Shown here: positions 1 through 64,000 of the stretch, piece after piece
Position numbering within the stretch: the first letter of the stretch is position 1
Layout: every line of letters starts with the position of its first letter
Assembly: GCA_028287395.1 (NCBI GenBank)
Contig: JAQBPR010000011.1
Coordinates: forward strand, 1 to 64,000
From: Bacilli bacterium
Lineage (GTDB): Bacteria > Bacillota > Bacilli > Paenibacillales > NBRC-103111
Length of the DNA: 64,000 bases
Direction: 5' to 3'
Notes under the pieces: generated by a model
Seen by the model: only the letters and a program-made list of their open reading frames with translations
Told to the model about the DNA's origin: nothing
Database searches by the model: none
Made by a program: the position numbers and the translations under genes

Positions 1-9
1 GCTTCTCCA

Positions 10-38
10 TTGCCGCCCACCCCCACAAATGTTATAAT
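10..38 (+). promoter_or_regulatory. SigA-type promoter upstream of lepA
   Basis: TTGCCG (10-15), 17 nt spacer, TATAAT (33-38). Confidence 0.55.
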
Positions 39-78
39 GAAATTTATTGTTAACGCGTCTATTTTCAGGGGGTTGGGC

Positions 79-1893
79 ATGACAGACATTAAGGCCAGAC
101 AACAGAGAATTCGTAATTTTTCGATTATTGCACATATCGACCATGGTAAATCAACACTTGCCGATCGCATTTTAGAATATACCGGGACGTTATCTTCGCG
201 TGAAATGCAGGAACAAGTGCTGGATCAAATGGATTTGGAACGGGAACGGGGCATTACCATCAAGCTGCAGGCGGTTCGTTTGAATTATCGCGCGGATGAT
301 GGTGAAATTTACATTTTAAATTTGATCGATACACCAGGTCACGTCGATTTCACATATGAAGTTTCGCGAAGTTTAGCGGCCTGTGAAGGAGCACTGCTGG
401 TCGTTGATGCTGCACAAGGTATTGAAGCTCAGACACTAGCTAACGTTTATCTGGCTTTGGACAATAATTTAGAAATATTGCCGGTGATTAATAAAATTGA
501 CTTGCCTAGCGCAGATCCGGAACGGGTGAAGACGCAAATTGAAGAGGTCATTGGTTTGGACGCAAGCGAAGCAGTTCTCGCATCTGCTAAAGCAGGCATT
601 GGGATTAAAGAGATTCTAGAGCAGGTTGTACAAAAGGTCCCTGCGCCGACAGGAAATCCCGATAGCCCTTTAAAAGCACTTATTTTCGATTCGCATTATG
701 ATCCTTATAAAGGGGTCATTATTTATGTGCGTGTTATAGATGGATCCATTCGTGCAGGTACGAAAATAACTTTAATGGCTACTAACAAATCATTTGAAGT
801 GATTGAAGTAGGGGCATTTATGCCGCGGATGAGTATTATTGAACAGTTGGATGTGGGTGATGTTGGCTTTATCGTAGCCGGCATTAAAAATGTCAAAGAC
901 ACACGCGTTGGAGATACGGTAACGGATTTGAAAAATCCGGCACTAGAAGCATTGCCCGGCTATCGTAGAATCAATCCAATGGTCTTTTGCGGTTTATATC
1001 CGATAGACAACTCTGAATATAACGATCTGCGCGAAGCGTTGGAAAAGCTGGAATTGAACGACAGCTCCTTGCGTTATGAACCGGAAAGCTCAACCGCACT
1101 TGGCTTTGGTTTCCGCTGCGGCTTTCTTGGCTTGCTGCATATGGAAATTATTCAAGAACGCGTTGAACGGGAGTTTAATATTCCACTGATTACAACAGCG
1201 CCAAGTGTTATTTTTAAAGTAACCTTGACGAATGGGGAAGTTCTAAACATCGATAATCCGGCTAACTATCCCGAACCTGGGCGGATTGATTATGTGGAAG
1301 AGCCCTATGTCAAGGCTTCGATCATTGTTCCGAATGATTATGTGGGCACGATTATGGAGCTATGCCAAAATAAACGCGGTGAATTTATCAATATGGAATA
1401 TTTGGATTCGAACCGAGTGACATTAACTTATGATATGCCATTATCCGAAATCGTTTATGATTTCTTCGATCAACTTAAGTCCAGCACCAAGGGCTATGCT
1501 TCCTTTGATTACGAATTGTCCGGCTATAAGCGGTCCAATTTGGTGAAGATGGATATTTTATTGAATGCGGAGCATGTCGATGCGCTTTCTTTTATCGTAC
1601 ATCGGGATCGTGCTTATAATCGAGGAAGACTGATCTGCGAGAAACTGAAGGATCTCATTCCTCGCCAAATGTTCGAAGTGCCGATTCAAGCTTCGATCGG
1701 TCAAAAGGTACTTGCTCGTGAAACGGTCAAGGCCATGCGTAAAAACGTATTAGCTAAATGTTACGGGGGAGATATTTCACGGAAACGGAAGCTTCTCGAT
1801 AAGCAAAAGGAAGGTAAAAAGCGGATGAAGCAGGTCGGTAGCGTTGAAATTCCGCAGGAAGCCTTCATGGCGGTGCTGAGGCTGGATGAATAG
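79..1893 (+). CDS. lepA: Elongation factor 4 (LepA GTPase)
   Basis: [28 protein letters not shown] GTPase motifs; full-length LepA; ATG at 79 chosen over the upstream in-frame start. Confidence 0.97.
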
Positions 1894-3055
1894 CTTTCAT
1901 AGCTCGCCCAAAGCCGTTTATATTCATATTCCCTTTTGCACGAATAAATGCCATTATTGTGATTTCAACTCTTATGTGTTGAAGGGTCAACCTGTGATGG
2001 AATATTTGGATGCATTGGAAAGTGAAATGGAACGGACGGTTAAGCAGTTCCCACCGAATGGAATTGAAACGATTTTTGTTGGCGGAGGCACACCGACTGT
2101 ATTGCTTCCCGAACAAATGGAACGTTTTTTACGGCTTGTTCGCACTTATTTTTTTCATGGCGATGAACGGGATAAGCAAATTGAATTTACGATGGAGGCA
2201 AATCCAGGAACAACCGACGCAGATAAACTGAGTGTAATGAAGGCGGGCGGTGTCAACCGAATCAGCTTTGGGGTCCAGTCTTTTAATGCTGCACTGCTTG
2301 CAGAAATCGGGCGTATTCATAACGTGGAAGATGTTTATCGCAGTATCGAGAATGCGCGGACAGCGGGTTTTACTAATTTATCGATTGACTTGATGTTTGG
2401 ATTACCCAAGCAGACGACTGAGATTATGCAGCAGACGTTAGATGCGGCGCTTCAGCTTGATTTGCAGCATTATTCCATCTACGGACTTAAGGTAGAAGAG
2501 AACACATTATTTCATACGCTTTTTCAAAAAAATCAATTGGCTTTGCCGGATGAAGATGATGAAGTGCAAATGTATGAGATGATTATGCATCAATTGCAGG
2601 AAGTTGGGTTTACGCAATATGAAATCAGCAACTTCGCCAAGCCGGGTTTCGAAAGTCGTCACAATTCAATGTATTGGCGTAACCAAAGCTACTACGGTTT
2701 AGGTGCAGGAGCGCATGGGTATATGCTTAGACAAAGGCATGTAAACGTTAAAGCGATTCAACCCTATATTGATGCCGCCCGCATTGGCTTGCCGAAGCAA
2801 GAAGAGCATGAAGTAAGCACGGAAGAAGCTATGGAAGATTTTATGATGGTAGGGCTTCGCATGCTGCAAGGTGTCACCAATGAAGATTTTAACGCGCAGT
2901 TTGGGGTATCGTTGGAATCGGTTTTCGGGGAAATTTTGACGAAATTGACTGGGAATAAATTATTGACTGCTTTTGATGGTGGATATCGCTTGTCACCCCA
3001 TGGAATTTTGTTGGGGAATGAGGTTTTCGCGGAGTTTGTTGGAATATTCACTTGA
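1886..3055 (+). CDS. hemW: Radical SAM heme chaperone HemW (HemN-like)
   Basis: [18 protein letters not shown] radical SAM motif; lepA-hemW-hrcA order. Confidence 0.94.
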
Positions 3056-3106
3056 TATTTTTATACATTATATTGTATAATTATTCATATCTTTATAGGT
3101 CTGGAT

Positions 3107-3577
3107 GTGAATTTTATGACAGTTGAATGTAGAAAAGCTCAGATGGTTGACGTTGAGGCGTTGTTTGAAATTATACAAGGATATGCTGAAAAAGGAATAA
3201 TGCTGCCGAGATCAAAGGAAATGCTCCATCATCAGCTGGACATGTTTGTCATAGCTGAAGTAGATGGACACATGGTTGGCTGTGGATCGCTTTGTCAATT
3301 GGGTAAAGATCTTGTGGAAATTCGCTCATTAGGGATCAGCGAGGGCTACAAGGGTCAAGGCATTGGCAAAAAATTAGTTAGCTATTTAATCGATGAAGCA
3401 AGAGCGTTGCATATTCCCAAAATAATGGCGCTTACTTATGAAGTAGCCTTTTTTGAAAAGAATGGTTTTACTGTGGTTCCTAAGGAAATTTTTCCGGAAA
3501 AAGTGTGGAAAGACTGTGTCCATTGTAAAAAACAACACTGCTGCGATGAAATTGCCGTACTTAAACGTTTGGATTAA
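3107..3577 (+). CDS. GNAT N-acetyltransferase, ArgA-like short form
   Basis: GYKGQGIGKKLV acetyl-CoA loop; C-terminal VWKDCVHCKKQHCCDE resembles N-acetylglutamate synthase-like proteins; ATG at 3116 is an alternative start. Confidence 0.8.
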   Translation: MNFMTVECRKAQMVDVEALFEIIQGYAEKGIMLPRSKEMLHHQLDMFVIAEVDGHMVGCGSLCQLGKDLVEIRSLGISEGYKGQGIGKKLVSYLIDEARALHIPKIMALTYEVAFFEKNGFTVVPKEIFPEKVWKDCVHCKKQHCCDEIAVLKRLD

Positions 3578-3578
3578 C

Positions 3579-3608
3579 TTGACAACAGGCGTTTGGGTTT
3601 GGTATTTT
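3579..3608 (+). promoter_or_regulatory. Putative SigA promoter of the hrcA operon
   Basis: TTGACA (3579-3584), 18 nt spacer, TATTTT (3603-3608), immediately before CIRCE. Confidence 0.5.
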
Positions 3609-3619
3609 TATATTAATGA

Positions 3620-3646
3620 TTAGCACTCATGATGAGTGAGTGCTAA
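3620..3646 (+). promoter_or_regulatory. CIRCE element (HrcA operator)
   Basis: Perfect TTAGCACTC-N9-GAGTGCTAA upstream of hrcA. Confidence 0.97.
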
Positions 3647-3718
3647 CGATTCATTTTTACAAAACGTAGTTATTGCTTACAATGCCGGTTTGCCAAGTCA
3701 AACTTTAGAGGTGAATAT

Positions 3719-4744
3719 ATGTTATCGGAGCGTCAACGAATGATTTTGAATGCGATCGTGGATGATTATATTCGTTATGCTGAGCCTATTGGTTCACGCA
3801 GCATTTCTAAACGGGGTGATGTCGGCTTTAGCCCGGCGACGATTCGCAATGAAATGTCCGATTTGGAGGAGCTCGGATTTTTGGAGCAGCCGCATACATC
3901 TGCAGGACGTATTCCTTCTAATAAAGGATATCGCTATTATGTAGATCACCTTGTTCAATATGGCGCTTTATCTACTCATGAATTGGGTGTAATGAAAGGT
4001 TTTTTTGCCGAAAAAATAAATGAAGTGGAACAAGCGGTTCAACAGGTTGCAACTATTCTATCCGGATTGACCAATTATACTTCGATCGTTCTAGGCCCGG
4101 AAGTGTTCAATACAACCTTAAAGCATCTGCAAATTGTGCCGCTTGATGAACGAACCGCTGTAGCTATTATCGTCACAAGTACCGGACATGTAGAGAATAA
4201 AACATTTACACTTCCAGAAGGCATTCCGATGGCGGAAGTGGAGAAAATAACGGCCATCTTAAATGCTAAACTGGTTAATGTCCCAATCGTTCAATTGCGT
4301 TCCAAACTATATAATGAAATCGGTTCAGAGCTCAGTAAATATGTAGATAGATATGAAGAATTGCTGCATGTGGTCGAGGATGTTCTGAAGGCAGACGAGC
4401 AAGATCGCATTTTTCTCGGCGGTGCAACGAATATGCTGACACAGCCGGAATTCAAAGATGTGGATAAGGTAAAGCACATTCTTGACATGCTGGATGAAAA
4501 ACCAAACTTAATGCGAATGTTTACTTCCATGCCGGAAGGGATTCAAGTACGGATTGGAACTGAGAATAGTGTAGAAGCGATTAATAATTGCAGTTTAATT
4601 ACAGCCAGCTATTCGATTGAAGGTCAATTTTTGGGGACGATTGGTATTTTGGGACCTACTCGTATGGAATATGGAAAAGTAATTCGTTTATTAGATTATT
4701 TATCTCGCGATATGTCACTTATTTTAGGTCGATGGTATAAATAG
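3719..4744 (+). CDS. hrcA: Heat-inducible transcription repressor HrcA
   Basis: LSERQRMILNAIVDDYIRYAEPIGSRSISK N-terminus; downstream of CIRCE. Confidence 0.97.
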   Translation: MLSERQRMILNAIVDDYIRYAEPIGSRSISKRGDVGFSPATIRNEMSDLEELGFLEQPHTSAGRIPSNKGYRYYVDHLVQYGALSTHELGVMKGFFAEKINEVEQAVQQVATILSGLTNYTSIVLGPEVFNTTLKHLQIVPLDERTAVAIIVTSTGHVENKTFTLPEGIPMAEVEKITAILNAKLVNVPIVQLRSKLYNEIGSELSKYVDRYEELLHVVEDVLKADEQDRIFLGGATNMLTQPEFKDVDKVKHILDMLDEKPNLMRMFTSMPEGIQVRIGTENSVEAINNCSLITASYSIEGQFLGTIGILGPTRMEYGKVIRLLDYLSRDMSLILGRWYK

Positions 4745-4757
4745 ACGCAGAGAGGAC

Positions 4758-6317
4758 TTGCACTTCATGAGTCAAGCAAAGCAAAGCAATCACGAAGGCG
4801 AAGAACGCTACGCGACATTGCTGAATAACGCTGGCGCCATTCGCGCAATATGCTCCGCAGTTGAAGGTACACTTGGACCTAAAGGTTTGGATACGATGCT
4901 AGTCGGGGCAAATGGCGAAGTGCTGATCACGAATGATGGTGTGACAATACTTGAAAAAATGGACGTTACGCATCCTGCTGCCCGTTTAATGGTGCAAGTG
5001 GCCCACTCTCAGCAAGCAACCGTTGGAGACGGCACTACGACAGCCACAGTGCTTGCAGGTGCGCTGGTCAGTGAAGGCGTTTCTCAAGTGGTTAAAGGTG
5101 TTCCAGTAGCTAAAGTTGTTCGCGGTATGGAACAAGGTATACAAATGGCAATTGAAAGTCTCCAGTCGCGTTCCAGACAAGTGACTGATTTGAATGATCC
5201 GATTCTATACCGTATCGCTTATACAGCAGGACGTGAGCATAAGGATATTGCTGAACTTGTCATTTCAGCAGCACAACTGACGGGTATGGCTAAGCTGAAA
5301 AATGAAGGCGGCTTTCGCTTTGCAGACGCGGTAATAGCAGCTGAAAAAGCGAAAAATGAAGTTTGGTCTGGTATATTGCTAAATAAGAAGCCTTTACATG
5401 CTTTTTTGCAGCCTTTGCCGGATTGCAAGTATATTTTAGTGCTTCAAGACGCTCTCGAGCCGGAATCATTGGATGAAGAAGCTTTAGCGACTGAAAGCGG
5501 CTTTCGCGCATATCAAGAGCTAAGAGAGCAGTTTAAAATGCACTTGGATCGGTTGGTTGCGATGCAAATTGGACTTATTGCCGTTGATCGCGCAGTGGAT
5601 CCTGAAGCAGAGCAGTTTTGCGCAGATCATAGTATCATGCTGCTGCAGCGTCTAACCCGTTCGGAGCTAACGCAATTGTGCGAATATTCCGGTGCGAAGC
5701 CGATTCGACGATCCGCATTGAAAAAACCGCCAACTGAGCTTGTTACGGTACTTGGCGCGGCGGGTAGTATAGTTTATGATGAAAAGCTGGAGCGTGTCCG
5801 AATAAGTCAAGGTGAAGGCGACAAATTGGTAACGATGATTGTCGGTGCCAGTACGCGAGAGATTGTGGGTGAACGCTCACGTATTGCGATGGATGCGGCT
5901 GCTGCTGTACAGGCTGCTTTATGCGGTGGATATTTGCCGGGGGGCGGAGCAGCCGAAATTGCCGCTGCCCATGAGTTGGATCGCTATCGCGAGTCATTAC
6001 TAGGCATGGAGAGCTTCGGTATCGCTGCTGTGGCGCAAGCGCTTCGCAAGCCATTGGCGCAAATTGTCCTGAATGCGGGCTATAATCCGTTGGAAAAGGT
6101 CGAAGAAATCAAGGCGGCCCAAGTGCTTCGGCAAACGGATGTGCTGGGAATAGATTGTGATACAGGCCTTTTGATTGATTGTTTGGAAGCGGGAATAGTG
6201 GATCCAACCCCAGTGAAACTGCACGCTTTGCAAGCTGCTGGTGAAGTGGCGGGCGCTTTGTTGCGTATTCATACGGTAATTAAGATGAAACCGCATCGTT
6301 CTGAAGAATCAGAGTAG
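4758..6317 (+). CDS. Archaeal-type (TCP-1/thermosome-like, group III) chaperonin
   Basis: [68 protein letters not shown] motifs characteristic of TCP-1/cpn60 group II-like chaperonins; TTG at 4758 or ATG at 4767. Confidence 0.9.
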
Positions 6318-6361
6318 ACTAAATTGAAAAGATGGAACTATTTTAAGGAGGTGAATATATC

Positions 6362-6919
6362 TTGAAAGCAAAAGAACAACAAGCCGAAGTCACTGCGGAT
6401 ACAGCAACCGTAGTTGAGGAAACGGAAGCATTTGAAGCCGTGGGTGAAGTGCAAGAGCTTGATGCGCAAGCCATTGAACTAGAAGGGTTACGCAAACTTG
6501 CCGATGAGAACCATGAGCGGTATATGCGCGTTCAGGCTGATTATGATAATTTCCGCCGTCGCTCCCGCCTTGAAAAGGAAGACTTCGCTAAATATGCATC
6601 CTCTAAATTGATTGAGCTGCTGCTGCCGATCGTCGATAATTTTGAACGCGCACTTGCTTCCAGTCAGCAAGTAAAGGATTTCGACGCTATCATAAAAGGA
6701 ATTGAAATGACGGCAAAACAATTGGAACAGGTCTTGACAGAAGAAGGGCTGAAAGCGATTGAATCCGTAGGTCAACCCTTTAATCCGGATTTCCACCAAG
6801 CGATTATGCAAGTTGAATCCGAAGAGCATGATGAAGGCATCATTGTCGAAGAAATTCAAAAAGGCTATATTTTAAAAGATAAAGTGCTTCGTCCCGCATT
6901 AGTTAAAGTAAGCATATAA
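6362..6919 (+). CDS. grpE: Nucleotide exchange factor GrpE
   Basis: RVQADYDNFRRRSRLEKEDFAKYA, FNPDFHQAI; TTG start after AAGGAGGTG. Confidence 0.96.
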   Translation: MKAKEQQAEVTADTATVVEETEAFEAVGEVQELDAQAIELEGLRKLADENHERYMRVQADYDNFRRRSRLEKEDFAKYASSKLIELLLPIVDNFERALASSQQVKDFDAIIKGIEMTAKQLEQVLTEEGLKAIESVGQPFNPDFHQAIMQVESEEHDEGIIVEEIQKGYILKDKVLRPALVKVSI

Positions 6920-6931
6920 ATTAAATTATAG

Positions 6932-8794
<1,863 letters not shown>

Positions 8795-8808
8795 AATTCA
8801 AGCATGTG

Positions 8809-8845
8809 AAGTCAAAGCCTGAATGAGGATTACGGGCTTTGACTT
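8809..8845 (+). terminator. dnaK-dnaJ intergenic hairpin (attenuator or processing stem)
   Basis: AAGTCAAAGCC...GGGCTTTGACTT inverted repeat, followed only by a weak T-rich tail. Confidence 0.55.
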
Positions 8846-8875
8846 TGCTTTGTCAGTTTTGATGGGGGTGTGATT

Positions 8876-10000
8876 GTGAGCAAGCGTGATTATTATGAAG
8901 TACTCGGAGTGGACAAAAATGCTTCTCCAGAGGAAGTTAAAAAATCGTTTCGTAAACTAGCGCGGGAATATCATCCCGATGTGAATAAGGCGGCTAACGC
9001 GGAAGAAAAGTTTAAAGAAGTAAAAGAAGCCTATGACGTGCTCAGCGATGAGCAAAAGCGCGGCGTATATGACCAATACGGACACGTAGACCCGAATCAA
9101 GGTATGGGTGGCGGCGGTTTTGGCGGTCAGGATATGGGCGGCTTTGGCGATATATTCGATATGTTTTTCGGTGGTGGCGGTGGCGGTCGGCGCAATCCGA
9201 ATGCTCCACAGCGCGGAAACGATCTGCAATATTCGATGACAATTGAATTTAAGGAAGCTATTTTTGGTAAAGAACTGGATATTAACATTCCGCGTACGGA
9301 AAATTGCGATAAGTGTCATGGTTCAGGGGCTAAGCCAGGTACAAAACCGGAAACATGTACGGTCTGTAAAGGTTCAGGACAGCAAGAAGTGATTCAAAAT
9401 ACCGCCTTTGGCCGTATCGTCAATCGTCGGGTTTGTTCGGGATGTAACGGACAAGGTCAAATAATCAAAGAAAAATGTACGGAATGTCATGGCGCCGGCA
9501 AAGTCAAAAAACAGCGCAAAATCCATGTGAAAATTCCTGCAGGTGTCGATGAAGGGGCACAATTGCGTGTTTCTGGAGAAGGCGAAGCAGGCACCAAAGG
9601 TGGTCCACCAGGCGATCTGTTTATTGTCCTTCGTGTAAAATCGCATGACTTTTTTGAACGAGAGGGCGATGATGTTTTCTGCGAGGTGCCTTTAACCTTT
9701 GCTCAAGCCGCGCTTGGAGTTGAAATCGAAATTCCTACTTTGACGGAAAAGGTAAAGCTGAAAATCCCAGCGGGTACGCAAACAGGCACTTATTTCCGCT
9801 TAAAAGGCAAAGGAGTTCCTCGCCTTCGCGGCTTTGGACAGGGCGACCAGCAGGTGAAGGTCGTTGTTGTAACTCCAACTAAATTGACCGATGATCAGAA
9901 AGAGCTGCTTCGTCAATTTTCAGGGGATAACGGCGAAGATTCCAGTGAGCATCATGAATCCATTTTCGAACGTATGAAGAAAGCTTTTTTAGGGGATTAA
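8876..10000 (+). CDS. dnaJ: Molecular chaperone DnaJ
   Basis: [18 protein letters not shown], four CxxCxGxG zinc-finger repeats; GTG start (8870 or 8876). Confidence 0.97.
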
Positions 10001-10018
10001 TTTTATAATCACATCAAA

Positions 10019-10057
10019 ACTTGTCAGCATTTATAACCATGCTAACAAGTTTTTTTG
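10019..10057 (+). terminator. Rho-independent terminator after dnaJ
   Basis: ACTTGTCAGCAT-N8-ATGCTAACAAGT followed by TTTTTTT. Confidence 0.85.
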
Positions 10058-10149
10058 CGTTTTTTGCATAATCTTAACAAATCTATCGCACAATATAGAG
10101 GTTCTATTATAGGCGTAGGCAGTATGCTTACGATAAGGAGGTGTTTTGG

Positions 10150-10344
10150 ATGAATAATCAATCACAAGAGAAGTCAAGAAACCAATCACAAAAAGAAAAT
10201 TTACCGGTTGCAGTAAACGAAGATGTTGAATTTTCCGCAGAGCAAGCAGATTCACAGGATGTAGAAGCTCAAGCTAGAGCAAATGCTGCTGATCAACGGC
10301 AACAAACGAATCAAAATAATCAATCCAATCAATCTAATCGATAA
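10150..10344 (+). CDS. YfhD-like small hydrophilic protein
   Basis: DVEFSAEQADSQDVEAQARANAADQRQ resembles the YfhD family; AAGGAGGTG upstream of ATG at 10150. Confidence 0.65.
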   Translation: MNNQSQEKSRNQSQKENLPVAVNEDVEFSAEQADSQDVEAQARANAADQRQQTNQNNQSNQSNR

Positions 10345-10397
10345 GTTGATACTTACGATTCGAGTTTGCGAAAAGCAAACTTCGGGAGGTTTTTATC

Positions 10398-10769
10398 ATC
10401 GCTGAAAAAAATATTCTGGCCTATTTTAAAAGTCCAGAAGAGGCAGAAGGCGTTGCTGCTAAGCTGCGAGCGATGCGTGTAGCCGATATGCAAATTGATC
10501 GAATCAGTCGTTACGTAGGTGATCCTGTCGATGAAACAATGAATCCGCTAACAGGCAATTTTACCGGGCTAGGTGGTCTTGTAATGGATGCAGAGGAAAC
10601 GTCACCTAGCGCTGGAATTTTAATGGCGGCTGATCCAAGCGCCAGTGGAATGAGTGATGGGGGTCAAGGTGGACCGACTGGACGTGATATTCTACTTACG
10701 GCCGTAGTAGATGAAAAAATTCACCAACAAGCCCTTCGCTTGGTTCAAGAAAGCGGCGGCTTGGTTTAG
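10398..10769 (+). CDS. General-stress/YsnF-like conserved protein with an apparently non-canonical ATC start
   Basis: Open frame I-AEKNILAYFKSPEEAEGVAAKLRAMRVADMQIDRISRYVGDP...; SD GGGAGG at 10384-10389; no ATG/GTG/TTG at SD distance; first ATG at 10473 would remove conserved-looking sequence. Confidence 0.6.
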   Translation: MAEKNILAYFKSPEEAEGVAAKLRAMRVADMQIDRISRYVGDPVDETMNPLTGNFTGLGGLVMDAEETSPSAGILMAADPSASGMSDGGQGGPTGRDILLTAVVDEKIHQQALRLVQESGGLV

Positions 10770-10805
10770 ATTGTAAATATGGAAAACAAAATCGAATGTT
10801 TTCTT

Positions 10806-10833
10806 GCTCCTTCTATATGGAAGGAGCTTTTTT
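10806..10833 (+). terminator. Rho-independent terminator
   Basis: GCTCCTTC-TATATG-GAAGGAGC followed by TTTTTT. Confidence 0.85.
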
Positions 10834-10839
10834 CTATTC

Positions 10840-10928
10840 TAAGAAAGTATAAGTTTTCACAGCTGATCTTAGAATTCCGGACAAACGCTAGCATTTTGAA
10901 AAGACGGCGTAGCTGTTTATCCTTGTTT
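10840..10928 (+). repeat. Candidate dispersed intergenic repeat (longest copy)
   Basis: Shares AAGAAAGTATAAGTTT with 51670-51685 and AAAAGACGGC-TAGC-GTTTATC-TTG with 14802-14832. Confidence 0.5.
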
Positions 10929-11032
10929 GTAAATTTTGTTGTTTTGCTCCAATTAACTCTGTGTAGTACAATAGGGCTAATGTGCCGTTGGCGTGATTAA
11001 TTTGCTTGACGTAAAAGGAGGTTCTACAAACC

Positions 11033-11995
11033 ATGCGCTGGCATGAATTAACCGTATATACTACTGAAGAAGCCATAGAGATGGTTACAAATTTTATCCA
11101 TGAGCTAGGAGCAGGCGGCGTATCGATTGAAGAGTCGGGAACGTTGAATAAGCAGCGGGACACTTCTTACGGTCAGCTGTACGACGCCCCTCTAAACGAT
11201 ATACCTGAAGGCCGATGCGAGATCAAAGCTTATTTTGCCGATGGCAGTGAGATGGAACGTATTTTAACTGAGTTGGACGGTTCTTTAAAGATGCTGAGCG
11301 AATTGGGCATTGATACAGGTCATCCTAAGATTGAGTTAAAAGATGTTTACGATGAGGATTGGGCGGATGAATGGAAAAAATATTTTAAACCGATTCGCGT
11401 TTCGGAGCGCTTGACGATTAAACCGACTTGGGAGCCCTATTCGCCGTCTTCGGCAGAATTGATCATCGAACTTGATCCAGGAATGGCCTTTGGCACAGGA
11501 ACGCATGAAACGACTGCGTTATGCTTGCGGACCTTAGAGGGTGTGATTGCAGGCGGGGAAGATGTAATTGATGTGGGGACCGGCTCTGGCATACTCTCGA
11601 TAGCGGCAGTAAAGCTTGGAGCCAAACATGTGCTGGCGGTAGATCTAGATCCGGTCGCCGTGTTAAGCGCGAAGGAAAATACTTTATTGAATGGGCTGCA
11701 AGAAAGCATAACGGTACGAGAAAGCGACCTGCTCCAGGTACTTCAGTCGGATGATAAATCTATAGGTGTCACATTACCTGTAAAAGTTGTTGTTGCGAAT
11801 ATTTTGGCTGAAATTATTGTGCTTTTCACAGATGATGTGTTTAAAGCATTGCAACAAGGCGGTACATATATTGCCTCTGGGATTATAACAGCCAAAGAAT
11901 CGCTTGTGGAGCAGGCAATGACAGCTTCGGGTTTAACGGTAATCGAGAAATTTTACGACCAAAATTGGGTGGCGATCGTTGCCAGAAAGCTGTAG
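11033..11995 (+). CDS. prmA: Ribosomal protein L11 methyltransferase PrmA
   Basis: ELDPGMAFGTGTHETTALCL, VIDVGTGSGILSIAA. Confidence 0.96.
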   Translation: MRWHELTVYTTEEAIEMVTNFIHELGAGGVSIEESGTLNKQRDTSYGQLYDAPLNDIPEGRCEIKAYFADGSEMERILTELDGSLKMLSELGIDTGHPKIELKDVYDEDWADEWKKYFKPIRVSERLTIKPTWEPYSPSSAELIIELDPGMAFGTGTHETTALCLRTLEGVIAGGEDVIDVGTGSGILSIAAVKLGAKHVLAVDLDPVAVLSAKENTLLNGLQESITVRESDLLQVLQSDDKSIGVTLPVKVVVANILAEIIVLFTDDVFKALQQGGTYIASGIITAKESLVEQAMTASGLTVIEKFYDQNWVAIVARKL

Positions 11996-12002
11996 GTGAT
12001 AG

Positions 12003-12692
12003 ATGGGTTCGTTGGAGAGTTACTTGTACTATCCTGTTAGTGATATTCCTTTTGTATTTTTAGTATTGATGATTGCTTTTACATTACACGAATTTGCCCA
12101 TGCTTATATGGCCGATAAATTCGGCGATCCAACGCCCCGTTCCATGGGAAGAGTAACCCTTAACCCTCAGGTCCATTTGGATGTTTTCGGCACGATTCTA
12201 ATTTTTATTGCTGGGCTTGGTTGGGCAAAACCTGTCATGGTAAACCGAAGTAATTTTAAAAACCCGCGTCTTATGGGGATTATTGTATCTGCTGTTGGGC
12301 CATTATCGAATTTATTTGTTGCATTTATTGGTGTATTTATTTATTACTTGATTCCTTACTTTCATCTTTATAGCGGAATGAACCAAGGGTTACACGATGC
12401 TATACAAATTTTTTTAGGATATTTAATAAGTTTAAATATGACCTTGTTTCTCTTTAATTTACTTCCTTTGCCTCCGTTGGACGGTTATCGCATTTTACAG
12501 GATTTATTACCTGTGAATTATAAACTAAAAATACAAGAATATGAGCAATGGGCTATTTATGTGTTTATTTTAATTATGATTGTACCCGGTCTAAATCGCG
12601 CGATTTTAGGTCCAATATTTGCCTTAGGAAATCCTATTTTGAAATTATTTAGTAGTATTATGATCACGATATTTGGACATATCCAATTATAA
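12003..12692 (+). CDS. Site-2 protease family (M50) membrane metalloprotease
   Basis: TLHEFAHAYMADKFGD (HExxH), NLLPLPPLDGYRIL. Confidence 0.9.
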   Translation: MGSLESYLYYPVSDIPFVFLVLMIAFTLHEFAHAYMADKFGDPTPRSMGRVTLNPQVHLDVFGTILIFIAGLGWAKPVMVNRSNFKNPRLMGIIVSAVGPLSNLFVAFIGVFIYYLIPYFHLYSGMNQGLHDAIQIFLGYLISLNMTLFLFNLLPLPPLDGYRILQDLLPVNYKLKIQEYEQWAIYVFILIMIVPGLNRAILGPIFALGNPILKLFSSIMITIFGHIQL

Positions 12693-12717
12693 CTTTTTTG
12701 AGAAAGTGTGATTAAGG

Positions 12718-13482
12718 ATGCAGCGTTATTTTATTCCGTCGGAACAATTTTTGGAGACAACAGTTACGCTTCATGGCGGCGATGCCCATCATATCATTCG
12801 TGTGATGAGAGCTCAGGTGGGAGATCAAATCATTTGCAGCAATGGATTGAATCGTGAGGCGCTGGTCGCTATAACGAGTATGGATAAAGAAACGGTGGAA
12901 GCCGCGGTAGTTGAAGAGCGAGCCATGACGAATGAAACGGCGGTCGAAGTTTGGATTGCGCAAAGCTTGCCTAAAGGCGATAAGCTGGAAACGATCATTC
13001 AAAAATGCACGGAAATTGGCGCGGCGCGAATCATTCCCTTTGTATCAGAGCGAACGATTGTCCAATATGATGATAAGAAAGAAGCCAAACGGCTCGAACG
13101 CTGGGCAAAAATCGCTAAAGAAGCAGCGGAACAAGCACATCGTAATAAGGTGCCTGATGTTTCAGGACCGCAGTCATGGAAGCAAATACTCCAATTGATC
13201 TCGCAAGTGGAAATTGCTTTGATTTGCTATGAGAAGGAAAGCGGTTTGCAGCTAAAACAGCTTTTGGTTCGAACTTTTGCAAACAATGGATCAGGTCCCG
13301 CATTAGGAAAAGTAATGTTATTGATTGGACCGGAAGGCGGCTTTACACCCAAGGAAGTATCTGAAGCAGAATCAGCAGGTTCACACTCGATCAGCTTGGG
13401 TAAAAGAATCTTACGTACAGAAACGGCGGCTATGGTAGCGCTAACTTGTGTTTTATATGAATCTGGAGAGATGGGGGGTTGA
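12718..13482 (+). CDS. rsmE: 16S rRNA (uracil1498-N3)-methyltransferase RsmE
   Basis: GGDAHHIIRVMR, LIGPEGGFTPKEV, LGKRILRTETA. Confidence 0.95.
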   Translation: MQRYFIPSEQFLETTVTLHGGDAHHIIRVMRAQVGDQIICSNGLNREALVAITSMDKETVEAAVVEERAMTNETAVEVWIAQSLPKGDKLETIIQKCTEIGAARIIPFVSERTIVQYDDKKEAKRLERWAKIAKEAAEQAHRNKVPDVSGPQSWKQILQLISQVEIALICYEKESGLQLKQLLVRTFANNGSGPALGKVMLLIGPEGGFTPKEVSEAESAGSHSISLGKRILRTETAAMVALTCVLYESGEMGG

Positions 13483-13486
13483 TCGG

Positions 13487-14803
13487 ATGCCAAGCGTTGC
13501 ATTTCATACGTTAGGATGTAAGGTCAATTTTTATGAAACAGAAGGCATTTGGCAATTATTCAAAAACGAAGGCTATGAACAGGTAGATTTCGAGAAGACA
13601 GCGGATGTTTACCTTATTAATACATGTACTGTGACCAATACCGGAGATAAAAAAAGTCGTCAGGTTATTCGTCGTGCGATTCGGCGTAATCCAGAGGCGA
13701 TTATAGCAGTAAGCGGCTGCTATGCGCAAACATCACCTGCTGAGGTAGCGGCTATTCCAGGAGTAGATATTGTGATAGGTACGCAGGATCGCGAGAAAAT
13801 CATGCCTTTAATAAAACAATTTCAACAAGAGCGTTTACCAATCAACGCAGTGCGGAACATTATGAAGTCCCGTGAATTTGAAGAGCTGGATGTGCCGGAA
13901 TTTTCCGACCATACCCGGGCATTTTTGAAAATACAAGAGGGATGTAATAATTTTTGCACCTTCTGTATTATTCCTTGGTCACGGGGATTATTGCGCAGCC
14001 GTAAACCGGAAAATGTGCTGCAGCAAGCGAAACAGCTCATCCATGCCGGGTACCAGGAAATTGTACTCACTGGTATTCATACCGGCGGATATGGCGAAGA
14101 TTTACAGGATTATAGCCTTGCTCGTTTATTAACGGATTTGGATCAGCTGGAAGGTTTGAAACGACTGCGTATCAGTTCGATTGAGGCAAGTCAAATTTCA
14201 GAGGACGTGCTTTCCGTTTTGAAAAATTCCGCAAAAATGTGTCGTCACTTTCATATACCGCTGCAGGCTGGAGATGACGAAGTACTTCATCGGATGCGAA
14301 GAAAATATACGACAGAGCAATATGCCCATAAAATTGAGTTAATTCGTCAAATCATGCCCGACGCCGCAATTACGACGGATGTAATTGTTGGTTTTCCGGG
14401 AGAAACGGAAGAAATGTATCACAACGGATTTCAATTTATGGAGCGAATGAAATTTGCCGAGATGCATGTTTTCCCTTATTCCAAGCGTACTGGTACGCCT
14501 GCGGCACGGATGGAAGATCAAGTCGATGAAGAAGTGAAGTATCGGCGTGTTCATGAGCTTATTGCATTATCGGAGAAAATGCAGCTTGTTTATGCGACAC
14601 CTTTTGTCGGAGAAATAGTCGAGGTCATTCCGGAGAAATCCAGTATGGAAATGAAGAGCAAAGGTTTTATTTCCGGGTTTTCGGATAATTATTTGCAGGT
14701 TGAGTTCCAAGGTAATGAAGAGATGGTCGGACGGATAGTGGAGGTTAAAATTACGGAGTCAGGTGTAAGGGCTTGTAAAGGCGAATTTATACGTGTTTCT
14801 TAA
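13487..14803 (+). CDS. mtaB: tRNA (N6-threonylcarbamoyladenosine37-C2)-methylthiotransferase MtaB
   Basis: TLGCKVNFYETE, EGCNNFCTFCIIPWSRG radical SAM CxxxCxxC; ATG at 13487. Confidence 0.95.
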   Translation: MPSVAFHTLGCKVNFYETEGIWQLFKNEGYEQVDFEKTADVYLINTCTVTNTGDKKSRQVIRRAIRRNPEAIIAVSGCYAQTSPAEVAAIPGVDIVIGTQDREKIMPLIKQFQQERLPINAVRNIMKSREFEELDVPEFSDHTRAFLKIQEGCNNFCTFCIIPWSRGLLRSRKPENVLQQAKQLIHAGYQEIVLTGIHTGGYGEDLQDYSLARLLTDLDQLEGLKRLRISSIEASQISEDVLSVLKNSAKMCRHFHIPLQAGDDEVLHRMRRKYTTEQYAHKIELIRQIMPDAAITTDVIVGFPGETEEMYHNGFQFMERMKFAEMHVFPYSKRTGTPAARMEDQVDEEVKYRRVHELIALSEKMQLVYATPFVGEIVEVIPEKSSMEMKSKGFISGFSDNYLQVEFQGNEEMVGRIVEVKITESGVRACKGEFIRVS

Positions 14804-14832
14804 AAGACGGCATAGCCCGTTTATCTTTGAAA
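14802..14832 (+). repeat. Second, diverged copy of the intergenic repeat
   Basis: TAAAAGACGGCATAGCCCGTTTATCTTTGAA; similar to 10897-10927. Confidence 0.4.
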
Positions 14833-14904
14833 GCTGAAGGGGATTTCGTTCTGCTGCGTCGGGATGAAATCCCTCTTACGTATAATCCAAAAAGGGTGAA
14901 AAGG

Positions 14905-15333
14905 ATGAAAGAGATATCTGCAGGCGGGCTCGTTTATCGTATTTTGGAGGATGAACTGCAAATTCAATTGATTCAAGATCGTTATGGTAAAATAACGCTG
15001 CCTAAAGGGAAGATGGAGGCTGGCGAAACAGTTGAGCAGACGGCTTTGCGTGAGATTTTCGAAGAAACAGGCATAATCGGGCAAATTATGGAACCGATTG
15101 CCTTGATTTGTTATCAATTTGTACATCCCAAAGCTGGGCAGATCGATAAAGAAGTGCATTATTATTTGGTTAAAGCGATTGGGGGCACCATTCAGGCACA
15201 AGTGGCAGAAATTCGCGGTGTCGAGTGGTTGACTCCCAAAGAAGCATGGCGTCAGCAAAAGAATGCCGGTTATAGCAACAATGATAATATCGTTCGCAAT
15301 GCATATCAACTGCTTGGATTGGAGGTGGATTAG
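14905..15333 (+). CDS. NUDIX hydrolase
   Basis: GKMEAGETVEQTALREIFEETGI Nudix box. Confidence 0.92.
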   Translation: MKEISAGGLVYRILEDELQIQLIQDRYGKITLPKGKMEAGETVEQTALREIFEETGIIGQIMEPIALICYQFVHPKAGQIDKEVHYYLVKAIGGTIQAQVAEIRGVEWLTPKEAWRQQKNAGYSNNDNIVRNAYQLLGLEVD

Positions 15334-16023
15334 ATGGGGAATACAGCAATCAATCCAGCTAGCTTGTCAGTCTATATCGACCATACCTTGTTAAAGCCGG
15401 ATGCGCAATCTTCAGCAATCGCAAGACTGTGCGAGGAAGCGATGGAATATGGTTTTTACAGCGTATGTGTGAATAGTCAGTGGGTCGCGTTTTGCCAAGC
15501 AAAATTAGAAGCTTCTCGAGTCAAAATCAGCGCTGTATGCGGCTTCCCTTTGGGCGCCATGCACGCACAAGTAAAATCCTTTGAAGCAGCCCATGCTTTA
15601 GATCAGGGCGCAGCGGAAATCGATATGGTGCTGCCAATCGGGTTACTTCTCGAAGCCAATTATGAGGCTGTTGCAGCAGATATTCGTCAGGTCGTTCATG
15701 CTGTTGAGAATAGAGCGATTGTGAAGGTCATTCTTGAAACGGGATTTCTAAACGACGAGCAAAAGCGGATAGGTTGTCAATTGGCTGAGCAAGCGGGAGC
15801 ACATTTTGTAAAAACATCGACTGGCTTTGGCCCAGGCGGAGCAGCCGTTGAAGATATACGTATAATTCGTGCGGCTGTATCGGCATCCATCGGAGTGAAA
15901 GCATCCGGCGGAATCCGCGATGCGGCAACAGCTTTGCAAATGATCGAAGCAGGGGCTAATCGACTAGGGACAAGCTCCGGCATTGCCATCGTTAATGGGT
16001 TTTCAGGAACAGCAGGATATTAA
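15334..16023 (+). CDS. deoC: Deoxyribose-phosphate aldolase
   Basis: YIDHTLLKPDA, EIDMVLPIG, VKTSTGFGPGGA, VKASGGIRD. Confidence 0.97.
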   Translation: MGNTAINPASLSVYIDHTLLKPDAQSSAIARLCEEAMEYGFYSVCVNSQWVAFCQAKLEASRVKISAVCGFPLGAMHAQVKSFEAAHALDQGAAEIDMVLPIGLLLEANYEAVAADIRQVVHAVENRAIVKVILETGFLNDEQKRIGCQLAEQAGAHFVKTSTGFGPGGAAVEDIRIIRAAVSASIGVKASGGIRDAATALQMIEAGANRLGTSSGIAIVNGFSGTAGY

Positions 16024-16046
16024 CTATATTTAGAGGAGTTTTTATA

Positions 16047-17411
16047 ATGGCATCTGTCTATTTACAACGCAAACGCAAGAAACGTTTGGAGCAAGGGCAT
16101 CCATGGATTTTTCAAAATGAAGTGGAGCGCATAGATGGCGAAGCCCAATCAGGCTCGCTAGTTTCTGTACATAGTCATAATGGGCAATTTTTAGCTGTGG
16201 GATATATCAACCCGAAATCGCAAATTATCGTTCGGGTTGTCGATTATAAACCTTTAGAAGAGATGTCGCAGAGCTTCTTTGTACAACGTATTCACCAATG
16301 CCTAACCCATCGTCAACGATTTTTACCGCAGGCAGACGCGTATCGTCTTGTTTATGGGGAAGCAGATTTTTTGCCGGGCTTAGTTGTAGATAAATTTGGC
16401 GATGTGTTGGTTGTCCAAATTCTTACGTTAGGAATGGATCGCTGCCGTCAGCAAATCGTCGACGCTTTGGTTGAATTGCTGCAGCCTCGGGGGATCTACG
16501 AACGAAGTGATGTTTCCGTCCGTGAGCTTGAAGGTCTAGAACAAACAAAGGGCGTCCTTTACGGAGAATGTCCAAAGCACGTGACAATTATGGAGAATGG
16601 ACTGCAAATTGAAGTGGATATCGAGATGGGGCAAAAAACAGGTTATTTTTTTGACCAACGAGAAAATCGTGCTGCGATAGCACCGCTTATGACCGGCTGG
16701 GGGAAACGTGGGGGCATTGAACGCAAGGAAATTGAAGTGGATGGACAGTCGCAGTTTTTACCAGTCAATTCAAATGGAAAAGTGGTTAACTTTCCCTATT
16801 GGGATGGGGCAACGGTTTTGGAATGCTTTTCCCATACGGGAAGCTTTACATTGAATGCATGCAAATATGGTGCGAAAAAAGTAACCTGCCTTGATATTTC
16901 CGAGCATGCAATTGAGAGCGCAAGACGCAACGTTACGTTTAACGGCTTCCAGGATCGTGTGGAATTCGTTGTCGCAGACGCTTTTGATTATTTACGGGAG
17001 CAAGTTAAAGGAATGGAACAGCGGAAATCGCGTGCGGCCGCAGCAGAGAAAAAGCTCGATACTTCTAAACCGCTTGAGGGAGAAGGTCGCACTTGGGATG
17101 TTGTTATTCTTGATCCACCTGCATTTGCCAAAGCGAAAACAGCGATTGAAGGAGCATGCCGCGGCTATAAAGATATTAATTTACATGGGATGAAATTAGT
17201 TAATGAAGGCGGTTATTTGGTTACGGCTAGCTGCTCGTTCCATATCCGTCCCGAGCTCTTTTTGCAAACGATTCAAGAAGCCGCCATGGATGCTGGTAAA
17301 ATATTGCGTTTAATCGAATTCCATGGAGCCGGCAAAGACCACCCGCAAATATTAGGAGTCGAAGAAGGGCATTATTTGAAATTTGCTATTTTTGAGGTGC
17401 GGAGTAGATGA
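16047..17411 (+). CDS. Class I SAM-dependent rRNA methyltransferase (PUA domain, RlmI-like)
   Basis: HPWIFQNEVERI PUA N-terminus; GQKTGYFFDQRENR; LECFSHTGSFTL; ILDPPAFAK. Confidence 0.92.
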   Translation: MASVYLQRKRKKRLEQGHPWIFQNEVERIDGEAQSGSLVSVHSHNGQFLAVGYINPKSQIIVRVVDYKPLEEMSQSFFVQRIHQCLTHRQRFLPQADAYRLVYGEADFLPGLVVDKFGDVLVVQILTLGMDRCRQQIVDALVELLQPRGIYERSDVSVRELEGLEQTKGVLYGECPKHVTIMENGLQIEVDIEMGQKTGYFFDQRENRAAIAPLMTGWGKRGGIERKEIEVDGQSQFLPVNSNGKVVNFPYWDGATVLECFSHTGSFTLNACKYGAKKVTCLDISEHAIESARRNVTFNGFQDRVEFVVADAFDYLREQVKGMEQRKSRAAAAEKKLDTSKPLEGEGRTWDVVILDPPAFAKAKTAIEGACRGYKDINLHGMKLVNEGGYLVTASCSFHIRPELFLQTIQEAAMDAGKILRLIEFHGAGKDHPQILGVEEGHYLKFAIFEVRSR

Positions 17412-17503
17412 ATATTTATCGGGTTTTGATTTACATAACAAAGCTAGCATATGACGTGTCACATCTAAGTAAAGTGCAGTCAGGGCAAATTCTTTGGGGG
17501 AAA

Positions 17504-17535
17504 TAAGTGTACCAGCCTGGTAACCCCGCCACTTA
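17504..17535 (+). other. Nested inverted repeat in a gene-free region
   Basis: TAAGTG-TACCAGCCTGGTA-N7-CACTTA. Confidence 0.35.
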
Positions 17536-17608
17536 GCCTCGCAGGGTTGTCTGCTGATTGTGTTTTGGATTCTCAACGATTCTCTTAAAAAATTTGCTGT
17601 CACTAACC

Positions 17609-17637
17609 CATAAGTTTGCCGCTTCGGCAAACTTATG
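17609..17637 (+). terminator. Strong hairpin, possible terminator
   Basis: CATAAGTTTGCCG-CTT-CGGCAAACTTATG perfect stem; short T-rich tail. Confidence 0.5.
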
Positions 17638-17677
17638 TTTCTAAAAACAGAGAACCCTTAAAAATCAAGGATAAGGT

Positions 17678-18022
17678 TCATATGTCCAGATGATTTAGCC
17701 TTGGAATCTCTTTTAACGGAAGACCTTCTTTGTAATAAAAAGAAGGGGTGAGCATAATAAAAAAGATATGAGTATGTTTATATCCGTATTCACTGAGAAT
17801 TTTATAAATCATTTTTGCAATTTCATCGTGTATCTCGTTCTTTCTTTGAAACATAAGAATTTCTACAGACATTGGACTATTTGTTATTTGCTCTACATTG
17901 ATGAGCTCAATTTTTACTATTTCTTTAGCGACATTAGCAATGTAGGAAAATTCCTCGATAATCATTGAAGAAATGTTTTTTAACAAATCTTTCTCGAATC
18001 CTTTAAATCTAAGAAAAGGCAT
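17678..18022 (-). CDS. DUF1904 family protein
   Basis: MPFLRFKGFEKDLLKNISSMIIEEFS...VKIELI; length matches the family. Confidence 0.65.
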   Translation of the reverse strand: MPFLRFKGFEKDLLKNISSMIIEEFSYIANVAKEIVKIELINVEQITNSPMSVEILMFQRKNEIHDEIAKMIYKILSEYGYKHTHIFFIMLTPSFYYKEGLPLKEIPRLNHLDI

Positions 18023-18288
18023 ATTAATTCCTTCTTTAATGTTTAATTTTAAGACTTTCCTTTACTGTGTGTTCCAAAAGTATAGCTATGTTGCGTAATG
18101 AATGTGCTTTCCAGCCTCATTTTCAAAGTCGGCACATAAACTTTTACAAGCACACCCATTACTCCTCGTCGCCACTTTTAGAACACACTCCTTTAGTGTT
18201 CTGGATTATAAAATATTATTCGAATATCAAGTTGATTCATCGGATACCATTATCCGAAATAGATAAAAGAGACGGCTTGTTTGCAGAG

Positions 18289-18326
18289 AAAAAAGTCTGT
18301 ACCCATTAGAGAACAGACTTTTTTTT
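18289..18326. terminator. Terminator-like hairpin downstream of the MFS gene
   Basis: AAAAAAGTCTGT-N12-ACAGACTTTTTTTT; A/T tracts on both sides allow bidirectional function. Confidence 0.75.
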
Positions 18327-18353
18327 ATCCCTATTTACCCAATGAAATCGGCA

Positions 18354-19838
18354 TTATGCCGCTGTATGGGTTTGATCTTGTTTTTCGCTTTTGCTATTGC
18401 TATTGCTATTGCGGAAGTAAGAAAGAATCGCAGCAAGGAGCAACAACGCAGCCATAACCCAGAATACAATATGCAAGCCTGTAATAAAGCCAATCATGGA
18501 AGACGAACTGCCATCCAATCCGACCATCGTTCCGGAAAAAATAGCCATCATGGCGTCTTTGGGGATATTGCCTGTAATTATAGGCATGGAGAAAGCGATG
18601 CTGAAGATCATGCCGAGATTAGTCATCATCGATAAAATCCCCGAGGCTTCACCCCGATATTTCGGTCCAGCCGCATTCATTACACTTCCTGTATTGGGTG
18701 AATTAAACAATCCAGTACCAATGCTAATGATAGTCATCCATACCGCTTGAATTAAATATGGGCTGTGTGCACCTGAATTGGCTGCCAGACCAAGAAGCCC
18801 GACCGTGCTGATTAGAAGGCCAATCGTGGCCGGAGCCACTTCCCCAAAGCGGTCCCCAATCCATCCCGATATAGGAGCAAATACCAGCATGCCAATAGCC
18901 AAAGGAATTAGTAAAATACCGGCTTTCAGAGCATCGTAAGCGAGAACTCCTTGGTAATAAAAGATCAGCATGAACATGATCGCCATACGCGCCAATGAAT
19001 TTAATGCCGCCGAGTATACTCCCATTGAGAACCTGCGGTTGAACAGCAAAGGAATATGCAAAAGAGCAGCCGGATGCTTCGTTTCAACAAGAATGAAGAT
19101 AGGAAAGCAAATAACAAATGCCGCAGCTCCTACCCATACGACCGGGGAACTCCAGGATTGCAGTGGCCCCCACGTCAAGGCCAGAAGCAATCCCGAAATG
19201 GAAATGATGTAAGTAAGGAGTCCCCAACTGTCAAATTTCCGACTCGCTGCTTTAGCCGTATCGTCCCTTGATATCCCCATAGCCCAAAGACCCCAAAGAA
19301 TAGCAATGATCCCGAAAGGTACGTTAAACCAGAACGTCCATTGCCATCCGTATGCTGTGGTCAACCATCCACCGAGCACAGGCCCGATAATTTGTCCGAT
19401 GGCGACAACTGTAATATTCACACCCAACGCACGACCAAGTTCGTTTTTGGGAAAAGCATCGGCCACGATCGCCGTACTAAGCGCCATAAGGATAGCTCCC
19501 CCGATTCCCTGTAACACTCGAAACACGATTAACCAAGCCGCGTTGGGCGCAAATCCGCTGATTAATGAAACAATCGTAAAGAAAATAATCCCGAACATAT
19601 AGAGCCGTTTGCGACCTATAATATCAGCAATGCTACCCGCAACCAACGCGGTTAGAGTCATCGCGACCATATATGCCAGCATAATCCACATCGCCTGCAT
19701 CATTGATGCATGAAGCCCCCGAATCAAATCGGGAAGAGCTATGATTAGCGTACTGAAATTCAGTGCTGACAGCAAAGCCCCCAAGCTTGTAACAGAAAGA
19801 ATCCACCATTTTTTATTGTTCTTCTCCAATCTCTCCAC
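18354..19838 (-). CDS. DHA2-type (14-TMS) MFS transporter
   Basis: SIADIIGRKRLYMFGII, VFRVLQGIGGAILMALSTAIV, GPVLGGWLTTAYGWQWTFWFNVPFG. Confidence 0.92.
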   Translation of the reverse strand: MERLEKNNKKWWILSVTSLGALLSALNFSTLIIALPDLIRGLHASMMQAMWIMLAYMVAMTLTALVAGSIADIIGRKRLYMFGIIFFTIVSLISGFAPNAAWLIVFRVLQGIGGAILMALSTAIVADAFPKNELGRALGVNITVVAIGQIIGPVLGGWLTTAYGWQWTFWFNVPFGIIAILWGLWAMGISRDDTAKAASRKFDSWGLLTYIISISGLLLALTWGPLQSWSSPVVWVGAAAFVICFPIFILVETKHPAALLHIPLLFNRRFSMGVYSAALNSLARMAIMFMLIFYYQGVLAYDALKAGILLIPLAIGMLVFAPISGWIGDRFGEVAPATIGLLISTVGLLGLAANSGAHSPYLIQAVWMTIISIGTGLFNSPNTGSVMNAAGPKYRGEASGILSMMTNLGMIFSIAFSMPIITGNIPKDAMMAIFSGTMVGLDGSSSSMIGFITGLHIVFWVMAALLLLAAILSYFRNSNSNSKSEKQDQTHTAA

Positions 19839-19887
19839 TTCCTTTTCTTACTCTCTATATATTTCACGTTCCAAAAAAGTATATCAC

Positions 19888-19907
19888 ACTTTACGTAAAC
19901 GTAAGTT
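19888..19907 (-). promoter_or_regulatory. Putative operator/promoter of the MFS gene
   Basis: ACTTTACGTAAACGTAAGTT near-palindrome directly upstream of minus-strand TATACT. Confidence 0.45.
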
Positions 19908-19952
19908 ATTCCAATTGTGAATTTATTCATAACTTATGTTCGTGGCAACGCC

Positions 19953-20620
19953 TCAATAGCAAGATTGATCATGGTGGTATGTTACCGCAACCGTTACTAT
20001 GGCTGAGAAAAATCCGATCAGATCCAGACCTTTCCGCTGCTTCGGGACCAGCTTCGGCACTGCCCAAATGCCTAGTGCCAGACCGGCCAAGCCGAAAGGG
20101 ACCGTTATGAAAAAAATGATCGGCCACCCCCACAACTGGGTCAACCACCCTCCAAGGACGGGGCCGAGCGACAGGCCGATATAGGTCATAATCGCCTGAA
20201 TGCCAAGTACGCGCCCCCGTTGTTCTTCCGGAAACGTAGTCGAAATAAGTGCAGGGCCGACAGATAGGATCATGGATCCGGCAAGCGCCAAAAATCCCCT
20301 CCCCCATAAAAGAGACACGTATTTCCCTGACAACCCGCACAACACGGCCGAACACGTGAAAAGAGCAAAACCGGACAGAAAAATCCGCCGATGTCCCCAC
20401 ACATCGGACAGTTTGCCAACAGGCAGCAGGAACAACGTCAAGACGAGGAGATAAATCAGTACGATCCATTCCGATTGGCTTAGGGTAGGCCTAGTGCCCG
20501 TTGGATCACAGGCAAGACTGTATTGGTGATGCTTGTATTCAGGGACGACAAAAATGTCCCGATCCCGACTGTCATCAGAACATACCAGCGCCGCCGATAA
20601 ACGTTTGTTGATGTGGTCAT
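19953..20620 (-). pseudogene. Frameshifted and 3'-truncated DHA2 MFS transporter
   Basis: ATG at 20620 gives MTTSTNVYRRRWYVLMTVGIGTFLSSLNTSITNTVLPVIQRALGLP* then shifts frame (about 20480-20490) into SQSEWIVLIYLLVLTLFLLPVGKLSDVWGHRR...; stops after about 200 aa of a family normally near 470 aa. Confidence 0.85.
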
Positions 20621-20715
20621 TCGTAAAACCTCATTCCTATTGGCGCACCTTGATTTTTGGAGAACCGCGCCTTATGGTTTTTTTAATCGGTCCAATTTTC
20701 AAAGTTTTAAGAATA

Positions 20716-21807
20716 TTATTCATTTATTTTGCGAATTTTTGCTGCTAGCAGTAAAAATGCAGGTATAAAAAATCCATGAAACAAACTATAGATTTGATAC
20801 GCTCCCGTTATAAACCAAGCATATTGAGCCGTATTGGGATGAACGATTAAAGATAAAGCGGTAACTAATATTCCATAAGGAAGAATGGTTACACGATAAC
20901 TTTTCAAATTGAAAAGCTGAGCCGATGCGAGGTTTGCTGCATAAAAACAAAATGACAATTTTACAAAAATCGTCATAATCCAAATACCCATAATTAGAAC
21001 TTCCACACGCTCAAAAAAAATACCGATCTTTATTTCTTTAGCAACATCAAATACAGGAAAGGTACTTCTTGCTGTGATGTCCACCCCTAAAACGGATATC
21101 GAAATAATAACGATCAGAGTAGCGAGTAACGCTGTACTGATAATAAATAGGGTAAAATACTTTTTAATTTTATTCTGTCGATCAACAAACGGAAAAATCA
21201 TCAAAAATACAACTAACTCGCTGATTGGGAATCCGAGCAAAGGATACATACCTTTAACTGGAGCTTGCCAACCATCAGGTAATATAGGTAATAATTTCGA
21301 CAAATGGATGTCCTTTAACAACAGAATTGTGGTAATAATAAAAATGATGATTACCCAAGGAAAAAATAGTTCACTCGATCTTGCGATCACCTCAAGTCCC
21401 AAATAAGCAGCATAAATGACAGAAAGCATAAAAATGATATGAACAAACTCCATTGGTGTCTGTATTAAAACATTGGTTGTAATAAAATCTCCTACGTTAT
21501 GAAGCACCAATGCACTAAGGTATAGAAAGTACAATACATATACGAAACCAACGATTTTACCGAGCCATTTCCCCAAAATTCGTTCACTATATTGAATGAT
21601 GCTTTGCTTAGGATATTTCTTAGATAAGTGGACCCATAAAAAAATAAATGAAATATCCACGATGATGCCAAGCAAAACTGAAATCCACGCATCTTGTTTC
21701 GCAATGGAAACGATAATGGAGGGCAAGATTAAAACAGCATTTCCTAAAGCAAACATAAAAACAAGGATACCAAATTGTAAAGGTGCAATCTTGCCATTTT
21801 CAATCAT
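20716..21807 (-). CDS. Spore germination permease, GerAB/GerKB family
   Basis: IENGKIAPLQFGILVFMFALGNAVLILPS; about 10 hydrophobic segments; adjacent to GerAA/GerAC. Confidence 0.92.
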   Translation of the reverse strand: MIENGKIAPLQFGILVFMFALGNAVLILPSIIVSIAKQDAWISVLLGIIVDISFIFLWVHLSKKYPKQSIIQYSERILGKWLGKIVGFVYVLYFLYLSALVLHNVGDFITTNVLIQTPMEFVHIIFMLSVIYAAYLGLEVIARSSELFFPWVIIIFIITTILLLKDIHLSKLLPILPDGWQAPVKGMYPLLGFPISELVVFLMIFPFVDRQNKIKKYFTLFIISTALLATLIVIISISVLGVDITARSTFPVFDVAKEIKIGIFFERVEVLIMGIWIMTIFVKLSFCFYAANLASAQLFNLKSYRVTILPYGILVTALSLIVHPNTAQYAWFITGAYQIYSLFHGFFIPAFLLLAAKIRKINE

Positions 21808-22049
21808 GAAGATCCTCCTTTAATCCAAAGAACAATGGGTTTAACAATAGGCTCCAACAATTTTCCAATCACTTCACTTGGAGATGGGATGGGAAGATGT
21901 AGAGCAACACCAATATAGAGCAGCACTGCCAAAAGCAATGACGATGATAAAACAACCATTTCTTTATTCTTTTTTTGTTTAAATAACAATTTCCCTTCCC
22001 AAAAGAAAATAGCAATACCAGCAGCAATTACTCCCATAACACTGACCAT
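21804..22049 (-). CDS. Small two-TM protein in ger operon (D-subunit-like)
   Basis: 81 aa, two hydrophobic segments, overlaps the gerAB-like start by 4 nt. Confidence 0.7.
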   Translation of the reverse strand: MVSVMGVIAAGIAIFFWEGKLLFKQKKNKEMVVLSSSLLLAVLLYIGVALHLPIPSPSEVIGKLLEPIVKPIVLWIKGGSS

Positions 22050-22072
22050 GCTTTCTTACTCCTTTTCATTCC

Positions 22073-23296
22073 CTATGTATTAGTCATATAATAGGATTTA
22101 TTTCTTGTTCCATCTCTTCTTATTTCCGTATCCACTTCGATTTGAACAGGGATTTTAGAGAAAAGATCATTCCAATTGGTCTTGTTTTTTTTCCAATATG
22201 CCGGATTCGCTTTATATACAGCATCAGCAAAACCGAATATATCCGTCTTCAATTTTTGCGCTTTTTTCACCGCATCAAGTATCTCTTTTTTGATCTGTTC
22301 TTCTGTTCCTTTCCCTAATTGAGTAAAAGTTTCTTTGTCGGTTAAATCAATGTCAGGGCATAAGCTCTCCCCTATATTTGCTTCTTGATCGATACGGATC
22401 ACGATGAATGGTTGTCCTTGCTGAAACTTCGCCTTCATTCTTGTGGAGGAATGTATGACTTCAACGGCTATGTTCCCTTCATTCTTACAAGGAATGTTGA
22501 TGACCGTATTTTTAATTTTATCTTGAGTCCATGCAATTCCCCTTGATTCCTTCGGATCAAAAAAATCAACTAGCTTTTCATCCTTAAACACCGCCATGCT
22601 GTTTATTTTTAAAGTCGTTAGAGGATCGATTTTTTCCACGTTTTGTTTGCTGGCGCCCATTTTTAAGTCTCCTACAATTTCAATACTTCCCGCCGCGAAT
22701 TGTTTTTTTTTCGAACCGATGCTCTCGATAATATCTTTGACACTCACGCCATAAGAGGTTCCTAAGTTTTTTTCAGCGTTCTCAACGGATTTGTGTATTT
22801 TGGCTCCGGGGATCTTTTCGATTGGTGTCGTAGTTTTTAGCACATCAGAAGCTCTGGCGCCTTTAGCTACGACAACATAAAAATCCGTACGAACCTCAGG
22901 ATCACGTTCAATAAATTCAAATAATGGACTTACTCCTTCACGTGCCAGTTTCTCGCCAATTACAAGCACTTGATTATGTGAAAAATATAATTTTCTTGAA
23001 GTTTTATTGGCGATTTTCCGCACAGCTTCAAAAATCGTCCGCCCTGTTTCGCTATACGTAGTAACAGTACTTTTACCACCTCCGCCGATCTTACCTCCTC
23101 CCATTGATACTTCAGCAGGGTTTACCACTTGAACTGTAACTTGTATTTCATGTCCCTCACCTTTATCCATGCCCATTGCTATAACGATTGAAAGCTCATC
23201 CAAATATTTAATATCCCAGCATCCCACCAAAGTAGTGGAGAACATTATCATCAAAATTATAATAAAGATTTTTTTGCGCATCGCATCATTCTCCAT
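22073..23296 (-). CDS. Ger(x)C family germinant receptor lipoprotein (GerAC-like)
   Basis: Lipobox-like STTLVGCWDIKYLDELSIVIAMGMDK. Confidence 0.94.
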   Translation of the reverse strand: MENDAMRKKIFIIILMIMFSTTLVGCWDIKYLDELSIVIAMGMDKGEGHEIQVTVQVVNPAEVSMGGGKIGGGGKSTVTTYSETGRTIFEAVRKIANKTSRKLYFSHNQVLVIGEKLAREGVSPLFEFIERDPEVRTDFYVVVAKGARASDVLKTTTPIEKIPGAKIHKSVENAEKNLGTSYGVSVKDIIESIGSKKKQFAAGSIEIVGDLKMGASKQNVEKIDPLTTLKINSMAVFKDEKLVDFFDPKESRGIAWTQDKIKNTVINIPCKNEGNIAVEVIHSSTRMKAKFQQGQPFIVIRIDQEANIGESLCPDIDLTDKETFTQLGKGTEEQIKKEILDAVKKAQKLKTDIFGFADAVYKANPAYWKKNKTNWNDLFSKIPVQIEVDTEIRRDGTRNKSYYMTNT

Positions 23297-24890
23297 CTAG
23301 TCTAGGATTATCTCCGGGCGGTTTTTCCGGCTTCTGATCATTGCCTTGGCGCACTTGATCTTCACTTAAAAAAAGCGGACGCGTATTCATAGCCCAATGC
23401 GGGAAACGAAATAGAGCATCCTTTTGCTCTTTTGCCATAAATGGTGCAAAAGGTTTTAAGTATGGAATGCCAAATGATCTTATGCTGGCTAAATGCAACA
23501 CAAGAATGATTAACCCTACAGCAATTCCGTACATCCCTAAAGTACCCGCAAGAATTAAAAAAACAAAACGCAGCAATCGTACAGCGATCGCTATACTTAC
23601 TGAAGGGAGAACAAAATTGGTGATGGCGGTGAACGAAACGACGATAACCATAGCAGGTGAAACAATGCCGGCTTCCACTGCGGCTTGTCCAATGACCAAT
23701 GCCCCTACAATCGAGATGGTATTTCCTACAGCACTTGGCATCCGGACCCCGGCTTCACGCAGGACTTCAAATACGATCTCCATCAAAAAAGCTTCCACGA
23801 TGGGCGGAAAAGGAACTCCTTCACGCTGGACAGCCAAATGCAGCATTAAAGAGGTAGGTATCATCTCCTGATGAAAAGTTGCAACCGCCACATAAAGCGA
23901 AGGAAAGAGTAATGCAATAAAAAATGAAACAAACCGCAAAATTCGCAAAAAAGTACCGAAATCAAAACGCTGATAGTAATCTTCCGCCGATTGTAAAAAG
24001 CTGCTCAGAACAACGGGGACCAGTAATACAAAAGGTGTTCCATCAATCAAAATAGCCACCCTTCCTTCAAGCAAACCGGCAGCTACAACATCAGGTCTTT
24101 CGCTGTTAAAAACGGTAGGGAACGGAGTCCATATTTCATCTTGGATCAATTCTTCAATATATCCGGATTCAAGGATTCCATCGATTTTAATTCGATCCAA
24201 ACGGTTTCTTACTTCCTGAACGATCTCGTCATTGGCGATTCCTTTGATATACATGATACCGACTTGGGTTTGGGTCACTTCACCAATGGTTCTTTCTTCC
24301 AGCCATAATTTCGGGCTCTTTATTTTTCTTCGAATCAAGGAAGTATTTGTACGAATCGATTCCGAAAAACCCTCTTTCGGACCGCGGATGACCGTTTGCG
24401 TGGATGGTTCAGTGACGCCTCGATTTTCGCCTCCCTTCGTTGCGGCGGCAATCGCTTTATGACAACCGTTGAAAAGCAAAACCGAATCTCCGGACAATAT
24501 CGCAGGAAAGAGATGCTTCCAATCTGAAATTTCTCTTACATCTCCAAAAGTTAATAATCGTTCTTTTACTACTTGAAGTATTTTATCTGTACCTATATCT
24601 TTATCCAGGTTTACAGCCTCATCTTGAAGATGCATCAAGTTTTTTATAATAAAATCAGATAGGGTCTTTTGGTCACACAACCCATCCGTAAATACAGCTG
24701 CGGCATTAATTTTTCCACCTACTTGAAATTCCCTAATGATTAGATCATTACTGTTTCCCAGTTCGGATTGGATGGTTGCAATATTGCTTTTTAAATCATC
24801 ATGAAAAGACTGGTTCTGAGATGGTTGCGAGTCTTGACTTTCCTGGATTTCGGCACGAGATGTTTTCTTTTTTAGGCGCTTTGGAAACAT
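23286..24890 (-). CDS. Spore germination protein GerAA/GerKA family
   Basis: GRVAILIDGTPFVLLVPVV, ESGYIEELI, RRKIKSPKLWLEERTIG. Confidence 0.95.
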   Translation of the reverse strand: MFPKRLKKKTSRAEIQESQDSQPSQNQSFHDDLKSNIATIQSELGNSNDLIIREFQVGGKINAAAVFTDGLCDQKTLSDFIIKNLMHLQDEAVNLDKDIGTDKILQVVKERLLTFGDVREISDWKHLFPAILSGDSVLLFNGCHKAIAAATKGGENRGVTEPSTQTVIRGPKEGFSESIRTNTSLIRRKIKSPKLWLEERTIGEVTQTQVGIMYIKGIANDEIVQEVRNRLDRIKIDGILESGYIEELIQDEIWTPFPTVFNSERPDVVAAGLLEGRVAILIDGTPFVLLVPVVLSSFLQSAEDYYQRFDFGTFLRILRFVSFFIALLFPSLYVAVATFHQEMIPTSLMLHLAVQREGVPFPPIVEAFLMEIVFEVLREAGVRMPSAVGNTISIVGALVIGQAAVEAGIVSPAMVIVVSFTAITNFVLPSVSIAIAVRLLRFVFLILAGTLGMYGIAVGLIILVLHLASIRSFGIPYLKPFAPFMAKEQKDALFRFPHWAMNTRPLFLSEDQVRQGNDQKPEKPPGDNPRLDGE

Positions 24891-25065
24891 GCCTTATCCT
24901 CCATGTCATTTCAATAATTTGATTATTTTTTCCAACCCCACCCTTTTTTATTCCATAAATTACTCCGGATATAAATTCACATGTAAATCATGTATATCGT
25001 AAATATGTTAAAATGAAAGAAGTGAACTATTTGAGCATGCAAAAGGATGAATAAGGAGCGGCGAG

Positions 25066-28000
25066 ATGACCATACGATTTATAATTGGCCGGGCAGGAAG
25101 CGGGAAAAGCAGGCGCTGTCTGGATGACATTCGCGAGCAATTGGCGGCAGATCCACAGGGTAATCCGCTTATATTGCTGGTGCCCGAACAGGCCACTTTC
25201 CAAGCGGAGCACGCTTTGGTGTCAACGCCTGCGCTAGGCGGAATTATTCGCGCACAGGTGCTAAGCTTCCGCAGGCTAGCCTGGAGAGTGATGCAAGAGA
25301 CGGGAGACACTGCGAAAGTCCCGATTGATGATATCGGTAAAACAATGCTGCTGCAGCGCATTTTACATAAACATCAAGCTGAATTAAAGCTGTTTCGAAG
25401 CGCTCAGGAGAAGCTGGGTTTTCTGGAACGCTTAAATGCTTTTTTTAGCGAATTAAAAAGATATTGTATTTCTGCTGATCATTTGACGGATTATTTTAAT
25501 AAAAAGTTTTCTGCGGTTGGGAAAAGCAATGGTGAGGGAACTTCGATGTTAAGCGACAAGCTGCATGATTTGCTGCTTGTTTATGGCGAATTTGAGCAGG
25601 TGCTGGCTAAACAATATTTGGATGGCGAGGATTATTTGGCGAATTTGGCTAAGCAGCTGCATAAAAGTATTGGGGTCTGCGAAGCAGATATCTGGATCGA
25701 TGGATTTTTTGGTTTTACACCGCAAGAGCAAGAAGTATTGCTGCAATGTATGCGGCACTGTCGCAGTGTGACGATTACGTTATGTTTAGACCGGACTTAT
25801 CATTCAGGAGAACGGCCGGATGAGCTGAATTTATTTCATCCCACTGCGATGACGATGGTTTATCTCCAAGAACAGCTGGAAGCGCTCGGAATGAGAACGT
25901 CCGAGGTTATTATGCTTGATAATACGCTATTGCCGCGCTTTGCACACAGTCCAATGCTGGCGCATTTGGAGCGTAATTACGAACAGCGCCTTTCGCCACG
26001 CAGAAAGCTGTATGTTCATCAGCAGGACATTCAGATTTCCCTTCATGCGGCAGTGCATCGCAGAGCTGAAGTAGAAGGGGCTGCCCGCGAAATGCTGCGG
26101 CTTGTACGAGAAAAGCAGCTGAGATGGCGCGATATTGCTGTACGTGTTCGGAATATGGAAGCTTATGGTGATTTATTGGCTGCTGTTTTTGAAGATTACG
26201 GGATTCCGTATTTTTTGGATCAAAAAAGCACGATGATGCATCATCCTGTAGTTGAATTTATTCGCTCTGCGTTGGAAGTGGTACAATACAATTGGCCTTA
26301 TGACGCTGTGTTTCGTTGTGTGAAAACAGATTTTTTACTCCCTTTAAATTCGTTTGATGGAGATCTTGGAATGGATCACGGTTCGATGGACGAGCTGGAA
26401 AATTATGTTCTTGCTTATGGGATTCATGGTTATCGCTGGCTGGAAGCACGAAGCTGGGAAATCCAACGCCCGGTTACGTTAGAAGATGGAGCAGTTGCTG
26501 CACAAACGGATGAGCTGGCTTCGCTGCGACGAATTCAGGCAAGCAGTCGAGCGGTGATTGGACCGTTATTACGCCTGCAGCAGCAAATGGTTCGCGCCGA
26601 AAATCTCCAGCAGTGTACAGAAGCTTTATACAACTTGCTAAGTGAAATTGGTGTGCCCGAAAGGCTGCAGCAATGGAGTGATGATGCTTTAGCTGCGGGA
26701 AATCCGCAAAAAGCTCGTGAGCATAAGCAAGTCTGGGACCATGTTATGGACATGCTGGATCAGATGGTAGAGATGATGGGAGCGGAACCCGTTACTCTAG
26801 AATTATTTGTTCGTCTGTTGGATGCCGGTTTAGAGAGCATCCGTTTAGGACTCGTTCCACCGTCTTTAGATCAAGTGCTGATCGGCAGTATCGATCGCAC
26901 TCGTTCAGCGCAGGTGAAGCATGCCTTTGTGCTAGGTGTGAATGACGGTGTAATGCCCCAACGGATGAATGAAGATAGCATTATTTCGGAAAATGAACGG
27001 GAGCTTTTGCTTGCAACTGGTTTGCATTTGGCGGACGGCAGTCGGAGAAAGCTGCTGGATGAGCAGTTTTTAATTTATACGGTTTTATGCGCCCCATCGG
27101 AGCACTTATGGATAAGCTATCCGCTTGCCGATGAGGAAGGGAAGTCACTTCTGCCCTCGGAAATTATTAAGCAAGTGAAATCGTTATTTCCACGAATGCA
27201 GGAGCAATTATTGCTGGCGGAGCCAGATGGTTCCCAAGTAGAAGTTGTGCAGCTTGACTATATTTCTCACCCAGATCGAGTGCTTTCTTATTTAACGACG
27301 CAACTGAAGCAAGCCTTACAAGGGGGCCAAATTGCTCCGCTGTGGTGGCATGTTTACAACTGGTTTGCCGAACAGCCGCTTTGGCGGGACAAGCTGCATA
27401 CGATGATGCGCGCTTTATCGTATACCAACCATGAGCCTGCGTTAGCTGAAGCAACGAGCATTCAGTTATATGGTCAGCATCTGCGGGCAAGCGTATCGCG
27501 AATGGAGCGATTTGTAGCCTGTCCATTTGCGCAGTTTGTTTCGCATGGTTTAAGACTGCAAGAGAGACGTATTTATCGGTTGGAAGCGCCAGATATCGGG
27601 CAGTTGTTCCATGCGGCATTAAGCGGATTAATTAAGCAAATGCAGCTAGAGCAAACAGAATGGGGAATGCTTAGTTCGGCGCAATTGAATGAACGTGCGG
27701 CATTTGTCATTGATCAATTGGCGCCGCGTTTGCAGAGCGAGATTTTACTTAGTTCATCCAGGTATCGTTATATTGCGCATAAATTGAAAAATATTATCGG
27801 GCGCACAGCGGTCATGCTGGCAGAGCATGCTCGTCGCGGTGCTTTTATTCCGATTGATCTTGAGCTTGGTTTTGGTCCGGGACAGACGCTGCCATCTTTA
27901 AATTTTCAATTGGATAATGGTTTTTCAATGGATATCATTGGACGCATTGATCGCGTCGATCGAGCTGACGGGGCGCAAGGCGCATTATTACGGATTATAG

Positions 28001-28719
28001 ATTATAAATCGAGTCGAACTTCGTTAAATTTGGCAGAAGTGTATCATGGCCTTTCATTGCAAATGTTAACTTATTTGGATGTGGTCATCACGCATGCGGA
28101 ACAATGGATCGGGCAGAAGGCGACGCCTGCGGGTGTGCTCTATTTTCACGTGCACAATCCATTGATTCAAAGCAAAAATGCACTGCTGGAAGAGGAAGTT
28201 GAAAAAGAATTGCTTAAACGCTTCAAAACACGCGGTCTTGTATTAGCTGATGCAGAAGTCGTCGGCCTTATGGATGATGGATTAAATGGTGGCAGCGGTC
28301 ATTCCACACTTATTCCGGTATCGTTGAAAAAAGACGGCAGCTTTTATAAATCAGCTTCTATTGCATCGTCGGAGCAGTGGAGATTGCTCCAAAGCTATGT
28401 CAGGCAAACGATTCGTCAAATTGGAACGGGTATTACGAATGGTGATGTCGGTGTCGAGCCATTTCGGCTGGGTGATCAGGTGGCCTGCACGTTTTGTAAT
28501 TATAAGCCCATCTGTCAGTTTGATCCAATGTTTCCCGGAAACGGTTATCGTGTATTGAAACAGCACAGCAAGGAACAAGTATGGGAAGCGATGAGCATGG
28601 ATCTTGCTGAAGAATTTCAGAATACAAGAATACCTTTGCAGCTTGCCGGAGAAAAGCTAAAAAATGATGGCCCATTACAGTCGAAAGGAGGAGAGCAGGA
28701 TGGAACGACAAGCAGCTAA
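25066..28719 (+). CDS. addB: ATP-dependent helicase/deoxyribonuclease subunit B (AddB)
   Basis: IGRAGSGKSRRCLDDIREQL; C-terminal Cys motif CTFCNYKPICQFDP. Confidence 0.96.
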   Translation: MTIRFIIGRAGSGKSRRCLDDIREQLAADPQGNPLILLVPEQATFQAEHALVSTPALGGIIRAQVLSFRRLAWRVMQETGDTAKVPIDDIGKTMLLQRILHKHQAELKLFRSAQEKLGFLERLNAFFSELKRYCISADHLTDYFNKKFSAVGKSNGEGTSMLSDKLHDLLLVYGEFEQVLAKQYLDGEDYLANLAKQLHKSIGVCEADIWIDGFFGFTPQEQEVLLQCMRHCRSVTITLCLDRTYHSGERPDELNLFHPTAMTMVYLQEQLEALGMRTSEVIMLDNTLLPRFAHSPMLAHLERNYEQRLSPRRKLYVHQQDIQISLHAAVHRRAEVEGAAREMLRLVREKQLRWRDIAVRVRNMEAYGDLLAAVFEDYGIPYFLDQKSTMMHHPVVEFIRSALEVVQYNWPYDAVFRCVKTDFLLPLNSFDGDLGMDHGSMDELENYVLAYGIHGYRWLEARSWEIQRPVTLEDGAVAAQTDELASLRRIQASSRAVIGPLLRLQQQMVRAENLQQCTEALYNLLSEIGVPERLQQWSDDALAAGNPQKAREHKQVWDHVMDMLDQMVEMMGAEPVTLELFVRLLDAGLESIRLGLVPPSLDQVLIGSIDRTRSAQVKHAFVLGVNDGVMPQRMNEDSIISENERELLLATGLHLADGSRRKLLDEQFLIYTVLCAPSEHLWISYPLADEEGKSLLPSEIIKQVKSLFPRMQEQLLLAEPDGSQVEVVQLDYISHPDRVLSYLTTQLKQALQGGQIAPLWWHVYNWFAEQPLWRDKLHTMMRALSYTNHEPALAEATSIQLYGQHLRASVSRMERFVACPFAQFVSHGLRLQERRIYRLEAPDIGQLFHAALSGLIKQMQLEQTEWGMLSSAQLNERAAFVIDQLAPRLQSEILLSSSRYRYIAHKLKNIIGRTAVMLAEHARRGAFIPIDLELGFGPGQTLPSLNFQLDNGFSMDIIGRIDRVDRADGAQGALLRIIDYKSSRTSLNLAEVYHGLSLQMLTYLDVVITHAEQWIGQKATPAGVLYFHVHNPLIQSKNALLEEEVEKELLKRFKTRGLVLADAEVVGLMDDGLNGGSGHSTLIPVSLKKDGSFYKSASIASSEQWRLLQSYVRQTIRQIGTGITNGDVGVEPFRLGDQVACTFCNYKPICQFDPMFPGNGYRVLKQHSKEQVWEAMSMDLAEEFQNTRIPLQLAGEKLKNDGPLQSKGGEQDGTTSS

Positions 28720-31700
28720 ACCAGCGGGCAGCACATGGACGGATGAGCAATGGGATGCGATCTCGATGCGCGGCGGCAATATTCTCGTTGCTGCAGCTGC
28801 TGGCTCCGGAAAAACAGCCGTTCTCGTAGAACGCATTATTCGACGTGTTTCAGATGAGCAGCAGCCGCTTGATGTGGATCGTTTACTCGTCGCTACTTTT
28901 ACAAAAGCGGCTGCTGCGGAGATGCGCCATCGCATAGGCGAAGCGTTGGAGAAGGCTTTGTTCGCACAGCCAGATTCACAACATCTTCGCCGTCAGCTCG
29001 CGTTAATCCATCGTGCTTCGATTACGACGCTGCACTCTTTTTGCATGGAGGTTATACAGCGCTATTTTCAAGTTGTGCATTTGGATCCGGGCTTTCGCAT
29101 CGCCAATGAAACCGAAGCAGCTTTGCTCCGCCACGACCAGCTTCAAGAACTGCTTGAGGAATGTTATGGGGAAAACATCGAAACGAGTGCAGATGCTAGC
29201 AGCAATAAAACTACTGAAGACAACAATGGAAGTGATGAAGATACCAACAAAACCAATGGCGATCATTTTCACCGTGCTGATTTTTGGCAGCTTATAGAGT
29301 GGTTCAGCGGTGAACGAAGCGATGATGCCTTATTTGCACTGATTGAAGAATTATATGATGCTTCGCGCAGCCATCCGCAGCCTGTGAAATGGTTAAATGA
29401 GAGAGTAGGCCAGTTTCAAGCGGGCAGCGAAAATGCTCAAGCTTTATGGTTTAACAGTCTTTCCGGTGATGTGCGTTTGGAGCTAAACGGCATCGAGGGA
29501 TTACTGCGTGAGGCCATACGAATGGCAGAAATGCCGGGAGGACCAGCCCCCTATTTGGCTAACTTGCAAGGGGAGCTATTGCTTATTCAGTATTTACAAG
29601 AGGCTTCAGAGCATTCTTGGGGGAATTTGTATGAAGGCTTTCAATCGGCTGGCTTTGGTCGTTTAAGTCCCTGCAAAGGTGATGATTACGATAAAGGACT
29701 GCAGGAAAATGTGAAACAATTGCGTGATCGTGCGAAAGATACGTTAAATAAGCTAAAGTCAGAGCTGTTCGGACGCTCACCGGAGCAGTTTATTGCTGAA
29801 TTGACAGAGATGGAACCGTTGATGCGTGCTTTAGTGGATCTAGTTACACGATTTGGTGATCGCTACAAACAGGCGAAGCTAGAAAAAAGCTTGCTTGATT
29901 TTGCTGATTTGGAGCATTATTGCTTGGAGATCTTACGAGATCCCCATTCCACCCAAGATGATCTACTGCCTTCTCGTGCTGCACTCGATTACCAAGAGCA
30001 GTTTGTTGAGGTACTGTTGGATGAATATCAGGATACAAATCGGGTACAGGAAGCGATTATTGAGTTGATTTCACGCAAAAATCCAGGTAATCGGTTTATT
30101 GTCGGGGATGTCAAACAGAGTATTTATCGTTTTCGTCTTGCCGAACCCGGTTTATTTATGGAAAAATATAAAAGCTATCGTAAAACGGATGGCGGGGCAG
30201 GAAGACGAATTGATTTGGCCAGCAACTTTCGCAGTAGACGGCAGGTGGTCAATGGCGTGAATTATATTTTCAAACAGATCATGAATGAGACCGTTGGGGA
30301 AGTCGCTTACGATCGCAGTGCGGAGCTCATATATGGGGCGGGGTATCCAGAAGGAGCGAGTGAATATGCTGCTATAGCAGACAATAATGATTTTGCAATT
30401 GAGCTTTTATTGATTGATCGGGATGGCGAGAATGCGGAGCAGGGCGAAGCTCAGACAGCAGATTTCACGGATTCCGAGGACGAAGAGGAGAATCCGGCAG
30501 CTGAAGGCTCGATTGCTGAGGAAGCTTTAGAGTTAAAGACGGCAGAAATGGAGGCGCGTTTGATCGCGCTGCATATTCGACGTTTGATGGGGCTGGATGG
30601 ACAACCTATCTTCCAAGTATTTGATAAAAAAACAGGCGGGTCGCGACCGATTGCTTATCGAGATATCGTGATCTTATTAAGAGCGACAAGAAATTGGGCG
30701 CCGACGTTAATGGAAGAACTAAGGCAGCAAGCGATTCCGGCTTATGCGGATTTAAATACAGGTTATTTTACGGCGATGGAAGTTGAGGTTGTTTTGTCTT
30801 TGTTACAAATTATTGATAATCCATATCAAGATATTCCCCTTGCTGCGGTGCTTCGTTCGCCCATTGTGGGTTTAACAGCGGATGAATTAGCGCAAATTCG
30901 TTTGGTGCAAAAGCAAGGGAGATATTATGCTGCGGTACAAAAATATGCGGAATTGGTGCACGAAGGACAGGTTGATGAGAATGAAGCACAGCAGCTGTCG
31001 CTTAAGCTTCTTGCTTTTTTGAAGCAATTAAATGGTTGGCGAGAGGATGCGAAGCAAGGTGCTTTAGCTGATTTAATTTGGGAAATATACCGTGCAACGG
31101 GATTGTATGATTTTGTCGGCGGTATGCCTGGAGGCGGGCAGCGTCAAGCAAATTTACGCGCTTTGTATGATCGGGCGAGGCAGTATGAAGCTACTTCATT
31201 TCGCGGGTTGTTTCGCTTTTTACGTTTCATTGAACGGATGAGGGATAGCGGGGGTGATTTGGGAACTGCGCGAGCTTTGGGTGAGCAAGAAGATGTGGTG
31301 CGCATCATGTCCATCCATAAAAGCAAAGGCTTGGAATTTCCCATTGTTTTTGTAGCGGGTTTAGCCAAAATGTTCAATCAGCAGGACTTGAATGGTTCCT
31401 TTTTACTGCATAAGGAACTAGGTTTTGGTCCCAAATTTGTCGATACCATGCTGCGTGTGAGCTATCCTTCGCTGCCTTACCTTGCTATTAAAAGGCGAAT
31501 GCGGATGGAAACACTTGCGGAGGAGATGCGCGTGCTTTATGTTGCACTGACACGAGCCAGAGAAAAACTATATTTGCTGGGCACAGTGCGTTCGTTGGAC
31601 AAGCAGCTGCAAAATTGGGGTCGTCAGCTGGGAAGCATGGCAGCAGAGCTTCCCGATTACGAATTAGCCAAGGCAAGATGTTACCTGGATTGGATTGGTC

Positions 31701-32698
31701 CGGCGATCATTCGTCATCCGCAAGCGGAGCCCTTTCGCATCAGAGCAGGGCTGGAGCTGCCGCAAGGTGATTCAAAGCAGGGCTATACGGCTTCTTATTG
31801 GAATGTAGCGATGATTCAGCCTGAGATTTTCGTTTCGCAGGCAGCTGCAGCTGCCGAAGCTATCCAAGAGCAACCACAGCTTGAAAAAGTACGTGAACTG
31901 CAATTAATTCAGCTGCCGTCCAGTGCATTGCAGCGTGAAGTCGAGGAACGTTTATCTTGGCGCTATCCCTATGAAATGGCTTCCCAGCTGCTATCAAAGA
32001 CATCCGTGACAGAGTTAAAGCGACTCGGAGATTTTCAAGGAACGGTTGAACTTAATGAGACCATGGACGAGATTATAGATGAGGGCATTAAACCTGGAAT
32101 CCAACCTGCCCCTATGGGAGCCAAGCGGATGTTGTTTCGACGACCACGTTTTATTGAGCAAAAGCAATTAAATGCAGCGGAGCGGGGAACGGTGTATCAT
32201 GCAGTCATGCAGCAGCTGCCGCTGCACCCCGGTTTAACGTTGGATGAAATTCGTCAGACGGTTGCAAGAATGCGAGCGCTGCAAATGTTAACCTTGGAGC
32301 AATATGAGGCCGTCGATGGCGAGGTAATCGCTGCGTTTTTTGCGACTGAGATTGGAAAACGGCTGCTTAACGCCAAGCTTGTATGGAGAGAAACACCTTT
32401 TAGCTATGGTCTGCAGGCTGGAGAAGTTTACCCGCATACCCGTGGTACGATCGCAGCGGAAACGGTACTGATTCAAGGTGTCATTGATTGTTTGTTTGAA
32501 GAGGATGAAGGCTTAATTTTACTTGACTATAAAACCGATGCTGTTCGGCACGAAGATGTGTCGCAGCTTGGAGAACGATATCGCATTCAACTGGAGCTTT
32601 ACGCCAAAGCAGTAGGACAGATTTTGAAAAAACCCGTTACGGAAAAATACTTGTTTTTCTTCGATGGCGTGCATTTGGTGCCATTGCTGGAAAAATAA
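28700..32698 (+). CDS. addA: ATP-dependent helicase/nuclease subunit A (AddA)
   Basis: TDEQWDAI, AAAGSGKTAVLVERII, DEYQDTNRVQEAII, C-terminal nuclease DYKTD; SD AAAGGAGGAGAGC before ATG 28700. Confidence 0.96.
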   Translation: MERQAAKPAGSTWTDEQWDAISMRGGNILVAAAAGSGKTAVLVERIIRRVSDEQQPLDVDRLLVATFTKAAAAEMRHRIGEALEKALFAQPDSQHLRRQLALIHRASITTLHSFCMEVIQRYFQVVHLDPGFRIANETEAALLRHDQLQELLEECYGENIETSADASSNKTTEDNNGSDEDTNKTNGDHFHRADFWQLIEWFSGERSDDALFALIEELYDASRSHPQPVKWLNERVGQFQAGSENAQALWFNSLSGDVRLELNGIEGLLREAIRMAEMPGGPAPYLANLQGELLLIQYLQEASEHSWGNLYEGFQSAGFGRLSPCKGDDYDKGLQENVKQLRDRAKDTLNKLKSELFGRSPEQFIAELTEMEPLMRALVDLVTRFGDRYKQAKLEKSLLDFADLEHYCLEILRDPHSTQDDLLPSRAALDYQEQFVEVLLDEYQDTNRVQEAIIELISRKNPGNRFIVGDVKQSIYRFRLAEPGLFMEKYKSYRKTDGGAGRRIDLASNFRSRRQVVNGVNYIFKQIMNETVGEVAYDRSAELIYGAGYPEGASEYAAIADNNDFAIELLLIDRDGENAEQGEAQTADFTDSEDEEENPAAEGSIAEEALELKTAEMEARLIALHIRRLMGLDGQPIFQVFDKKTGGSRPIAYRDIVILLRATRNWAPTLMEELRQQAIPAYADLNTGYFTAMEVEVVLSLLQIIDNPYQDIPLAAVLRSPIVGLTADELAQIRLVQKQGRYYAAVQKYAELVHEGQVDENEAQQLSLKLLAFLKQLNGWREDAKQGALADLIWEIYRATGLYDFVGGMPGGGQRQANLRALYDRARQYEATSFRGLFRFLRFIERMRDSGGDLGTARALGEQEDVVRIMSIHKSKGLEFPIVFVAGLAKMFNQQDLNGSFLLHKELGFGPKFVDTMLRVSYPSLPYLAIKRRMRMETLAEEMRVLYVALTRAREKLYLLGTVRSLDKQLQNWGRQLGSMAAELPDYELAKARCYLDWIGPAIIRHPQAEPFRIRAGLELPQGDSKQGYTASYWNVAMIQPEIFVSQAAAAAEAIQEQPQLEKVRELQLIQLPSSALQREVEERLSWRYPYEMASQLLSKTSVTELKRLGDFQGTVELNETMDEIIDEGIKPGIQPAPMGAKRMLFRRPRFIEQKQLNAAERGTVYHAVMQQLPLHPGLTLDEIRQTVARMRALQMLTLEQYEAVDGEVIAAFFATEIGKRLLNAKLVWRETPFSYGLQAGEVYPHTRGTIAAETVLIQGVIDCLFEEDEGLILLDYKTDAVRHEDVSQLGERYRIQLELYAKAVGQILKKPVTEKYLFFFDGVHLVPLLEK

Positions 32699-32718
32699 TT
32701 TGCGGAAGGTAGGAGAGC

Positions 32719-34065
32719 ATGCGGATATTACATACAGCCGATTGGCATTTGGGACGAACCTTAGAAGGACGCAGCCGACAAGAAGAGCAGGAAGCATTTA
32801 TGGACGAGCTAGTCGCCATTGTGCGGGACGAGCAGATTGACGTTGTGCTCATGGCCGGCGATGCTTATGATTCGGTCAATCCGCCCGCAGCGGCGGAGAA
32901 GCTCTTCTATGACGGGCTTGCGCGTCTTGCCGACGGCGGCGGGCGTCATGTTATCGCGATTGCCGGCAATCACGATAACCCCGAACGCCTGATGGCCGCA
33001 GCGCCGCTCGCGCTGCGCCAAGGCATCACGCTCGTCGGGCTGCCGACGCCGCAGCTGCAGCGCGTCGACGTGACCCGCACGGGAGAGCGCGCGCTGCTAT
33101 TCGCGCTCCCTTACCCGTCGGAGTCGCGTCTCCGCGAGCTGCTTGCGGATGAGGCCGACGAGGCCAGCCTGCGCGGCGCTTATTCACAGCGCATCGCACA
33201 ACTGGTCGCCCGACAGGCGACCCAGTTTACTCCGCGAACAGTGAATCTCATTATGAGCCACCTCTATGTACTCGGCGGCGCAGAAAGCGAATCGGAGCGC
33301 CCTATCCAAGTGGGCGGCGCTTACACCGTAGACACGTCTGCGCTTTGTGCCAATGCTCAGTATGTGGCGCTCGGTCACCTGCATCGACCGCAGCTCATAA
33401 AAACAACATCTCTCAATCGCTCTACTGACTCACTCAATCGCTCTACCGACACACCCAATCGCTCTACCGACTCACTCAATGGCGCCTTCGACTCAATTAA
33501 TCACACCGACTCACTCAATGGCGCTCACGACTCACTCATTCATTCGCCAGACTCCCTCATTCGCTACTCAGGTTCTCCGCTCGCTTACAGTTTCTCCGAA
33601 GCGGGACAAGCCAAATCGGTGACCATTATCGACCTGCAGCCCGGCGGAGTTCCGCAATGGCATGAGGTGTATCTGAGCAGCGGCAAACCGCTCGTTCGGT
33701 GGAGAGCGACAGAGGGGATTGCTCAAGTACATCGCTGGTTAGATGAAGGCAAGGATGCTCGCGCTTGGATCGATCTTGAGCTCCATATTCAAGATTCGCT
33801 TTCCATGGAGCAAATCCAAAGCCTGCGTAAGCAGCATTCGGGAATCATTCACATTCGCCCCATATACTCTATGGCCGATGAAACAGTAGCCAGCGAAATT
33901 ATGCGTCGTGATCAGCTGCCGATCGATGAAATTTTCCGTCGCTTTTATACCCGCCAGACCGGTGGCGCCCAAGCGGAGCCAGCCCTGGTCAGCTTATTTC
34001 TTGAATTACTGCAGCAATCAACGGATGTGGAAATGATGGCTTCCACCGCAGAGAGGGAGGAATAG
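32719..34065 (+). CDS. sbcD: Exonuclease SbcCD subunit D
   Basis: ILHTADWHLGRTLEG, GNHDNPERL, VALGHLHRPQ metallophosphoesterase motifs. Confidence 0.95.
   Translation: MRILHTADWHLGRTLEGRSRQEEQEAFMDELVAIVRDEQIDVVLMAGDAYDSVNPPAAAEKLFYDGLARLADGGGRHVIAIAGNHDNPERLMAAAPLALRQGITLVGLPTPQLQRVDVTRTGERALLFALPYPSESRLRELLADEADEASLRGAYSQRIAQLVARQATQFTPRTVNLIMSHLYVLGGAESESERPIQVGGAYTVDTSALCANAQYVALGHLHRPQLIKTTSLNRSTDSLNRSTDTPNRSTDSLNGAFDSINHTDSLNGAHDSLIHSPDSLIRYSGSPLAYSFSEAGQAKSVTIIDLQPGGVPQWHEVYLSSGKPLVRWRATEGIAQVHRWLDEGKDARAWIDLELHIQDSLSMEQIQSLRKQHSGIIHIRPIYSMADETVASEIMRRDQLPIDEIFRRFYTRQTGGAQAEPALVSLFLELLQQSTDVEMMASTAEREE
33409..33565 (+). repeat. Degenerate in-frame tandem repeat within sbcD
   Basis: About 21-nt units (CACTCAATCGCTCTACCGACT) encoding SLNRSTD-SLNRSTD-TPNRSTD-SLNGAFD... 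Confidence 0.85.
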
Positions 34066-34068
34066 ACG

Positions 34069-37000
34069 ATGAAACCGATTCATTTGGCATGGTCCGGTTT
34101 ACAAAGCTATCGCGAAAAGCAGGAAATTGATTTCACGATGCTATGTGATGCTGGTGTCTTCGGCATATTTGGCCCGACAGGCAGCGGCAAGTCGACTATT
34201 TTAGATGCCATGACATTAGCGCTATATGGGAAAGTAGAACGTGCGAGCAATGGAACACAGGGTATTCTGAATCATGCCGAAAATGTAGTTTATGTGAGCT
34301 TTACCTTCGAGTTGTCACATGCAGACGGACCGCGTAGATATCGCATAGATCGCCAATTTAAGCGTGCATCCGATGTATCGGTGAATAGTACACTATGTCG
34401 GCTTATTGAAATTCATTTAGATCGTAGTCATCCTTTTATCCATAGTGAATCTGCGCTTTTCGATGCAGCTAATGCGAAAGTCGAACAGATCGTACTCGCC
34501 GATAAAGCAGCTGATGTTAATATACAGGTACAGCAAATCCTCGGTTTAACGATGCAGGACTTTTCTCGCGCTGTCGTTTTGCCGCAAGGAAAATTTGCTG
34601 AATTTCTCGCTTTAAAAGGAACAGATCGTCGGCAAATGCTGCAGCGATTGTTTCATTTGGAGCATTATGGGGATGTATTAAATGCAAAAATAAGTCAACG
34701 AACCAAAGAAACAGACATGACGATGAAGCAAGTGGCGGCTGAGCAGCAGGGGCTGGGCGATGCTTCTGAGCTGGCGCTGCAAGCTTCCAAAGCGCAGCTT
34801 GCAGAAGCGGAGCAGCTGGCTAGACAGCAGCGTATGCTTCTTGAACAAATCATGCAGCAGTGGGAAGAGCAGAAGCAGATTCGCAGCTTGCAGCAAGAGA
34901 GGCTTGCGCTTGAAGCGCAGCGCAGCGAATTGTCTATGCACGCGGTTCGCGTCAATCAGCAGGAGAAGCAGTTAAAATCGGCGGATCAAGCTGGACGGAT
35001 TCATCATTTTCTCCAAGAGTGGGAGGGTGCGAATCAGCAATTGCTGGAAATAGAAGCTCAGTTGGAGCAGAAGACACAACAGTTTAATGCGGCGACGAAA
35101 CAAAATGAACTTTTTTCAGAGGAGCATGAACTCCGTAAAGCAGAACTTATTAGCCAAGATGCTTCCTTGCAGGTGAGAATGGAGCAATTAAAGCAAGCCA
35201 TGTCGCTCGAAAGTGATATCCAAAGAGGACGTTTGCTTGAGAACGAACTTCTAGCTAAACAAACCCATTTTAAACAACAATTAGCGGATTTCGTTTTGGA
35301 ATTGCAGAAGAAGCAAGATATCCATAAACGGGCGATGGATAAGCAGAATGAATTAAATGAAGAATTGAAAAAACTGGACGTGAAGGCTGAATTTCGTCAA
35401 TTGCTGCAATCCGCGATGCGTGATAAACATAGGATCGAAATCACTCAAGCGCAAGTGAATGAAGGGTCACTGCAAATTCATGTACAGCAGCAACAAATAA
35501 ATGAGGAACAATCGAACCTTGAGACTTTTTCAGATCTCCAAAAAAGTCATCATTTTCGGCTTTTGCAGCTCCTTGATCTAACGGAAAAAGCTATGGACTC
35601 GTATTATCCTGCAGCGCAAAACGCGGAACGACTTCCGCAGCATATCATGCAAGTAATCGAACGCTGCAAACAAGCGGCAAGAGCCGAAGAAACACGACAT
35701 ATGGTCGATAATTTGGCACATCAGCTGCAGATGGGACAGCCTTGTCCAGTTTGTGGTTCTACTGAACACCCAACTCCAGCTAAAGGGTTAGTGGAAGAAA
35801 GTAATAACCACTTACATCATTCCGCTGACATGGACAAGCTGGAACAATTACATTCACAAGCTCAGCAATTACGTTCTAATCAACAAAGATTAGCCATGCA
35901 ATGGTCAGATCTACGGCAAAAATTAGCAGAAGCAACACAAAATGCTTATTCAGAGGCAGCCGCAGCAAGCGCTAATGCAGCTGCAATTAAGCTTCCGATC
36001 CTTGAATCCGACAGTACTTTAAACGATCTAACCTATAAAATGTTAGAAGAGGACTACCAAACGACAGCTGTTCAATTGCAGTCAGTTGGACAAAAATGGC
36101 AGCAGCTCACAGATGAAATGAAAAAAGCTATCCTGCAAAAAAGCGAGGAATCGCAGCGTTTGACAGAGGCTGGAGCCCAAATTCAAGCAAAGCAGGCTGT
36201 TTTTAATAGTTTACAAAGTAAATATGAACTCGTGGAGAAAGAACTCCAACAGCAAATCGCACTTTGGAGCGCAAATTATAAACAGCTAAGCTTCGAAACG
36301 GTCCAACAAGAAGCAGATAAGCTGTCCGAAATGGATCGGATAGCGGAGCAGCTGCGCGGTCGTTTGGAGCAAAGCATTCCGTTTATTGAAATGAAGTGGC
36401 GTGAAATTCAAGAGCTTTTATTACAAAATGGAGAAATAGAGAAGCAAATCATCCAAATTGAAACTGAATTGAAAGGACAGCAGCAGTTGAATAAGGAGCT
36501 TCTTAACCAATTTTCTGCTCGATTAGGCACACCTTTTGGTGAGGGTGTTTCGCTTGAAGGCCTTATGAATGAGCTAGAGCAATTATTGCTCCATCTTCGT
36601 CAAAATGAATTAAATGCAAGGCAGCAAAAGGAACAATTTCAAACGGAGCTGCAGCAGCTAAATGAGTGCTATATTTCTTTACGTCAAGCGTCCGAATCCG
36701 CTAAACAAATCGCCTTAAAAACAGAAAAAAACTGGATTGAAGCCATTGCCAAAACAGAATTCAGTGATGAGCATGAAGTTAAAAAAGCGCTGCTTTCAGC
36801 GGATACGATTTTTAAATGGCAAGCTGAAGTAAACCAGCATCGTGAGCAATCATCGCTATGGACTGCCAAATGGGTGGAGATTAACGATAAATTACTTGAT
36901 CGAGCAATCAGTGAGCAGGAATGGTTTATTGCCGAAGGTAGATTGGCGGAAGCGCGTGCAGAGGATGAACGAGTTTTACAAAATCGCGCAAAAGCGGAAC

Positions 37001-37584
37001 GAGATTTGGAGCAGCTTCAAACGAAGCATTCACGTTGGTGTGAGCTAGAGGAAAAGGGACAATCGTTAAAACAACTATACGCAGATTTGATTAAACTACA
37101 GACTGTGCTTCGAGGCAATGCATTCGTTGAATATATTGCCGAAGAACAATTAATTCAAGTGAGCAAGGTTGCTTCCGAGCGATTAGGACAATTAACGAGA
37201 CAACGTTTCGCATTAGAGGTCGATTCGAGTGGAGGATTTGTTATTCGAGATGATGCGAATGGAGGTATTAAGCGGCCTGTTGGGACTTTATCGGGTGGAG
37301 AAACATTTCTTGCTTCATTAGCGCTTGCCTTAGCCTTATCGGCGCAAATTCAATTGAATGGGCAATATCCTTTAGAATTCTTTTTTCTGGATGAGGGCTT
37401 TGGTACATTAGATCCGGATCTGTTGGAAACAGTTGTAGACGCCCTGGAAAAGCTGCATATTGACCGTTTAACAGTAGGTGTCATTAGCCATGTGCCTGAG
37501 CTGAGGGCGCGGCTGCCACGCAAATTGATCGTACAATCCGCTGAACCAGGAGGAAGAGGCAGTCAAGTTTTCATCGAAAGCTAA
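34069..37584 (+). CDS. sbcC: Exonuclease SbcCD subunit C
   Basis: GIFGPTGSGKSTILDAM Walker A; long coiled coil with CPVCGSTEHP zinc hook; TLSGGETFLASLALALALS. Confidence 0.96.
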   Translation: MKPIHLAWSGLQSYREKQEIDFTMLCDAGVFGIFGPTGSGKSTILDAMTLALYGKVERASNGTQGILNHAENVVYVSFTFELSHADGPRRYRIDRQFKRASDVSVNSTLCRLIEIHLDRSHPFIHSESALFDAANAKVEQIVLADKAADVNIQVQQILGLTMQDFSRAVVLPQGKFAEFLALKGTDRRQMLQRLFHLEHYGDVLNAKISQRTKETDMTMKQVAAEQQGLGDASELALQASKAQLAEAEQLARQQRMLLEQIMQQWEEQKQIRSLQQERLALEAQRSELSMHAVRVNQQEKQLKSADQAGRIHHFLQEWEGANQQLLEIEAQLEQKTQQFNAATKQNELFSEEHELRKAELISQDASLQVRMEQLKQAMSLESDIQRGRLLENELLAKQTHFKQQLADFVLELQKKQDIHKRAMDKQNELNEELKKLDVKAEFRQLLQSAMRDKHRIEITQAQVNEGSLQIHVQQQQINEEQSNLETFSDLQKSHHFRLLQLLDLTEKAMDSYYPAAQNAERLPQHIMQVIERCKQAARAEETRHMVDNLAHQLQMGQPCPVCGSTEHPTPAKGLVEESNNHLHHSADMDKLEQLHSQAQQLRSNQQRLAMQWSDLRQKLAEATQNAYSEAAAASANAAAIKLPILESDSTLNDLTYKMLEEDYQTTAVQLQSVGQKWQQLTDEMKKAILQKSEESQRLTEAGAQIQAKQAVFNSLQSKYELVEKELQQQIALWSANYKQLSFETVQQEADKLSEMDRIAEQLRGRLEQSIPFIEMKWREIQELLLQNGEIEKQIIQIETELKGQQQLNKELLNQFSARLGTPFGEGVSLEGLMNELEQLLLHLRQNELNARQQKEQFQTELQQLNECYISLRQASESAKQIALKTEKNWIEAIAKTEFSDEHEVKKALLSADTIFKWQAEVNQHREQSSLWTAKWVEINDKLLDRAISEQEWFIAEGRLAEARAEDERVLQNRAKAERDLEQLQTKHSRWCELEEKGQSLKQLYADLIKLQTVLRGNAFVEYIAEEQLIQVSKVASERLGQLTRQRFALEVDSSGGFVIRDDANGGIKRPVGTLSGGETFLASLALALALSAQIQLNGQYPLEFFFLDEGFGTLDPDLLETVVDALEKLHIDRLTVGVISHVPELRARLPRKLIVQSAEPGGRGSQVFIES

Positions 37585-37592
37585 CATATAAT

Positions 37593-39386
37593 CTATCCTT
37601 CAGCTACAGTTTCGGTATGTTCAAGCTTAAACCAATCCAATAATGTTTTTGCGATCATCGGCTTGCCAAATAAAAAGCCTTGAATTTCATCGCAGCGTTG
37701 CTCTTCGAGGAAATAAGCTTGATCCCACGTTTCTACACCTTCGGCGGTAACATCTAGCTTAAGCGTATGCGCCAATACAATAATGGCTCTGACGATTGCC
37801 GCATCATCAGAATCGCGATTTTGAATGCCATTGATAAAGGATTGATCGATTTTAATCACATCAATCGGGAATTTTTTCAAGTAACTTAAGGAAGAATAGC
37901 CTGTCCCAAAATCATCAATCGCAATGGTAACACCCATATCTTTTAAAACGCGCAGCATCAGGATGGCAAAATTAACATCCTGCATCGCTGCGCTTTCGGT
38001 AATTTCCAATTCTAACAAATGCGGATCCATTTTCGTTTCTTTGAGTACTTTTGTAATAACCTCAGGTAAATCCAATTGACGAAATTGTCGTGGAGATAGG
38101 TTCACACTGATACGGAAAAGCGGTAATCCTTGCTCTGTCCATTTTTTACGCTGCATACATGCTTTACGTAGAACCAGCTCTCCAATCTCAACGATTAAAC
38201 CGGTATCTTCAGCCAGGGAGATGAAATCCTTGGGATGAATCATGCCAAGCTCGGGATGTACCCAGCGCACCAATGCTTCAACACATACAAGCCCTCTAGT
38301 TTTGGTATTGATCCGCGGCTGATAATAGATCACAAACTCATCGCGTTCAATGGCATGACGAAGCATGGTTTCCATTTTTAACCGTTCAATCCCTTCCTGA
38401 TTGACAGAAGGGGTGTAAAACTGATAATTGTTTCTGCCTTCATCCTTCGCTCTATACATGGCTGTATCTGCATTTTTCATTAGTGTGTCAGCATCTATTC
38501 CATCGTCTGGGAATACGGCTACTCCAATACTCGTAGTAATAAACACTTCATTGTGATTTAACGGGAAGGAAGACTTTAAAGCATCAATAATCGTTTCCGC
38601 CGTACGTGCTGCGATATCGGATGTATCCATTTTGGGAATGAGCAAAGTAAATTCATCGCCGCCCATTCGAGCGAGGATCGCGTTTTTCGGCAAAATTTTC
38701 TTGATGCGCAAAGCCACGGTTTGTAATAAAACATCACCTGCTGCATGTCCCATCGTATCATTCACATATTTAAATTGATCAAGATCCAAAAATAAAATGC
38801 CCACACGGAAATTGCTTTTTGAGGCCAATCGAATGGAACTTGTTAATTGGTCTTTGAGGAGCAAGCGATTTGGCAAATGTGTTAACGCGTCGTAGTAAGC
38901 CATTTTTTGGAGACGATCACTGCTACGACCAATAAATAACATCGACATGAGCATCCCGAATACAATAAGAAATGTTTCGAGAGATAGAAAATTTCCTCCT
39001 TGTACAAGGGTTAAGAAGTAAATATTCGCAAGCCCAAACACACTGAAATAAAAGGAGGGGACTAAACCCATTTCCAATGCGTATAAAGGAACTAAAAATA
39101 AAATAAGCCAAGTCGGATGCGAATCTAGTTTCCAAATTGGAAGCGTATACGTAAGCGTGTTTAACAATACGTCTGTTAGCATTAAAAACCAGTATGTATT
39201 CTTTTTCAAAAAAATGTACAAGTTTTTCAGTACAAAAGCATGCCACATCAAATAAAGCGCCCAAAATGACGTGAGAAATCCCAATAATAAGAGAACAAAT
39301 TGTGGATCGCGCTTAAAGAGTGCAAAAAGAACAATCGGTACTACCAGGTGGCCAACCGCAAACATTTTATCGCTTCGATGATTCAT
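37593..39386 (-). CDS. Membrane GGDEF-EAL bifunctional c-di-GMP protein
   Basis: Intact GGDEF (ARMGGDEFTLL), EAL (VCVEALVRW), DDFGTGYSSL; N-terminal TM segments; in-frame upstream start at 39440. Confidence 0.92.
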   Translation of the reverse strand: MNHRSDKMFAVGHLVVPIVLFALFKRDPQFVLLLLGFLTSFWALYLMWHAFVLKNLYIFLKKNTYWFLMLTDVLLNTLTYTLPIWKLDSHPTWLILFLVPLYALEMGLVPSFYFSVFGLANIYFLTLVQGGNFLSLETFLIVFGMLMSMLFIGRSSDRLQKMAYYDALTHLPNRLLLKDQLTSSIRLASKSNFRVGILFLDLDQFKYVNDTMGHAAGDVLLQTVALRIKKILPKNAILARMGGDEFTLLIPKMDTSDIAARTAETIIDALKSSFPLNHNEVFITTSIGVAVFPDDGIDADTLMKNADTAMYRAKDEGRNNYQFYTPSVNQEGIERLKMETMLRHAIERDEFVIYYQPRINTKTRGLVCVEALVRWVHPELGMIHPKDFISLAEDTGLIVEIGELVLRKACMQRKKWTEQGLPLFRISVNLSPRQFRQLDLPEVITKVLKETKMDPHLLELEITESAAMQDVNFAILMLRVLKDMGVTIAIDDFGTGYSSLSYLKKFPIDVIKIDQSFINGIQNRDSDDAAIVRAIIVLAHTLKLDVTAEGVETWDQAYFLEEQRCDEIQGFLFGKPMIAKTLLDWFKLEHTETVAEG

Positions 39387-39515
39387 TGCAGCACCTCGTA
39401 ATGTCGTGACTTGACTAATAAGCAAAATAAAGGGGAACAAGGTTCTTTGTACTTAGGTACGTATTCATCGTAAGTATACATGATTTTTTGCTATAGTTCT
39501 ATGAAATTAGATTTT

Positions 39516-41450
39516 TTACGACGAAGAACGTACTTCTTGGATAATTAATTGCGCTACTGTTCGAGCGCTGGAGAATGAACGTTCTGCTAATTCGCCTTTT
39601 CCAACACAACCATCTCCGCAAAAATAAAAGGGCATGTTTTCAACACGATTGGGCAGCAAATGATTATTCGCAATATTCTTGACGCTGACTACCATCGCTT
39701 TTTTGGAAACACGTTTGACGACAATAGCTTCACGCCAGCCTGGATAATATTGATCGAATAACAGCTCCATCTGCAAGGTTTTTTGTTCCAGATAGGCTTT
39801 GCGAACTTCCTCTGTGGCAAAATCATCACTCAAGTAGGCAATGCCTTGTAATAATTGTCCGCCTTCAGGAACAAGCGTGTGATCGGTTGCTGAAACGTCG
39901 CTAATAAACATTTTATTGTCCATATCGCTGATGTAATGGAATGGGCGCGCAACCACTTTGCTTAAACCGACATCGTACACCATAACTTCTGTGGCGCTGT
40001 TATTCTCATAGGGTGTAAGAAAAGGCTCCCATGCTGTATTTTTCAATAATTTAATCACCTGCTGCACAGGCATCGCAAAAATAACTTTGTCAAAAGTAAG
40101 CTCACGGCCTTTGGTTTTGAGCACGAATTGTTTGTTGGCATAATGTAGGCTTTCAACGCCTTCTTGCAGTGCAATTTGCCATCTTCCGCTTACCTCGAGT
40201 TTTTGTTTTAGCTGATTCGTTATGACAGCCCAACTGCCAAGCACATAATTGACGGGGCGATTGGATAAAAACAAATTATGATAATATTCGCTAATGACTG
40301 GACCGGAAACCTTGCGAGCATCTTCAGGAGCAATGAAGAAATTGGAGCAAACCAGATGCTCCCAAAGTTCCTTTACATCTTCATCCGCGTCGGATTGGGC
40401 AAGATAATCTCCTAAGGTAGCATAATTTTTCAAGCTATGGATTTGTGCGATCATCGCGGTAATTTCACCGACAAAACGAACCTTTTGCATCGTACTAAGC
40501 AAATCTGTACGGATCAAATTGACAAAATCGAGCGGTGCTGGGGTAAGCTGACCATGCTTGGCATACATGACTCGACGTTTATCCACTTGCTTGCTGCTGA
40601 AGGAGAGCCCTAATTCTTTTTCCATGACAGATATTGTATGGCGATCTAACCCATATATCGCATGAGCGCCATAATTCAATGTAAATCCTGATTTTTCATA
40701 AGTAAAGGCTCTACCGCCAAGCTGCGGACTTCGTTCGAATAGGATGCCTTCTACATGAGACGATTCACTTAAATAAGCGGCCGCCGTTAACCCGGCCAAT
40801 CCTCCGCCGATAATAGCTGCTTTCATTTTTGCTTCCTCCTTTGTGTTTGGGGCGATATGCAAGGAGTGATCGGCGGAATCAGTACGCAAACCGGACCAAA
40901 CCAAGGCTAAATTATGACGGACAAGGGCTGTTAAATCGATGTTTTCACCATTGGACCAAATTACAATTGTGCCTAAATAAGCTGTAACCAGCCATTCAGC
41001 TTTACGTGGATCGGGCAGCCATATTTGCAAGGATTTGAACAAATGACGAAAAAGATCACCCTCAGAGACGAGCAAGGTTTTATTTTGCAAGGATAGAATC
41101 GTCAGACTTTGAATTAATTTATGATATTTAGAAGTGGCTGAAGCCAAATCCACAAACAAACGATTAATATGTCCCTCTAATGATTGCACTTTGGAAGGGG
41201 GTTGCTTCACCCAATCTGTAATAATATCTATCTGCTTGCGGGTGACTTCAATGACAATGTCTTCCTTACTGTTAAAATAGTGATAAAAGGTCCCTTTGGA
41301 GGTATTGGTCGCTTGGATAATATCGTCTACGGATACATTTTCGAAGCCTTTTTCAATAAACATGTTTAAAGCGACATCGCTAACATATTCTCGCTTCTTT
41401 TTTGTAGCTGCCCGCATGAAATTCATGCTGAAATCACACTCCAATCGCAC
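39516..41450 (-). CDS. TetR-family regulator fused in frame to an FAD-dependent amine-oxidase/phytoene-desaturase-like oxidoreductase
   Basis: N-term HTH VSVDDIIQATNTSKGTFYHYFNSKEDIV; C-term MKAAIIGGGLAGLTAAAYLSES...FERSPQLGGRAFTYEKSGFTLNYGAHAI; one uninterrupted 644-codon ORF. Confidence 0.85.
   Translation of the reverse strand: MRLECDFSMNFMRAATKKKREYVSDVALNMFIEKGFENVSVDDIIQATNTSKGTFYHYFNSKEDIVIEVTRKQIDIITDWVKQPPSKVQSLEGHINRLFVDLASATSKYHKLIQSLTILSLQNKTLLVSEGDLFRHLFKSLQIWLPDPRKAEWLVTAYLGTIVIWSNGENIDLTALVRHNLALVWSGLRTDSADHSLHIAPNTKEEAKMKAAIIGGGLAGLTAAAYLSESSHVEGILFERSPQLGGRAFTYEKSGFTLNYGAHAIYGLDRHTISVMEKELGLSFSSKQVDKRRVMYAKHGQLTPAPLDFVNLIRTDLLSTMQKVRFVGEITAMIAQIHSLKNYATLGDYLAQSDADEDVKELWEHLVCSNFFIAPEDARKVSGPVISEYYHNLFLSNRPVNYVLGSWAVITNQLKQKLEVSGRWQIALQEGVESLHYANKQFVLKTKGRELTFDKVIFAMPVQQVIKLLKNTAWEPFLTPYENNSATEVMVYDVGLSKVVARPFHYISDMDNKMFISDVSATDHTLVPEGGQLLQGIAYLSDDFATEEVRKAYLEQKTLQMELLFDQYYPGWREAIVVKRVSKKAMVVSVKNIANNHLLPNRVENMPFYFCGDGCVGKGELAERSFSSARTVAQLIIQEVRSSS
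40826..40843 (-). promoter_or_regulatory. Internal Shine-Dalgarno and start for the flavoprotein half
   Basis: AAAGGAGGAAGCAAAAATG on minus strand, in frame (codon 209 of the fusion ORF). Confidence 0.7.
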
Positions 41451-41471
41451 GTTTTAACAATATCATACATT

Positions 41472-41494
41472 ATATTAGACCGCTAGTCTAATAT
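41472..41494. promoter_or_regulatory. TetR-type operator palindrome
   Basis: Perfect ATATTAGAC-CGCTA-GTCTAATAT overlapping a minus-strand TATAAT. Confidence 0.8.
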
Positions 41495-41575
41495 GGAATT
41501 GCAGCTGGAATAGACGAGACACCCAATTTTCGTTATGATGGGTTTATATTCTATAATCAGGATGGAGGACAATAA

Positions 41576-41932
41576 ATGGATTGTATTTTTTGTGGCATTG
41601 TAGCAGGCACTGTACCATCGAAAAAAATTTATGAGGATGATCTGGTTCTCGCCTTTTACGATATCCAACCGGAGGCGTCCATACACGCGCTCATTATTCC
41701 CAAGAAGCATATTGCATCGATGAATGATGCTGGGAAGGATGATTGGGCACTCATTGGCGAGGTGCATCGCGCAGCGCAGCTTGTCGCCCAAAAGCTTGGC
41801 GTAGCGGAAACAGGCTATCGCTTGGCTAATTGCTGCGGCGAAGATGGCGGGCAGACGGTTTTTCATCTTCACTATCATCTGCTTGGAGGCGAGAAACTCG
41901 GACCGCTTAACTTGAAAAAGGAATTCATTTAA
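41576..41932 (+). CDS. HIT family (HinT-like) protein
   Basis: CIFCGIVAG, QTVFHLHYHLLGGE histidine triad. Confidence 0.95.
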   Translation: MDCIFCGIVAGTVPSKKIYEDDLVLAFYDIQPEASIHALIIPKKHIASMNDAGKDDWALIGEVHRAAQLVAQKLGVAETGYRLANCCGEDGGQTVFHLHYHLLGGEKLGPLNLKKEFI

Positions 41933-42013
41933 ACAATCGGGATCTACTCAGTGGGACGGATCCATTGAAATTCATAGTATCCAAAACTAATTCGCATCGG
42001 TTGCATCCAGAGG

Positions 42014-42043
42014 TTGACACTCGCTTTCTTTTTGTCATATAAT
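42014..42043 (+). promoter_or_regulatory. SigA promoter of rpsU
   Basis: TTGACA-N18-TATAAT. Confidence 0.75.
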
Positions 42044-42101
42044 TGAGTTTGATTATCGTGTCTTCACGATTGGACGGTTTTTTCGGAGGGAGGGAAATCT
42101 G

Positions 42102-42275
42102 GTGTCAGAAACAAAAGTACGTAAAAATGAAACCATTGATGCTGCGCTACGTCGCTTTAAGCGTTCTATTGCTAAAGACGGTGTGTTGGCTGAGGTTAAA
42201 AAACGCAAGCACTATGAGAAGCCTAGCGTCAAACGGAAGTTGAAATCCGAGGCTGCACGTAAAAGAAAGTTCTAG
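42102..42275 (+). CDS. rpsU: 30S ribosomal protein S21
   Basis: Manual translation: (GTG)[56 protein letters not shown]; 57 aa, below the ORF-track cutoff; GGAGGGAGGG SD. Confidence 0.96.
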
Positions 42276-42328
42276 GAGATTTTGTAGCTTTAATGAATGA
42301 TTGAACGAGGATATGAAGTAAGATATAA

Positions 42329-42460
42329 TTTCATCGTGAATTCAAACAGTGCAGAGATTCCCTCCAGGAATTCGATCAACGGATCGGGTGGATTGTCCGA
42401 GCCTTCAAAAAAGAAATGGATAGTAATTTCTCACAAGAGGAACTGATAAAAGCTACTTAA
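42329..42460 (+). pseudogene. Possible ORF remnant without a start codon
   Basis: 43-codon open frame ...REFKQCRDSLQEFDQRIGWIVRAFKKEMDSNFSQEELIKAT*, no plausible start or SD. Confidence 0.35.
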
Positions 42461-42483
42461 TTCATTTTAAGTAGCTTTTTTTG
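42448..42483 (+). terminator. Rho-independent terminator before yqeY
   Basis: AAAAGCTACTTAA-TTCAT-TTTAAGTAGCTTTTTTT. Confidence 0.85.
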
Positions 42484-42559
42484 TTGGACGGCGGTGCTGG
42501 TATTTGTACCCATAAGACTGTACAATAAAGCTAATTGCGAATGAAAGGGATTGAAACGA

Positions 42560-43003
42560 ATGTCAATTAAACAACAATTAACAGAAGACATGAAAACAGC
42601 CATGCGAGCTAAAGACCGAACACTTTTAGGTATTATCCGCATGGTTAAGAATGAAATCGACAAGCGTGAAATAGATACACGCAAAGAATTAACGGATGCT
42701 GAAGCAATTGATGCGATTACCAGTTATAAAAAAGTGGTTAATCAACAGCTTGAATATGCAGTCCAAGCAAACGATCAAGAAAGAATAGATGAATTTAATA
42801 ACGAGCTTGAAGTGGTTAGCTCCTACTTGCCTAAACAATTATCCGAGCAAGAGGTTGAAGAAGTTATCCAAACCTTGATCAATGCCAATGGATTCAGCGG
42901 GGTAAAAGATAAAGGTAACTTAATGAAATTGCTTATGCCTGAAGTTAAAGGTAAGGCAGATGGTAAATTAGTTAGTGACCTGGTTGCTAAATTGCTTGGG
43001 TAA
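42560..43003 (+). CDS. yqeY: GatB/YqeY domain-containing protein
   Basis: MSIKQQLTEDMKTAMRAKDRTLLGIIRMVKNEIDKREID; YLPKQLSEQEVEEVI. Confidence 0.95.
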   Translation: MSIKQQLTEDMKTAMRAKDRTLLGIIRMVKNEIDKREIDTRKELTDAEAIDAITSYKKVVNQQLEYAVQANDQERIDEFNNELEVVSSYLPKQLSEQEVEEVIQTLINANGFSGVKDKGNLMKLLMPEVKGKADGKLVSDLVAKLLG

Positions 43004-43020
43004 CTAAAATCAATCTATCT

Positions 43021-43046
43021 AACACTCCTAGCGGGGTGTTTTTTTG
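43021..43046 (+). terminator. Rho-independent terminator after yqeY
   Basis: AACACTCC-TAGC-GGGGTGTT followed by TTTTTT. Confidence 0.8.
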
Positions 43047-43139
43047 TTTTCATAAATCACAGCGTCACAGCATATTTTGTAAGGATGCCTAAAGAAGAGG
43101 TTTGTGATGCAAGATTGGCTGGCATAGGAGTTGAGGGTC

Positions 43140-43430
43140 ATGGGGCGCTTTCGGAAAAAATTAAATCAATGGACAGCTCAAGTGATCGACCTGCCTCCCG
43201 ATGTTATGCTGGATATTCCACGAATGACAATGGTTGGAAACATCAGGTTATATATTGAAAACCATCGCGGGATTGTACATTTTTCCGAAGATAGGCTGAA
43301 GCTGGCTCTGAGCAATGGATTTTTAGAGTTAAATGGCAAGGAATTGGTCGTTCGTGCCATTTCTGCGGAGGAAATATTAATCGAGGGCCTTATTAGTGAG
43401 CTTAAATATATGATGAACGAAAAAAGGTGA
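43140..43430 (+). CDS. yqfC: Sporulation protein YqfC
   Basis: LPPDVMLDIPRMTMVGNIRLYIENHRGI; next to yqfD. Confidence 0.93.
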   Translation: MGRFRKKLNQWTAQVIDLPPDVMLDIPRMTMVGNIRLYIENHRGIVHFSEDRLKLALSNGFLELNGKELVVRAISAEEILIEGLISELKYMMNEKR

Positions 43431-43434
43431 TGAG

Positions 43435-44619
43435 ATGCAGCCACAATTGAAGTTTTGGAGAGGGTATGTGACGGTTGAATTGAAGGGGAAGCAAATTGAA
43501 GCTTTGCTAAATCTGGCCGCAGCGCAAAGATTATACATATGGAATATACGCATAAAAGCTGCTGAAACAGCTGAGTTTACGATTTTATTGCAGCACTTTT
43601 TTCAGTTGCGACCTTTACTTCGTAAGACGGAATGTCGGATTCACGTCTTACGACGATATGGGGCACCGTTTTTTTTGGACAAAGTGGGTGCTCATAAGTT
43701 TCTTGTGGCAGGAATAGCGATATTCGTTACTTTGCTTTTTGTGATGTCCTCTCTCATTTGGCAGGTAAAGGTGGAAGGAAATGAAAAAATAAAAACATCG
43801 GACATATTGGAGATTGCTAAGCGCCAAGGTATCCATCCGCTGCAGTGGAAATTCAAACTGGGTAATGCGGAGAACCTTTCGCGGGAAATGCACCGTCAAC
43901 TGCCAGAGGCTTCATGGGTAGGTGTGCAAGTGCAGGGTGCACAATTAATTATCAAAGTAGTTGAAGCTGCGTTACCTGAAGCAAAGCCATTGTTGAATCC
44001 TCGCCATTTAGTCGCCTCGACAAATGCAATAGTGACGGAAATTTTGGCAGAAAAGGGAAAGCCTATGGTCAAGGTCCATGCTTTTGTGCGCAAAGGGGAC
44101 GTGCTTATCTCTGGTGTAATTGGAAATGAGCAAAATCAACAAGTTGTTGTCGCGAAAGGCAGTGTCAAGGGGATTGTTTGGTATACTTCTAAAATTGAAA
44201 TACCGCTTGTTTTAAGCCAGAATACATATACAGGGGAAACCGCTAAGCGGTTTTATTTGGTAGTGGGCAATCGTGCTTTACAATTAACCGGCTATCGGCA
44301 AAAATCCTTTGCACATTTTACGACGCTAAGCAATAGAAAAACAATGAGCTGGCGAGAATGGTCATTACCTATAGGTTGGATAAAAGAAAGTTTCCTAGAG
44401 ACCAATAAAGTCGAGCAGACCATAACGCAGAAAGATGCAGTAAGCATTGGAATGGAACGGGCTCAAGCAAATATTTTACACGACGTGGACGTTAATGCAA
44501 GAATTACCGCACAAAAAATTTTGCATGAAAGGTTGGAGAATGGTAAAGTTTATATGGAAGTACATTTTGAAGTTGAGCAGTCTATCACGCAAGAACAGCC
44601 GATCATCCAAGGAGAATGA
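43435..44619 (+). CDS. yqfD: Sporulation protein YqfD
   Basis: YqfD-like, single TM near residues 90-110; synteny yqfC-yqfD-phoH. Confidence 0.94.
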   Translation: MQPQLKFWRGYVTVELKGKQIEALLNLAAAQRLYIWNIRIKAAETAEFTILLQHFFQLRPLLRKTECRIHVLRRYGAPFFLDKVGAHKFLVAGIAIFVTLLFVMSSLIWQVKVEGNEKIKTSDILEIAKRQGIHPLQWKFKLGNAENLSREMHRQLPEASWVGVQVQGAQLIIKVVEAALPEAKPLLNPRHLVASTNAIVTEILAEKGKPMVKVHAFVRKGDVLISGVIGNEQNQQVVVAKGSVKGIVWYTSKIEIPLVLSQNTYTGETAKRFYLVVGNRALQLTGYRQKSFAHFTTLSNRKTMSWREWSLPIGWIKESFLETNKVEQTITQKDAVSIGMERAQANILHDVDVNARITAQKILHERLENGKVYMEVHFEVEQSITQEQPIIQGE

Positions 44620-45596
44620 AATCTTTGATTAATAACCCGCAGACCGTTAAAATTCCATTGAAAAATACAACAGAAGCCATATTGCTGTTTGGTCCGCAGG
44701 ATAAGTTTTTGCATTTAATCGAAAAACAGACAGATGCGCAAATTTTTTCGCGGGAAGCCGATCTTGTCATTCAAGGGGAAGCAGCGGAAGTGGAGACGCT
44801 GCAGCAGCTTTTTCAAGTTTTGTTGGAATTGATTCGCAATCAATATGTCATTTCGGAACGCGATGTTGCATATGCATTGGAATTGTCAAAAAAAATGCAA
44901 ACGGATCAGCTTTTGGAGCTATTTCGCGGTGAACTCGCGTTAACGCATAAAGGCAGACCGATTCGGATTAAAACGATTGGACAAAAGCAATATGTTTCCC
45001 GCATCCGTCTCTCAGATATTGTTTTTGGCATTGGCCCTGCGGGAACCGGTAAAACGTATTTAGCTGTCGTTTTAGCCGTGGTTGCGTTGAAGGAAGGCAA
45101 AGTTAAGCGCATTGTGCTCACTCGCCCTGCAGTTGAAGCAGGCGAAAGCTTGGGCTTCCTACCGGGCGATTTGCAGGAAAAGGTAGATCCTTATTTACGA
45201 CCGTTATATGATGCGCTTAATGATGTGCTTGGCCCCGAGCAAGTGGCTAAGTCGTTGGAGCGAGGCCTAATTGAGATAGCGCCGCTTGCTTATATGCGAG
45301 GCAGGACACTTGATGATTCCTTCATCATTCTGGACGAAGCTCAGAATTCAACGCCAGAGCAAATGAAGATGTTTCTTACTCGTCTTGGCTTTGGTTCCAA
45401 AATGGTGATTACTGGAGATGTAACGCAGATTGATTTGCCACGCGGAAAGAAGTCGGGATTAATCGAAGCAGAGCGCATTTTACGGGATGTGGAGGAGATT
45501 GGTTTCATTTATTTTTCCGAGCAGGATGTTGTGCGTCATACGTTGGTACAAAAAATCATTATCGCTTATAATGAAGACACGGAACGGCACGGATAA
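44616..45596 (+). CDS. phoH: PhoH family ATPase
   Basis: FGIGPAGTGKTYLAV Walker A; FIILDEAQNSTPEQMKMFLTRLGF Walker B. Confidence 0.96.
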   Translation: MKSLINNPQTVKIPLKNTTEAILLFGPQDKFLHLIEKQTDAQIFSREADLVIQGEAAEVETLQQLFQVLLELIRNQYVISERDVAYALELSKKMQTDQLLELFRGELALTHKGRPIRIKTIGQKQYVSRIRLSDIVFGIGPAGTGKTYLAVVLAVVALKEGKVKRIVLTRPAVEAGESLGFLPGDLQEKVDPYLRPLYDALNDVLGPEQVAKSLERGLIEIAPLAYMRGRTLDDSFIILDEAQNSTPEQMKMFLTRLGFGSKMVITGDVTQIDLPRGKKSGLIEAERILRDVEEIGFIYFSEQDVVRHTLVQKIIIAYNEDTERHG

Positions 45597-45616
45597 AAGA
45601 GGGGGCTTAAGCTTCT

Positions 45617-47842
45617 ATGACCCGAAACGAAGTGTCCACAGATGAAAAATATACTTATCGGCTGACGGGCTGGAAATATAGCTCGGTTATCCGTCTTTTT
45701 TTATTTTTCATCCTTATGCTCCTTTTTTACTTCTCATTATCGGGAAAGCTTGTACCGCAAACCTATGATATAAAGCCTGACACACTGAGTCCAAAAATAA
45801 TTTTAGCGCCCAAGCAGATAGAGGATTCAATCGATACGGAAAAAGCTAAAGAAGAGGCAGTTGCAAAAATACAGACGGTTTATCAAAATGTCCCGATTAA
45901 AAATGAACAGGTAGTAGGAACTGTATTTGACAAGCTTATACAAAACAATGCGTTATCCGAAAAAATGATGAATTTTGATCAAAAAGTAAGCCTTTACCGC
46001 GTTGTAATCCCTTCTATCATGCAAGATTACATGGATCAATTTATCGCGGATTCAATTAAAAATGGGCAATACAGCGAACCTTTCCTTACTGAAATGAAGA
46101 CGAAGCTCAACGAGCAGCAATATAAAATTTCAGAGGAAACTTATTTTAAGCTGCCTCGGTTTAGTAAAGAAGATTTAAATGCGATGGAGCAAGTAACCAA
46201 AAGTATTGTGAATCAATTGGTAACCGATTCTATTCTCGATGCCCAAACGGCAAGAGCAAAAGTAACTGAATTGGTGAATTCGTCTGATTTATCGCAACCC
46301 ACTTCACGAGAGGTTGTACAGGAAATTGCCAGATTTGCGATTACAGCCAACAAATTTCTGGATACTAAAGGCACGGATGATGCGCGAGTGAAGGCAAGAG
46401 ATGATACGAAGCCGATTTATTTTAACAAAAACGATGTCTTGGTGGCTAAAAACCAACTGATTACGACCGAGATTTATAATCGCTTAAAAAGCTTGGATTT
46501 ATTAAAAAGTAAAGCGAGTTATTTAGCGCAAGTCGGTTTATTGCTTTTAGCTGCATTGTTCGTGCTGATCCTCTATTTATTTATTCGTCAAAGTAAACTC
46601 CCGATCCGTGAAAATAACAGTCAATTGCTGATGTTCGTTATTATTTTCATTCTTAATATCGCCGTGATGCGGATTATTGCGCTTGGGGAAAGCCTGGACT
46701 ACCCTTATATTGGCTTTATCGCTCCAGTTGCTTTGGGTAGTATCTTAATGATGATTTTACTGGACGCTCCGCTTGCTTACATATCGGCGCTTTTATTCAG
46801 CATTGCGGGAAGTATTATTTTCAATAATGACCAGACTCAAATGTTTGATTTTCGTTATGGATTTATCGGCTTGGTCGTTTGTTATGCTTCTATGTTTGCG
46901 CTAAATCGGGCAAGTCAACGATTGACGATACTTCGGGCCGGCATAGCGAACTCCGTATTTTCCGTTATTGCTATTGGTTCCTTGCTTTTATTGGACAATC
47001 ATTATACCTTGAAAGAAATGACGTTCGCGCTTTCTTTTGCCGCGGCGGGTGGCGTATTAACTTCGGTGCTTGTTATTGGGATTTTGCCTTTTTTTGAAAC
47101 ATCGTTTGGGATTCTCTCCCCTTTGAAATTGATTGAGCTCTCGAATCCCAATATCTCCTTGCTTCGTAAGCTGCTTACCGAGACACCCGGCACTTATCAC
47201 CATAGTATTATGGTCGGTAATTTGTCGGAAGCAGCGGCAGAATCCATCGGAGTGGACGGACTTTTGTGCAGAGTAGGGTCTTATTATCATGATATTGGTA
47301 AAACAAGGCGACCCAGCTATTTTATTGAAAATCAGACGAATATGGAAAACCCCCATGATTTTATTGAGCCGAGCCTAAGTAAATCCATCATTATCGCTCA
47401 CGCTCGTGAAGGTGCTGAGATGCTCAAAGAGCATCATATTCCCAAGCCGATCCGCGATATTGCTGAACAGCATCATGGCACAACGCTGCTTAAATATTTC
47501 TACCATAAGGCGCAGCAAAAGCAGGACGAGTCTGGGAGCGGCTCTATCGATGAAGCAGAGTATCGTTATCCGGGACCCAAGGCGCAATCGAAGGAAGCAG
47601 CGATAGTCGGCATAGCTGATTGTGTGGAGGCGGCGGTGCGTTCATTGCGCAACCCAACCATGGAACAGATTGATTTAATGGTCGAGAAGATTATTAAAGA
47701 TCGTTTAGAGGATGGTCAATTTAACGATTGCGATCTGACGTTGAAAGAATTAGATACAATCAGTAAAGCATTGCGTCAAACGCTTCTCGGTATTTTTCAT
47801 TCGCGCATTGAGTATCCAAGCGACTTGCCGAAAAGTAGTTAG
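45617..47842 (+). CDS. pgpH: 7TM-HD domain protein (YqfF/PgpH family c-di-AMP phosphodiesterase)
   Basis: TPGTYHHSIMVGNLSEAAAESIG, YYHDIGKTRRPSYFIENQ HD motif after TM segments. Confidence 0.93.
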   Translation: MTRNEVSTDEKYTYRLTGWKYSSVIRLFLFFILMLLFYFSLSGKLVPQTYDIKPDTLSPKIILAPKQIEDSIDTEKAKEEAVAKIQTVYQNVPIKNEQVVGTVFDKLIQNNALSEKMMNFDQKVSLYRVVIPSIMQDYMDQFIADSIKNGQYSEPFLTEMKTKLNEQQYKISEETYFKLPRFSKEDLNAMEQVTKSIVNQLVTDSILDAQTARAKVTELVNSSDLSQPTSREVVQEIARFAITANKFLDTKGTDDARVKARDDTKPIYFNKNDVLVAKNQLITTEIYNRLKSLDLLKSKASYLAQVGLLLLAALFVLILYLFIRQSKLPIRENNSQLLMFVIIFILNIAVMRIIALGESLDYPYIGFIAPVALGSILMMILLDAPLAYISALLFSIAGSIIFNNDQTQMFDFRYGFIGLVVCYASMFALNRASQRLTILRAGIANSVFSVIAIGSLLLLDNHYTLKEMTFALSFAAAGGVLTSVLVIGILPFFETSFGILSPLKLIELSNPNISLLRKLLTETPGTYHHSIMVGNLSEAAAESIGVDGLLCRVGSYYHDIGKTRRPSYFIENQTNMENPHDFIEPSLSKSIIIAHAREGAEMLKEHHIPKPIRDIAEQHHGTTLLKYFYHKAQQKQDESGSGSIDEAEYRYPGPKAQSKEAAIVGIADCVEAAVRSLRNPTMEQIDLMVEKIIKDRLEDGQFNDCDLTLKELDTISKALRQTLLGIFHSRIEYPSDLPKSS

Positions 47843-47870
47843 TGTGTATCTTTAAAAAGGAGGAGATTAT

Positions 47871-48350
47871 ATGAGTTTAACTTTGGAATGGAGCAACGAA
47901 CAAGAAGCCTATGCGATTCAGCCATCTCTGATTGAAACATTAGAGAAATTGCTGCTGCTTGCCGGGCAGCAAGAAGATGTCTCCGCTGGTGAAGTAGCGC
48001 TTAGCTTCGTGACGGATGAAGAAATTCACCAATTGAATAAACAATATCGCAGCATCGATCGGCCAACAGATGTTCTTTCTTTTTCTATGCGGGAAATGGG
48101 AGAGGATGAAATCGAAATTGTTTATGATGAAATGGCAAATATGGACCCATTGGGTGATATAATCATATCTATGCCTCGAGCAATCGCGCAAAGCCAAGAA
48201 TATGGTCACTCCGTGGAGAGAGAAATCGGATTTTTATTTGTGCATGGTTTTTTGCATTTAATGGGTTATGACCACGGGAATGAAGCAGACGAGAAAGCAA
48301 TGTTTGCAAAGCAAGAGCAAATACTGCAACAAGCTGGATTAACAAGATGA
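47871..48350 (+). CDS. ybeY: rRNA maturation RNase YbeY
   Basis: HGFLHLMGYDHGNEADEKAMF zinc motif. Confidence 0.97.
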   Translation: MSLTLEWSNEQEAYAIQPSLIETLEKLLLLAGQQEDVSAGEVALSFVTDEEIHQLNKQYRSIDRPTDVLSFSMREMGEDEIEIVYDEMANMDPLGDIIISMPRAIAQSQEYGHSVEREIGFLFVHGFLHLMGYDHGNEADEKAMFAKQEQILQQAGLTR

Positions 48351-49039
48351 AAGCGGCCTTGAGATGGCTTAGAAGCTTCCGCTTTGCTTATGAAGGCTTA
48401 CAGTATGCTTTGGCTACTCAGCGCAACATGAAGTTTCACTTTTTTATTTCGTTCGTTGCACTCACTTCGGCATTATTATTTCGTATTTCTAAGGTAGAAA
48501 TATTATTTATTATTCTCGCCATTACGCTTGTCATTATGACGGAACTAATCAATACTGCTGTTGAAAAAACAGTCGATCTTGCCATGCCAGAGCAGCATCC
48601 GTTAGCTAAAGTTGCCAAGGATCTAGCTGCTGCTTCGGTTTTAGTCGCCGCTGTTTTTGCGGTAATAGTAGGGACCATTGTATTTTATACACCCATCAGC
48701 CATTGGTTTCATCATGAGAAAAGCATTAAAGCAACCATTACATCAGATTCGGTATGGCTGTATTTAGCGCTTGTGATCGTGACGGTCATTGTGATGGAAA
48801 CCCGGTTTTCCCATAGCAGACGTTTGCGACCGAGCTTATGGATGGCGATCGCATTTTCCTTGTCCACCTTAATTACCTTATTAACCACAAACACACTGGT
48901 GTCGATACTCGCTTATAGTTTATCAATTTTATTTATGATTATGCTGTACGAGAAAAAGAATCGACCGTTATCCGTTTCCATATTCGGGGCATTTATTGGT
49001 TGTGCAATTACGATATTAGCTTTTTATTTGAACCATTAA
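48347..49039 (+). CDS. dgkA: Undecaprenol/diacylglycerol kinase with additional C-terminal membrane region
   Basis: ELINTAVEKTVDLAMPEQHPLAKVAKDLAAASVL; extra roughly 105-aa C-terminal region with TM segments. Confidence 0.92.
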   Translation: MKAALRWLRSFRFAYEGLQYALATQRNMKFHFFISFVALTSALLFRISKVEILFIILAITLVIMTELINTAVEKTVDLAMPEQHPLAKVAKDLAAASVLVAAVFAVIVGTIVFYTPISHWFHHEKSIKATITSDSVWLYLALVIVTVIVMETRFSHSRRLRPSLWMAIAFSLSTLITLLTTNTLVSILAYSLSILFMIMLYEKKNRPLSVSIFGAFIGCAITILAFYLNH

Positions 49040-49459
<420 letters not shown>

Positions 49460-49474
49460 AATTGGAGGCATATT

Positions 49475-50371
49475 ATGCAAAAAAAATACAAATCGGGCTT
49501 CGTCTCAATCATTGGCCGCCCTAACGTTGGAAAATCAACTTTACTCAATCAAGTCGTCGGTCAAAAGGTTGCGATAATGTCGGACAAGCCGCAAACAACG
49601 CGCAATAAAATCCATGGTGTATACACTACGGACACTACACAAATTGTTTTTCTGGATACACCTGGTATTCACAAGCCTCAATCCAAGCTAGGAAACTATA
49701 TGATGAAAGTAGCGGAAAGTACATTTCGCGAAGTAGACGCGATTCTCTTTTTGGTAGATGTCGTAGAAGGCATTGGCGGCGGAGATCGGTACATTATTGA
49801 GCAATTGCAAACGGTGAAAACACCGGTTATACTGGTTTTGAATAAAATCGATCAGGTGCATCCGGAAGCATTATTGCCAGTGATTGAAAAGTACAGCAAA
49901 CTGTACGATTTTGCCGAAATTATTCCCATCTCAGCACGAAATGGCAATAATGTAGCCACCTTATTGGAGCAAACTGCCAAGTATTTAGATGAAGGTCCAC
50001 AATATTACCCCGCGGATCAAGTAACGGATCATCCTGAGCAGTTCGTATGCGCAGAATTAATCCGTGAGAAGATTCTCCATCTGACCAGAGAGGAAATACC
50101 TCATTCCATTGCCGTTTCCATTGAAGATATGCGTGTTGAGAAAAATGGACTTGTGCACATTTCTGCTATCATTTACGTGGAACGTGATTCGCAAAAAGGA
50201 ATCGTTATTGGTAAGAAAGGCGAGCTGTTGAAGGAAATCGGAAAAAGAGCGCGTCACGACATAGAATCTTTACTTGGTTCAAAAACATTTCTTGAAATTT
50301 GGGTTAAGGTGCAAAAGGATTGGCGAAATCACGAACGTGTTCTACGCGAGCTTGGTTTCCGTAACGATTAA
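49475..50371 (+). CDS. era: GTPase Era
   Basis: [29 protein letters not shown]-terminal KH domain. Confidence 0.98.
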
Positions 50372-50409
50372 TCATTCCAATTATTGCATGGCATAGTTTA
50401 GTGACATTC

Positions 50410-50455
50410 GTACCATCCTAATTTAGAGCAGTCTGAAAATTGGGAAGGATGGTAC
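50410..50455 (+). promoter_or_regulatory. Inverted repeat overlapping the yqzL ribosome-binding region
   Basis: GTACCATCC (50410-50418) and GGATGGTAC (50447-50455), right arm 2 nt before the ATG. Confidence 0.6.
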
Positions 50456-50457
50456 AA

Positions 50458-50595
50458 ATGAGAGATTTCACTTGGAACTATTTTTCAATGACTGGAGATG
50501 TGGATGCTTACCTGCTTTATAAGGAAATAAGTTTGGATGAATCGGAAGAAGCGGATCCGGATAACGAACCCGTTGATGATTGGGATGAAGAATAG
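50458..50595 (+). CDS. yqzL: YqzL family small protein
   Basis: Manual translation MRDFTWNYFSMTGDVDAYLLYKEISLDESEEADPDNEPVDDWDEE (45 aa, below ORF cutoff); position between era and recO. Confidence 0.88.
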   Translation: MRDFTWNYFSMTGDVDAYLLYKEISLDESEEADPDNEPVDDWDEE

Positions 50596-50642
50596 TTTTG
50601 AACGGGGATTTTTGCGGTCGTCATAGGGGATGAGCAGCCGAA

Positions 50643-51389
50643 ATGTTGAACAAAGTCGAAGGCATTGTTATTCGGAGCATGGATTACGGTGAAGGCAATA
50701 AAATCATATCATTATATACACGCCATAACGGTAAAATGAGCGTTATGGTGAGAGGCGCGAAAAAAATGAATAGCCGTCTCGCTTCGGTAACACAATTGTT
50801 CACGCATGGCGAATATGTCATTTATAAATCGGGTTCCATGGGAACACTGAATCAAGGCGAATCGCTGGAAACGCATCGAAAGCTCCGTGAAAATTTGCAT
50901 ATGTCCGCTTATTCTGCTTATTTAGTGGAATTAATTGATAAAATCGTACCGGAGCATGAAATCAACGAAATGATGTTTGAACAGCTGAAAGCAAGCTTGG
51001 AAGCTTTAGAAACGGATAAGGATGCTGCGATTGTTTTACACATTATGGAGATGAAAATGCTGGCCATTGCCGGATATTTACCACAGCTGGAGGAATGCGT
51101 TAACTGCGGCACAGATCAGGGTGAGATGGCGCTTAGCATCGCTCAAGGCGGTATTTTATGCGCGGGATGCCATTCAAGGGATCCTCAAGTATTGCATATT
51201 TCCCCAGCAACCTTGAAAATGCTGCGTTTGTTCCAAAGAATGGACCTGCGCAGGCTGGGTACAATCGAAGTGAAGCCCATTACCAAGACACAATTAAAGC
51301 AATCTATGCGAGCTTATATGGATACATATATCGATGCTCGGTTGAAATCGCGCAGCTTCCTGGATCAGATGGACAAGTATGATTTGTAG
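50643..51389 (+). CDS. recO: DNA repair protein RecO
   Basis: EGIVIRSMDYGEGNKIISLYTRHNGKMSVMVRGAKK; zinc motif CVNCG...CAGC. Confidence 0.96.
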   Translation: MLNKVEGIVIRSMDYGEGNKIISLYTRHNGKMSVMVRGAKKMNSRLASVTQLFTHGEYVIYKSGSMGTLNQGESLETHRKLRENLHMSAYSAYLVELIDKIVPEHEINEMMFEQLKASLEALETDKDAAIVLHIMEMKMLAIAGYLPQLEECVNCGTDQGEMALSIAQGGILCAGCHSRDPQVLHISPATLKMLRLFQRMDLRRLGTIEVKPITKTQLKQSMRAYMDTYIDARLKSRSFLDQMDKYDL

Positions 51390-51429
51390 GTTTGACAAGG
51401 TAAAACGTATTTGATATGATGTTGCACAT

Positions 51430-51662
51430 ATATTGAAGTGAATACGACACATGGATAGGAAAAAGTAGCCAAAATCCGGGAGCAAAGCGAGTCAGGAAGC
51501 GTGTGAGCCTGATCGAACGGTTTGGTGAAAGGCGTTCCTGGAGTGTTAAACGAAGTTAAAAGCGGGTTAAACAGTGAATACGTTTAACCAATTAGGGTGG
51601 AACCGCGGGAGATAACTCTCGTCCCTATGTCTGAAATACAGACATAGGGACGAGAGTTTTTT
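51430..51662 (+). promoter_or_regulatory. T-box riboswitch of the glyQS operon
   Basis: T-box AGGGTGGAACCGCGGG (51594-51609) followed by terminator stem 51615-51657 and T tract; upstream of glyQ. Confidence 0.93.
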
Positions 51663-51667
51663 GATTT

Positions 51668-51685
51668 ATAAGAAAGTATAAGTTT
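51668..51685 (+). repeat. Partial copy of the intergenic repeat
   Basis: AAGAAAGTATAAGTTT (51670-51685) identical to 10841-10856. Confidence 0.4.
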
Positions 51686-51716
51686 GAGCTATTTTACATT
51701 TCGAGGGGGTTTTTTA

Positions 51717-52604
51717 ATGAATTTTCAGCAAATTATTTTAACCTTACAGCAATTTTGGGCAGAGCAAAACTGCATTATTGTGCAGCCTTATGATACAGAA
51801 AAAGGTGCAGGAACGATGAACCCCATGACATTTTTGCGGAGCATTGGACCTGAACCATGGAATGTTGCTTATGTAGAGCCCTCCCGCCGTCCGGCAGATG
51901 GACGCTATGGTGAAAACCCGAATCGTTTATATCAGCATCATCAATTTCAAGTCATTATAAAACCGTCACCGGATAATATTCAGGAGCTATATCTTGAAAG
52001 CTTGAAGCGCCTTGGAATTGATCCGTTGCATCATGACATTCGTTTTGTTGAGGATAATTGGGAATCACCAACATTGGGAGCTTGGGGTCTTGGTTGGGAA
52101 GTATGGCTTAATGGCATGGAAATTACGCAATTCACTTATTTTCAACAGGTAGGCGGTATTGATATGAATCCGGTTGCTGTTGAAATTACGTATGGTTTGG
52201 AAAGAATGGCCTCGTACATTCAAGAAAAAGAAAATGTTTTTGATTTGGAATGGGTGGATGGTATCACCTATGGGGATGTATTTCATCAACCAGAGTTCGA
52301 GCATTCGAAGTATACGTTTGAAATATCGGATGTAAAAATGCTCTTTACTTTGTTTGGCATGTATGAAGGAGAGGCGCGCAGAGCGCTTGAGCAGAAGCTG
52401 GTTTTCCCTGGTTTTGACTATGTGCTTAAATGCTCGCACACGTTCAATTTATTGGATGCAAGAGGAGCCATTAGTGTAACCGAACGTACTGGATATATTA
52501 TGCGCGTCCGTAATTTAGCACGTTTATGTGCGGCGACATACCTCGAAGAGCGTGAACGACTTGGCTTTCCGCTATTGAAGAAAGGAGTGGCTCAGCATGA
52601 CTAA
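51717..52604 (+). CDS. glyQ: Glycine-tRNA ligase alpha subunit
   Basis: [53 protein letters not shown]. Confidence 0.98.
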
Positions 52605-54684
52605 AGATCTGCTGTTAGAAATAGGCATGGAGGAAATTCCTGCAAGATTTGTTCGAGCGGCTGTGGAGCAATTAGGCGATAAACTAAGCAAATGGTTAAC
52701 AGCAAACCACATTGATTATCAACAGGTTGAGCTCTTTGCTACTCCTCGACGTATAGCTGTTCTCATTCGTTCTGTCGCGGAAAAACAGCTTGATGTAAAT
52801 GAAGAAGTAAAGGGACCCTCTCAAAAAATCGCCCAGGATGATCAAGGCAATTGGAGTAAAGCAGCTTTGGGATTTGCCAAAAGTCAAGGTATCGAGCCAA
52901 CGCAATTGTTTTTCAAAGAGATTAACGGAGTGCAATATATTCACGCTGCTAAGAACAGAGTAGGTATAGCTACGGAGCTTTTGCTTAGCGAAGGGTTAAG
53001 CTTGCTGATTACCTCGATGAATTTTCCGAAAAATATGCGTTGGGGAGGTCATGAGCTCAAATTTGTTCGTCCGATTCGTTGGTTGGTTGCTTTGTTCGGC
53101 GATCAAGTGATTCCCTTGCAAATTACGAATGTGATTTCAGGAAAAACAACACGTGGACATCGCTTTTTAGGACAAAATGTTGAACTGAACACGGCCGCAG
53201 AATATGAGCAAACACTAAAACAACAGTTTGTTTATGTGAACATAGAGGAACGCCAAAATTTGATTAAGCTGCAAATTCAACAGTTAGCGGAGCAAAAAGG
53301 TTGGACGATCGCAATGAAGGAAGATTTACTGGAGGAAGTTGTTTTTCTGGTGGAATATCCAACCGTGCTATTTGGCTCGTTTCATCCCGATTTTTTAGAA
53401 ATTCCACAGGAAGTGTTGATTACCTCGATGCGGGAGCATCAACGATATTTCCCAGTGCTTGACGAGAATGGACAGCTGCTTCCATACTTTGTCACCGTGC
53501 GTAACGGAAATGCTGTTTCACTGGAGCAAGTAGCTAAAGGAAATGAAAAGGTTTTGCGTGCACGCTTATCTGATGCGCGATTCTTTTATCAAGAAGATCA
53601 GAAAATGGCGATCAGTTCTGCCTTGACTCGCTTAGAAACGATAGTGTTTCACGAAGAGCTAGGGTCTATTGGTGATAAAGTACGACGAATTGTCGATATT
53701 TCCGCCAAATTAGCACAATTGCTGCAATTAGACGCAGCACAGGCGAATCATGTGCAGCGTGCAGCTGAAATATGTAAATTTGACCTTGTTACACAAATGG
53801 TCTATGAATTCCCTGAGCTTCAAGGAATTATGGGTGAAGACTACGCACGCAAAGCAGGTGAACCGGAGCAAGTCGCTAAAGCTGTATTGGAGCATTATCA
53901 ACCGCGTTTTTCTGGAGATGGATCCCCAGCAGAAATCATCGGTGCTATAGTTAGCATTGCCGATAAAATCGATACGATTTTCGGCTGCTTCTCCATCGGG
54001 ATTATCCCAACCGGATCGCAGGATCCCTACGCTTTGCGCAGACAGGCGGCAGGAATTGTCCAAATCATCTTGGATCATAACCTTTCTTGCGGATTATCTG
54101 ATTTATTTGCGATTGCATTGCAAACGCATGAGGCTGCTGGATTGCTGAAACGAAACAGTGAGCAAATTCGTAAAGAATTGGCAGACTTTTTTGCTTTGCG
54201 TGTTAAAAACGTGTTATCAGAGCGACAAACGCGATACGATATTATTGACGCTGTTATGGCGGCTGGATTTGATACATTATCTTCTGTTGTTCGAAGAGCG
54301 GCCGCATTGACCGAACACATGCAATCGTCTGAAGATTTTAAATTGACGCTTGAGTCGTTCAACAGAGTTAACAATCTTGCTGCCAAAGCTGCTTCGAATG
54401 AAATATCAGCGACTTTATTTCAAGATCAGGCAGAGCGGGAATTGTTTGAGGCTTGGCAAACCGTACACCAACAATTTATTCATCATTTGAAACTTGCTGC
54501 TGAATTAGCAGCTCTGCAAGCTTTAAGCAGTTTAAAAGCGCCGATTACACGTTTTTTCGATTCGGTTATGGTTATGGCGGAAGACGAGCAGGTACGACAA
54601 AACCGCTTGTCACTTTTACTAAAAATTGCTGAAGATCTGAAGCAATTCGCAGACTTTTCAAAATTGGTTTTAAACCATTCTTAA
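52597..54684 (+). CDS. glyS: Glycine-tRNA ligase beta subunit
   Basis: [31 protein letters not shown]. Confidence 0.98.
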
Positions 54685-54697
54685 AAGGAGAATGCTT

Positions 54698-55519
54698 ATG
54701 TTTTCTGATGCTTTATCTATCCCGGCTGTGTTTGTTCTATCTGACTCTGCAGGCGAAACCGGCGAAGCCGTTGTTAAGGCAGCGATCATTCAATTTTTCC
54801 CATTGGCAGTTACTATTCGTCGGGTGCCGTTTATTCAAAATCGATTTGGAATTGATACTGCCATTGCTTCCGCTAAAAATGTAAATGGAGTCATTGTATT
54901 TACACTTGTTATTCCTGAGCTGCGCGATTATTTACTTGAACAAGCGATTATTCATCAAATTGTCTCGATTGATTTGCTGGGGCCCATTATAAGCAGTCTT
55001 GAAAATGCTTTAAATCGCCAAGCTCGTCACGAACCTGGGCTGATTCATCAGTTAGATGAAGATTATTTTAAAAAAGTGGAGGCAGTTGAATTCGCAGTTA
55101 AATATGATGATGGTAAGGATGCTCGCGGTATTTTGAAAGCGGATATTGTACTGCTCGGAGTATCAAGAACATCCAAAACACCACTCTCGATGTACTTGGC
55201 GCATAAACGATTTAAAGTAGCCAATGTGCCTTTGGTTCCTGAACTTAAGCCACCGGAAGAATTGTTCACGATTTCGTCACAAAAAATCATTGGTTTGCGC
55301 ATCAATACCGTGAAATTAAATGAAATCCGCAAGGAGCGTTTAAAGGCGTTGGGCCTCCCCGACAGCGCTAATTATGCCAATATAGATCGGATTGAACAGG
55401 AATCCGGCTATGCTGATCAACTTATGAAGCGATTAGGCTGCACAATTATCGATGTATCCAACAAAGCAGTTGAGGAAACGGCAAGTATTATTCTGGATCT
55501 ATTTGGTCAGCAGGAATAG
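54698..55519 (+). CDS. Pyruvate, phosphate dikinase regulatory protein family (kinase/pyrophosphorylase, YqfL)
   Basis: LSDSAGETGEAVVKAA, LLGVSRTSKTPLSMYLAHK P-loop. Confidence 0.95.
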   Translation: MFSDALSIPAVFVLSDSAGETGEAVVKAAIIQFFPLAVTIRRVPFIQNRFGIDTAIASAKNVNGVIVFTLVIPELRDYLLEQAIIHQIVSIDLLGPIISSLENALNRQARHEPGLIHQLDEDYFKKVEAVEFAVKYDDGKDARGILKADIVLLGVSRTSKTPLSMYLAHKRFKVANVPLVPELKPPEELFTISSQKIIGLRINTVKLNEIRKERLKALGLPDSANYANIDRIEQESGYADQLMKRLGCTIIDVSNKAVEETASIILDLFGQQE

Positions 55520-55619
55520 TATAATAGTTTACGAATTCCTCCTAAACAAGCAGGATTTTTTGTTTCTTCATCGTATATAATATTACGGTACTACTAAAGT
55601 AGGGAATTGAGGATTATCA

Positions 55620-56087
55620 ATGAGGCTTACGTCCAAAATTATTGTGGATGCAGACGCATGCCCAGTGAAAGATCAAATTGTCTTAGCGGCAGCTCCCTTT
55701 CAAATCGAGGTTTGGATGATCGCTTCATTTGATCATTATTTAGCGCCAAGGCAAGGAGTCACGATTATACAGGTCGATCGTTCTGATCAATCCGTTGATT
55801 TGTATATTGCGAATAAAATTGTCGCCCATGATATTTTAGTGACTCAGGATTTTGGGTTGGCAACGATTGGTTTAGCCAAACGGGCCATTGTATTATCCAA
55901 TCGGGGTCAAATGTATACAGATCAAACGATTGACTTTTTATTAGAAAAAAGACATGAACAGGCTAAGATGCGTCGAGGTGGCAAGCATAGCAAGGGTCCA
56001 CGTCCTATGACTGCAGAAGATAGACACAAGTTTCAGCAAACTTTGACAAAAGTTTTAATTCACTTGCAGGAAAATGTACCAACTTAG
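55620..56087 (+). CDS. YaiI/YqxD family protein
   Basis: IIVDADACPVKDQIVLAA, VTQDFGLATIGLAKRAIVLSNRG. Confidence 0.96.
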   Translation: MRLTSKIIVDADACPVKDQIVLAAAPFQIEVWMIASFDHYLAPRQGVTIIQVDRSDQSVDLYIANKIVAHDILVTQDFGLATIGLAKRAIVLSNRGQMYTDQTIDFLLEKRHEQAKMRRGGKHSKGPRPMTAEDRHKFQQTLTKVLIHLQENVPT

Positions 56088-56127
56088 CGAATATTATTAC
56101 GTGTTAATTTGAATGAAGGTGAATCAA

Positions 56128-57963
56128 ATGAGTAACGGACGTATTCCCGATCAGGTAATCGAGGCTGTTCTCAAACATTATGACATTGTAGATGTAGTCA
56201 GCAAATATGTACCTTTAAAAAAGCAAGGTCATTATATGAAAGGTCTTTGTCCCTTTCATTCTGAAAAGACGCCTTCTTTTACGGTTACACCTGAAAAACA
56301 AATTTTCTATTGTCATGGCTGCCACACAGGCGGCAATTCGATTCACTTTTTCAAGGAAATCGAAAGTCTTTCCTACGGTGAAGCGATTCGTCAAATGGCT
56401 GAGGAAGCCAATATTCCGGTTGGTTGGGAAATGCCAACAGAGCAGCAAACGGAGCAGCAGATTGAAAATGCAACCCTTTTACAAGCCTATGAACTTTCTG
56501 CCAAATGGTATCACCACGTTCTTAAGAATACGATGCAGGGTAAAGAAGCCATGCAGTATCTACGTATGAGAGGACTATCAGATAAATGGATTGATTTTTT
56601 TCAAATTGGTTACGCGACACCTGCGTGGGATCAACTATCCCAATTTTTAGAAAAACGGCAATTTTTACTGCCGCTGATGGAAAAGGGTGGATTGCTCAGC
56701 GCCAGAACATCTGGCGGCTTTGTGGATAAATTCCGTAATCGCATTATGTTTCCGATCTGTGATGTTAAGGGAAGGGTGATTGCTTTTGGCGGTCGAGCGA
56801 TGGGAGATGACGTTCAACCTAAATATATGAACAGTCCGGAGTCGACGCTATTTAATAAAAGTGGTAATTTGTATAATTTTCACCAAGCCAGAGCGATGAT
56901 TCGCAAAAACCGTCAGGTTGTTTTATTTGAAGGCTATGTGGATGTGATCAAAGCATGGGAAGCAGGAGTTACAAACGGTGTTGCAACAATGGGTACTTCG
57001 TTGACTGAAGAGCACGCCGAGCGTTTAAAGCGCAATGCCGATGAGGTTATCGTTTGCTATGATGGTGATAGTGCGGGGCAAGCGGCGGCATATAAAAGTA
57101 TCGCTACGCTTGAAAAAACACAAATGCATGTTCGAATTGCTTTGCTTCCTGGTGGAATGGACCCGGATGAATACATTCGTACGAATGGCGCGGAAAGATT
57201 TCAAAGAGAAATCGTCGAAGCGGCTGTGCCAACGATTAAGTACAAATTGCTGTTTGAACGGAAAAAATACAATTTGCAGGTAGTTGATGGAAAACGCCGT
57301 TATTTGGATGCAGCAGTTAAAATGATCTCTGAGCTTCCATCAGCAATTGATCGTGAGCATTACGCCAAGGAATTATCTTCCGAATTTCAGTATTCAATCG
57401 ATACTATCAAGCAAGAAATGAATGAACAACGGCAAGAATTTCTAAAAAAGCAGCAAATTGGGGATAATAAGCAACAATCGTGGAATAATGTAATAAATAA
57501 TGGAAGAGACACGGAGCGTAAGCCTGCTTTGTTGAAAGCTTTCGATAATTATTCCGAGAAAAAACTATTGGCCGCCATGATGCACGATTCGCAAATTGCT
57601 GAAACGGTGCGGAAAAGATTAGGCGATCAGTTTAACGTCGAAGCTCACGCAGCCTTAGCTGCTTATTTATACGCCTTTTATGCGGAAGGAAACGAACCGG
57701 ATGCAAGTCGATATATCTCTACGCTTCATGATGAGGTGCTGGTGAATATTGCTAGCTCGATTTTAATGTCTGAAGCAAATATGGGATTCAACGATCAGGT
57801 TATCGATTCTTATATTCGTGAAATTCTAAATTATCCGCAATTACAGGCTTTAGAGCAAAAAAATCAAGAAGCAATTCAAGCAAAAAATGCTGGTGATCAC
57901 ACACTGGCAGCCCAGATTTATAGTGAGATAATGACCTTAAAACAACAATTGAAATCGTTTTGA
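56128..57963 (+). CDS. dnaG: DNA primase
   Basis: [30 protein letters not shown] zinc ribbon; [15 protein letters not shown] toprim. Confidence 0.97.
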
Positions 57964-57983
57964 GGATGAGGGAGTGGGATGGA

Positions 57984-59111
57984 ATGGCGAGCGACCAGCA
58001 TACGGAGCTAGAGACAGAATTAACTTTGGAGCAGGTCAAGGACCAACTGATGGAGTTGGGGAAAAAGCGTTTATCGCTGACTTACAAAGATATTGTAGAA
58101 CGGTTAGCTCCGTTTGATCAAGATGCAGAACAAATTGATGAATTTTTTGAACAGTTATCCGAAATGGGGATTGAGGTAGGGAATGAATCCGAAGAGGATG
58201 AAAATCCCCATAGCCCTGAAGATCGTGAAAGAGATCATGACGAATTTAGCTTTGATGATGATATATCGTTGCCAGCTGGAATTAAGATTAATGATCCAGT
58301 GCGTATGTATTTGAAAGAAATCGGACGTGTGCCGTTACTTTCTGCTGAAGATGAAGTTGATTTGGCGAAGCGGATTGAGAAGGGCGATGAAGAAGCAAAA
58401 CGCCGTTTGGCGGAAGCTAATCTTCGGTTAGTTGTCAGCATCGCAAAACGCTATGTCGGACGCGGCATGTTATTTCTTGATTTAATTCAAGAAGGCAATA
58501 TGGGTTTAATTAAAGCTGTAGAAAAATTCGATCATACCAAAGGTTATAAATTTAGTACTTACGCAACTTGGTGGATTCGTCAGGCGATTACGCGAGCCAT
58601 TGCCGATCAAGCGAGAACCATTCGTATACCTGTGCATATGGTGGAGACCATCAACAAATTAATTCGTGTTTCTCGTCAATTGCTGCAAGAATTAGGACGC
58701 GAACCAAGTCCTGAAGAAATTGCCAAGGAAATGGATTTAAGCACGGAAAAAGTAAGAGAAATTATGAAGATTGCTCAAGAGCCTGTATCGCTTGAAACGC
58801 CAATCGGCGAAGAAGATGATTCGCACTTAGGCGACTTTATTGAAGACCAGGAAGCCTTAGCTCCTGCGGATGCAGCGGCTTATGAGCTTCTTAAAGAACA
58901 GCTTGAAGATGTATTAGATACATTGACCGAGAGAGAAGAAAACGTCTTACGTTTACGTTTTGGACTCGATGATGGACGTACCCGCACCTTAGAAGAAGTA
59001 GGCAAGGTCTTTGGAGTTACACGTGAACGCATTCGCCAAATTGAAGCTAAAGCATTACGGAAGCTTCGTCATCCAAGTCGCAGTAAACGTCTCAAAGACT
59101 TCCTAGAATAG
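57984..59111 (+). CDS. sigA: RNA polymerase sigma factor SigA (RpoD)
   Basis: [52 protein letters not shown]; region 4 [32 protein letters not shown]. Confidence 0.98.
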
Positions 59112-59116
59112 CTATA

Positions 59117-59214
59117 CTGGTAACGGGAAACAATCAACGATTCCATTCCTAAATATCGTGAGGATTATCGCGGATTTCTTCAAATGGAAATAGCAATAAG
59201 TTGCCCGTTAACAG
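59117..59214 (+). ncRNA. Candidate structured RNA element downstream of sigA
   Basis: Nested arms: CTGGTAACGGG (59117-59127)/CCCGTTAACAG (59204-59214), 10 of 11 paired; TTCCATT (59141-59147)/AATGGAA (59183-59189). Confidence 0.35.
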
Positions 59215-59226
59215 TAATGCACACAC

Positions 59227-59261
59227 GACCTACCTGTTCGCAGCTGTGGGTCATTTTTTTT
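59227..59261 (+). terminator. Probable terminator
   Basis: GACC..CTG-TTCG-CAG..GGTC stem followed by eight T. Confidence 0.45.
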
Positions 59262-59284
59262 AAGTATTTCTTTGGGGTGATTTA

Positions 59285-60109
59285 GTGGACGCGGAAAAGA
59301 GAAAAACGATCGTATATGAAATAGAGCATTGGCGTAAAAGTAAATTGCTCCCTGAGCATTACTGCGATTTTTTATTAAATTTGTATTTGGAAGATCCGTC
59401 GGAACGTCCTAAAAGCGGTGGTTCGTTTTCAACTGCAACTATTCGTAACAGTAATTGGAAAGTTTGGTTGTTAAGTTTTGGTGGCTTAGGATTAATTTCC
59501 TTTGTTGCTCTTAATTTTAACTCTTTTCAAATTCCAATGCAAATTTCGATTTCTGCTTTAATTATCCTGCTTTGTTATATGATGGGTGGTGTGATGAGAG
59601 TAAAGAATCCGATCGCTTCCTATATTGGCTTTGGATTCGGATCGGTATTATTGCTCAATGCAGGTTTATATTTGCTTGAAAAAAATAATGCGGATATGTT
59701 TTTTATTATTAGTTATGCAGCATTATCAAGTATAATCTGGATGGTCACGGGCATTACTGCGCGAATGCCAATCTTCCATTTTGGCGGATGGTTGGTGCTG
59801 ATGCTGATTTATGGTTGGATTTTGCAGCATAATATTGATTCGTTTGACTGGTTGGGTTTACAGATGAGCTGGGTTCCGATCAGTATTGTTTTAATTTGGC
59901 TAGGTTGGTTGTTTCACCATAATAATAAGCAGATGGGCTCGGTACTGCTGCTTGTTGGATTATTTGTTTGGTTTGTTCCCGACATATATGGCATGATACT
60001 TACTGATTTGCCGCAAAGTGGATTGCAATTTTCTTTAATTGCTCGCATTATATTAGCTGGAATACTTTTATTTACGTTACGCAAAAAATGGACAGAGTGG
60101 GTTGCTTAA
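59285..60109 (+). CDS. Uncharacterised multi-pass membrane protein
   Basis: Multiple hydrophobic segments; N-terminal EIEHWRKSKLLPEHYCDFLLNLY; SD TTGGGGTGA, GTG start. Confidence 0.75.
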   Translation: MDAEKRKTIVYEIEHWRKSKLLPEHYCDFLLNLYLEDPSERPKSGGSFSTATIRNSNWKVWLLSFGGLGLISFVALNFNSFQIPMQISISALIILLCYMMGGVMRVKNPIASYIGFGFGSVLLLNAGLYLLEKNNADMFFIISYAALSSIIWMVTGITARMPIFHFGGWLVLMLIYGWILQHNIDSFDWLGLQMSWVPISIVLIWLGWLFHHNNKQMGSVLLLVGLFVWFVPDIYGMILTDLPQSGLQFSLIARIILAGILLFTLRKKWTEWVA

Positions 60110-60867
60110 TGGTTGTTTTATCAAAGCGTTTAGCAAAAATTGCGGAAAAAGTGCTGCGTGGCAGCCGACTGGCCGATATAGGCTCCGACCATGCTTTACT
60201 TCCCGTTTTTTTGGCTCAGCAAGGTGTAATTGTTTCCGGTATTGCTGGAGAATTGAACAAAGGACCTTTTGCCGCAGCAACCAAACAGGTGGCGGAAGCT
60301 GGATTAAAGCAAACGATTCAGGTGCGCCAAGGAAATGGACTGGAAGTCATTGAACCAAGTGAAGTTGATATAGTTAGTATTGCAGGAATGGGCGGTCAAT
60401 TGATCGTACAAATTCTTACCGAAGGGCTCGCCAAGCTTGATGGTGTTAGCCAACTAATATTACAACCAAACGTGGGTGAAGAATGTGTTCGTCGTTGGCT
60501 AGTGGAGCACGATTGGTTTTTACGTGAAGAACATATTTTAGAAGAAGATGGTAAAACATATGAGATATTGCTGGCTGAACGAACAAACCAAGCAAATCTG
60601 TTAAATCAAGCGTTGTATCGCGAACGGTTAGTGGGGGATAGGGAAATCACTCGCAAACGTTTTTTTGCTATGGGGCCTTATCTTCTTGAACAGGCAGAAC
60701 CCATTTGGGTACGTAAATGGGAAGACGAACTGCGCAATTTGCAGCGCATTTGTGACCAGCTTTCAAATTCGCAGCTGCCAGCGTCAATCAGCCGCCAAAA
60801 GGAGATCAAGCAGGAAATCGCAGAGATAAAGGGGGTGCTGGAATGTTTGCAAAAGGCCAAACCGTAA
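60109..60867 (+). CDS. trmK: tRNA (adenine22-N1)-methyltransferase TrmK
   Basis: KRLAKIAEKVLRGSRLADIGSDHALLPVFL; VSIAGMGGQLIVQIL; between sigA and nif3-like gene. Confidence 0.94.
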   Translation: MVVLSKRLAKIAEKVLRGSRLADIGSDHALLPVFLAQQGVIVSGIAGELNKGPFAAATKQVAEAGLKQTIQVRQGNGLEVIEPSEVDIVSIAGMGGQLIVQILTEGLAKLDGVSQLILQPNVGEECVRRWLVEHDWFLREEHILEEDGKTYEILLAERTNQANLLNQALYRERLVGDREITRKRFFAMGPYLLEQAEPIWVRKWEDELRNLQRICDQLSNSQLPASISRQKEIKQEIAEIKGVLECLQKAKP

Positions 60868-61958
60868 TTCAAATGCTGGAACAGCTTGCACCAAAGCACT
60901 ACGCATTGCCAGACGATAGAATTGGCTTGCAATTGGGCAGCTTAAATAAGGAAATTCGCAGTATTTGGGTTGCTTTAGACGTGAATGACGAGGTTGTGGA
61001 AGAAGCGATTGCAGGGAAGGCAGATTTGATCATTGCTCATCATGCCATCATATATCGTCCGCTTAAACATATTCAAACGGATACACCTGCAGGACGATTG
61101 TATGAAAAGCTGATTAAGCACGATATTGCGGTTTACATTGCCCATACGAACTTGGATGTTGCTATAGGCGGAGTAAATGATATGATGGCTTCTGCGCTTG
61201 GATTAACTGGATTGAGTCACCTGGAAGATGTACATACGGAAAAGCTTAAGAAGCTGGTTGTATTCGTTCCTGAAGATCATCAGGACAAAGTACGGAACGC
61301 TGTTTTTAATGCTGGGGCAGGAAGTATTGGGCAGTACAGTCATTGCAGCTTTAATATTGCGGGAACAGGTACCTTTTTACCACAGGAAGGGGCAAATCCG
61401 TTCATTGGCAAGCCAGGAAGTCTTGAATCTGTAGCTGAGGTGCGTTTAGAGACGATTGTGAGCGAAAGTGTAGAACGCAAGGTTATTCAAGCTATGCTCA
61501 AAGCACACCCGTATGAGGAAGTGGCGTACGATCTGTATGCGATGGATTTAAAAGGTCGAACCTTCGGTTTGGGTCGAGTAGGGAAACTATTTGAGCCTTG
61601 TAGTGTGGCAGATTTAGTGACCCAGGTTAAACAGGCTTTTGTAGTCCCTACTGTGCGCGTTGTTGGCGATTTACAACGTAGAGTGCAGAAAATAGCCGTT
61701 CTTGGCGGCTCTGGAAGTCGCTATGTACAACATGCGATTTATGCCGGGGCAGAGGTGTTAATTACCGGAGATATAGATTACCACACTGCTCAAGATGCCT
61801 TGGCTGCAGGACTGACAATTATTGATCCGGGTCATAATGTGGAGAAAATTATGAAAACCAATGTGGCTGATTATTTGGCTAAGCAATTAAGCGAAAAAAA
61901 ATATGTAACTACCGTTACGGCGTCGAACATTAATACGGAAGTATTTCAATTCATTTAA
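60843..61958 (+). CDS. Nif3-like dinuclear metal center hexameric protein
   Basis: ADLIIAHHAIIYRPLKHI, AHTNLDVAIGGVNDMMA, AVLGGSGSRYV. Confidence 0.96.
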   Translation: MFAKGQTVIQMLEQLAPKHYALPDDRIGLQLGSLNKEIRSIWVALDVNDEVVEEAIAGKADLIIAHHAIIYRPLKHIQTDTPAGRLYEKLIKHDIAVYIAHTNLDVAIGGVNDMMASALGLTGLSHLEDVHTEKLKKLVVFVPEDHQDKVRNAVFNAGAGSIGQYSHCSFNIAGTGTFLPQEGANPFIGKPGSLESVAEVRLETIVSESVERKVIQAMLKAHPYEEVAYDLYAMDLKGRTFGLGRVGKLFEPCSVADLVTQVKQAFVVPTVRVVGDLQRRVQKIAVLGGSGSRYVQHAIYAGAEVLITGDIDYHTAQDALAAGLTIIDPGHNVEKIMKTNVADYLAKQLSEKKYVTTVTASNINTEVFQFI

Positions 61959-63130
61959 GGCTCTATATGGTCAATGCCCTTTTTTGAAAAATAAGGAATG
62001 GTTAAGGCACAAATTAGGCAAAATATCATAATCGCTTTGAAAGCAAAACCATTAAAATCCCGTATCGTCAGCGTTAATGCCAGCATAGTGATTCGTGCAA
62101 AACACAAGATGATTTCTCGCCATACCAAAATTCTGGCTTGAAAGATAGGCTCATATTGACTTATTGCAACAAATTGCCTGGAGTTCCAAATCGTTGCGAA
62201 GAAAAACATGCCTACGGTTGTTAAAATGTTGGAGATGATTAAGATCGGCTTCGCAGGGAACAGCACAATCATAAACCCAAGCGATGCGGCAACCATTCCA
62301 AGGGTTAACCAAAGAGAATCGCTTAAGACTCCTTTGGCTTTATATTTTTTATAATAAAATAAGGATACTAAAGTGCAGGTGGTATAGGTGACTTGTAAAA
62401 ACGCAATAACCAGTTTATCTGAAGTGATAGAAAAGGTAAAAATCAAAGAAAAAACGCCTTGAAATTGCATGAAGAACCCAGCTGCGACTAAGGATGGGAG
62501 CATCCATTTCAGACTAGGTGTGAAAAACACTTTTAATAAGTTCATATCTTGCAGCAATGGTTTTTTTTGTTGCGATAAAGATATATTGGGGACAAAAAAC
62601 GATACCACTATCATTGTGGTGATAAAGACAAACATTAAAATAAAAGATCCGTTAAAGCCAATCCATTTAATAATTAAGGCAAATACAATCGGGTTTATAA
62701 TGGCAATGACCTGACCGATTAAATTTGAAGTAGAGAAGTAAGCAGCAAACTCTTTTCCTTTGCCGAACAAAGAAATGCCTAAATTTGAAGCGGCTGAGTA
62801 AAGACCGTTCGTTGCCCCAGCTGGTATGGCAATTGCTGCGATGTACAAAAGCTTTGGTTCAAAATGGAAGCTGGACAGAAGAACAAAGGTTACACCCGCA
62901 AATAGTGCTGAAGTTTGAAATACTTTTCGAATGGAATACTTTGTTAGCAGCTGAGCGCCAAAAATGAAAGCCAGCCCCCAAGACATAAATAAGATCAAGT
63001 TAAACCAGGCTATATCGAAAATATGCTGCCCATTTTCCCATAAAAATAAATTGATGAAGATTCCAATGTAGTTAAAAATAATCGTGGTGGATGCGTTCAT
63101 AATTAATAATCTTTTTAATGAGTTTGTCAT
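61955..63130 (-). CDS. MFS transporter
   Basis: About 390 aa, about 12 hydrophobic segments, MFS-like layout. Confidence 0.75.
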   Translation of the reverse strand: MTNSLKRLLIMNASTTIIFNYIGIFINLFLWENGQHIFDIAWFNLILFMSWGLAFIFGAQLLTKYSIRKVFQTSALFAGVTFVLLSSFHFEPKLLYIAAIAIPAGATNGLYSAASNLGISLFGKGKEFAAYFSTSNLIGQVIAIINPIVFALIIKWIGFNGSFILMFVFITTMIVVSFFVPNISLSQQKKPLLQDMNLLKVFFTPSLKWMLPSLVAAGFFMQFQGVFSLIFTFSITSDKLVIAFLQVTYTTCTLVSLFYYKKYKAKGVLSDSLWLTLGMVAASLGFMIVLFPAKPILIISNILTTVGMFFFATIWNSRQFVAISQYEPIFQARILVWREIILCFARITMLALTLTIRDFNGFAFKAIMIFCLICALTIPYFSKKGIDHIEP

Positions 63131-63283
63131 TTAAGTCGCTACCTTCATTGGTGTATTTTTCTAGGTTTCTCTAACCTATCATACGCCAGATGAAGAAAGC
63201 TGAAAAGTACGAAAATTTTATTTGTATAAAGGAAAAAACTTATAGTTGTATTCATTAATTAAAATATGTATAGTATATAGGTT

Positions 63284-63724
63284 GGAAAGTTTGACAGACA
63301 ATCGCTGGCAGCAAGGTTTACTTTGCTGCGAGAGGAAAGTCCGGGCTCCATAAGGCAGGATGCTGGATAACGTCCAGTCAACGCAAGTTGAAGGATAGTG
63401 CCACAGAAATGGACCGCCGATGGCCTATTCACCATTGAAGCTTGCTTCAACGATGAATTAGCGCACAGGCAAGGGTGGAACCGTGGTGTAAGAGACCACG
63501 AGGGAATTGGGTGACTTCTTCCCTGGTAAACCCCATCTGGAGCAAGACCTAAGAGGGACGCGGTGGGCTTCGAGCTCACAACTTTAGCCTGAGGTGCGTC
63601 CGGGTTGGTCGCTTGAGCTGTTTAGCAATGAATGGCCTAGATAGATGATTGTCACTTCAATGGTGGGAGGGGAAGCCCGTTAATACCACCGGAAGTACAG
63701 AACCCGGCTTACGGCAAGCTTTCC
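63284..63724 (+). ncRNA. rnpB: RNase P RNA component (type-A-like architecture)
   Basis: GAGAGGAAAGTCCGGGCTCC, AAGGATAGTGCCACAGAAA, GGTAAACCCCATCTGGAGCAAGACC, GGTCGCTTGAG, GGCCTAGATAGATGATTG, CAGAACCCGGCTTAC; P1 pairing GGAAAGT/AGCTTTCC at the termini. Confidence 0.95.
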
Positions 63725-63740
63725 ATTTATTTTAGTAATT

Positions 63741-63766
63741 AACCATCTTCCCAGAGGTGGTTTTTT
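63741..63766 (+). terminator. Terminator after rnpB
   Basis: AACCATCT-TCCC-AGAGGTGGTTTTTT. Confidence 0.75.
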
Positions 63767-63785
63767 GTATTTTTTATCAAATATT

Positions 63786-64000
63786 TTAACTGAATCTCTT
63801 TTTAATTAGTTCTAATTCATGTGATATCCATTGAGGCCAGCTAGCAGCAGAAGCGCTGATGCCTTGGGCTTGCTGCAATGCATGGACTACATCTATTTGC
63901 CCATAACCATAATATTTATCTTTCCCAGGTGTTCCTAAGTCTTCAGCGCTTTTCCGCATAATATCCATCACTTCTATGTTTTTTAATTTTGGATTGACGG
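63786..64000 (-). CDS. C-terminal end of a subtilisin-like S8 serine peptidase (truncated by window edge)
   Basis: VNPKLKNIEVMDIMRKSAEDLGTPGKDKYYGYGQIDVVHALQQ; frame stays open to the edge. Confidence 0.8.
   Translation of the reverse strand, partial: VNPKLKNIEVMDIMRKSAEDLGTPGKDKYYGYGQIDVVHALQQAQGISASAASWPQWISHELELIKKRFS

Follow-up and report, generated by a model that had tools for sequence, protein, structure and literature searches.

The 64,000-nucleotide stretch of DNA that we analysed, called the window here, contains a chaperonin gene between hrcA and grpE. The hrcA, chaperonin, grpE, dnaK and dnaJ genes all run in the same direction behind a promoter-like site and a perfect CIRCE, and terminator-like sites across the operon region occurred at chance level. 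The features of the locus are as follows.

3579..3608, + strand: sigma-A-type promoter-like sequence TTGACA-18 nt-TATTTT just 5′ of the CIRCE, found by scanning for the consensus (10 of 12 matches, with TG preceding the second hexamer; no more than a consensus match)
3620..3646, + strand: CIRCE operator TTAGCACTC-N9-GAGTGCTAA, predicted HrcA site (0 mismatches, 0 expected in shuffles)
3719..4744, + strand: hrcA, heat-shock repressor (Pfam HrcA, 236 bits)
4750..4755, + strand: GAGAGG, probable ribosome-binding site for the chaperonin, from reading the sequence
4767..6317, + strand: Group III chaperonin, 516 amino acids (profiles, structures, residues and tree)
4935..4937, + strand: codon of D57 (D56 in Ch-CPN), catalytic aspartate (alignment; role from PMC5635000)
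5025..5042, + strand: codons of the GDGTTT phosphate loop, residues 87-92 (alignment)
5232..5234, + strand: codon of R156 (R155 in Ch-CPN), the Group III gamma-phosphate arginine (alignment; role from PMC5635000)
5484..5534, + strand: lid tip codons, residues 240-256, with L240, F246, Y249 and F256 equivalent to L237, F243, Y246 and F253 of Ch-CPN (alignment)
5892..5894, + strand: codon of D376 (D373 in Ch-CPN), second catalytic aspartate (alignment)
6362..6919, + strand: grpE (Pfam GrpE, 169 bits)
6947..8794, + strand: dnaK, an ORF with an 80-95% match to dnaK of syntenic loci in the order
8870..10000, + strand: dnaJ, from its ORF and synteny

The chaperonin ORF (4758-6317, + strand) is open throughout and encodes 519 amino acids when counted from the TTG at 4758, the start used in a first-pass annotation of this DNA. 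The ORF itself and the distances given there were confirmed: hrcA ends at 4744 and grpE starts at 6362, leaving gaps of 13 or 22 nt (from TTG or ATG) upstream and 44 nt downstream. The start was not, as the chaperonin most likely begins at the ATG at 4767, giving 516 residues. This ATG is preferred because GAGAGG, the sole plausible ribosome-binding site that we could read in the sequence, lies 11 nt from it and only 2 nt from the TTG, and because a same-genus homologue starts at the same residue. Every protein motif quoted in the first-pass annotation is present in the ORF, and the perfect CIRCE that it placed upstream is the one at 3620-3646.

The window protein matched Pfam Cpn60_TCP1 with 339 bits. 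In a comparison of GroEL and TCP-1 profiles, the NCBIfam thermosome models scored 242-246 bits and the GroEL models at most 172, a lead of about 70 bits or more for the thermosome models; all of these scores were under the curated cut-offs, as expected for a third chaperonin group. When all solved structures were searched by sequence, the top match was 9rwq, the resurrected ancestral Group III chaperonin ACIII, followed by 5x9u, Ch-CPN of Carboxydothermus hydrogenoformans (2.7e-120), then by an ancestral Group II protein and by natural thermosomes from 1e-54. The chain name of 9rwq reads Group II; the entry title and the accompanying paper (PMC12696368) give Group III. The ACIII structure is a double eight-fold ring of a reconstructed, not natural, protein in which the apical domains were not modelled. 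A structure search with the AlphaFold model of the window protein (pLDDT 88) placed Ch-CPN closest, with 5x9v and 5x9u at the top (E 2e-45 and 5e-42; TM 0.87-0.91) and archaeal chaperonin and CCT chains ranked below them.

Group III chaperonins are recognized by D56, D373 and R155 (Ch-CPN numbering), GDGTTT, the lid hydrophobics and the lack of a nucleotide-sensing insertion (PMC5635000). Our alignment showed that the window protein keeps D57, D88, R156, D376, GDGTTT at G87-T92 and all of the lid hydrophobics (L240, F246, Y249 and F256), with no variation at the R156 and D376 positions among 154 sequences. The Group II lid insertion is absent, as is the 6-residue nucleotide-sensing insertion of Group II, which would lie beside R156 and which is present in 9rwp, 1a6d and Mm-cpn against a Group III profile. 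The lid tyrosine has been called strictly conserved among Group III proteins, yet the position of Y249 (Y246 in Ch-CPN) varied across the 154 sequences (Y in 108, Q in 34, F in 6 and H in 5), with many Paenibacillus among those lacking Y. Four other Group III chaperonins (L052, L077, L122 and L127) have NAG for NDG at the D56 site of Ch-CPN while retaining the R155 and D373 equivalents; they are possibly slow ATPases.

We also built a quick tree from 50 Group III, only 6 Group II and 8 Group I (GroEL) sequences, in which Group III formed one side of a branch with an SH-aLRT value of 93 that was not starred. The window protein nested with its genus (100), order (100) and class (99), and GroEL formed a separate, fully supported clade. 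Group I identity is ruled out by the tree, the profile scores and the solved-structure matches, and it is the other chaperonin copy in the genome that groES adjoins. A Group II assignment is contradicted by the absence of both the nucleotide-sensing loop and the lid insertion and by a tree position outside the archaeal clade. Sequence and predicted structure, together with the diagnostic residues and the phylogeny, upheld the assignment to Group III rather than GroEL that had been made from the sequence alone; neither a placement within GroEL nor a loss of ATPase residues was found. Computation establishes the Group III identity of the protein, the position of its gene in the operon and its catalytic residues.

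Among known systems, the closest is Ch-CPN (PDB 5x9u/5x9v, An et al. 2017, PMC5635000), which has the D56, D373 and R155 equivalents and the lid hydrophobics in common with the window protein, and also the predicted fold and the lack of a nucleotide-sensing insertion. The operon positions are alike too, as loci L073 and L057, whose protein reads like Ch-CPN, have the order hrcA-cpn-grpE-dnaK-dnaJ found in the window. The two proteins are about 42% identical, and the host is a Paenibacillus relative in one case and the thermophile of the prototype in the other. Archaeal thermosomes and Mm-cpn share the overall fold and built-in lid with the window protein but differ in carrying the 6-residue and lid insertions (~30% identity). 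GroEL, encoded on contig C120 of the same genome, belongs to the same superfamily and likewise lies behind a CIRCE; unlike the window protein, it has no built-in lid and uses GroES as a partner.

The kind of chaperonin, its operon context and the idea of a DnaK relay have all been published, and the identity is not new. Group III chaperonins were described from "only a few" bacteria (PMC5220055) or from 195 species, mostly from extreme environments, with a thermophile as the model (PMC5635000). A full-text literature search of partial coverage, which did not include the founding Techtmann and Robb 2010 paper, returned no paper naming Paenibacillus, thermosome and chaperonin together.

The genome contains a separate groES-groEL pair on C120, the check for which had been proposed in the first-pass annotation, and this pair has a near-perfect CIRCE of its own with one mismatch. 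A prefoldin beta-type subunit was not found in the genome, of which the assembly is 89% complete. HrcA/CIRCE control of the chaperonin operon, also proposed earlier, is supported at the level of sequence by the perfect CIRCE and by conserved synteny, and the description of the host as a spore-former agrees with gerA-type germination genes at 20716-24890. Near the latter, a second, short MFS-like ORF (19953-20469, - strand) beside a full-length MFS transporter gene (18354-19838, - strand) probably represents a transporter gene that is split or incomplete.

We determined how widely the gene occurs. Group III matches were present in 92 of the 105 genomes of the window's family, two split copies included, and only in 6 of 111 genomes sampled elsewhere in the order. 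At higher ranks, 49 of 250 genomes sampled in the class and 127 of 398 in the phylum, about a third, had a match (the window's genome is counted in both). The gene is dispensable, being absent from 13 of the 105 family genomes and from most genomes elsewhere in the order. When presence and absence were mapped on the order's HrcA tree, parsimony required 10 changes, and branches with strong support made at least 5 of these unavoidable; such counts alone cannot tell gain from loss. Since the chaperonin tree agrees with taxonomy and the position of the gene is nearly fixed, losses are the best reading of these changes. No gene remnant was found between hrcA and grpE in 24 genomes without the gene, where these two genes are adjacent with a gap of about 27-237 nt.

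The window protein was 81% identical to its homologue in the genus, 55-68% identical within the order and 41-56% across the class and phylum, and the nearest named relatives were Paenibacillus species (65-68%). Descent of the chaperonin looks vertical. In Mantel tests, chaperonin distances correlated with those of HrcA, DnaK and DnaJ (r about 0.47-0.48, a value that none of 999 permutations reached). The latter three correlated more strongly among themselves (r 0.82-0.84), and the chaperonin therefore evolves less evenly. Purifying selection in close relatives is likewise established by computation: dN/dS of the chaperonin was 0.009-0.056 in twelve close within-family pairs, similar to hrcA. 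The estimate applies to these relatives, as the comparison of the window with G013 was saturated and gave no dN/dS value for the chaperonin. Two MAGs labelled Armatimonadota (L147 and L148) had a Group III chaperonin in the order hrcA-cpn-grpE, with no CIRCE and no dnaK detected beside it; Group III may not be confined to Bacillota. A search of plasmids returned haloarchaeal thermosomes and one GroEL (L162).

Thermosome models outscore GroEL models on the window protein, and an old archaea-to-Firmicutes transfer has been proposed for Group III as a whole (PMC12696368), so we considered whether an archaeal thermosome had been acquired recently by horizontal transfer. The archaeal proteins that we found were at most 32% identical to the window protein, far from the values within the genus, order, class and phylum, and the tree and the nearly fixed synteny exclude a recent transfer, which we regard as extremely improbable; a very old transfer is compatible with the data. 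The gene is best read as an old inheritance of Bacillota that was repeatedly lost and not as a recent archaeal import.

Broken chaperonin copies occur in relatives G192 and G078, and the gene is split in a third genome. The G078 sequence is likely to contain errors because its hrcA is also broken. At L067 (G003) a split chaperonin lies at 5001-6214, and the break translates to VSYTHLDGYKR, which we take to be typical sequencing-adapter sequence; this split is probably a misassembly and not a pseudogene. At L066 (G192) a frameshift lies near residue 300 in an otherwise normal operon, reflecting either decay or a sequencing error. We did not adopt the broken copies as a sign of decay. The G192 and G078 copies, and the fact that GroEL models also score on the window protein, are what could be said for a GroEL paralogue or a non-functional passenger ORF. 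That reading has almost no probability in our view: GroEL forms a separate clade, the ATPase residues are kept, and the dN/dS of 0.01-0.06 in relatives rules out a passenger ORF.

Operon organisation was then compared across genomes. Each of the 40 loci retrieved from across the phylum had hrcA-cpn-grpE-dnaK-dnaJ with a perfect CIRCE. The full gene order was present in 62 of 80 named loci, contig ends cutting about half of the remainder, and in 78 of the 80 the operon gene upstream of the chaperonin was hrcA, about 1.8 kb away at L156. The two loci without an upstream hrcA were L116, at a contig edge, and L117, a loner. In the latter, a MAG, the Group III chaperonin has none of its usual neighbours within 6 kb, and dnaK and grpE are elsewhere in the genome. 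Whereas the window has a 22-nt gap between hrcA and the chaperonin gene, in several family members the two genes overlap by 4 nt (chaperonin start and hrcA stop), which points to one message.

Six genomes, all metagenome-assembled, departed from this arrangement. In L121, L125 and L143 (Ca. Fermentithermobacillaceae MAGs) and in L133 and L146 (other Bacillota MAGs), the order was CIRCE-hrcA-cpn-dnaJ, grpE and full-length dnaK being absent from the operon; the CIRCE of L133 and L146 had one mismatch. The L121 operon spans 4767-8729, and its chaperonin stop overlaps the dnaJ start. In L112 the order was CIRCE (two mismatches)-hrcA-cpn-dnaJ with an Hsp70 fragment of roughly 80 residues between cpn and dnaJ. 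This fragment (L112:7640-7925) is bounded by stops and looks like a relic of dnaK in its old position; full-length dnaK-grpE is on another contig. Genome-wide absence of DnaK is rejected for five of the six genomes, in which full-length dnaK and grpE were found at another locus with no CIRCE nearby. The relocated pair lay beside another dnaJ in three genomes, two of which also had clpB there (L222 and L223), and beside a MerR-family regulator in two. The MerR-flanked neighbourhood resembles the HspR-type dnaK-grpE-dnaJ clusters of Actinobacteria, with the HspR identity putative. Full-length dnaK and grpE were not found in G826, the genome of L121, a 1.5-Mb MAG that may be incomplete. The constant companion of the chaperonin is HrcA and then mostly DnaJ, and DnaK can leave.

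We conclude with high confidence that the gene encodes a Group III chaperonin, predicted to form a self-lidded folding chamber, in an HrcA/CIRCE operon with GrpE, DnaK and DnaJ. From general knowledge of HrcA, stress would release the repressor from CIRCE and induce the chaperonin together with the Hsp70 machine, and the second CIRCE would allow GroESL to be induced at the same time. By analogy with the Ch-CPN structure (PMC5635000), sixteen subunits would form two stacked rings of eight, each with its own chamber, and a helical lid built into the subunit would close the chamber with no need of GroES. The lid tips would bind exposed hydrophobic segments of unfolded proteins; ATP binding would shut the lid and hydrolysis and release would reopen it, clients being held and refolded inside. 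Clients may also be handed over physically from DnaK/DnaJ to the chaperonin.

That the gene lies between hrcA and grpE because DnaK passes its clients directly to the Group III lid, a relay that would add to this mechanism, was suggested by analogy with Hsc70-CCT (PMC5635000, PMC5220055). The near-universal co-operon arrangement and the failure to find a prefoldin subunit in the 89% complete assembly are in its favour, but shared regulation alone explains the linkage. Moreover, the operons of L121, L125, L143, L133, L146 and L112 kept the chaperonin without grpE or full-length dnaK, and dnaK-grpE elsewhere had no nearby CIRCE in five of the six genomes. These lineages indicate that co-transcription with dnaK is not required and weaken the direct Hsp70 link, which was raised in the first-pass annotation and is speculative; we consider the relay possible but rather doubtful. 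Alternatively, the chaperonin and DnaK may act independently, the gene being placed only for shared HrcA regulation. The presence of hrcA upstream in 78 of 80 named loci and the lineages with dnaK at another locus argue for independence, although a physical partnership would equally favour placement in one operon and dnaJ is still downstream where dnaK has gone. We give this reading a little less than an even chance. The CIRCE-hrcA-cpn-dnaJ lineages, including L112 with its dnaK fragment, show that DnaK can separate while the chaperonin stays. On a more general proposal, Group III would be a core HrcA-regulon member of Bacillota that works with DnaJ or with no co-chaperone at all, and not with DnaK; we put this forward as an unlikely but legitimate conjecture.

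The window shows an archaeal-style lidded chaperonin in the heat-shock operon of a spore-forming Paenibacillus relative, beside a normal GroEL/GroES. Group III chaperonins are an old, common and repeatedly lost component of Bacillota and not a rarity of a few thermophiles; their breadth, HrcA linkage, repeated absence and dnaK-free operons seem to have been under-appreciated so far. The proposed Hsp70-to-chaperonin relay can be put to the test in lineages whose dnaK lies outside the operon. The recurrent absence of the gene, with at least 5 changes in one order, provides matched pairs for the role of a third chaperonin beside GroESL, and its presence in about a third of the sampled phylum genomes and most of a Paenibacillus-rich family should make genetics feasible in culturable Paenibacillus.
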